From: a virus
Length of the DNA: 38,128 nt
IMG/VR virus record: IMGVR_UViG_3300030117_003468
Coordinates: 1,373 to 39,500 of that record
Strand: one strand, 5' to 3'
Shown here: positions 1 through 38,128 of the stretch, piece by piece
Layout of the letters: the number at the start of each line of letters is the position of its first letter
Position numbering within the stretch: the stretch's first letter is position 1
Position numbers and translations under genes: made by a program
Notes under the pieces: generated by a model
What the model saw: the letters and a program-made list of their open reading frames with translations, nothing else
Told to the model about the DNA's origin: nothing
The model's database searches: none

Positions 1-359
1 ACGGGTTAAAAGACGCAGACTTAGAATTATTAATTTATTTAGATTGTAAAGGAAGATTTACACGAAAAGACTTTATCGATGGTATTTATACATATTCATG
101 GGATAAAGCAAGATGGGAGAGATTGAAACGAGAAGGTTGGATAGAAACTTGGAGACATAGGAATCGTACGACAATTATGTATTCAGTTTTTAAAACATCG
201 TGGAAATGTTCCCAAATGATTAGTAGGATATATAGAATCCTACTAGGTGAGGAGGACTTACCCACTTCAGAACGAAGTGTATTTTATAAGAATAAATCAT
301 ATACAGATAAAGTTTACAACAAAGCTATAGATGATATGATTAAAGATAAAGACAGATAG
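1..359 (+). CDS. Winged-helix-like phage protein (5' partial)
   Basis: The reading frame is open from base 3 to the TAG at 357-359 with no in-frame ATG, so the start lies upstream of the window. The only internal candidate is a TTG at 123, which would cut off the conserved-looking helices. The visible 118 residues (LKDADLELLIYLD...F.W....W.RLKREGWIETWR...) have the helix-helix-beta hairpin rhythm of a MarR/PadR-type winged helix: a leading helical pair, a recognition-like helix around WERLKREG, then alternating polar strands. Similar small winged-helix-like proteins occur in structural regions of marine phages (remembered, not searched). DNA binding is inferred only. The next gene begins one base after the stop, suggesting translational coupling. 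Confidence 0.5.
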   Translation, partial: GLKDADLELLIYLDCKGRFTRKDFIDGIYTYSWDKARWERLKREGWIETWRHRNRTTIMYSVFKTSWKCSQMISRIYRILLGEEDLPTSERSVFYKNKSYTDKVYNKAIDDMIKDKDR

Positions 360-360
360 T

Positions 361-1239
361 ATGCCAAAATTTGATAAAATGAAAAAAACTGCCAAATCAG
401 GTGGTTTAAACTTTGGAGAAAGAACAGGACTTGAAAGAGCCCCTTTTCCAGCGCATTCAGGTGTAGCTAAAGGACCTTTGAATTCATCACCCAATAAAGA
501 TCTTGGCCTTCCAAATATATTAGCAAAAAGCGATATGCACAAGGAAGCTATAAAAAAAGACCCTCGTTATGGTAAACTAAGTTCAGAGGAATATAAAACA
601 GAAGCAGCTCGTCAATTAAAACATTTTAAAGCAAGTGGTAATAAGGATTGGGATGCAATGGGAGAATATGATGCCGAGGGTAAAAGAAAGAAAAAAAATA
701 TTGTTAAAATTGAACCAATCAAACCGGGTAGTAAAACAGAAAAGAAAGAACCTGAACTTATTAAACCTACAAAAACAGCAAAAGAAGCTATAGCGGAAAC
801 AAAAACTAAAAAACCAGAGAAAAAAGGTTGGTGGCAAAGATATAAAGACTATCGTAAAACAAGAGAATTTGCTGAAACAAAAGATGCTTTTGAAACAGCT
901 GGTAACATAATAAGTGGTAAAAGAAAATTTCCAGCTAATGCTGTTGAAAAATTTGATGCTAGAGAAAAAGTAAAAGCTGATGAAAAGAAATTAGCAGCAA
1001 CAGAAAAGCGAAGAAAAGATTTAGATGATATAGCTAAAAGTCAAGAAAAAAGAAAACAAGAGGTACACGATATAACGTATAATAAAGAACAATTAGAGTT
1101 AGATCGTCAAACGCAACTTCTAAATAATAGAATAAAAAGAAATAGAATATCAGATTGGAACAAAGCAAATGCTGGTGACTTAACACTTAATCCATCAGGT
1201 ACTTTTGCGGAGGAAGTCGTAAAGAAACACGCTGGTTAA
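361..1239 (+). CDS. Lys/Glu-rich hypothetical protein
   Basis: This 292-residue protein starts at an ATG one base after the previous stop. It is highly hydrophilic, with a Pro/Lys/Glu-rich middle (residues about 100-165) and a long charged, probably helical segment at about 195-265 rich in KK, EK and RK pairs. No signal peptide, membrane segment or catalytic motif is visible. The N-terminal 50 residues carry Pro/Gly-rich patches such as APFPAHSG and GPLNSSPNKD that look unstructured. The composition suits an accessory virion or scaffold-type protein, but I do not recognise the family. Its place upstream of the small metalloprotease and holin gives no firm functional clue. Confidence 0.55.
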   Translation: MPKFDKMKKTAKSGGLNFGERTGLERAPFPAHSGVAKGPLNSSPNKDLGLPNILAKSDMHKEAIKKDPRYGKLSSEEYKTEAARQLKHFKASGNKDWDAMGEYDAEGKRKKKNIVKIEPIKPGSKTEKKEPELIKPTKTAKEAIAETKTKKPEKKGWWQRYKDYRKTREFAETKDAFETAGNIISGKRKFPANAVEKFDAREKVKADEKKLAATEKRRKDLDDIAKSQEKRKQEVHDITYNKEQLELDRQTQLLNNRIKRNRISDWNKANAGDLTLNPSGTFAEEVVKKHAG

Positions 1240-1255
1240 AATTAAAATATAAATT

Positions 1256-1627
1256 ATGGGATTTAAACTAGGTAAAGAAACCCGGTTAAACAGCGGGATG
1301 AATAAAAATATTTTTGATAAAGATGATGCTTCAGTTCCTGGAGTTAGAGTTATTAGAAAAGAATTAGAACCAGGAATAGATGGTGAAGCTAATAATGATG
1401 GTACTATATTTATAGGTGATCATATAACACCTGGTAGTGCTCAAGAAAGAAAAGTATTGATGCATGAAATGAAACATATGGTAGATATGCAAACAGGTAA
1501 ATTATCTTATACAGACGATAGTGTCAGTTGGAATGGTGATACATACCAGAGATTAGAAGGAATGATTAAATATGAAGGAAGATGGTATCAAGAAGGTAGC
1601 GATGCTCTTCCTTGGGAACAACATTAA
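1256..1627 (+). CDS. Small HExxH zinc-metallopeptidase-like protein
   Basis: This 123-residue protein carries HEMKH at residues 70-74, fitting the zincin HExxH signature (zinc ligands H70 and H74, catalytic E71). After the motif come D77, a GKLSYTDD patch, a W-N-G turn and a C-terminal ALPWE motif. The motif sits in a helix preceded by a GTIFIGDHI strand, the usual strand-then-helix order of minimal zincins. I recall similar small phage proteins with an HE.xH helix and a terminal LPWE, but did not search. No signal peptide is seen. Being two genes before the holin, it could act in cell-wall lysis or as a virion-maturation protease; the sequence does not decide. The start is an ATG behind an A/T-rich leader without a Shine-Dalgarno site. 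Confidence 0.6.
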   Translation: MGFKLGKETRLNSGMNKNIFDKDDASVPGVRVIRKELEPGIDGEANNDGTIFIGDHITPGSAQERKVLMHEMKHMVDMQTGKLSYTDDSVSWNGDTYQRLEGMIKYEGRWYQEGSDALPWEQH

Positions 1628-1637
1628 AAAAATAATT

Positions 1638-2018
1638 ATGGGATACGGAATGAAATATACAAAAGGAGGTTTTCCTTTTAAAACAGTAGATTTAACTAAA
1701 AAAACAGGATTAGGACCAAGAGCAACTCAAAAAGAACTTCCAGTTGAAGGCGATGCAATAGATCCAACGTCAGAATTCGCTACAGGAAAAATAGAGCAAT
1801 ATGGATTTCTCATGGGTGATGAAAAAGATCAAGCGGTGACAGAAGAAGATAAATCACCACTACCTACACGGCCAATGGTTCCTACACATGGACCTACGGA
1901 TGGTGTTACGGGTAAAGATATTGAAACAAAAGAAGAAGCTCATGCAAGATACAATACATATACTCATACGCCTAGTGTTGCCGAGGTATTAAGAAAAAGA
2001 AAAGGGGATGATAAGTAA
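1638..2018 (+). CDS. Hypothetical protein, Pro/Thr-rich
   Basis: The frame is open from 1572, but that start lies inside the metallopeptidase gene. The ATG at 1638, preceded by an A-rich leader like those of neighbouring genes, is the better start and gives 126 residues beginning MGYGMKY. The protein is polar with low-complexity Pro/Thr stretches in the middle (PLPTRPMVPTHGPTDG) and a basic C terminus (LRKRKGDDK). There is no membrane segment or known motif. It overlaps the holin gene by 11 bases, so the two are probably translationally coupled. Function unknown. Confidence 0.5.
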   Translation: MGYGMKYTKGGFPFKTVDLTKKTGLGPRATQKELPVEGDAIDPTSEFATGKIEQYGFLMGDEKDQAVTEEDKSPLPTRPMVPTHGPTDGVTGKDIETKEEAHARYNTYTHTPSVAEVLRKRKGDDK

Positions 2019-2394
2019 ATTATTATCAGGTGGCGCTGCGGATTTAGTAAAAGGTATAGGTGGTGTTGTAGACAATTTACACACATCTACCGAAGAAAAA
2101 TTAGAAGCAGAAAGAAAAATAAAAGAACTAGTTGCTAATTATCAAATAGAACTAGAAAAAAACATTACTAGTAGATGGCAAGCAGATTTGAAATCAGATT
2201 CCTGGTTGAGCAAGAATGTTAGACCATTAGTATTAATATTTTTAATAGTATGCACCATGCTATTAATATTTATAGACGCAGGTGCATTAAATTTCGAGGT
2301 AAAATCATCTTGGGTGGATTTACTTCAATTAGTATTAATAACAGTGATCGGTGCTTATTTTGGCGGTCGATCAATAGAAAAAGTAAAAAAATAA
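2008..2394 (+). CDS. Holin, GTA_holin_3TM-like
   Basis: Predicted to make holes in the host inner membrane at the end of infection. The 128-residue protein has an N-terminal amphipathic stretch (ISKLLSGGAADLVKGIGGVV), a charged coiled-coil helix (about 28-60), then SWLSKNVRPLVL leading into a hydrophobic segment (72-93) and a second one (102-119). It ends with AYFGGRSIEKVKK. The SWL..N.RP motif before the first membrane segment and the YFGGRS.EK tail are hallmarks of the family named holin of 3TMs for gene-transfer release (PF11351). AAAGGGG at 2001-2007 abuts the ATG, too close to be a normal Shine-Dalgarno. The start overlaps the previous gene by 11 bases. No classical endolysin is visible beside it; the HExxH protein upstream is the only nearby hydrolase candidate. 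Confidence 0.8.
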   Translation: MISKLLSGGAADLVKGIGGVVDNLHTSTEEKLEAERKIKELVANYQIELEKNITSRWQADLKSDSWLSKNVRPLVLIFLIVCTMLLIFIDAGALNFEVKSSWVDLLQLVLITVIGAYFGGRSIEKVKK

Positions 2395-2398
2395 AATT

Positions 2399-2977
2399 AT
2401 GGGAAATAATTCAACTGAAATAAGTTATGGGTTTGGCCAGATGGGTAGTATTCACTGCCAGACAGCCGCCTCAGTATATCCTCCAAATGGAATGGTTATT
2501 GTAGCTATTCAATTTTTAGCAGATAATACTCCAACCGTACTTAGACCTGAAGCACAAGGTGCTGGAGCTGTAGATCAATTTCAATGCGTAAGTACAGAGG
2601 CAGCGGGTCATAACAATGGTGACGCTCAACAAGCTATAAGTGATGCTTCGGCAAGTTTATCTCAAACATTGACCGGCGCTAATACTGCTATTAAAGTGGG
2701 TATGCAAGTATATTCTAATACAGAAGATTTATGTGAAAATAAATCAACGGGTTTACCTAGATGTCTCGTTACAAAAGTAGATGGAACAGCTATTGAATTT
2801 AATAGAGCTGTAACAGGTAGTAGCACTACGTTGACTTTTTCTAGTGAAACTGGAGATGGAGGCGAAGATGCTACGGGTGTAAAATACCCTAAAGGATTAA
2901 CTATATATGGTAGATGGACAGAGGTTAAACCTGAAGCAGATTCTGATGGAGGTGTAATCTGTTATCTTGGATACTAA
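2399..2977 (+). CDS. Hypothetical virion-associated protein
   Basis: This 192-residue protein has alternating hydrophobic/polar strands, Gly/Ala/Thr-rich loops and four or more cysteines (HCQT, FQCVS, DLCEN, PRCLV), with no membrane segment or signal peptide. Phrases such as NGMVIVAIQFLADNTPTVL and TGSSTTLTFSSE look like a beta-sandwich decoration or fibre-base protein. It starts four bases after the holin stop and its TAA overlaps the next ATG (TAATG), so it belongs to the fibre block. I do not recognise a named family. Confidence 0.5.
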   Translation: MGNNSTEISYGFGQMGSIHCQTAASVYPPNGMVIVAIQFLADNTPTVLRPEAQGAGAVDQFQCVSTEAAGHNNGDAQQAISDASASLSQTLTGANTAIKVGMQVYSNTEDLCENKSTGLPRCLVTKVDGTAIEFNRAVTGSSTTLTFSSETGDGGEDATGVKYPKGLTIYGRWTEVKPEADSDGGVICYLGY

Positions 2978-3279
2978 TGTCACCATTAGGGTTAGGACTT
3001 AGTATTAGTGGCGCCACAAAAGGAGATTCCTCTATTGCGGTAGTTATAGAAGATTACTTATGGGAAATACATAGTACTGCTGGGGCAGGATATTTAACCC
3101 CGTTAGCAGCTGGCGCGGCTGGTGATTTTCATGACACATGGGATATATTCCGTGATTATTCAGGGGAAATGACATATCAACCTCAAACAACAGCTACTGT
3201 TAGTGATGAAGGTTATTGGGATATAGGTAGTCCAGCAGACGCAACAGACACAGATTACATACGTCCATTAGACGTTTAA
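2977..3279 (+). CDS. Small hypothetical protein
   Basis: A 100-residue acidic protein starting in a TAATG overlap with the previous gene. The N terminus (MSPLGLGLSISGAT) resembles that of the larger adhesin at 5911 (MLGLGATLSSG), and its last residues (RPLDV) resemble the end of the small protein at 5649 (PELDV). These small genes may therefore share a common leader or tail module used in the fibre block. No catalytic motif or membrane segment is visible. Function unknown, possibly a fibre accessory protein. Confidence 0.45.
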   Translation: MSPLGLGLSISGATKGDSSIAVVIEDYLWEIHSTAGAGYLTPLAAGAAGDFHDTWDIFRDYSGEMTYQPQTTATVSDEGYWDIGSPADATDTDYIRPLDV

Positions 3280-3305
3280 TAAAAATATAAAATAAAAGAT
3301 AAAAT

Positions 3306-4667
3306 ATGGCAACACCAAAAATAATACCTAGAGCCGCTGGTGAAGGTTCATTAGGAGATGCAGCTTACGGTTGGGGAGGTGCATTTGTAACAGACACAAC
3401 AACAAGTAGCGCTACTCAAGGTGGTAAATTAGTATTAGCAGCTAATGATGGCGCTGTAATGGGTGACGATCATAGACTAGGTGTAATTGAATTTAAAGCA
3501 GCCGAAGATACTAGCAACACTCTTAGTATAGGGGCTCGTATTCAAGCAATAGCAAGAGATGCTTGGGACGGATCAAATAACGATGCGGATTTAGAATTTT
3601 ACACGACTAACGGAACGACTGAAACAAAAGTATTAACATTAGATAGTGATAAACTAGCAAGTTTCGCTTCAGATTTATATATTGGCGGTACTACTATATC
3701 TACTGCTGGTCATATAGAATTAGCAACTGGAGGTAGTGGTAATATAACATTAGACGCTGCTGGTGATATTGCCTTAGAAGCTGGTGGTTATGATATTACT
3801 GGAGACGCGCGAAATTATACTTTTACCTCTTCAAGTGGTGGTAAACCAGTTTTAACGTTAAAAACAACAAATACCGATTTAAATAGTAGTGGTGAATTAC
3901 AATTTTTAAAAGACGCTAGTGACACTGCAGACGGTGAAAATTTAGGTTTAATAACTTTTTACGGAGAAGACGAGGGTAATAACAACACATTATTCGCACA
4001 AATTGTTGGAGAAATCTTAGAATCTGACGAAGGTGACGAACAGGGTAAACTTGAGATGAAGGTTGCTAATAACGCGACTCTAGCAAATGCATTCACAGCA
4101 TCAGGTAATAAAGCTACTGCAAGTGCAGTTGATGTTACAATTGGATCTGGAGACGGAGCAACAGCAAATATATATGGTAGTACATATATACGAGGATACA
4201 AAGGACTTACTACAGATCAAGATCTCGCTTTTCAAACATTTGAAAATACATATGCATCAGGAGAATATAATGGTGAGGTCCTTAGATATGGTTCTACCGA
4301 TGAAACCCTAACTGTAGGTCAAATATATTTTCTACATACAGATGGTACTTGGGACTCGGCAGATGCCGATGCTGTTGCCACGGGAGGTTCTCAATTGTTA
4401 GGTGTAGGTTTAGGTTCAACTTATGAAGTAGGTGTTTTAACTAAAGGGCTTATTAGAATACCATCTACGGAAATATTAAATACACCTGGTTCTGGAGCTG
4501 TTGATGGATTGCCTCTTTATGTTTCTACAACTGCTGGGCATTTTGACTTTACAGCACCCTCTGGTTCTGGTGATTTTGTAAGAATTGTAGGTTACGCAAT
4601 TGATGATCATAGTAGCGATGTTTTAGTTCGTTTTGATCCAGATAAATCTTGGGTAGAAATTTCGTAA
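3306..4667 (+). CDS. Tail-fibre-like repetitive structural protein
   Basis: A 453-residue, Gly/Ala/Thr/Asp-rich protein with strongly alternating strands and many short turns (for example GGSGNITLDAAGDIALEAGG), the composition of a trimeric beta-helical or beta-prism phage fibre. The first 30 residues (PRAAGEGSLGDAAYGWGG) look like an attachment segment. The C-terminal ~130 residues (GEVLRYGSTDETLTVGQIYF ... VRFDPDKSWVEIS) form a more globular domain, recalled from marine phage fibre proteins, that could be the receptor-binding or trimerisation head. No S74 chaperone motif is present in this gene. It opens the adhesion block and precedes the LamG protein by about 20 bases. Confidence 0.6.
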   Translation: MATPKIIPRAAGEGSLGDAAYGWGGAFVTDTTTSSATQGGKLVLAANDGAVMGDDHRLGVIEFKAAEDTSNTLSIGARIQAIARDAWDGSNNDADLEFYTTNGTTETKVLTLDSDKLASFASDLYIGGTTISTAGHIELATGGSGNITLDAAGDIALEAGGYDITGDARNYTFTSSSGGKPVLTLKTTNTDLNSSGELQFLKDASDTADGENLGLITFYGEDEGNNNTLFAQIVGEILESDEGDEQGKLEMKVANNATLANAFTASGNKATASAVDVTIGSGDGATANIYGSTYIRGYKGLTTDQDLAFQTFENTYASGEYNGEVLRYGSTDETLTVGQIYFLHTDGTWDSADADAVATGGSQLLGVGLGSTYEVGVLTKGLIRIPSTEILNTPGSGAVDGLPLYVSTTAGHFDFTAPSGSGDFVRIVGYAIDDHSSDVLVRFDPDKSWVEIS

Positions 4668-4687
4668 TAATATTTAAATAAAAATAT

Positions 4688-5647
4688 ATGGGGCTTATAA
4701 CTAACGCAAACGGTGTAGCATATGCTAATATAAATAAATATCTTGGAAGTACTGGAAAGGCTAATGCAAAAACAGTTGGACCGTCAGGTAATTTTCATAA
4801 TAGTAACGCCGTAGCAAGATCTATAACAGCCCCAGGTGATCATACTCACTCTATAGTAATAACTGACTCAAATGGAGATTTTAGATTTACCGATGATACT
4901 GCTTTTAGTATTTCTCTTTGGGTTAGGCCTGGTTGGACTAACGCTGTTAATTCATCTTGTTATTTATGGAGTATTAATGATACAGGTCAGACTTCCGCTT
5001 GGAACGATTCTATTCATGCTCTTTATTATGAACCACACCAAAGAATATATATTTATTATGGTTCTGCTAGTACAGCTTACGCGCAAAACTTTTGGCACTC
5101 TCAAAATTTAGATCCATATGGAGATCGAAATTATACTACCATGCTTAACGCTTGTGGCCTTGGAGATGGTAATGGGTGGGATTCTACAAATAGAGGTAAT
5201 GTTGGTACTGATGGTTATAGTTTAATAACTTTTACAAAAGGCACAGCTAACAGTCCTCTATACTCAAATTTAAAAATGTACTGGAATGCCGCTGACTGTG
5301 GTTATGGTTATTATGGAACATCATCACCAAGTGGTTTTGTTGGAACACCTAATCTGGGTAGTTCTACAGATAAAGCTATTACTGTTGGTTCTAACGCGTG
5401 GACTGGTGCTAACCCCGGTAACAATGCAGAATCAAAATATATGAATCTTAGTATTTGGGATAAAGAACTTAGCGCTAGTGAAGTATCAGAATTATATAAT
5501 AGCGGCGTACCGTTACACGTTGGTACTCACTCAGCATATGCGGCTAACTGTGTTGGTTGGTACTCTTTTCAAGATGACGGCACTGGCCATGTAAGTGGAA
5601 CAGAATCATTTGAAATTAATGGAGATTCAAATATAGAAGCAAAATAA
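4688..5647 (+). CDS. LamG/concanavalin-like adhesin
   Basis: A 319-residue protein with a laminin-G/concanavalin A-like jelly-roll domain (LamG_3 type) over about residues 45-290. Diagnostic pieces are FSISLWVRP near residue 75, a later YSLITFTKG strand, and the classic closing motif MNLSIWDKELSASEVSELYN followed by a GWYSF strand. Such domains bind carbohydrate or surface polymers, so the protein is probably a virion adhesin or fibre tip. It has no signal peptide, which fits assembly inside the host. It is flanked by other fibre-type genes. Similar LamG domains are common in marine flavobacterial surface proteins, so host-derived acquisition is plausible. Confidence 0.72.
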   Translation: MGLITNANGVAYANINKYLGSTGKANAKTVGPSGNFHNSNAVARSITAPGDHTHSIVITDSNGDFRFTDDTAFSISLWVRPGWTNAVNSSCYLWSINDTGQTSAWNDSIHALYYEPHQRIYIYYGSASTAYAQNFWHSQNLDPYGDRNYTTMLNACGLGDGNGWDSTNRGNVGTDGYSLITFTKGTANSPLYSNLKMYWNAADCGYGYYGTSSPSGFVGTPNLGSSTDKAITVGSNAWTGANPGNNAESKYMNLSIWDKELSASEVSELYNSGVPLHVGTHSAYAANCVGWYSFQDDGTGHVSGTESFEINGDSNIEAK

Positions 5648-5648
5648 T

Positions 5649-5909
5649 ATGAATTACTATATAATAACAACAGAAGTGTACAATACAATTAATAAAGCTA
5701 ATATAAGATTTAGACTTTTTAATTTAGCAAAAACAAATGTATTGGTTTCAACAACTGATACTATTAGTAATCCAATAGAAGAATTTTCAAATTCAACAGA
5801 TGCTTCTACTTATACACAAACTAACAAGACAGATTGGACAGATAATGGATATGGTATACCACAATGGGATATAGATTTTATAGAGTATATCCCAGAACTA
5901 GACGTTTAG
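5649..5909 (+). CDS. Small hypothetical protein
   Basis: An 86-residue protein starting one base after the LamG gene stop and ending one base before the next ATG, with a TAG stop. It is polar, Asn/Thr-rich and apparently all-beta (YYIITTEVYNTINKANIRFR). The C-terminal part is WDIDFIEYIPELDV. It may be a fibre accessory or chaperone-like factor for the adhesin genes on both sides, but nothing in the sequence identifies a family. Confidence 0.4.
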   Translation: MNYYIITTEVYNTINKANIRFRLFNLAKTNVLVSTTDTISNPIEEFSNSTDASTYTQTNKTDWTDNGYGIPQWDIDFIEYIPELDV

Positions 5910-5910
5910 T

Positions 5911-6924
5911 ATGTTAGGGCTAGGAGCTACTTTATCATCTGGATATACACCGTTAAGCGGTTACACAGAAGATCAATTTGTAATGAAAGTTACAACAAAT
6001 ATAGGTGGTGATAATCCTTATGATGGCGCGTCTGGTAATAGTGACGATACTTCTTTTAAACTTCCTTTTTTAGCTTCAGCAGGAGCGAATAAGGCTCATT
6101 TTGATGTAGACTGGGGAGATGGTACGGTACAAACTGATCAATATGATACTATAACACACGACTACGGAACAGCAGGTACATATATTATAATAATTACCCC
6201 TGGAAGTTCTTATACAAAAGGAACGCCATCTTCAACAGTGACCTACGGTCCAATGCAAAAATGGAAATTTAACAATACCGGTGATTGTCGTAAAGTTGTG
6301 GATATAATGAATTGGGGTTGTTTTGGTGCCACCCAAAACTCTATGTTTTATGGATGTAGAAACATGAGTGTTTCGGCAACGGATTATCCTACTGGAACGC
6401 TATATACAACCCAGCAGTTTTACCAGCTAACTAATATGTTTAGGGATTGTTATAATTTAAATTGTAACTTTGATGCTTGGGCACCAATAACAAGTACTTT
6501 CACTACACTGTCAAGCGCTTTTTTGGCCTGCACGTCTTTTAACGGTACTTTTGGCGGTTGGGACACTTCAAATGTAACAACTTTTGCAAGCATGCTTCAC
6601 TCTTGCACATCGTTTAACCAGCCATTAGGTCATCTTGATATAAGCGGCGCAACAAGTCTAAACAAAATGCTTTTAAGCGCTACAAGTTTTGATCAAGATC
6701 TTAGCAATTGGGATATAGAAAATATAACTGATTTTACAAATTTTAATAAAAACGGTAATATGTCAACAGCTAATTACAATGCTACTTTAATAGGTTGGGC
6801 TGCCCAAGATGCGAATGATGGTGAAGCTATCCATTTTGGTAATGCCACAACATCTGGCGCTGGTACTACAGCTAAAAACTCTTTAATAAATGACGATAGC
6901 TGGACTTTTACTGATGGAGATTAA
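5911..6924 (+). CDS. PKD-like plus DUF285 (BspA-like) repeat adhesin
   Basis: A 337-residue protein with two recognisable parts. Residues about 60-97 match a PKD-like beta-sandwich (FDVDWGDGTVQ ... HDYGTAGTYIIIIT). Residues about 140-280 are DUF285/BspA-type leucine-rich repeats: copies of (M)F..C..FN..L..WD.S..T...M, for example ACTSFNGTFGGWDTS and SCTSFNQPLGHLDIS. The cap (MSTANYNATLIGWAAQ and a W-T-F-T-D-G-D end) is typical of secreted flavobacterial repeat proteins. The protein lacks both a signal peptide and a C-terminal type IX sorting domain, so it is more likely a virion adhesin built from host-type modules than a secreted protein. It closes the adhesion block. Confidence 0.72.
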   Translation: MLGLGATLSSGYTPLSGYTEDQFVMKVTTNIGGDNPYDGASGNSDDTSFKLPFLASAGANKAHFDVDWGDGTVQTDQYDTITHDYGTAGTYIIIITPGSSYTKGTPSSTVTYGPMQKWKFNNTGDCRKVVDIMNWGCFGATQNSMFYGCRNMSVSATDYPTGTLYTTQQFYQLTNMFRDCYNLNCNFDAWAPITSTFTTLSSAFLACTSFNGTFGGWDTSNVTTFASMLHSCTSFNQPLGHLDISGATSLNKMLLSATSFDQDLSNWDIENITDFTNFNKNGNMSTANYNATLIGWAAQDANDGEAIHFGNATTSGAGTTAKNSLINDDSWTFTDGD

Positions 6925-6932
6925 TAAATAAA

Positions 6933-7169
6933 ATGGGAGAATATACAAAATTATCAAAACCAAGCGAAAAAACTTACGCTATAATATGGGGACCAGTTGG
7001 CGCTTGGTATGGTGGTTTATTTGGGCAAAGAGGCGAACTTAAATGTTACGCGGAAATAGAAACAAATCAATCTTTACACACTAAATGGGTGGAAATAGAT
7101 TATTATACAGAAAGAACAGAGTGGAAAACTGTGTTGTTAAACAATGGGATAGATCCCGATGAAGAATAA
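6933..7169 (+). CDS. Small hypothetical protein
   Basis: A 78-residue soluble protein rich in aromatic residues (IIWGPVGAWYGGLFGQRG; VEIDYYTERTEWKTVLLNN) with an acidic tail (DPDEE). It starts eight bases after the adhesin stop behind an A/T-rich leader. Its codon use and direction match its neighbours. The composition suggests a small beta-rich domain. No family recognised. Confidence 0.45.
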   Translation: MGEYTKLSKPSEKTYAIIWGPVGAWYGGLFGQRGELKCYAEIETNQSLHTKWVEIDYYTERTEWKTVLLNNGIDPDEE

Positions 7170-7196
7170 ATTAAAATTAACTTAAATTAAATAAAA

Positions 7197-7487
7197 ATGG
7201 CAAAAAAAGAAAAAGTAGTAGACTTAAAACAAAAAGCAGAAAAAGTAACAAAAGAACAATTAACTAAAATTCAATCTGTAGTAGATAGAATAAATAGTAC
7301 CCAATTAAATATTGGTCAATTAGAAGCTAGAAAACATCAATTACTACATATGATAGCTGGTGTAAATGATGAACTAACTTTATTACAAAATGAGTTAGAA
7401 AAAGAATACGGCACTAATGATATTAATATTAGTGATGGTACTATAAATTATCCAAAAGAAAATGGCGAAGCTGATAAGAAAGATTAG
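7197..7487 (+). CDS. Small coiled-coil protein
   Basis: A 96-residue helical protein. Residues about 15-70 form a heptad-rich coiled coil (LTKIQSVVDRINSTQLNIGQ ... LLHMIAGVNDELTLLQNELE) and the remainder is an acidic tail. Similar small coiled-coil proteins occur upstream of terminase genes in marine Bacteroidota phages (remembered, not searched). It ends with TAG, and its last 26 bases overlap the next gene in another frame. Function unknown; an oligomeric adaptor or assembly chaperone is possible. Confidence 0.5.
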   Translation: MAKKEKVVDLKQKAEKVTKEQLTKIQSVVDRINSTQLNIGQLEARKHQLLHMIAGVNDELTLLQNELEKEYGTNDINISDGTINYPKENGEADKKD

Positions 7488-7683
7488 TGTAGGTAAAGAT
7501 TATAAAAACGACGCCATGCACTATGCTGTTGGTCAAGAAGTTTACGGTGGACATACTATTTCAGATATAATAGAGGAAGAAGATAAATATTCTATTTATA
7601 TTAAAAAAAATAAAGATGTGTTACCTTGGAAGGACTTTAACAAAAACATGGCTGTATCTATAGAGTATAATCTAGAATACTAA
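7462..7683 (+). CDS. Small conserved-looking hypothetical protein
   Basis: A 73-residue protein (MAKLIRKISVGKDYKNDAMHY...) whose start overlaps the coiled-coil gene by 26 bases and whose TAA overlaps the next ATG (TAATG). It looks like a compact alpha/beta domain with strands ISDIIEEEDKYSIYI and MAVSIEYNLEY. The pattern VGKDYKN.AMHY.VGQEV.GGH is one I associate with small phage proteins next to terminase genes, function unknown. The tight overlaps on both sides argue that it is genuinely translated. Confidence 0.5.
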   Translation: MAKLIRKISVGKDYKNDAMHYAVGQEVYGGHTISDIIEEEDKYSIYIKKNKDVLPWKDFNKNMAVSIEYNLEY

Positions 7684-8273
7684 TGAAAAGTGTTTACAAC
7701 TTTGTTGTAAAACCAAAAGGAAAAAGATATAATAATACTAAGAAGTTTGATGGTGGTGAATTAATATTAAACACAGATATATATCAACACAAATACGTCA
7801 ATAGAGAAGCAGAGATTATATCAATACCTATAATTGGTGATACAGATATACAACCAGGTGATACCGCTATAGTACATCATAATGTTTTTAGAAGATGGAA
7901 CGACGTTAACGGTGTTGAGAAAAATAGTAGATCTTATTTTAATGAAGACACTTATTTTATAAACCACGATCAAATCTTTTTATATAAAAGAGATGAAGAG
8001 TGGATAGCTCCAAAAGGTTATTGTTTTGTAAAACCTTTAAAAGCTACAGATCAATTTAATATTGAATCTGAAAAACCCTTACAAGGTATTGTCAAATATT
8101 CAGATGGTACAGTAAAGGTTGGTGATCTAGTTGGTTTTAGACCAAGTAGTGAATACGAATTTGTCGTTGACGGCGAAAGACTATATAGAGTTTTATCAAA
8201 TTTTATTACAATTAAATATGAATATCAAGGAAACGAAGAAGAATATAATCCAAGCTGGGCAAAGAGCAGTTGA
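7683..8273 (+). CDS. Probable tandem GroES-fold (co-chaperonin-like) protein
   Basis: The 196-residue protein reads as two successive GroES-like barrels. Domain 1 (about 5-103) has FVVKP, then GGELIL at 24-29 in the position of the GroES mobile loop, EAEIISI, DIQPGDTAIVHHNVF (55-69) and a closing YFINHDQIFLYKR strand. Domain 2 (about 111-181) repeats the order: CFVKP, PLQGIVKYS, VKVGDLVGFRPSSEYEFVVDG (first V at 144), LYRVLSNFITIKYE, the latter aligning with the GroES end (V.VGD.V.F...G......EE.L.....DI.AI). Only domain 1 keeps a mobile-loop-like tripeptide (LIL). A role assisting host GroEL in folding the capsid protein, as T4 gp31 does, is inferred from fold and from proximity to terminase and capsid genes. 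It is the only gene here ending in TGA. Confidence 0.55.
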   Translation: MKSVYNFVVKPKGKRYNNTKKFDGGELILNTDIYQHKYVNREAEIISIPIIGDTDIQPGDTAIVHHNVFRRWNDVNGVEKNSRSYFNEDTYFINHDQIFLYKRDEEWIAPKGYCFVKPLKATDQFNIESEKPLQGIVKYSDGTVKVGDLVGFRPSSEYEFVVDGERLYRVLSNFITIKYEYQGNEEEYNPSWAKSS

Positions 8274-8493
8274 AGAACTGATTAAAGTCGCTAAAGAACC
8301 GATTGTAGATTCAGACGACGATATATCAGCAGATAGACTAAAGAATGCGGCAGCTACTAAAAAACTAGCTATATTTGACGCATTCGAAATACTTAACAGA
8401 ATTCAGGAAGAAGAAAACTTACTTGAGGGAAAAACACCTGAAGAGACAAAGAAAGAAGTCTTTAGAGGATTCGCAGAAGGTAGATCTAAGTAA
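8218..8493 (+). CDS. Candidate small terminase subunit
   Basis: A 91-residue helical protein directly before the large terminase, the usual place of TerS, which recognises packaging DNA. The chosen ATG at 8218 lies inside the GroES-like gene (56-base overlap, different frame); an upstream TTG at 8131 would overlap it even further. The core ISADRLKNAAATKKLAIFDA around residues 40-60 and the end FRGFAEGRSK form a pattern I associate with short proteins before TerL in related phages. The acidic/basic helices suit an oligomeric DNA-binding protein, but no canonical helix-turn-helix is obvious. Its TAA overlaps the TerL ATG (TAATG). Confidence 0.5.
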   Translation: MNIKETKKNIIQAGQRAVEELIKVAKEPIVDSDDDISADRLKNAAATKKLAIFDAFEILNRIQEEENLLEGKTPEETKKEVFRGFAEGRSK

Positions 8494-10709
8494 TGTACGA
8501 GCAAAGTTTAGTTAAAATAGTAACACCTGTAAAAAAGACTACAATAAGTAGACTTAATAAAGGTAAAAAATGGAAATATGGCTACAATAAAGAACATGAT
8601 ATCGTTGTTATATCAAAAACTGGTAAAATTGGTGAAATCTTGGAAATTCAAGGCTTGCAGATTGCACTGCCAAACACTCCAAAAGAAGTGTATGTGCATC
8701 CAAAGACCAAGTGGGTAAAATTAGATTATCCAAAAGAATTAAATAGATTAAAAAATATATTTGATTGGAGAAATTATCCTGACGAAAACAAGGATCAATG
8801 GTATGATTATATAGACGAAGAGTTTAAAAGAAGAGATGAAGGTTTTTGGTTTATGAATAAAGATAAACCAACTTATATAGTGGGCACGCATTACATGTAT
8901 TTACAATGGAGTAAAATTGATGTTGGTGCACCTGATTTTAGAGAGGCAAATAGATTGTTCTTTATATTTTGGGAGGCCTGCAAGGCAGACAAGAGGTGTT
9001 ATGGAATGTGTTATCTAAAGAACAGACGTTCTGGATTTTCTTTCATGAGTTCTGCCGAAACAGTTAATTTAGCCACTATTTCAAGTGATAGTAGATATGG
9101 TATACTATCTAAAACAGGTGCAGATGCTAAAAAGATGTTTACGGATAAAGTTGTTCCTATATCAATTAATTATCCTTTCTTTTTCAAACCTGTTCAAGAT
9201 GGTATGGATCGTCCTAAATCTGAACTTGCTTATAGAGTTCCTGCTAGTAAGTTTACAAGAAAGAAAATGACTGCTACAGATGGTATGGAGGATATCGAGG
9301 GATTAGATACAACTATTGACTGGAAGAACACGGGTGATAATAGTTATGACGGTGAAAAATTAGCGTTATTAGTCCACGATGAATCTGGTAAGTGGGAGAG
9401 ACCTGATAACATATTAAACAATTGGAGGGTTACAAAGACTTGTTTAAGACTAGGTAGTAAAATAGTAGGTAAGTGTATGATGGGTTCAACATCTAACGCT
9501 TTAGATAAAGGAGGTGATAACTTTAAAAAATTATACAATGCATCAGATGTCACTAAGCGAAATAGAAATGGCCAGACAAAATCTGGTCTATACTCTTTGT
9601 TTATCCCAATGGAATGGAACTACGAAGGATTTATTGATGAGTACGGAGTTCCAGTTTTTAATACTCCTGACGTCGACGTCTTCGACCCAAATGGTGAATT
9701 AATAGATGTAGGTGTAATAGATAACTGGCAGAACGAAGCGGATGGTTTAAAAGGTGATCACGATGCATTAAATGAATTTTATCGTCAATTCCCAAGAACA
9801 ACTGAGCACGCGTTTAGAGATGAGGCAAAAGGAAGTATATTTAATTTAGTAAAAATATACGAACAAATAGATTACAACGAAGAAATGTATAGTTCATTGG
9901 GTATTGCAACCGGTAATTTTCAATGGGCTAACGGAATAAAAGATACACAAGTAATATTTTATCCAGATCCAAATGGTAGGTTTAAAGTTAGTTGGACGCC
10001 ACCTCAGCAATTGCAAAATAGGGTGATACTTAAAAATGGTATTAAATATCCTGGCAACGAACATATAGGGGCGTTTGGCTGTGACTCTTATGATATATCA
10101 GGAACCGTAGATGGAGAGGGTTCCAAAGGAGCGTTACACGGTTTAACTAGATTTAGCATGGAAGACGCTCCTGCAAATAAATTTTTTTTAGAATATTTAT
10201 CAAGACCACCTACCGCAGAGATATTCTTTGAAGATGTGTTAATGGCATTAGTATTTTATGGAATGCCAATATTAGCAGAGAACAATAAACCACGTCTTTT
10301 GTATTATTTAAGACGTAGAGGTTATAGGGGATTTAGTATGAATCGTCCAGATAAAGTTTGGAACAAATTATCTGTCGCGGAAAAAGAAGTAGGTGGTATA
10401 CCAAACTCTAGCGAAGATATAAAACAAGCCCACGCGGCAGCAATTGAAATGTATATCCAAGAACATGTTGGAATGAAGCAAGATGGTAGTTTTGGTGATT
10501 TACATTTTAATACTTTACTAAACGATTGGTCTAGATTTGACATTACAAAAAGAACTAAATATGATGCAACAATAAGTTCTGGTTTAGCTATAATGGCGAA
10601 CAATAGACATTTATATTATCCAAATGCGAAAATAGAACGTCAACCAGTTAATATTAGTTTTGCTAAATATAATCAAACAGGCAATATGAGTAAAATAATT
10701 AAAAATTAA
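8493..10709 (+). CDS. terL: Terminase large subunit (packaging ATPase/nuclease)
   Basis: The motor that drives and cuts DNA during packaging into the prohead. The 738-residue protein is within the range for large TerL proteins. The N-terminal ATPase has a deviant Walker A, KNRRSGFS at 176-183, where the usual Lys is Phe and Arg residues sit upstream; a coupling region (RYGILSKTGADAKKMF); and Walker B LALLVHDE with D296 and E297. The C-terminal RNase H-like nuclease starts at FGCDSYDISG (D531, D534), with further acidic residues expected downstream. The family resembles crAss-like and related Bacteroidota phage terminases. It follows the candidate TerS and lies three bases before the portal gene. 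Confidence 0.85.
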   Translation: MYEQSLVKIVTPVKKTTISRLNKGKKWKYGYNKEHDIVVISKTGKIGEILEIQGLQIALPNTPKEVYVHPKTKWVKLDYPKELNRLKNIFDWRNYPDENKDQWYDYIDEEFKRRDEGFWFMNKDKPTYIVGTHYMYLQWSKIDVGAPDFREANRLFFIFWEACKADKRCYGMCYLKNRRSGFSFMSSAETVNLATISSDSRYGILSKTGADAKKMFTDKVVPISINYPFFFKPVQDGMDRPKSELAYRVPASKFTRKKMTATDGMEDIEGLDTTIDWKNTGDNSYDGEKLALLVHDESGKWERPDNILNNWRVTKTCLRLGSKIVGKCMMGSTSNALDKGGDNFKKLYNASDVTKRNRNGQTKSGLYSLFIPMEWNYEGFIDEYGVPVFNTPDVDVFDPNGELIDVGVIDNWQNEADGLKGDHDALNEFYRQFPRTTEHAFRDEAKGSIFNLVKIYEQIDYNEEMYSSLGIATGNFQWANGIKDTQVIFYPDPNGRFKVSWTPPQQLQNRVILKNGIKYPGNEHIGAFGCDSYDISGTVDGEGSKGALHGLTRFSMEDAPANKFFLEYLSRPPTAEIFFEDVLMALVFYGMPILAENNKPRLLYYLRRRGYRGFSMNRPDKVWNKLSVAEKEVGGIPNSSEDIKQAHAAAIEMYIQEHVGMKQDGSFGDLHFNTLLNDWSRFDITKRTKYDATISSGLAIMANNRHLYYPNAKIERQPVNISFAKYNQTGNMSKIIKN

Positions 10710-10711
10710 AT

Positions 10712-13117
10712 ATGGCTCAATCAGTTATAAATATAAATTTCCCAAGCCAAGTTGTTAGCGACTTAGAGAAAATGAGTTATGAGTATGGGTTAAAAGTTGC
10801 TAAAGCAATTCAACACGAATGGTTTAATAAAACTCATGGTGGTAACAATAGATTTAGTGGTAGTAATAGCAAGATACATCAATTAAGATTATACGCTAGA
10901 GGTGAACAATCTATTCAAAAATATAAGGATGAATTATCTATAAATGGTGATTTGTCCTATCTTAATTTAGATTGGACACCTGTTCCAATTATTTCTAAAT
11001 TTGTAGATATCGTTGTTAATGGTATAGCCGAAAGATTATATGATATAAAGGCTTATTCTCAAGATCCATTTGGAGTAGTTAGAAGAACTGAATATATGAA
11101 AAGTATCCAAAAGGATATGAAGATGAAAGAGTTCGATGATTTTGTTAAGAAAACATTTTTTATTGACACAAAAGAAAGCGATGTAGAAAGTTTACCAGCT
11201 ACAGAAGAAGAGTTATCACTACACATGCAATTAGATTATAAACAAGCTATAGAGATAGCAGAGGAACAAGCTATAAGCATGTTAATGAGAGGTAATCAAT
11301 TTGATTTAATAAAAAGAAGATTTTATCAAGATTTAGTGGTATGTGGTATAGGTGCTGTAAAAACTTCATTTAATACTTCAGAGGGTGTTGTTATAGATTA
11401 TGTAGATCCTGCTAATTTAGTTTATTCATATACTGAATCTCCATTTTTTGATGACGTGTATTATGTTGGAGAAGTTAAAACAATACCGATAAATGAATTA
11501 AAGAAACAATTTCCATACATAAATCATGATGATTTAGAAGAAATAACATCGGCTAGAGGAACTAATGTATATAGTGGCTACAATGGTAATCATGTATCTA
11601 ATGATGCTGATAATAATAAGGTAGATGTATTATATTTCAATTATAAAACTTATATGAACGAGGTTTATAAAATGAAAAAGACTGGAAGTGGTTCTGACAA
11701 AATGATTAAAAAAGATGATTCATTTAATCCTAAAGATAATGATAGATACCAAAAAGTTAGTAAATCATTAGAATGTTTATATGAAGGCGCTTATATATTA
11801 GGAGCTAATAAACTTATAAAATGGGAAAAAGCTAAAAACATGATGCGTCCTAAAAGTGATTACACTAAAGTTAAGATGAATTACGCTATAGTAGCTCCTA
11901 GAATGTATGAAGGTAGAATTGATTCGTTAGTAAATCGTATAACTGGTTTCGCTGATATGATTCAGTTAACTCATTTAAAAATACAACAAGTAATGTCTAG
12001 AATGACACCAGATGGCGTATTTTTAGACGTAGATGGTTTGGCTGAAGTTGACTTAGGTAATGGAACTAGTTATAACCCACAAGAAGCTTTAAACATGTTC
12101 TTCCAAACAGGTAGTATTGTTGGTAGATCTTACAATCAAGAAGGCGATGGTAATCCTGGTAAAATTCCTATTCAAGAAATAAATAATGGTGCTGGAGCCG
12201 CTAATAAAATACAAGGTTTAATACAAACGTATAATTATTATTTACAAATGATACGTGACGTGACAGGTTTAAACGAGGCTAGCGACGGTTCAACACCAGC
12301 TGAAAGATCATTAGTAGGAGTTCAAAAACTTGCCGCGGCAAATTCAAATACAGCAACTAGACACATATTACAAAGCGGTATGTATTTAACAACTGAAATT
12401 GCTGAACAACTATCTTTAAGAATATCTGATATTATAGAATATTCACCAACAAAAGATGCTTTTATAGAATCTATCGGCGCTCATAACGTGGCTACACTTA
12501 GTGAAATGGCAGATTTACATTTATATGATTTTGGTATATTTTTAGAATTAGAGCCTGATGAAGAAGAGAAACAATTATTGGAGCAAAATATTCAAACTGC
12601 TTTAAGTCAAGGTAGCATAGAGTTAGAAGACGCTATTGATTTAAGAGCTATTAAAAATGTAAAATTATCTAATCAAGTTTTAAAACTTAGAAGAAAGAAA
12701 AAAGGTGAAGAAGATCAAAGAAAACAATTAGAAATAACAAAAGCACAAGGAAAAGCCCAAGCTGAAGCTTCTGAGGCCGCTGCAGAATCTGAAATAAGAA
12801 AGAATAACTCTATTGTAGATAATCAAAAACAATTAGAACAATTAAAAACAGATGGCAAAGCTCAGATATTAGCTCAAGAAGGACAAATAAAAGAAAGATT
12901 AATGCAGTTAGAGTTTCAATATAACATGCAATTAAAACAATTAGAAGCGAGAACAAAAACAGAAACGCAGATATTATCTGAAAACCGTAAAGATAATAGA
13001 ACTAAAATGCAAGCGTCTCAACAATCAGCAATGATTGACCAAAAAGAAAACGGAAAACCAGCACAAAATTTTGAATCTTCAAATGATGTTTTAGGAGGGT
13101 TTAATCTAGGTGTGTAA
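10712..13117 (+). CDS. Portal protein
   Basis: Forms the dodecameric ring at the capsid vertex through which DNA passes. The 801-residue protein follows TerL directly. It has the portal-type mixture of an N-terminal alpha/beta wing (LRLYARGEQSIQKYK ... LDWTPVPIISKFVDIVVNGI), a long middle, a stem-like helix (ITGFADMIQLTHLKIQQVMS) and the RDVTGLNEASDG loop common to portals. From about residue 614 the protein becomes a highly charged, Gln/Glu/Lys-rich coiled coil to about residue 780, like the barrel and C-terminal helices of large podoviral portals. The identification rests on gene order plus these patterns. Confidence 0.8.
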   Translation: MAQSVININFPSQVVSDLEKMSYEYGLKVAKAIQHEWFNKTHGGNNRFSGSNSKIHQLRLYARGEQSIQKYKDELSINGDLSYLNLDWTPVPIISKFVDIVVNGIAERLYDIKAYSQDPFGVVRRTEYMKSIQKDMKMKEFDDFVKKTFFIDTKESDVESLPATEEELSLHMQLDYKQAIEIAEEQAISMLMRGNQFDLIKRRFYQDLVVCGIGAVKTSFNTSEGVVIDYVDPANLVYSYTESPFFDDVYYVGEVKTIPINELKKQFPYINHDDLEEITSARGTNVYSGYNGNHVSNDADNNKVDVLYFNYKTYMNEVYKMKKTGSGSDKMIKKDDSFNPKDNDRYQKVSKSLECLYEGAYILGANKLIKWEKAKNMMRPKSDYTKVKMNYAIVAPRMYEGRIDSLVNRITGFADMIQLTHLKIQQVMSRMTPDGVFLDVDGLAEVDLGNGTSYNPQEALNMFFQTGSIVGRSYNQEGDGNPGKIPIQEINNGAGAANKIQGLIQTYNYYLQMIRDVTGLNEASDGSTPAERSLVGVQKLAAANSNTATRHILQSGMYLTTEIAEQLSLRISDIIEYSPTKDAFIESIGAHNVATLSEMADLHLYDFGIFLELEPDEEEKQLLEQNIQTALSQGSIELEDAIDLRAIKNVKLSNQVLKLRRKKKGEEDQRKQLEITKAQGKAQAEASEAAAESEIRKNNSIVDNQKQLEQLKTDGKAQILAQEGQIKERLMQLEFQYNMQLKQLEARTKTETQILSENRKDNRTKMQASQQSAMIDQKENGKPAQNFESSNDVLGGFNLGV

Positions 13118-13132
13118 ATTTATTAACTATTA

Positions 13133-13148
13133 TTATATTATATTATGG
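13133..13148 (+). promoter_or_regulatory. A/T leader before scaffold gene, duplicated at 15961
   Basis: The bases ending in ATGG at 13145 form an alternating ATATTATATT run that, including the start codon and next three bases (to 13150), is identical over 16 bases to 15961-15976. There is no Shine-Dalgarno sequence. It could be an initiation enhancer or part of a promoter -7 box (Bacteroidota use TA..TTTG, which is not seen), or simply A/T-rich coincidence. Confidence 0.2.
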
Positions 13149-14371
13149 CAGAAAAAGAAGAAGGACCAATCGTAGATAACGAAACTGGTTCATTAAAAGT
13201 AAAAGAAAAAATAAAGAAACAACCAGATGGTAACGAAACAAAAGGTAATGTTACCAAGGTTAAAGCTAAAATGAAAAAACCAGCTGAAGTTTTAGAAGAA
13301 ACTGTAACTAAAGTTGATTTAAGTAAACCATCAAAACCAGAAGAAAATGAAACTAAAAAAGATAACGCTGACGACAGCGGAGTGGTTGCAGAGTCTAAAG
13401 ATGCCGACGCCCCACAAGAACAAAAAGAAATACAGCCGGAAGCAGAAACACAAGAAACCCCAGTATTAGAAGAGGTTGCTAATGAAGAACAGGTTGAAGA
13501 GTTAGAAACAAAAGTCACAGATGCTATTGTTGAAGCTACAGAGACTGGTATAGAATTACCAGAAAATATTCAAAAAGTAGTTGATTTTATAAATGATACC
13601 GGTGGAGATTTAAATGATTATGTTAAACTTAATCAAGATTATTCTAAATTAGATGATCAAGATTTACTTTATGAGTATTATAAAAATACAAAACCTCATT
13701 TAAATGCAGAAGAAATTAACTTCCTTATGGAAGATCAATTCTCTTATGATGAAGATCAAGATGATGAAAAAGAGATACGAAGAAAGAAATTAGCGTTAAA
13801 AGAGCAAGTTGCCAACGCTAAAAGCCACTTAGACGGGCAAAAGTCTAAATATTATAGTGAAATTAAAAGTGGATCGAAGCTTACTAAAGAGCAACAAGAA
13901 GCTATTAATTACTATAAGAAATCACAAGAAGTAGCGGAATATGAAAAGAATGCTAAATCTAATTTTTTAAATAGAACTAACAAGTTCTTTGGTGACAAAT
14001 TCAAAGGTTTTGAATATAATGTCGGTGATAAAAATTATAGATTTAACGTTAATGATGTAAACAAGACTAAAGAAACGCAGAGTGACATTAATAATTTTAT
14101 CGGAAAGTTTCTTGATAAAAATAATCAAATGGTAGACGAAGCTGGTTATCACAAATCTTTGTTTACCGCTATGAATTCTGATGCTATAGCTAAACATTTT
14201 TATGAACAAGGCCGTGCGGACGCTTTAAAGCAAAGTATGGAAGAATCTAAAAATATTGATATGAAGCCTAGACAAGAGTTAAATGATAACATTGATACAG
14301 GTGGAGTTAAAGTTAGAGTATTAGGAGATAATTCTGAAGATTTCAAATTTAAAATTAAAAATAAAAAATAA
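13145..14371 (+). CDS. Capsid scaffold-like protein
   Basis: A 408-residue, strongly charged protein between portal and capsid genes, the normal place for a scaffolding protein. Residues 1-130 are low-complexity, Glu/Lys/Pro-rich and probably disordered. Residues about 135-270 are helical with coiled-coil character (EIRRKKLALKEQVANAKSHL). The C terminus is basic (FKFKIKNKK), as in scaffolds whose basic end touches the capsid protein. No protease signature is seen. The 16 bases ending in the start ATGGCA are identical to those before the gene at 15971. Confidence 0.65.
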   Translation: MAEKEEGPIVDNETGSLKVKEKIKKQPDGNETKGNVTKVKAKMKKPAEVLEETVTKVDLSKPSKPEENETKKDNADDSGVVAESKDADAPQEQKEIQPEAETQETPVLEEVANEEQVEELETKVTDAIVEATETGIELPENIQKVVDFINDTGGDLNDYVKLNQDYSKLDDQDLLYEYYKNTKPHLNAEEINFLMEDQFSYDEDQDDEKEIRRKKLALKEQVANAKSHLDGQKSKYYSEIKSGSKLTKEQQEAINYYKKSQEVAEYEKNAKSNFLNRTNKFFGDKFKGFEYNVGDKNYRFNVNDVNKTKETQSDINNFIGKFLDKNNQMVDEAGYHKSLFTAMNSDAIAKHFYEQGRADALKQSMEESKNIDMKPRQELNDNIDTGGVKVRVLGDNSEDFKFKIKNKK

Positions 14372-14391
14372 CAATTTAAAAAAAATAAATT

Positions 14392-15897
14392 ATGGCAATT
14401 ACTCCTGGAGATAATTTGAATAGTGTTCCAGCTTCACAGAAGCAAACATTATCTACAAATTATCTAGATTTAGCGTCTACAACTGGACAAGGTTGGGCGC
14501 AACAATATGTACCAGATCTAATGGAGAAAGAAGCTGAGGTATTTGGTCCTAGAACTATATCTGGTTTCCTTTCACAAGTTGGAGCTGAAGAGGCTATGTC
14601 GGCTGATCAAGTCGTATGGTCTGAACAATCAAGACTACACTTATCTTACACGGGTACGATAGTTTTAGCTGGTGACACAAACGGTACGTTTGCTGTTGTT
14701 AAAGATATTGATGGTGGTACTGATGTTGGTTCTACGTCAAGTAGAGCTCACGGTATTAGAGTTAACGATATGGTGCTTTTAGCAACTGCTGGAAAAGTTT
14801 CAAAATGTTTAGTAGTAGAAACTCCAGATTCAAATGTTGTTTCACTTGAGTCTTACGGTGAAGCTGTTTTAACTTCTCACTCTACGACTGCTGAAGCGGC
14901 AACTCTATTAGTTATCGGTTCTGAATACGGTAAAGGATCTGCTTACGCTGATGAAACTGGTACTTGGAAAACTGATTCAAGAGGTGCTAACGAACCTAAG
15001 TTCAAGTCGTTCCACAATAAACCAATCATTATGAAAGATTACTACGAAGTATCAGGTTCTGATGTTTCTAGAATTGGTTGGGTTGAAGTTACAGCTGAAG
15101 GCGGTGCTTCTGGATACATGTGGTACTTAAAAGCTGAAGCTGACACAAGAGCTCGTTTCAATGATTACTTAGAGATGACTATGTTAGAAGCTGAAAAAGC
15201 TGTTGATGCATCTTTAATCGGTTTTGGTGCTAATAGTGCGGTTAGAGGTTCTGCTGATGCTGGAACTCTTGCTGGTACTGAAGGTTTATTCGCAGCTATC
15301 GAAGATAGAGGTAATATTACTTCTGGTGTTACTGGTGTTAACGCAGCTACTGATTTAGCTGAGTTTGATGCAATACTTGCTGAGTTTGATAAGCAAGGTG
15401 CTATTGAAGAAAACATGATGTTTGTAAACAGAGCTACTTCGTTAGCAATGGATGACATGTTAGCTTCTATGAATTCTTACGGTGCTGGTGGTACATCTTA
15501 TGGTGTATTTAACAACTCTGAAGATATGGCGTTAAATTTAGGTTTCTCTGGATTTAGAAGAGGTTCTTATGACTTCTACAAGTCTGACATGAGATACTTA
15601 AATGACAAAGCTACAAGAGGTGGTATTAATACTGCTGCTGGTAGTGAAGCTATCAGAGGGGTTATCGTTCCTGCTGGAACATCTACTGTTTATGACCAAA
15701 TGTTAGGGAAAAATCTAAAACGTCCATTCTTACATGTTCGTTATAGAGCTTCTCAAACTGATGACAGACGAATGAAAACTTGGGTTACTGGTTCGGTTGG
15801 TGCTGCTACTTCAGCGCTAGACGCGATGCAAATCCACATGCTTTCTGAAAGATGTTTAGTTACACAAGGTGCTAACAACTTCATGTTAATGAAGTAA
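14392..15897 (+). CDS. Major capsid protein (HK97-fold, crAss-like type)
   Basis: The shell protein of the head. The 501-residue length and position after the scaffold fit. The N terminus (YLDLASTTGQGWAQQYVPDL, FLSQVGAEEAMSADQVVWSE) leads to an extended arm. A central FHNKPIIMKDYYEVSGSD ... GYMWYLKAEADTRARFNDYL block (about 200-260) is typical of the long spine helix region of crAss-like capsid proteins. The C-terminal part (FLHVRYRASQTDDRRMKTW) is a P-domain-like strand set. Codon use here is richer in GCT/GGT/TCT than in its neighbours, consistent with very high expression. The gene is followed by a strong UUCG hairpin. Assignment from patterns and gene order. Confidence 0.85.
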   Translation: MAITPGDNLNSVPASQKQTLSTNYLDLASTTGQGWAQQYVPDLMEKEAEVFGPRTISGFLSQVGAEEAMSADQVVWSEQSRLHLSYTGTIVLAGDTNGTFAVVKDIDGGTDVGSTSSRAHGIRVNDMVLLATAGKVSKCLVVETPDSNVVSLESYGEAVLTSHSTTAEAATLLVIGSEYGKGSAYADETGTWKTDSRGANEPKFKSFHNKPIIMKDYYEVSGSDVSRIGWVEVTAEGGASGYMWYLKAEADTRARFNDYLEMTMLEAEKAVDASLIGFGANSAVRGSADAGTLAGTEGLFAAIEDRGNITSGVTGVNAATDLAEFDAILAEFDKQGAIEENMMFVNRATSLAMDDMLASMNSYGAGGTSYGVFNNSEDMALNLGFSGFRRGSYDFYKSDMRYLNDKATRGGINTAAGSEAIRGVIVPAGTSTVYDQMLGKNLKRPFLHVRYRASQTDDRRMKTWVTGSVGAATSALDAMQIHMLSERCLVTQGANNFMLMK

Positions 15898-15910
15898 GCA
15901 CAACTATTTT

Positions 15911-15950
15911 AAAGAGTCGGGGCTTCGGCCTCGACCCTTTATTTTTATTA
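15911..15950 (+). terminator. Rho-independent-like terminator after capsid gene (UUCG loop)
   Basis: Bases 15911-15940 form a 13-pair stem with one A/C mismatch and one G-U pair, closed by a C(TTCG)G tetraloop at 15923-15928, then a T-rich run (TTTATTTTTATT). This is the strongest hairpin seen in the window. Sitting directly after the capsid gene, it could end or thin out the transcript, or protect the 3' end of capsid mRNA. Confidence 0.8.
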
Positions 15951-15960
15951 ATTTTATTAT

Positions 15961-15976
15961 ATATTATATTATGGCA
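15961..15976 (+). promoter_or_regulatory. A/T leader identical to that before the scaffold gene
   Basis: Sixteen bases through the start ATGGCA match 13135-13150 exactly. The stretch lies between the capsid terminator and the next ATG, where a re-initiating promoter would be useful, but no clear -33 box is visible. Confidence 0.2.
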
Positions 15977-16804
15977 AAAAAAGAAAAAACAATTATAGAA
16001 AAAGCTAAAACCGCTTTTGGTTTAGAAGGAGAAACTGGTATTGAAAGTCCAGCAAAACCAACGGAAAGAATAAAACCTAGTGAAGAATGGGAGATAAAAG
16101 ATAGATTATATCTTTTAAAAGATGGTAAAAAACCATTATCAAGATCTATTAAATCTACTGGTGTGTATTATTTTGACAAAGAAAAAGGCTACGAAAGAGA
16201 ACTTAAGTATTGTCAAAATCAAAAAACATCATTTGTTGATGAAATGACGGGAGATCAAAGATTAGAACACATCGTATTTAGATCTGGTAGTTTATTTGTA
16301 GAAAAAGAAAAAACAACTTTACAAAAATTATTAAGTTTATATCATCCACATAGAGATAAAATTTACGAAGAATATAAACCATCTGCTATTGCTGCTGATG
16401 AAATAGATGTTTTAGAACAACAAGTAGAAGCATTAGTTGCTGCTAGAAATATTGATATCGATTTAGCAGAAGCTATTATGCGTGTTGAGCAAGGTTCTAA
16501 GGTATCAGAGTTGAGCTCTAAAGAACTTAGAAGAGATTTATTAGTATTTGCTCGAAACAATCCTAAACTGTTCTTAGAACTAGCGGATGATGAAAACGTA
16601 ATGTTAAGAAACTTTGGTATTAAAGCTGTAGAAAGTGGAATATTAAGATTGTCTTCTGATCAAAGAAACTTTTTATGGGGTTCTAATGGAAGAAAAATAA
16701 TGACAATACCATTTGACGAGCATCCATACACTGCTTTAGCGCATTGGTTTAAAACCGATGAAGGTATGGAAATTTATTCCAATATAGAAAAAAGATTGAA
16801 ATAA
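15971..16804 (+). CDS. Conserved-looking head-region protein, unknown function
   Basis: A 277-residue soluble protein between the two UUCG hairpins. The N-terminal ~40 residues are Lys/Pro-rich (ESPAKPTERIKPS) and probably disordered. Next comes a domain with GYERELKYCQNQKTSFVDEM and HIVFRSGSLFVEKEKT that looks like a small zinc-ribbon-free beta region. The helical part contains LQKLLSLYHPHRDK, DLAEAIMRVEQGSKVSEL and LFLELADDENVMLRNFGIKA. The helical section with RVEQG-like and N..LRNF.IKA patterns recalls proteins following capsid genes in marine phages, function unknown to me. It is probably a head-completion or head-decoration component, judged by position only. Confidence 0.55.
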   Translation: MAKKEKTIIEKAKTAFGLEGETGIESPAKPTERIKPSEEWEIKDRLYLLKDGKKPLSRSIKSTGVYYFDKEKGYERELKYCQNQKTSFVDEMTGDQRLEHIVFRSGSLFVEKEKTTLQKLLSLYHPHRDKIYEEYKPSAIAADEIDVLEQQVEALVAARNIDIDLAEAIMRVEQGSKVSELSSKELRRDLLVFARNNPKLFLELADDENVMLRNFGIKAVESGILRLSSDQRNFLWGSNGRKIMTIPFDEHPYTALAHWFKTDEGMEIYSNIEKRLK

Positions 16805-16815
16805 TAACAAATAAT

Positions 16816-16846
16816 ATGGTTGCCCTTCGGGGCGACCATTTATTAA
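16816..16846 (+). terminator. UUCG hairpin with weak U-tract
   Basis: Bases 16816-16839 fold into a 10-pair stem (one T-G pair) with a C(TTCG)G tetraloop, followed by TTTATT. It is palindromic, so the ATG at 16816 lies in the stem and is not a start. It is a weaker terminator than the one after the capsid gene; partial termination or an mRNA-stability element are alternatives. Confidence 0.7.
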
Positions 16847-16857
16847 AATTTAATTAT

Positions 16858-17037
16858 ATGGCAGAGCAAAAAAAATCTATAGGATTAGGCGATTCTATAG
16901 AAAAATTTACAACAGCGACTGGCATTAAATCATTTACACAAGTGTTAGCTAGGCACGGTGTATTTGGTAAAAAGAAAGATTGCGGTTGTAATAAAAGAAA
17001 AGACGATTTAAACAAAGCGTTTCCTTATAAAAAATAA
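16858..17037 (+). CDS. Small Cys-motif protein
   Basis: A 59-residue protein starting at the ATG at 16858. The longer frame from 16816 would begin inside the terminator stem and is rejected. It has a helical front (GLGDSIEKFTTATGIKSFTQ) and a basic tail with a CGC motif (KKKDCGCNKRKDDLNKAFPY). The paired cysteines could bind metal through a dimer, or form disulfides, but a lone C-x-C is weak evidence. The pattern GLGD.IEK.T.ATGIK ... CGC.KRK..LN is one I associate with small phage proteins between capsid and connector genes. Confidence 0.55.
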   Translation: MAEQKKSIGLGDSIEKFTTATGIKSFTQVLARHGVFGKKKDCGCNKRKDDLNKAFPYKK

Positions 17038-17042
17038 ACAAA

Positions 17043-17732
17043 ATGATAAATATAGATACAGTATATCAAACAGTGCAAGCTTTAGCAAATAAAGAGCAAA
17101 GAGGTTATATAACACCTCAAGAATTTAATTTATTCGCTAATCAAGCCCAAGATGATATTTTTGAACAATATCTATATGATCTAGAAGCATTTAGAATGCA
17201 GAGACCTATGCAACACCAACTTGGTGATTCGGTAACGCATATAATGCAAAAATTAGAAACTTGGTATCAAATAGGAGTAGTTAGTAATGGAGAGATTTTA
17301 CCAGAAGGAAATATTGGTGAAATATTTTTAAATCAAGGTGGTATACGTAGAACGTTAAAAAGAATAGATCCTGATAGTGTTCAAGATTTAATAAAATCTA
17401 GATTCCATAGAATAGGTTTTGATGATGCTGTTTATTTTGACGATGGACATAAAAGAATACAAGTTTGGGATGGTAATGGAAAAATAACTAACAATGTATC
17501 TTGTGAAGTTATTAAAGGACGACCTAGTTTCCCTTACTGGGGCTATGTTATAGTAAATGAAAAACCTGTGTATAACCCAACTGCAACAAATCACTTCGAA
17601 TTAGATAGATCTGAACAAACTGATGTGATTATAAAGATATTAAAACTAGCTGGAGTATCAATAGAGGATCAGCAATTATTTGCTGCAGCTCAAGGAGAAG
17701 AATCATTAAATATACAACAAGAAAGTAAATAA
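17043..17732 (+). CDS. Putative connector/ring protein
   Basis: A 229-residue protein in the head-completion region, five bases after the small Cys-motif gene and two before the next. Its N terminus (VYQTVQALANKEQRGYITPQ, then EFNLFANQAQDDIFEQYLYD) is a long helical segment like those of podoviral adaptor or ring proteins that sit under the portal. The middle is a beta-rich insert (DDAVYFDDGHKRIQVWDGNG). It ends with helices (EQTDVIIKILKLAGVSIEDQ) and an acidic/Gln-rich tail. Assignment as a ring/adaptor is inferred from position and pattern. Confidence 0.55.
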   Translation: MINIDTVYQTVQALANKEQRGYITPQEFNLFANQAQDDIFEQYLYDLEAFRMQRPMQHQLGDSVTHIMQKLETWYQIGVVSNGEILPEGNIGEIFLNQGGIRRTLKRIDPDSVQDLIKSRFHRIGFDDAVYFDDGHKRIQVWDGNGKITNNVSCEVIKGRPSFPYWGYVIVNEKPVYNPTATNHFELDRSEQTDVIIKILKLAGVSIEDQQLFAAAQGEESLNIQQESK

Positions 17733-17734
17733 CT

Positions 17735-19048
17735 ATGCCACAATATCCAGTACCAGGCGGCGGAGGAGCCACTAATGACCATACTTACTACTCAAATCCT
17801 GAATTATACGGCGAATATCAATTCGTTAATTTAGAAGAAATAATAGATAATTTTCAAGCTGCTTATGTTGGAGAGGGAAAAATATTAGGCACAGCTTTAA
17901 AAGCTGATGTTTCCTACCACGCACATAGAGCACTACAAGAACTTCACTACGACACTCTCACGTCTTGTAAATCCCAACAAATAGAAATCCCACCATCACT
18001 TACTATGCGCTTACCGCATGACTATGTTAATTATACAAAATTAACTTGGCATGATGAAAACGGTGTTGAACACACAATACATCCTACTATTAAAACTTCT
18101 AATGGTAATAAATTACAACAAGACGCTGATGGTAATTATTTATTTACAACCGCTGGTAAAATAGGAGAAAGAATAGAACCTAAGTTAGTAGAGAATAATT
18201 CGCCATTAGACAATAAACTAATGTTTGCTAGATTAGCACCGCAATCAAACGAAGCTGTTGTAGCTCATTTTTGGCAAGAAGGTTATGGTAGAATAAATAA
18301 TTCTTTTATTGGTCCAAATAATTCTGATAGCGCTGTATTAAAAGTTGGTATGGAAATATCTAGTCCAGCATTTCCGCCGGGAACAACAATTACAGCTGTA
18401 ACACATGTTGTAGATACAACTCTTACTGGTCAAGGTGGAACTATTGGATCTGGACAACTTATAGATCAAGGCAATTCATATATGAAAATAACTTTATCAA
18501 ATGATTCTATTGATTTTACAACTAGTTGGATAAGTGATCCTAGTAATTCAATGTTTACAGTGGTTGATAGCGATGGAACCGCGTGGGAGGCTTATAAAAG
18601 CGCTGGTTCAAATCAAGTTGGTTTAAACTTAACTAATTCAAGTTCTTCTGCTACAGATAACGACCATTATTTTACTAATGACGGACAGAGATATGGATTA
18701 GATCCACAGTTTAGCCAATCTAATGGATCTTTTTATATTGACTGTGCTAAAGGTTTGATTCATTTCAGTTCTAATATAAGTGGAAAAAAAGTTACATTAA
18801 GATATTTAAGTGATGGACATGGTGAAGATGGTGAGTTGATAGTGCATAAACTTGCTGAAGAAGCCATGTACAAATGGATAGCCTATGGGTGCGCTTCTGC
18901 TAGAATAGATATTCCAGAAGGAGTAATACAAAGATTAAAAAGAGAAAAATTTGCAGAAACTAGAAAAGCAAAATTAAGATTATCTAATATTAAGATGGAA
19001 GAGATAACACAACTTATGAGAGGTAAATCTAAATGGATAAAACATTAA
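17735..19048 (+). CDS. Putative second connector/ring protein with beta insert
   Basis: A 437-residue protein starting two bases after the previous one. It opens with NLEEIIDNFQAAYVGEGKIL, a helical adaptor-like start, then IEIPPSLTMRLPHDYVNYTKL, a strand pair. The end (ELIVHKLAEEAMYKWIAYG ... REKFAETRKAKLRLSNIKME ... MRGKSKWIKH) is a basic helical C terminus recalled from connector proteins of marine Bacteroidota phages. Residues about 185-310 (ending near DSDGTAWEAYKSAG) are a Gly/Ser/Thr-rich beta segment that looks like an inserted domain between conserved ends. Role: head-to-tail joining by gene order; not proven. Confidence 0.55.
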   Translation: MPQYPVPGGGGATNDHTYYSNPELYGEYQFVNLEEIIDNFQAAYVGEGKILGTALKADVSYHAHRALQELHYDTLTSCKSQQIEIPPSLTMRLPHDYVNYTKLTWHDENGVEHTIHPTIKTSNGNKLQQDADGNYLFTTAGKIGERIEPKLVENNSPLDNKLMFARLAPQSNEAVVAHFWQEGYGRINNSFIGPNNSDSAVLKVGMEISSPAFPPGTTITAVTHVVDTTLTGQGGTIGSGQLIDQGNSYMKITLSNDSIDFTTSWISDPSNSMFTVVDSDGTAWEAYKSAGSNQVGLNLTNSSSSATDNDHYFTNDGQRYGLDPQFSQSNGSFYIDCAKGLIHFSSNISGKKVTLRYLSDGHGEDGELIVHKLAEEAMYKWIAYGCASARIDIPEGVIQRLKREKFAETRKAKLRLSNIKMEEITQLMRGKSKWIKH

Positions 19049-19051
19049 TAT

Positions 19052-21778
19052 ATGCCTGAGTTAAAAAATAGTTTTACTGGTGGTAAAATGGAAAAAGATC
19101 TCGATGAGAGAATCGTTCCAAGAGGTCAATATAGAGAGGCTTTAAATATTAGCGTTGCTACTTCAGAAGATTCTAATGTTGGAGCCGCTCAAAACATATT
19201 AGGTAATATAAAAGTAACATCTGCTATTCAAGGTTGGCGTGAAGATCAATTTGGCGATATAATTCCCTCGTTTGATCCAGGAGTACCCGGGTTTAATAAT
19301 CAACAATTTCACATAGCGCAAATAGTAGACCCTCAAACTGACATGCTCTACAGGTTTGTTAAAACAAGATATAGAAAAAGTGGTGAGCAATCAACGCGCT
19401 TACGTATGGATAGAATTGTTGAGTATGATACAACAAAATCTATATCAACGCATTGGTCGGATAAAGAGAGAGCTGTATTTGTAGATATATATGAAGCGCA
19501 TATAAAGTGGGATAAATTTGATCCTGATAGAAATTGTGATTATCCTAATCAATCTAGAATTAGACTTGTGAAAACCGGTTTTCCAAATGTTAACCAAGTT
19601 AGATGGGGAATGAAAATGACTGGTTTAAGTATGACAGAGCCCGCAACTGTTTTAGAAGTTGATTATAGTAGTGGTTGGATAATTTTAGATAAACCCATGG
19701 ATTTCACACACCCACAAATTGTCCAAGGACCACAAGGTCCACAACAAGTTTATAATTTTGGTTTTACATTTAAAGGAGATAGAGTTTTAAATTTTGATAA
19801 AGATAGACATATAACTGGTTTAAATATAGTAGATGGAATGTTGTTTTGGACTGATAACTATTCGGAGCCAAAAAAAATAAATATAGAAAGATGTAAAAAA
19901 GGTAGTGATACTTCTGATAATGGTGTTTTAAGAGGTATAGAAGGTTTAAGAGGTAGAGGTTCTGAAGTATACACAAGACTAGATGATTTTGTTATGCACA
20001 CTCTTTTAGTCATTGATGATAAGTACCAAAAAGACTGCATGAAAGATGAGTACATATGCGCAAGAGGTGGTTGTACAGATCCAGCGGCTTTTAATTATGA
20101 TTGGAATGCCTTTAGTGATGATGGTTCTTGTTGTTATACTGGTGGATGTACAAATCCTACCGCGTGTAATTATGATGCCAACGCGTGTTTTGACGATGGT
20201 TCATGTGTATATACATCTTACTGTATGGATGATGGATCAGGAGCTTTTCCAAGTGTTAATCGACCAGCTAGTTGGGTTGGACCAGCTTCTAATTATGTTT
20301 CTAACGCTGTTTGTCATGATGGTAGTTTATGTACGTACACTGTTCCACCTCCAACACCAATATGGGGATGTACAGATCCAATGGCTACAAATTACGATCC
20401 AACAGCAAGTATAGATTGTTCTTTGCCAATGCCGGCTAATGCAATACCTAGCACGCTTGGTTGCCCTTGTAATGTACCTAATTATTGTTATGTAGATGTT
20501 GAATTTAAAAACGCCTTGGTAGCAGACACAAATAATACATTGTTGAATTCTAATTTTATACCAGTTTCGGGATCAATTAATTACAACCCTACTAATCAAT
20601 GGGCGGTTTTAGCTAGTGATGTTGCTAATATTACTATAGTAAGTATAGGTTCTGGACAAGTTTCAGGTGGACCTATAGATGATATAACGGGTATAGAATG
20701 TTTTACAGCTTTAGAAGAGCTTTATATGAATGGACAATCAGTTACAAGTTTTGATTTAAGTAATAATTTAAATTTAAGAAAACTGATGTTTAGTGGAAAT
20801 AAAGTAGAGGTTTTTGATTTAACTGCAAATGTTAATTTAACTCATCTTAATTGTAGTAAAAACTATAATGTTTCTAACGGTTCAATAGTTTTAGACCAAG
20901 TTGATTTAACACAAAACACTGCGTTAACACATTTATATGCAACAGGTTTAAGAGATTTACACGTTATAGATTTAAGTCAGAACGCCCAATTAATACACTT
21001 AGATTTAAATAGAAGCGCAATACAAGGAATGTTAAATTTACTTCCTAATCCTAATTTAGAATATATAAATGTTGAAAACTGTTCTTTAACTGGGCTAAAC
21101 CAACAATCTAATCCTTTGCATACATTGATATGTAGTAATGATGATGGTAGTTCATGGGCAAGTTCGCCTGGTTCAAACGATTTTAGTTGTACTGGTTGTT
21201 TAAATATTTCAAACAATCCTAACTTAGAAGTATTTAAAGCTAATAGATGTAATATAGATTATACAGGTGTTGATTATTTCCTTTATAATCCAGAATTAAG
21301 AGAAGTACAGGTTATAGGTAATAAATTCAGGCATATTGATTTGTCACAAACTAAAGCAACTACTATATGGGTTTGGAAACAAGGTGGAACTACTCAAGGT
21401 GGTGTACCCGGTTCTTTAGAAGTACTAAAAATTAATAATGGATTAAATCATCAAATGGGTTATAATACTCAAAAGAGTTTATACGCAGGTGATAATCCAA
21501 ATTTAAGAGAGATTAAAGTAGATAGTGTTACTAATACTGGGTTTGGGTATGCGTTGGTAGGCTCTCTAAATCATACAATGCAAGAGCATTTTTCATCTGA
21601 TACAACTCAATTTACTACATCGCTCGTTGGAGGTCCTCATCCATACAATCCAGCAAACGAATCTGGAATTGGCGCGCCTATGCCAGATTATTATTTACCG
21701 GATCAATATAGAATCCCAAATGCTGGATATCTTGGATCTCCTAATTCATCGTTCCAAAACCTTTACTTTATTGATTAA
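19052..21778 (+). CDS. Tail muzzle/stabilisation-type protein, N-terminal part, with TSP3-like and LRR cassette
   Basis: A 908-residue protein. Residues 1 to about 330 match the start of a large tail protein of crAss-like and related phages (NSFTGGKMEKDLDERIVPRG, EALNISVATSEDS, LFWTDNYSEPKKINIERC). From C341 to about 460 there are three GCTDP..xNYD...DDGSC-type repeats, common in marine flavobacterial surface proteins. Residues about 478-545 form an LRR cap (YVDVEFKNALVADTNN), and about 547-770 leucine-rich repeats (LEELYMNGQSVTSFDLSNN and so on). The frame ends at a TAA at 21776-21778. The next ORF, in the same frame after six sense codons, appears to continue the tail protein. This looks like a repeat cassette inserted into an originally single gene, leaving a split protein. 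Confidence 0.65.
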   Translation: MPELKNSFTGGKMEKDLDERIVPRGQYREALNISVATSEDSNVGAAQNILGNIKVTSAIQGWREDQFGDIIPSFDPGVPGFNNQQFHIAQIVDPQTDMLYRFVKTRYRKSGEQSTRLRMDRIVEYDTTKSISTHWSDKERAVFVDIYEAHIKWDKFDPDRNCDYPNQSRIRLVKTGFPNVNQVRWGMKMTGLSMTEPATVLEVDYSSGWIILDKPMDFTHPQIVQGPQGPQQVYNFGFTFKGDRVLNFDKDRHITGLNIVDGMLFWTDNYSEPKKINIERCKKGSDTSDNGVLRGIEGLRGRGSEVYTRLDDFVMHTLLVIDDKYQKDCMKDEYICARGGCTDPAAFNYDWNAFSDDGSCCYTGGCTNPTACNYDANACFDDGSCVYTSYCMDDGSGAFPSVNRPASWVGPASNYVSNAVCHDGSLCTYTVPPPTPIWGCTDPMATNYDPTASIDCSLPMPANAIPSTLGCPCNVPNYCYVDVEFKNALVADTNNTLLNSNFIPVSGSINYNPTNQWAVLASDVANITIVSIGSGQVSGGPIDDITGIECFTALEELYMNGQSVTSFDLSNNLNLRKLMFSGNKVEVFDLTANVNLTHLNCSKNYNVSNGSIVLDQVDLTQNTALTHLYATGLRDLHVIDLSQNAQLIHLDLNRSAIQGMLNLLPNPNLEYINVENCSLTGLNQQSNPLHTLICSNDDGSSWASSPGSNDFSCTGCLNISNNPNLEVFKANRCNIDYTGVDYFLYNPELREVQVIGNKFRHIDLSQTKATTIWVWKQGGTTQGGVPGSLEVLKINNGLNHQMGYNTQKSLYAGDNPNLREIKVDSVTNTGFGYALVGSLNHTMQEHFSSDTTQFTTSLVGGPHPYNPANESGIGAPMPDYYLPDQYRIPNAGYLGSPNSSFQNLYFID

Positions 21779-21796
21779 AATGTTAATATATTATTT

Positions 21797-24700
21797 ATGA
21801 AAAACTCTCCTTTAAAATATACAGGAAATAATACTAAAGGTACATCATTAAGTACTATTGGGCTTGCACCGGCTACATTAAATACTAATTTTAATGCTAC
21901 TAATTTTGGTGCTTATATTGGAACGGTGACTGGGGTTGGAAATAGAACTCATGATTTTTCAGGAAACCAAAACTGTGAGTTTAATTATACGTGTAGACCT
22001 GTTTTTGCTTTAGAAGAACATATTACTGTTATTAGAAAAGGACCAACTATGCCTTTGGCATTGGAAATGTATAATTTCGCTGAGGAAAGCGATGTAAATC
22101 CAACTAGTACAGGTACTATTCTTACATCGGTATTTACTGGTGATAGAATGGATCAATCTTCTAATTTTACCGTTGATGCTTTTGATTCAGCCGCATCTCA
22201 AGCTACATATGCTGACGACACAAAAGGTACAACTTTTGACGGTTCTGATATAAGTATGTTTTACAAACCTGATAAAGAAAGAGTTCAAAGTGGCGATGAA
22301 ATAAGAATCCCTATAGATATAGTTGTGACTGGTGAAGATTGGGAAAATGGAGATCAACTAATTATCAAGCACGAATATATAGATTTGTTTGGAGTTGTTA
22401 AAACAGGTACATGTAGAGTTGAAATAATAAACGCTAAAGCAAATAGAGCAATTGCTCCAACATCAATACAAATAGCATTAGGACCTTATTTTACACAGCA
22501 AAGTGTATCATGGAATCCAAACGTTCTTCTTAACCAACCTAATAATGCTACAAATAATAATTATTTATCATGGGGTGCTTTTGGTAACGATGTTCCAGGT
22601 CGTTTTGTTTTAGCAAAAGTAATGAGTATTTCTGGTGATTTCCCACCTTCTCACCATAGACAAGAAGATATATATGAAGTTTCTTTAGTTCAAATCCCAC
22701 CATTATTCAAGGTTAAATTCCCAAGATTTTCTTATAGATATAAATACGAAGATGGAGAATACTCTGTATTTGCTCCTTGGTCTGAAATTGCTTTTATGCC
22801 AAAAGCTTTTGATTATTCACCTAAGAAAGGATATAATTTAGGAATGGAAAACGATTTAAGATCTTTAAAGGTTTTAAATTGGCGTCCAAAAAATTGTCCA
22901 AAAGATGTTGTTCAAATAGATATATTATATAAAGAATCTAATTCTCCAAATATATATACAGTAGAAAGTTTTAAAGAAAATGATCCGGCAGAAGATGGTG
23001 ATACTAATTACTGGAATACACCAGCTCATGGTGATCATTTTGGAAAATACACTATAAAAACAGAATTAATACATCAAGTTGTTGCTTCTAATCAATTATT
23101 AAGACCTTGGGATAACGTTCCAAGAAAAGCTTTATCACAAGAAGTAACTGCTAATAGATTAATATTTGCTAATTATTTACAACAATATAATCTTGATTCT
23201 ATAGATTGGAAAACAGGAGACCATAAATTATCTAAACCTTCTTTTTTAACAACAGTAGAAGAATTTAGTCCGTGGGAAAAAGATCAGGAAAACATGTTGG
23301 GATTACCTGTTAAATCTTTAAAGTCACAAAGAACATATCAACTAGGTGTTGTATATAGAGATAGATATGGTAGAGAAACACCTATATTAACTTCAAAATC
23401 TGGTTCAGTAGAAATACCAAAGGAAAATGCAAAGTTACAAAATAGATTAAGTGTTCAGTTGTTATCAGAACCACCTTATTGGGCAGAATCTTACACTTTC
23501 TATATGAAAGAAACATCTAATGAATATTACAATGTTGCAATGGATAGATGGTATGATGCTGAAGACGGAGGTATTTGGCTTTCTTTTCCATCAGTAGAAA
23601 GAAATAAAATTAATGAAGAAACTAATTTAATTCTAAAAAAGAGACATGATTCAAATACTCCTACTGACTTTGATGTTTCTTATAAGGTATTGGCTATTTC
23701 AAATAATGCTCCAAAATTTATAAAAACAGATAATAAATATTGGGGAGCTGTACCTATTCATTTGCCACCACCAGGATGGGGAGACGAGGGTAATTGGGAT
23801 ACTGGTATGCTTTATCCTTCTGGATTACCACTCCCAAGTAGAATGAATATAGATATTTTAGCAGATTATTTTGACCAATCAGTATTAAGCGGGTTAACAT
23901 CTAAAAACAACGCTCAAGTAAGAGTAGTTCAATCAGCCGGTATAGAAACCGCTTATAACGCGGCTACTAGTGCTTTAACAAATCAAACTAAATGGTATGA
24001 TGTTTCTAATATTACTTATATAGGTTCTCCACCTCAAACATATTTCGATTCAGATGGCAACGAAGTAGAGGTACCTGGACAAGCTGTTCAATTAGTTAGA
24101 ATATCATTAGAAACCGCGTTTGGAAATGACGCTATGTTCATAGAACCAACGGCGTTTGAAAACGCACTTATCAACACGTGGAATCCAGGTAGTGATCTAA
24201 CTCTTTCTATGACAAGAGGATTGAAATTAGAGGCTAGAACAAAAGAAGTCAAAGATAAAGCTCAATTTGAAGGAAGGTTTTTTGTTAAAATACTTAGAGA
24301 TGCTAATGTTGAGGCTAATATTGTTGACGTTCAACAAAGTAGAAGTGAACAATATCAAGTATTACAATCAAAAGATATTAAATACATATCCGTTGCACAT
24401 CCTGGTAAACAAGATTATAATAAAGCGCATTATATTGATCCAGCGATAAACATGGGATTACCTGGTAATATTGATCCAACAGCAACTTATTCTGTTAGTT
24501 CCTTTGGAGATGGCGTTGGAGACGCAACATATTTTGATACAAATGGAGGTGTGACTGGGGCGCCGACGTCCTCTCCTTACTGGCCTTTTGGTCCTAGTGA
24601 AAAGTGGACGCGGGGAGTTTATAATAGTGGTACAAATACTGCTGCTCCTGATAATGGCGCATGGGGAAGTGCTTTTAGTGGTTTTGTAAGTGGAGCTTAC

Positions 24701-27700
24701 GGTTTTGAAAATGTACAAAGTACTAGTCTTTCAAATACGTGGCCTTCTTTTAAAATAAGCAAATGGTCTCCAACAAATCATTGGGGTAAGGACGCTAACA
24801 ATAATCAAGAGTGGCTTAATATAATGCTTGGAGATTTTCAATATAATCACTTTCCACCAGGTGTTAGTTCTTATCCAGATGTTGGAATATTAGATGTTAG
24901 TTTGGGTAACGGAATTAATAGCAATGGAAGTGATCCTACTACTTCAAATCCTTTATCTTGGGTTCAAAACCATGTTGATTATAGTCAAAGTAATTACAAC
25001 TCGTGTAGTGGTTACTTACCGGGTGCTAATCCTTTTCAAATACCAGCAATATGGGGTGATCAATCACATCTTTTGGTAACACAAGATGTAAACGCTACTG
25101 CTTGGAACTTAAAACCATTAGTTGCTTGTGGTTCTAGTAGTGCTTCTTGGCCTCATATGTGTCAACCTTTCATGAACTCACAAACAATAACAATGTTGAG
25201 AGAGGATTGGTATAATTTGTGGCGTGGAAGAGACGATGTAAGTACAACATGGCCTTTAGGTCGTTTCCATCCAGAAAGATGGTTTATCGATAAAGCTGGT
25301 GCAGCGCAAGGATACAGTGGTAATGGTATATGGGAAGACGATGATTGTTCTTATATGCACATTTCTTATTATGGAATAGGTAGTGAAAATCGTTATAATA
25401 GATTACCTAATACAGAATTGGCAACGGTCGATCAGCCTACAGAACTTCCTTTTGCCGATGCTATAGCAACTGTTGGTACACAGTTCAGGTTTAAACAAGA
25501 TCCAGACCAAACGATATACACTATCACTAAGGTTGGTATAGAGGACAATATATGGAATTATGAAGCGCCTCAAGGTAGATGGGGATATGAAGATGATAAT
25601 GGTGATATAATTGGTGGATCTGGATTTTGTGGAAATAAACCACCACCATTTGGATCAGCTGTTAAGGGTGAGGCTTTAGCAGGTGGTTTGGCCTTTTTAT
25701 CTGATGTTATAAACAGTGAAATGGGAGATGCTAACCGTAAAAAACTAACTGGAGGTGCGCCATATAATCATAGAATTAGATACACATTAAAACTAGATAA
25801 GGTGATTGGTTCTGAAGGACCAAACGCTTTCCACCCTATAAAAAACCATGTAGATGCTGACGGATTGGCAAATATAAAGAAAGGAAGAGCGAAGTATAAT
25901 GTAGGTTTATCCCCTCATATTACCACCTATAAAGGCGGTACGCCATCTGGTGTTGAATTTTATAATTTAAATAGTTATTGGAATGCCAGCGATAATGCGG
26001 GTGACACGGCTGATTACGGGGTTTCACAACAAAATGATATAAGCCACGCGTTTTACACGGCTAATCCAAATGCTTACATTGGTTTGCACGAAAGAGGATT
26101 AAACGAAACAACTATAGAAATAATATCACCATATACTGGTAGAGATAGAGAATATCCTATAAGTAATAACCCAGCTATATTTGAAACAGAACCAAAAGAA
26201 GATGTTGGACTAGACATATATTATGCTGCTAGTCCTAGTTTTCCAATAAATTTAAAAAGACATAGATGGGATGGAAATGAAGTTGGTCCAGATGATAATT
26301 TTAGCGCAGACGAAGTAGACGTTTACGGCGCTAATTGGAGTGACTTTTCTTATAGAGGCGAAGAAATTGTTCGTGTTGGATCTACAATAGAACCCATGAC
26401 TGGAGGATACACGCAGTTATCATTAGATCCGCTTCAAATATGTGGAGTTCAAGGTGATTTAATATGGATCACCGGTAATTATACAACAGACGTAGTTGTA
26501 AATGATGTATGGTCTAATTATACTCCAGCAGCCTTAGAAATAGGTACTAAAATAAGAATATCTTGGAAAGGAGAGGGTACATATTATGGTGGTCAAAACG
26601 ATATGGAGTGGACTGAATTATATATAACAGAAAAATTAGATTTTCATATTTATAGAATTGGAAACGCAGAAGGTAGGGCTGAAACACATAAATTTAGACA
26701 TGGTTTAGGATACTATAATTGTTACTCATATGGTACAGGTGTTGAATCCAATAGAGTTAGAGATGATTACAATGCTGTTACAATAGATAAAGGTGTTAAA
26801 GCTTCCATGCCTTTAGCCGAGCAATACGAAGAAGAGAGAAGGGGTAGCAGCTTGATATTCTCTGGTATTTATAATTCTACAAGTGGTATTAATAGAACTA
26901 ATCAATTTATACAAGCTGAACCAATAACCAAAGATTTAAATCCAATTAATGGTAGTATTCAAAAACTATTTACTAGAGATACTGATTTAGTAACTTTTTG
27001 TGAAAATAAAGTATTTAAAATATTAGCTAAAAAAGATGCTTTATTTAATGCCGATGGAAATACCAACGTAACATCTAATCAAGCTGTTTTAGGTCAAGCC
27101 GTTCCTTTTGTTGGTGAATATGGTATATCTAAAAATCCAGAATCATTTGCCTCGGAATCGTATCGAGTATATTTCGCAGATAAAAATAGAGGTGCGGTAT
27201 TAAGATTGTCAAGAGATGGTTTAACACCTATATCTGACCAAGGTATGAAAGATTGGTTTAAAGACAATTTAGAATACGCTAGTTCTGTTATAGGTAGTTA
27301 TGACGATAGAAAAAATCATTATAATTTAACTTTAGAAACTGGGGATAGAGACGGTAATGTGTTTGCATATACGGTTAGTTATACTGAGAAAAATAAAGGT
27401 TGGGAAAGTTTTAAAAGCTTTATACAACAAGGTGGTATTAGCCATAAAAACGTGTATTACACTTGGCCATCTAATAACTATAATACAATAGATGCTGACG
27501 ACCCATGGGGAATTCCTTATAAAGGTGGTGTTTCTTATGACTTTGGAGTTGCTTCTAGCGCTGAAACATATCAACATGATTTAGATTTAAAGATAACTAG
27601 AGTTGTTGGTGCTCAAACATTAACTGCTACTGGTGGTGGTACTGTTGGGTACTTATCCGTTGGTGGTGGACAACCTATAATACAAGGTATGCTTGTTACA

Positions 27701-28312
27701 GGAGATGGTATTCCAGCTGATACAATAGTAGAATACGTAAACCCTATGGCCAGCCAAATTGAATTAAGAGTACAGGCGGCAGAATTTTGGGGTACAGTAC
27801 CTACAGTGCCAGGTTCTACACAGCAAGCCGGTACTCAAACTGGTAACAATCCCGTTATACATATAAAAGCTAATACAGTGTTAACGTTTACAATGGCTAG
27901 AAATAGATTTTATGACAATCCTTTAGATCATTATTCTATGGTTAAAGTTATGTTTAACGGAGATCAAGGTAGTATTAAGAGATATAGAACGCTTAACTAC
28001 GAGGGTACACAAGCCCAAGTGGGATTAGATAATAATGTTAAAGGAAATGATTCTAATTACTATGTGGTTGAGGAAAATGTTATTGGTCAAGAATATTATG
28101 ATAATTATCCTAAAAAAGGATGGCACGTAGCTCGTATAAAAACAGATTCACAAGAAGGAACTGTAAAAGATTTTATAGATAAAGAAAATAAATGGTTTAA
28201 CTATATCAAAGGTTATGGAAATGCTGGAAATGGAGATTTCTTAGATACAGCAGAGTTTTCATTACAAGGGCTGGGTTACGCAAGTGGATCTAAAATTATA
28301 AAAATTGGATAA
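21797..28312 (+). CDS. Giant tail muzzle/stabilisation-type protein, main part
   Basis: A 2171-residue protein, the largest complete one here. After a short unrelated start (MKNSPLKYTG) it joins the tail-protein pattern at CRPVFALEEHITVIRKGP (about 62-85). Then come PRFSYRYKYEDGEYSVF (near 310), a NVPRKALSQEVTANRLIFAN region, and SLKSQRTYQLGVVYRDRYGR (near 510). A long, partly unusual Gly/Asn/Trp-rich region (about 620-1650) may hold receptor-facing inserts. Near the C terminus, SYRVYFADKNRGAVLRLSRD and GLTPISDQGMKDWFKDNL (about 1790-1825) are typical of the beta-propeller-like end of this family (P22 gp10/T7 gp12-like nozzle or crAss muzzle by analogy). It forms the tail tube/nozzle by inference. 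The start is 18 bases after, and in the same frame as, the previous stop. Confidence 0.65.
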   Translation: MKNSPLKYTGNNTKGTSLSTIGLAPATLNTNFNATNFGAYIGTVTGVGNRTHDFSGNQNCEFNYTCRPVFALEEHITVIRKGPTMPLALEMYNFAEESDVNPTSTGTILTSVFTGDRMDQSSNFTVDAFDSAASQATYADDTKGTTFDGSDISMFYKPDKERVQSGDEIRIPIDIVVTGEDWENGDQLIIKHEYIDLFGVVKTGTCRVEIINAKANRAIAPTSIQIALGPYFTQQSVSWNPNVLLNQPNNATNNNYLSWGAFGNDVPGRFVLAKVMSISGDFPPSHHRQEDIYEVSLVQIPPLFKVKFPRFSYRYKYEDGEYSVFAPWSEIAFMPKAFDYSPKKGYNLGMENDLRSLKVLNWRPKNCPKDVVQIDILYKESNSPNIYTVESFKENDPAEDGDTNYWNTPAHGDHFGKYTIKTELIHQVVASNQLLRPWDNVPRKALSQEVTANRLIFANYLQQYNLDSIDWKTGDHKLSKPSFLTTVEEFSPWEKDQENMLGLPVKSLKSQRTYQLGVVYRDRYGRETPILTSKSGSVEIPKENAKLQNRLSVQLLSEPPYWAESYTFYMKETSNEYYNVAMDRWYDAEDGGIWLSFPSVERNKINEETNLILKKRHDSNTPTDFDVSYKVLAISNNAPKFIKTDNKYWGAVPIHLPPPGWGDEGNWDTGMLYPSGLPLPSRMNIDILADYFDQSVLSGLTSKNNAQVRVVQSAGIETAYNAATSALTNQTKWYDVSNITYIGSPPQTYFDSDGNEVEVPGQAVQLVRISLETAFGNDAMFIEPTAFENALINTWNPGSDLTLSMTRGLKLEARTKEVKDKAQFEGRFFVKILRDANVEANIVDVQQSRSEQYQVLQSKDIKYISVAHPGKQDYNKAHYIDPAINMGLPGNIDPTATYSVSSFGDGVGDATYFDTNGGVTGAPTSSPYWPFGPSEKWTRGVYNSGTNTAAPDNGAWGSAFSGFVSGAYGFENVQSTSLSNTWPSFKISKWSPTNHWGKDANNNQEWLNIMLGDFQYNHFPPGVSSYPDVGILDVSLGNGINSNGSDPTTSNPLSWVQNHVDYSQSNYNSCSGYLPGANPFQIPAIWGDQSHLLVTQDVNATAWNLKPLVACGSSSASWPHMCQPFMNSQTITMLREDWYNLWRGRDDVSTTWPLGRFHPERWFIDKAGAAQGYSGNGIWEDDDCSYMHISYYGIGSENRYNRLPNTELATVDQPTELPFADAIATVGTQFRFKQDPDQTIYTITKVGIEDNIWNYEAPQGRWGYEDDNGDIIGGSGFCGNKPPPFGSAVKGEALAGGLAFLSDVINSEMGDANRKKLTGGAPYNHRIRYTLKLDKVIGSEGPNAFHPIKNHVDADGLANIKKGRAKYNVGLSPHITTYKGGTPSGVEFYNLNSYWNASDNAGDTADYGVSQQNDISHAFYTANPNAYIGLHERGLNETTIEIISPYTGRDREYPISNNPAIFETEPKEDVGLDIYYAASPSFPINLKRHRWDGNEVGPDDNFSADEVDVYGANWSDFSYRGEEIVRVGSTIEPMTGGYTQLSLDPLQICGVQGDLIWITGNYTTDVVVNDVWSNYTPAALEIGTKIRISWKGEGTYYGGQNDMEWTELYITEKLDFHIYRIGNAEGRAETHKFRHGLGYYNCYSYGTGVESNRVRDDYNAVTIDKGVKASMPLAEQYEEERRGSSLIFSGIYNSTSGINRTNQFIQAEPITKDLNPINGSIQKLFTRDTDLVTFCENKVFKILAKKDALFNADGNTNVTSNQAVLGQAVPFVGEYGISKNPESFASESYRVYFADKNRGAVLRLSRDGLTPISDQGMKDWFKDNLEYASSVIGSYDDRKNHYNLTLETGDRDGNVFAYTVSYTEKNKGWESFKSFIQQGGISHKNVYYTWPSNNYNTIDADDPWGIPYKGGVSYDFGVASSAETYQHDLDLKITRVVGAQTLTATGGGTVGYLSVGGGQPIIQGMLVTGDGIPADTIVEYVNPMASQIELRVQAAEFWGTVPTVPGSTQQAGTQTGNNPVIHIKANTVLTFTMARNRFYDNPLDHYSMVKVMFNGDQGSIKRYRTLNYEGTQAQVGLDNNVKGNDSNYYVVEENVIGQEYYDNYPKKGWHVARIKTDSQEGTVKDFIDKENKWFNYIKGYGNAGNGDFLDTAEFSLQGLGYASGSKIIKIG

Positions 28313-28314
28313 AA

Positions 28315-29787
28315 ATGGCAAATTTAACAATAACAATAGATACTGGAGATAATAATGTAATAGCAGAGAGCAAGGTCTTGTCTTTACCCTTAAGACAAAG
28401 TATCACTACAATTAATATATCTCCAGTGTTTGGTTATAAAATTAATAGCGAAGATTTTACAGTAAATATTTTGCCTGAACAAATAGACAATGTAGAATTT
28501 AATAATTTGGGAGAAAAAGTTGTCGCAAGAATAGCGTTTAAAAATAATATAAGTAGTAATATAGATCAAAATATTAATATACGTGTATATGGAAAGACTA
28601 ATCCTAATATTAGTACTTTTAAGTTGTCTGATAATACGAAAAATAAAGTCGGGTGGGTCGAAACAACACACTCTAAATTTGTAAAGACAGATGAAAATAT
28701 ATATAATATTGCGGTAGTATCAAATGAAAAAATATTAGTTTTAACAAAAAGAGTTACATGCGTTAAAGATTATTATTTTACTAAAGAACCTAGTTTAGTT
28801 TTAGATAATAGAACCGCTTATACGGTTGATGAAAATACAAGAAAAGATATTAATGGTAATATAGTAAGTAAAACTTTTAATATATATTATAACCCAACTA
28901 GAGTATCTGAACATGTGGACGGTTCTATTGAGATTTTAGCATCGTCAAAAAAGGTGTTATCTACCGCACCAATAATAGATGATTTAGTTGACAAAAAAGA
29001 GGATTACAAAATATATTCTTTTAATACTGGTAGGGATTTTGACGACCAAGGAGGTGTTAAAAAAATGCCAATAAGGGGAGTTCCTGGAACTAAATTTAAG
29101 TTAATTCTTCAAGACGGTGATAAAAAAACTTATAATTTTAAAACTGGTGTTTTTGAAAACGGTGGAGGTGCTTTAGAAGGTAAAATTCCACCACCTAGTC
29201 AAAATAAATTATATGGAGAGTATATTGCCTATGCTAATATACCCAAGGCAACATCACAGAATACATCGATACAAACTATATTGGCTGTAGACAAACCAGT
29301 TGATCACAAAAAATTAGTTGACAAAATAAGAGATCACAAAACCTTTGTATCTAATCCTCTTGCTGAAGTTGGAATTTCAACTTCAAAAACACAGCAAATT
29401 TACAAAACTAGCTCAGTAACATTTACAATAATTTACACTGGTAATATTCAGCATAAATCCACGGTATATTCTAATGTTGTAGGACCTGGAAGACACGGGA
29501 CAAGTAGTGACGATATTAATACAATTGAAATAGAATTTGGGGGCAAGGATATCACAACTCATGGTCTTAATATATCTAGACAACCTGTTGATAGTGACTT
29601 TACATTAACTACGGGTGATGCAAAATATAATGTTTCAGCTACAGCAGAAACTATTGGGGAGCCAGTAGGCTCAAACAATGCTACTAATGTACTGGTTAAA
29701 ATAACGACTAGCAACGTAATATTTGGAACAACTGATTCTACAGTACGCTTAAATATAGATAATTTTTTAACCGCAGTAACTTTATAA
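28315..29787 (+). CDS. Large beta-rich virion protein, unknown
   Basis: A 490-residue protein with alternating strands throughout, many Asn/Asp/Thr/Lys turns, and no cysteine-rich or membrane segment. It reads as several immunoglobulin-like or fibronectin-like beta domains (ANLTITIDTGDNNVIAESKV; FTLTTGDAKYNVSATAETIG; SNVIFGTTDSTVRLNID). A Gly-rich linker (FENGGGALEGKIPPPSQN) lies near residue 285. It sits two bases after the giant tail protein and one base before the next gene, so it is probably a tail or appendage component. I do not recognise a named family. Confidence 0.5.
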   Translation: MANLTITIDTGDNNVIAESKVLSLPLRQSITTINISPVFGYKINSEDFTVNILPEQIDNVEFNNLGEKVVARIAFKNNISSNIDQNINIRVYGKTNPNISTFKLSDNTKNKVGWVETTHSKFVKTDENIYNIAVVSNEKILVLTKRVTCVKDYYFTKEPSLVLDNRTAYTVDENTRKDINGNIVSKTFNIYYNPTRVSEHVDGSIEILASSKKVLSTAPIIDDLVDKKEDYKIYSFNTGRDFDDQGGVKKMPIRGVPGTKFKLILQDGDKKTYNFKTGVFENGGGALEGKIPPPSQNKLYGEYIAYANIPKATSQNTSIQTILAVDKPVDHKKLVDKIRDHKTFVSNPLAEVGISTSKTQQIYKTSSVTFTIIYTGNIQHKSTVYSNVVGPGRHGTSSDDINTIEIEFGGKDITTHGLNISRQPVDSDFTLTTGDAKYNVSATAETIGEPVGSNNATNVLVKITTSNVIFGTTDSTVRLNIDNFLTAVTL

Positions 29788-29788
29788 T

Positions 29789-30202
29789 ATGCCATTAATA
29801 CAAATATCATTTACCGAGCCTTTAAACGTGTCAATACAAGCCACTGACACGTTATACCAAGCAGAGTTAGTACCCGCTAACACTAATAGCCCTTGGTCTA
29901 ACTATGGCCAAGCTGGAACTAATCAACCAAATTTTACTGGTGTTAACACAAGACCAGAAGCTATAGGTGAGGTACAATCTGTTGATTTTAATAACAATAC
30001 AGTAACTATCCAAACAGATGGATTTCAAAATCCCGCTTTAACAACAATAGATACAAAAAAATATTTATTTTTTAGTAAAGATAAGGGTATCAATACGTCA
30101 GGTATTACAGGTTATTACGCGGAAACAGAATATAGAAATAGCTCTAGAGATTATGCGGAAATGTTTGCTACAGCTATAGATTACGCTGAAAGTAGTAAAT
30201 AA
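29789..30202 (+). CDS. Small virion protein, unknown
   Basis: A 137-residue protein starting one base after the previous stop. Residues about 1-30 form strands (LIQISFTEPLNVSIQATDTL), then a loop, and the C-terminal half has VQSVDFNNNTVTIQTDGFQ followed by YLFFSKDKGINTSGITGYYA and YAEMFATAIDYAESSK. The phrase FSKD..(N)..G..GYYAE......(A)E.FA is one I associate with small structural proteins of marine phages next to tail genes. It may be a tail accessory or neck protein; the role is unknown. Confidence 0.5.
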   Translation: MPLIQISFTEPLNVSIQATDTLYQAELVPANTNSPWSNYGQAGTNQPNFTGVNTRPEAIGEVQSVDFNNNTVTIQTDGFQNPALTTIDTKKYLFFSKDKGINTSGITGYYAETEYRNSSRDYAEMFATAIDYAESSK

Positions 30203-30244
30203 TTAGCAAAAAGTGTAACTATAACTCTAATAAAATATAATAAA

Positions 30245-30712
30245 ATGAATGAGCAAGATTTGTTGAAAGAAATACATAGTTTAGAAAGTCAAATTAGTAA
30301 AGACGAGTTAGTGTGTAGAAAGCTTAGAGGTAGTGATTGGGATACTTTACTATCGTGGTGGGATTTTTGGCCAGGATGGTCGGCTCCGTCTAAAGATTTT
30401 TTACCGGGAAACGCAACTAGTGGACTAATGATTCAAAAAAACGGAGAATCTATTGTTGCTGGTTTTATATACGAAACTAATTCATCTGGCGCTTTATTAG
30501 AGTGGATAGTTTCTAATCCTAAATATAGACAGAAAGATAGAAATGAAGCTATTGAAAAACTTATTGTAGAAGCTGAAAAGTGGTGTAAAGAAAATGGATA
30601 TGGTTATATGTTTACAATTGGTAGAAGTAAAAGTTTAATAGAAAAACATAGGAAACTTGGGTGGATTGTAGATGACAAACCATCTCATGAAATAACAAAA
30701 AAAATAAAATAA
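30245..30712 (+). CDS. GNAT-like N-acetyltransferase domain protein
   Basis: A 155-residue protein. After an N-terminal coiled-coil helix (about 3-22) it reads as a GNAT fold: CRKLRGSDWDTLLSWWDFWP (helix 1), GLMIQKNGESIVAGFIYE (strands 2-3), GALLEWIVSNPKYRQKDRNE (strand 4 and the substrate/cofactor-loop region), EAIEKLIVEAEKWCKENGYG (helix 3), MFTIGRSKSLIEKHRKLGW (strand 5 to helix 4), VDDKPSHEI (end). The usual pyrophosphate-binding R/Q-x-x-G-x-G/A loop is not intact (YRQKDRNEA), so catalysis is uncertain. Small GNAT-like proteins also occur among the internal virion proteins of T7-like phages. Its neighbours are structural genes, so it may modify or serve in the virion. Confidence 0.6.
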   Translation: MNEQDLLKEIHSLESQISKDELVCRKLRGSDWDTLLSWWDFWPGWSAPSKDFLPGNATSGLMIQKNGESIVAGFIYETNSSGALLEWIVSNPKYRQKDRNEAIEKLIVEAEKWCKENGYGYMFTIGRSKSLIEKHRKLGWIVDDKPSHEITKKIK

Positions 30713-30713
30713 T

Positions 30714-33218
30714 ATGGCAGCAGTAACAGCGGTAGTGGCGGGGGTAGCGACAGTAGCATCTGGGGCGATTCAAGCAATAGGCGCGGCCGGCGATAAAAGA
30801 GACGCTAAAAACAAACAAAGAGCAGCTGAAAGGGGATTAAACCAAGCTCAAGATAGATTAAAAGCAATAGACACTTCAAACCCATTTGAAGATGCTAAAA
30901 ACGCATATGAAGGTTTAGATAATAAACTAGCTGATCTTGACAATGTTTATGATGAACAACGAAATGTTTACGCCGACATGGAAAACAGATTCAGAGGTCA
31001 AAGAAACGCTATGGAAGATATGGAAAATGCGTTCGAAGATTTGACTGTTAATACTCAACAAGCAGAATTTGAAGCCCAACAAATGGCACAACAACAAGCT
31101 AATATTATGGCTAACATGGCTGGCGCGGCTGGTGGTTCTGGTATAGCTGCTTTAGCACAATCTATGGCAAACGCTGGTGCTTTACAAGCTCAAAAAGCAG
31201 CTGCTTCTATTGGAGCGCAAGAAGCTCAAAATCAAAAATTAGCAGCACAAGCAGATCAAAGTATACAAGAAAAAATAGCTACAGAGCAAAGTAGATTAGA
31301 TACAACAGAGCGTTCTGCTGATATGGAAATACAAAAAACACAAATGGGTGCAGAAGAAGCTATGCAAGCCGCTAGACTTGGTGAGGCATCAAAATTACAA
31401 TTAGTAGAAGCCCAAGAAGAAGCTAACTTACAAATGCAAGAAGCCCAAGGTGCGATGGAGGTTCAAAAACTAAAAGGCGAGGGAGACATGTGGAGCGCAC
31501 AAACGGAATTACAAAAAGAAAGCACATTAATGCAATCCAAGATGAAAGAGATGGAAATCGCGGCTGGAGCCGCTCAATCTGCTGATGAGTCTATGTGGGG
31601 TGGAATTGGGACTGCTATTGGTGGGCTTGGACAGCTGAGTGACGAAAGATTAAAAGAAAATATAGTAAAAATTAAATATTCAAATTCTGGAATACCTATA
31701 TACAAATTTAATTACAAGGGAGATTCTAAAACTTGGAGTGGTACAATGGCTCAAGATTTAATAAAATTGGGTAGAGAAGATGCTGTCATTATGGACGACG
31801 GATATTATAGAGTAAATTATAATTTAATAGATATAGATATGAAGGAAGTAAAAAGCTCACCGTTTAAACAGTTGGGAAAAAATCCCCAAGAAGAAATGAT
31901 TAAACAAAAAGCAATGACTGATGCTGGTTTAGATATAATAGGTGGCGCAACAAAAAGAAAAAACTGGGAAGATTTACAACTTGACATTAAATCTATAGAA
32001 CCAGAAAGCATGAAGCTTAGAAAATTAAAAGATCAACTTTTAAGAGATAAAGAAAAAAAGAGTTATGAAAGTGGCGCTCAAATATCTTTACCAGCTGCTT
32101 ATTCTGAGCTTGGATTTGAATTAGTAAAAAGATATAAAAAAGAATTACACACCGCTTTAGAAAATGATGATAGACAAGCTGAGAAAAACGTTCAAGCAAA
32201 AGTAGCTAATTTAGCTTCCAATGTTGACGTTGTTAAAAGTGCTATTTTAGAGTTTTATGAAGATCATTTCGAAAGTGAATCGCTATTGTCCAAAGGGGTT
32301 TCTCAACAACAAGTGAGTTTTGCAACACAAATGTATTGTAAAAATCCAGAATTAGTAGTAGTTTATGCCACCCAAGAAGATATACAAGCTGGGCTTACTG
32401 ATTATTATGGTGAGTTGGTTCAAGAGGACAATCAATACTGTCTTGTTTATGATTTTTACAACAACCCTGTTATGGTTAACGTTTTAGATGGGAACAAAGA
32501 TATGTTCATTAGGGACAATTTAAAAGCATTGGAGTATATAACATTCTTAAACGAAACACATGACATAGCTGTTGAGGCGAACGCTGGTAAATCTGCTGTT
32601 AAAATTGATTTAGGTAGAATTGATTATAAGATAAATTCACTTTTTGGTTTTAACGATGGAACAGCGACTAAAGAGCAGGACGAGTTAGTAATGATGTTTT
32701 GTCATGATAGTGAAGTATTGAGAGATGGTAGTACGTTTAGACGTCATTTGTACGAACATCCTAATATTCAAAATTTAAACTATGGTGGTTTTGATTGGGA
32801 TATGTTAGAATTCAAAAGACCTTTAGGACCTGGTGACAAAGGTCATTGGGCTGATGAAATAAGTCAAACTGATAGGTTGATGCTAGTTGATGCTATTGTT
32901 AATTCTGATAGTCCTTTCTTTAACATGAATTTATTAAGAACACTAGTTAAAGAATATTATACTTATAAAATCGAAAACGCGTGGTGGAAAGGTATGGGTT
33001 TTCCAGAAGGTAAAATAGAAGTAATGAGACTTAAAATTAAAGAGCTTAATAAAGATAGATTTAAAAAAGAAAAAGCTGAAGCGGCTAGAAATGGTCAAAA
33101 GAATTTTACATTTGACGGTAAAGTATATCCAACGGGTATGACAGATGCTAAAATTAAAAAACAAGAAAAAGAAAGAGCACAAGCCTTAAACAAAACAAAT
33201 CCAGAAATAGGTAAATAA
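30714..33218 (+). CDS. Virion protein with internal S74 chaperone/protease domain, fused to a second protein
   Basis: An 834-residue protein in three parts. Residues 1 to about 300 are a small Ala-rich hydrophobic start (AAVTAVVAGVATVASGAIQA) and a very long Ala/Gln/Glu/Met coiled coil, as in internal or DNA-transfer virion proteins. Residues 309-375 are a short S74 intramolecular chaperone: SDERLKENI with S309 and K314, the Ser-Lys pair spacing known for endosialidase and MYRF cleavage, then GIPIYKFNYKG, MAQDLIK and YYRVNYNLIDID. Residues 376-834 are a soluble domain (SSPFKQLGKNPQEE; YCKNPELVVVYATQEDIQAG; RRHLYEHPNIQNLNYGGFDW; YKIENAWWKGMGFPEGK) normally, as I recall, a separate gene. An in-frame ATG (M376) sits exactly at the junction, so a separate 459-residue product is possible. 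Confidence 0.65.
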   Translation: MAAVTAVVAGVATVASGAIQAIGAAGDKRDAKNKQRAAERGLNQAQDRLKAIDTSNPFEDAKNAYEGLDNKLADLDNVYDEQRNVYADMENRFRGQRNAMEDMENAFEDLTVNTQQAEFEAQQMAQQQANIMANMAGAAGGSGIAALAQSMANAGALQAQKAAASIGAQEAQNQKLAAQADQSIQEKIATEQSRLDTTERSADMEIQKTQMGAEEAMQAARLGEASKLQLVEAQEEANLQMQEAQGAMEVQKLKGEGDMWSAQTELQKESTLMQSKMKEMEIAAGAAQSADESMWGGIGTAIGGLGQLSDERLKENIVKIKYSNSGIPIYKFNYKGDSKTWSGTMAQDLIKLGREDAVIMDDGYYRVNYNLIDIDMKEVKSSPFKQLGKNPQEEMIKQKAMTDAGLDIIGGATKRKNWEDLQLDIKSIEPESMKLRKLKDQLLRDKEKKSYESGAQISLPAAYSELGFELVKRYKKELHTALENDDRQAEKNVQAKVANLASNVDVVKSAILEFYEDHFESESLLSKGVSQQQVSFATQMYCKNPELVVVYATQEDIQAGLTDYYGELVQEDNQYCLVYDFYNNPVMVNVLDGNKDMFIRDNLKALEYITFLNETHDIAVEANAGKSAVKIDLGRIDYKINSLFGFNDGTATKEQDELVMMFCHDSEVLRDGSTFRRHLYEHPNIQNLNYGGFDWDMLEFKRPLGPGDKGHWADEISQTDRLMLVDAIVNSDSPFFNMNLLRTLVKEYYTYKIENAWWKGMGFPEGKIEVMRLKIKELNKDRFKKEKAEAARNGQKNFTFDGKVYPTGMTDAKIKKQEKERAQALNKTNPEIGK

Positions 33219-33219
33219 T

Positions 33220-36200
33220 ATGTTAAAAAAACCATCTCCATTAAAACATAAGGAAGAAGGCCATTTGATAATGACCGACGAGGCTCATAAAGAAGCGCAT
33301 GGTGGTACTATACCAGAAGAAGTAGATAATCTTACTTCTTTTGATATAAGTAATATTATAAATGCACCTAGAGATGAAAAAATTAAAGAAATAAACGATC
33401 GAACTAATGTAGACGTAGATAGAGCTGTGAATTTTTTCAATGATCCAATAGCTTCTGTTTCGGATCAAGCGCGTGGCCCTCAATACCAAGGTATACCTAT
33501 AGTTGTTGGAGATGAAGAAGAAGGATATCTCGCTGATAAAAGAAGAGGTGAGCATTGGCAGGGGGAACCACATGAGAATGAGTTTAGAAGAATAAATGGC
33601 GTTTGGACACATGTTGACCCAACTACAAAGGAGCAAACACCCTTAGATAATTCTCCAGGAGCAAGCGATAAAGATAAGAATATGATATCTGATTTACGTT
33701 TCGCGGCTACTCAAGATGATTTTGATATAAATGAACCACTGACTTGGCATGGGAAAGATAGATATAAATGGACGTCAGAACTAGAGGCAAGCGATAAATA
33801 TGCTGGATTAAACGTTAACGTAGTTGATAATATAACTGGTCGTGTTAGATTAGGATTGCCAAATGGAAGATCATTAGTTACTAATCCCAAGAATTTCGAG
33901 CAAACTGAAAAAGTTATTAAAGAGTTTGAAAGTTTCTATAATAACAACAAGAAAGATAAAAATCTTTTAAGTACTCTTAATTTTGACGACATGAATTCCT
34001 TTAACGCTATATGGGGTAAAGCTGGTTATCGTTTGGATACTAGGGTTGGTAAAGAAGGATTTTTTGGCCCTAATGGTGATCCGATAGATCTACAAGAAAC
34101 TAGAGAAAAATATTTTAGCGATGGAAATCCTTTTTCACCAACAGATGTTGTTAAAGCATACTTATACGACAACGCCAGTGAGGGTGATGTGTCTAACGTT
34201 GTTAGAGCTGCTTTGAACGAGGAAAATATCCAGTATGAGAAAAAGAAAAATTTAAAGAAGCAAAAACTTGAAGGTGGTGAATATACCGCGGAAGCTCATA
34301 ATCAATTTATGAGAAATGATTATAAAGATTATATAATTGCAAATTTACAACGATTAAACGTATCGGAAAACACTATAAATGCTTTTGAAAATAGACTTGA
34401 CGATTTATCTAAGGATTTATCTAAGAGTAAAGATAACATGAGTTTTATGGATTATATAAGAGAGGGTTTTGGTGGCACAGCTGGTTTTACTCCAGATGAG
34501 TTTTGGGGAAGAGGACAACATGGAAATGATCTTGGTATAATGAAAAGCATGACTAATGTAAATTCTATAATTCAATCTTTACCAGACAACGTGCAAAATA
34601 ATGATGGTGAAACTATTCCAAATCCAGATAAAATAGCTTTGCAAAAACTGTTTAGCGAAACAGATGTAGATGGTGAAAAAATTATGGATAAAGAGTTGAG
34701 AAACGTTATTCATAATAAAGAGTTGGAAATTATAGATAATGCAGTTAGAACTGAAACAGATAAATATATAAGACAAAATAATAAAGATTTACTTGGAGTT
34801 GGTTCTGAGATAAGACAAAGACAATTACTAGAAGGTGATCCAAATTTAAAAGCACCAGATGGAGAAAGAATAGAATCAAAAAAACAAATAGACGAAAAGG
34901 TTAAATTATTTGTGGATGAAAATAATTCTGAAGTACAAAAAGCTATGACTAACTACGAGTCGCAAGTAAAAAGTCTAGCTAAAGATGCTGCTCAAAATGG
35001 AATTAAAGTTGATATAGATGAAAATGGTAATTTTTTAATTGACGGTGAAAACAAAAAAGCAGTAGAGTTTTACAAAAAAGAATTTGGTATATTAAAGAAA
35101 AACGCAGATAATAAAGTTGAAGATTATAACAACACTTTAAAGCAATATCAAAATGAGTATTTAAATTGGCAAAATAGATACGGCGCTACTTTAGATATGG
35201 TAGATCAAACTACAAGAGAAACTGATATTTGGAATATTGGAGGCGCTGCTTTCACGAATGGTTTTAGAAGATTTGGACATGCTGCTCTTAAACCATTTGA
35301 TGAAGTACAAGCTGCTAGATATAAAAAGTGGATGCAAGAGGGAGAAGAAAGAGGTTTAGAAAAGAAAGTTGATTATCAAACAGCATGGAAAACTGGTCAA
35401 TCACTAAGGTTTGGTTATAGAGAAGCTACCACACAAGGTGCTAACACCCTAGTTGCAATGGGAGGAACATTTGCTACGGGTGGCGCGTTTGGTGCTAGTA
35501 GTTTAATGGCAAGAGCAACAGCACCAACGCTGTTTGGCGCTTACGCTGGTTCAGATAAATATTTAGAACTATCCATACAACAAGAAGCCGGGGAGATAGC
35601 TAAACAACAATTAAAAGCTTTAGAGAAAAATAGAGGCCTTATGTCTAAAGAAGATTATTTAAATGCTCGAATGCATTTAACAAGAACAATAATCTTAGGG
35701 GATATAGATCAAGCAACTAAAGATAGGGTTTCTACAACTAGTGGTTTAATTGAGGGAACTGTCATGAGTGTTGTTGGTACAGTTCCAAACACGTTAAACC
35801 TAACAAAAGGATTACTTAATAGAGATCCTTTAAAGTTAAGTAACAAAATTTTTAGATCCAACCTTCACGCGGGAATAGCTACTGGTGGTAATATTGCCAA
35901 AATGGTTGCAGGAGAGATTGTTGAAGAAACAAGTATTGAAGGTTTAAATATTATTAACGACGGTTTAGTATTAGGTAGAGATATGGATTTTAGTACTTTA
36001 GACGATGTTGCTATAACGTCTATAGTATCCGCGGGTCCTAGTACTGGTACAATAGCTACATACACTACTATAATGGAGCAAATGCAAACTGCTCCTTTTA
36101 GAAAAGAAACAAACGCTAAAATAAATAAATTAAAAGATCTTGAAGCTAAATTTCGTAATCCTGACTTAACGTCACAAATGAGAGATATATACACTGATCA

Positions 36201-38128
36201 ATACAAAGCGATTATAGAAGATATATCAAATTCTCACGTTGGTTTAGAAGTTGACGCCTTAGCTGCTGGCTCGAAAAATATTAAAAAATTAATAAAAGCC
36301 TCTATAGAAGAAAATTATCTCAACACAATCGCTGGTGTTAATCCAAATGATAGTAGAAAAACTATTGAAAGAAAAAGAGAATCTTATATAAAATCTTTAA
36401 ATGCTGAAGACGCAAAAGAATTTCAAGATAAAATTAGCGCTATTCAAAACTTAAGAAAAGATATTACAGATAATATAAACTACGATAATGTAGCAGAAAA
36501 AGCATTTGGTGACATGGGTAAAGCCATGGAGAAAAAGCTAGAGAATAATCAAGATTATATAAATGCAGATAAACGTGGTAAACTTATCATGGTTTTAAAC
36601 GCTGTAAGAAAACAAAGAATACAGGATAATATTAAGATGGGTAAGGCAGATCCTGGAATAAAAAAACAAGTTGACGATATATTAAATGACGAAGCTAATA
36701 AGAAATTAACTAAGAAACAAAGATCTGATAAAGAAAACGCTTTATATGAAAATTTTGCTAACAACTTGTTGGTTAATCAAAGACAAGCTTTTATGCAAGC
36801 TACCGAAGGCAATACTAGCGCTGAAAGTATAATAGCAAACTTAAAAAAACAAGGTAAAGAATTAGAAATAGTAGACGCTAATCAAGATAAAGAAAAGATG
36901 AAAGAGGCTGTTTGGAAGTCTGAATCATTAACAAGTATGCAGAAAAGAGGTATAAGCGAGGCTATTAATAACGGTTCGGCTAAAGGTGTTATTATTGATA
37001 ATAAGTACATAGTGCTCAATAAAGAAGCTGCTAAAGAAAACTTAAAGAGAGGTGATTTACTTCAAGGTACAGTTATGTCCCACGAAATAAGTCATTTTAT
37101 AGATGATCATTCTTTTAAAAATGAAAAAGAAAAATCTAACTACACAAATAAATTACATAATTTTATAAGCAAAAATGATGCGGAGGTACATGAATTAGCT
37201 TTAAACCGTGTTAATAATCTGGTTGATGTAGATGGTAAAAAACTTTATGATAAAAATAAAAGTTTTGAAGAACAATCTATGAAGTATAAAGACGAGTATA
37301 CTAAGTCTGTGCAAGATATTTTAATGAGAGATGATTTTGCTTTAGAATTTCAAGAGTTAAAAAAGAAATCAGGTAAAGGATTAAGAAATATAGCTAAAGG
37401 TATAATGGGTAAAGACTTTAGTATATATACAGATGAAAACGCCGGGGCTTGGATGATTGATTTTATTGATAACTTTAGAAAAGGCAAGCTATCACCATTA
37501 GCTAAACGTAAAATGAAAGCGGCTAAGAAGAAAGGTACTAGCGTTGCTACTGAGACCAAAGGCGTTGCTCAATCAGCTGACATCGTAGATCAAACAAAAG
37601 AAAATTTACAACAAATAGTAGACGATGCTTCTACTATTAACGAAGAAACTGGAGAAAAAACATTTGATAAAAGTAAATTTGATCCTAACCTACTAGAATT
37701 ACAAGCTGAAATACCAGGTATGGTAGATGCTCAGGTTAACAATTGGTTTAAAAAATATCCTCAATTAACAAGAAATTGGGATTTAGATGCTATTATTGAC
37801 GCGAAGGAGAGATTAAGTGCTGATGTTGTATATAGAATGCTTGTATCTAAAACTGATAGAAGTTTTGACGGGAGAGGATCTTTGTATGGATTCTTAAATG
37901 GTAGAATACGTTATAGAATGTTAGACCATTTTGCTGATCCAAATGTTTCTGTAATACCTGATTTTAGTCAACAAGAGATTAACGAACAAAGACAAGAGCT
38001 TGACAAAGAGTTTGCTGACGATGTTACTAAAATACAAAATCAAGAATTAGACCAACCTAGACATAAGGTTAATATGCTTACCGGTTTTTCTAAGTTAACC
38101 ACAAAACAAGATGCCGTAAAAGAAACGG
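33220..38128 (+). CDS. Giant virion protein with HEISH zincin motif (3' partial)
   Basis: The frame opens at the ATG at 33220 and stays open to the window end: 1,636 codons, incomplete. It starts MLKKPSPLKHKEEGHLI. The front half is charged and helical. A Gly/Ala-rich hydrophobic region (about 740-785, TLVAMGGTFATGGAFGASSL) could insert into a membrane, as in internal ejection proteins. A further hydrophobic stretch near 850-890 is followed by EIVEETSIEG. HEISH at 1288-1292 with H1288, E1289 and H1292 is a zinc-protease signature; E1406 in a TDENAG segment is a candidate third ligand. The last part (KERLSADVVYRML ... GSLYGFLNGRIRYRMLDHF) is helical. It probably travels in the capsid and enters the cell, by analogy with large podoviral internal proteins; this is inference. 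Confidence 0.6.
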   Translation, partial: MLKKPSPLKHKEEGHLIMTDEAHKEAHGGTIPEEVDNLTSFDISNIINAPRDEKIKEINDRTNVDVDRAVNFFNDPIASVSDQARGPQYQGIPIVVGDEEEGYLADKRRGEHWQGEPHENEFRRINGVWTHVDPTTKEQTPLDNSPGASDKDKNMISDLRFAATQDDFDINEPLTWHGKDRYKWTSELEASDKYAGLNVNVVDNITGRVRLGLPNGRSLVTNPKNFEQTEKVIKEFESFYNNNKKDKNLLSTLNFDDMNSFNAIWGKAGYRLDTRVGKEGFFGPNGDPIDLQETREKYFSDGNPFSPTDVVKAYLYDNASEGDVSNVVRAALNEENIQYEKKKNLKKQKLEGGEYTAEAHNQFMRNDYKDYIIANLQRLNVSENTINAFENRLDDLSKDLSKSKDNMSFMDYIREGFGGTAGFTPDEFWGRGQHGNDLGIMKSMTNVNSIIQSLPDNVQNNDGETIPNPDKIALQKLFSETDVDGEKIMDKELRNVIHNKELEIIDNAVRTETDKYIRQNNKDLLGVGSEIRQRQLLEGDPNLKAPDGERIESKKQIDEKVKLFVDENNSEVQKAMTNYESQVKSLAKDAAQNGIKVDIDENGNFLIDGENKKAVEFYKKEFGILKKNADNKVEDYNNTLKQYQNEYLNWQNRYGATLDMVDQTTRETDIWNIGGAAFTNGFRRFGHAALKPFDEVQAARYKKWMQEGEERGLEKKVDYQTAWKTGQSLRFGYREATTQGANTLVAMGGTFATGGAFGASSLMARATAPTLFGAYAGSDKYLELSIQQEAGEIAKQQLKALEKNRGLMSKEDYLNARMHLTRTIILGDIDQATKDRVSTTSGLIEGTVMSVVGTVPNTLNLTKGLLNRDPLKLSNKIFRSNLHAGIATGGNIAKMVAGEIVEETSIEGLNIINDGLVLGRDMDFSTLDDVAITSIVSAGPSTGTIATYTTIMEQMQTAPFRKETNAKINKLKDLEAKFRNPDLTSQMRDIYTDQYKAIIEDISNSHVGLEVDALAAGSKNIKKLIKASIEENYLNTIAGVNPNDSRKTIERKRESYIKSLNAEDAKEFQDKISAIQNLRKDITDNINYDNVAEKAFGDMGKAMEKKLENNQDYINADKRGKLIMVLNAVRKQRIQDNIKMGKADPGIKKQVDDILNDEANKKLTKKQRSDKENALYENFANNLLVNQRQAFMQATEGNTSAESIIANLKKQGKELEIVDANQDKEKMKEAVWKSESLTSMQKRGISEAINNGSAKGVIIDNKYIVLNKEAAKENLKRGDLLQGTVMSHEISHFIDDHSFKNEKEKSNYTNKLHNFISKNDAEVHELALNRVNNLVDVDGKKLYDKNKSFEEQSMKYKDEYTKSVQDILMRDDFALEFQELKKKSGKGLRNIAKGIMGKDFSIYTDENAGAWMIDFIDNFRKGKLSPLAKRKMKAAKKKGTSVATETKGVAQSADIVDQTKENLQQIVDDASTINEETGEKTFDKSKFDPNLLELQAEIPGMVDAQVNNWFKKYPQLTRNWDLDAIIDAKERLSADVVYRMLVSKTDRSFDGRGSLYGFLNGRIRYRMLDHFADPNVSVIPDFSQQEINEQRQELDKEFADDVTKIQNQELDQPRHKVNMLTGFSKLTTKQDAVKET

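Follow-up and report, generated by a model that had tools for sequence, protein, structure and literature searches.

A short internal Peptidase_S74 domain joins two ejection-type proteins in a phage late gene and may act as a self-cutting linker

Results

The fusion ORF and its surroundings

The window analysed here is a stretch of 38,128 nucleotides, positions 1373-39500 of a 59,008-base virus record (IMG/VR record IMGVR_UViG_3300030117_003468). Its late genes run in the order terminase, P22-like portal, capsid-type proteins, tail gene, a 2171-aa gene, small genes, the fusion ORF that is the subject of this report, and a very large gene. The relatives of the portal belong to flavobacteria phages, namely Cellulophaga phi38:1 and phi18:3, the Flavobacterium elemo phages, Maribacter Panino and Tenacibaculum Gundel_1. 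The fusion ORF (30714-33218) is uninterrupted from the ATG at 30714 to the TAA at 33218 and encodes 834 amino acids, laid out as an N-terminal module A, a short Peptidase_S74 domain and a C-terminal module B, so that the S74 domain is internal and has 455 residues C-terminal of it. The features of the locus are as follows.

30714..31637, + strand: module A (residues 1-308), predicted first ejection-type protein
31638..31850, + strand: S74 domain (residues 309-379), PF13884, with invariant Ser, Asp and Lys and an S74-type model
31638-31640 and 31653-31655, + strand: codons of the putative catalytic pair, S309 and K314; predicted cut L308/S309
31839..31841, + strand: ATG of M376, in the final S74 strand; a weak candidate for an internal start
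31851..33218, + strand: module B (residues 380-834) and stop codon, the second protein, largely helical and assigned to the ejection type by position
31857..31868, + strand: SPFK motif (residues 382-385), marking the former N-terminus of B
33220..38127, + strand: gene C, the next, giant gene (starts MLKKPSPLKH), which runs past the window end and continues in the virus record

Module A has a hydrophobic, Gly/Ala-rich N-terminus followed by long helices, which AlphaFold places with low confidence at 19-49, 86-135 and 144-283. Module B is mainly helical and well predicted at 431-680 and 718-828; its strongly conserved stretches include DGSTFRRHLYEHPNI and LLRTLVKEYYTYKxENAWWKGMG. Upstream, the first 56 residues of the tail-type protein encoded at 19052-21778 weakly match the crAss muzzle family (23.7 bits; cut-off 27) and phrog_14478, and the same protein has a leucine-rich-repeat-like stretch at 574-605.

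Identity and extent of the S74 domain

A sequence-only reading of this ORF had recognised an S74 core with S309 and K314, and the identification was borne out by profile and structure comparisons. Pfam PF13884 (Peptidase_S74) matches residues 309-352 with 24.6 bits (cut-off 22), and the SDxxxK motif is present as SDERLK, comprising S309, D310 and K314, with Ser and Lys five residues apart. This profile matches all nine fused chains described below (E <= 0.01) and none of six separate A and B chains. S309, D310 and K314 are invariant across 56 aligned S74s, and the dyad is complete in 9/9 fused copies. The S74 fold proposed for residues 309-375 is likewise supported: a model of residues 294-379 (pLDDT 79) matches proteins with viral intramolecular chaperone auto-processing domains, with E-values down to 2.9e-6. 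A PDB search with the S74 model, uninformative for so short a domain, gave no S74 entry among its matches.

The C-terminal boundary had to be moved. The domain had been taken to finish at NLIDID (D375), with M376 as a gene start behind it. However, stand-alone S74 proteins, which end immediately before the stop codon in ...NYNLIDVNMKQI, ...DYNLIDVDMKKV or ...DYNKLDVEFKEV, finish three residues later, and AlphaFold places the last S74 strand of the window protein at 377-379. The domain therefore spans residues 309 to 379, ending at V379, and M376 lies inside it, at an ordinary F/M position of the last S74 strand; among 51 stand-alone S74s, 35 have F and 16 have M at the equivalent residue. S74 and B are joined at V379/K380, immediately ahead of S381-S382-P383-F384-K385. 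Like the short S74s of relatives, the domain ends at 379 without helices, and the model continues with a B helix at 391-427.

It had also been stated that S74 domains normally end a protein, and this agrees with their distribution. In the best 80 S74 loci of IMG/VR, the classified domains are C-terminal, with at most 23 residues after them, except in four contigs that belong to the same clade as the window and in L179. The protein encoded at L179:361-3330, unrelated to that of the window, has an internal S74 with 538 residues after it; L179 was set aside as another such fusion because its N-terminal part is unlike A.

Identity to the window in the four fused contigs L001, L002, L003 and L004 is, respectively, 87, 81, 78 and 70% for S74, 70, 69, 72 and 61% for module A, and 78, 70, 75 and 59% for module B; in each pair compared, the conservation of S74 equals or exceeds that of A and B. 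One fused copy (L006:3920-6472) has lost the final S74 residues (K-x-V-K), and its S74 Met is followed directly by SSPLKQ.

Fused and split forms among relatives

A search with the whole protein recovered nine IMG/VR contigs, to which module B as query added two. Eight of these eleven contigs (L001-L007 and L029) carry a continuous A-S74-B frame as in the window, so that the fusion is present in nine assemblies, all from a group of marine phages. In the remaining three (L008, L009 and L031), A and B are two genes, and all three contigs lack S74. The proposal that two genes had been joined right behind an S74 domain, for which related phages were to be searched for separate genes, is thus upheld by these three contigs, and also by cultured relatives with separate genes at the same place in the gene order. 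In L008, an A gene of 326 aa is followed by a B gene starting MKKIKSSPLKQ; in L009, A has 313 aa and B starts MKKVIPSPLKQ; in L031, A has 324 aa and B starts MNGNNANLGK. The separate B genes encode 463-469 aa and the separate A genes 313-326 aa. Relative to L308/S309, the split A proteins end at -2 to +2 residues in L008 (depending on the relative compared), +1 in L031 and -5 in L009. Cutting of the fused protein would thus release almost the same A as the split relatives encode.

The association of fusion with S74 was followed across 80 A loci found with an A alignment, which comprise eight fused loci, the three split relatives, seven with an S74-ended A and a separate next gene, and 62 with neither S74 nor fusion, a few of which run off their contig. 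No A-B fusion lacking S74 occurs among these 80 loci, and in none of 69 further A relatives (seven of them S74-ended) is A fused to B. A tree of B (12 rows) requires three changes between the fused and split states, all three forced by well-supported branches, and a tree of the A core (81 rows) also requires three, two of them forced; recombination between phages could inflate these counts. S74 presence and fusion state change jointly at every change in the trees. S74-ended, unfused A proteins (L062, L076 and L077) fall inside the smallest supported set of the A-core tree, of 18 rows, that contains the whole clade.

From these trees, the simplest order of events would be separate A and B, then an S74-ended A beside a separate B, then A-S74-B, and finally three returns to separate A and B with loss of S74. 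Loss is the favoured direction because it is improbable that S74 was regained three times at one and the same site, and because the B start of L008 has ATATAAATATGAAAAAAATAAAA, as found at the S74 end of L003, although this stretch is A/T-rich. No copies were confirmed in contigs of bacterial genomes, and the records searched held no cultured phage with the fusion.

The small gene directly ahead of the fusion (30245-30712) matches phrog_17252 (function unknown). It is absent in L005, L009, L029 and L031, and in MW202828 its position is occupied by an annotated N-terminal acetyltransferase.

An N-terminal motif behind the S74 domain

SPLK or SPFK stands directly after S74 in all nine fused copies. 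In 724 ORFs at these loci, with 11 internal junction or SPLKQ copies set aside, the motif was counted 24 times in the first 45 residues (32,580 aa) and three times elsewhere (290,534 aa), an enrichment of about 70-fold near the N-terminus. Within the window's virus record it is confined to the starts of the 2171-aa gene and the giant gene and to the old B start. The position of the motif behind S74 marks the former start of B.

SPLK also occurs on A in L009 and L031 and in A genes of other lineages. The motif shifts between genes, L031 having it on A and not on B, and it lies at or near the N-terminus of several late proteins that are unrelated to each other (A, B, the giant C and the 2171-aa protein; window 21797, 31857 and 33220). 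Beyond the window, loci with SPLK or SPFK at or near an N-terminus are L009, L031, L052, L063, L076, L078, L088, L097 and L120. Late proteins may share this motif as an N-terminal signal, possibly for virion loading or maturation.

Modules A and B as putative ejection proteins

Modules A and B seem to be internal virion (ejection) proteins and not fibre proteins, and the gene order points to the ejection module of podoviruses. The late order A, B and a giant last gene, behind the portal, capsid and tail genes, is common to Panino, the elemo phages, phi38:1, phi18:3 and MW202828, and the phi18:3 proteins at the same positions (gp120, gp121 and gp123) are annotated as structural from MS/MS. The A-S74 part has a match to phrog_6121 (virion protein); its match to phrog_4287 ('DNA ejection protein') is due to S74 only. 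The match of the cultured A proteins to the window's A is confined to the hydrophobic N-terminus.

A profile of module B showed no homology to the B proteins of cultured relatives and no match in the PDB; its weak similarity is limited to the genes that follow A in L063 and L073. Structure searches with Foldseek and VIA-align, a weak test in that B was taken within the full-length model, gave no PDB match for its fold. Since no homologue of B was recognised, gene position is the sole basis on which a role in ejection is suggested for it. RHph_Y1_10, an unrelated phage of Rhizobium, encodes a 312-aa protein that ends in S74 immediately ahead of two annotated injection proteins, and the late regions of PAE2 and EBPR podovirus 2 each contain a comparable gene ending in S74.

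Discussion

A proposed self-cutting polyprotein

We consider it more probable than not that the ORF encodes an ejection polyprotein that is cut by its S74 domain into A and S74-B. A, S74 and B would be translated as a single chain; S74 would fold and then, as an oligomer, cut the chain ahead of S309; the products would be A (308 aa) and B with S74 retained as an N-terminal cap (526 aa). A and B would thereby be supplied in equal amounts, and the release of A would be tied to correct assembly around S74. The cut, the ejection of the proteins and a benefit from equal amounts are our inferences. In T7, gp14 and gp15 each form octamers or larger assemblies ahead of ejection and hexamers afterwards (PMC8954989), a stoichiometry that would fit a benefit from equal amounts of A and B, but P22 injects unequal numbers of its ejection proteins, about 12, 12 and 30 (PMC8402733).

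A cleaved A with an S74-B partner was one of the outcomes envisaged in the sequence-only reading, and it is the best of them because no fused copy has lost the dyad. The presence of S74 in all nine fused chains and its absence from the six split chains also speak for the cut, and the finding that all three S74-less relatives have two genes suggests that S74 cuts the joint product into working parts. Internal cutting by such a domain has been demonstrated in MYRF, where S587 and K592, the equivalents of S309 and K314, cleave an internal domain at P586/S587, with only trimers being cut (PMC8326128). Bdellovibrio Bd3182 is cut at the S74 Ser, and the cut is blocked by S782A (PMC10769870). Against a cut, the window's S74 is short and, unlike MYRF, has no trimer-driving coil of its own, and a search of the literature found no report of cleavage by so short an S74 domain (71 aa). 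In addition, SPLK would come to lie about 73 residues inside S74-B, though it is usually near an N-terminus. For tailed phages more generally, the odds seem even that two ejection genes are merged into a single equimolar polyprotein through S74 as the self-cutting linker, the fusion surviving only with the linker.

Alternatives to the cut

It is possible, but unlikely, that A-S74-B is never cut and that S74 is only a folding or oligomerising module within one bifunctional virion protein. The shortness of the domain and its lack of a coiled coil would suit this. However, S309 and K314 persist in every fused copy and in the 56 aligned S74s. Moreover, A and B are functional as separate chains, as judged from the three relatives that have them apart, and S74 loss always accompanies their separation.

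We think it quite unlikely that B is made mainly from an internal start at M376, yielding A-S74(-B) and free B, so that the fusion would be translational and cutting secondary. The ATG is found at codon 376 in 9/9 fused copies and serves as the B start in L008 and probably in L009; the equivalent ATG being the B start in the split L008, internal initiation is possible in the fused copies. The 20 bases ahead of the M376 ATG are 90% A+T, in the top 1% among the window's internal ATGs, the start context is strong in L002, L003 and L007, synonymous codons 369-380 rank with the most conserved ones, and the SPLK motif is normally near an N-terminus. Yet the methionine is an ordinary S74 residue, as its frequency in stand-alone domains attests, so that its presence requires no start. 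The window has G at -3 of this ATG, where 83% of its starts have A, and adenine at -3 is a positive start determinant in Flavobacterium johnsoniae (PMC6847099). By a simple model built from the genes of the window, the M376 start scores -0.5 in the window and -5 to +5 in fused relatives, versus 6.7-7.8 in split relatives, and the synonymous conservation at 369-380 is equalled at 308-322 and in other stretches. A strong internal start is thus weakened by the poor, unconserved -3 context. The earlier suggestion that B could also be made from this ATG is plausible in L002, L003 and L007 and only weakly so in the window.

An assembly error or lost stop near 31839 that joined two separate genes in this metagenome-derived record, a check raised by the sequence-only reading, has practically no probability left and is refuted, since the same open junction is kept in eight other, independent contigs from seven metagenomes, at 53-76% protein identity.

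Comparison with known systems

The self-cutting polyprotein proposed here is comparable to MYRF/MyRF ICA (PMC8326128, PMC3742440), in which an S74-type domain also lies inside the chain, with a Ser-Lys pair five residues apart, the N-terminal part is released by self-cutting, as predicted here, and the C-terminal partner stays on the domain. MYRF differs in being a eukaryotic, membrane-bound transcription factor and not viral; a C-terminal triple coiled coil, which the window's S74 does not have, drives its trimer formation, and cutting is proven for MYRF whereas we infer it here. The S74 chaperones of endosialidases, K5 lyase, the T5 L-shaped fibre and phage neck appendages (PMC8326128) share the Pfam family and the SDxxxK pair and belong to phage virion proteins, but these S74s are C-terminal, are shed and serve triple-beta-helix fibres or spikes, whereas the window's S74 is internal, between two helical proteins.

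In gene order only, the locus recalls T7 gp14-gp15-gp16 and P22 gp7-gp20-gp16 (PMC8954989), likewise three adjacent late genes of which the first is short with a hydrophobic start and the last large; the T7 and P22 ejection proteins come from separate genes without S74 and have no sequence or fold match to B. The proteins of phrog_6121 and phrog_4287, about 392 aa long, end in the same short S74, and phrog_6121 also matches part of A; they differ in that S74 is the protein end and there is no B part.

An internal S74 is already known from MYRF; what is new, as far as the papers searched show, is an S74 that links two ejection-type proteins of a phage. These papers mention neither S74 domains in ejection proteins nor phage polyproteins processed by S74, which does not prove that such reports are absent. 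A domain known as the shed C-terminal chaperone of fibres and spikes is thus found here as a linker in what appears to be DNA-ejection machinery. The natural fused and split versions are controls for each other, and the clade makes the question directly testable. If cleavage is true, it would provide a phage case of an S74-processed polyprotein, hint at a role for the S74s found at the end of other ejection-type proteins, and make a compact self-cutting linker available for study.

The 'internal virion protein D' of MW202675 also has an internal S74 (277-327), a late position behind an acetyltransferase gene and more virion protein after the domain. It differs in its downstream SLT transglycosylase (601-694), its degraded S74 end and its unrelated phage, and its N-terminal part has no established homology to A. 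This 1185-aa protein (L018, 5173-8730) is an independent fusion of an internal S74 to an SLT transglycosylase.
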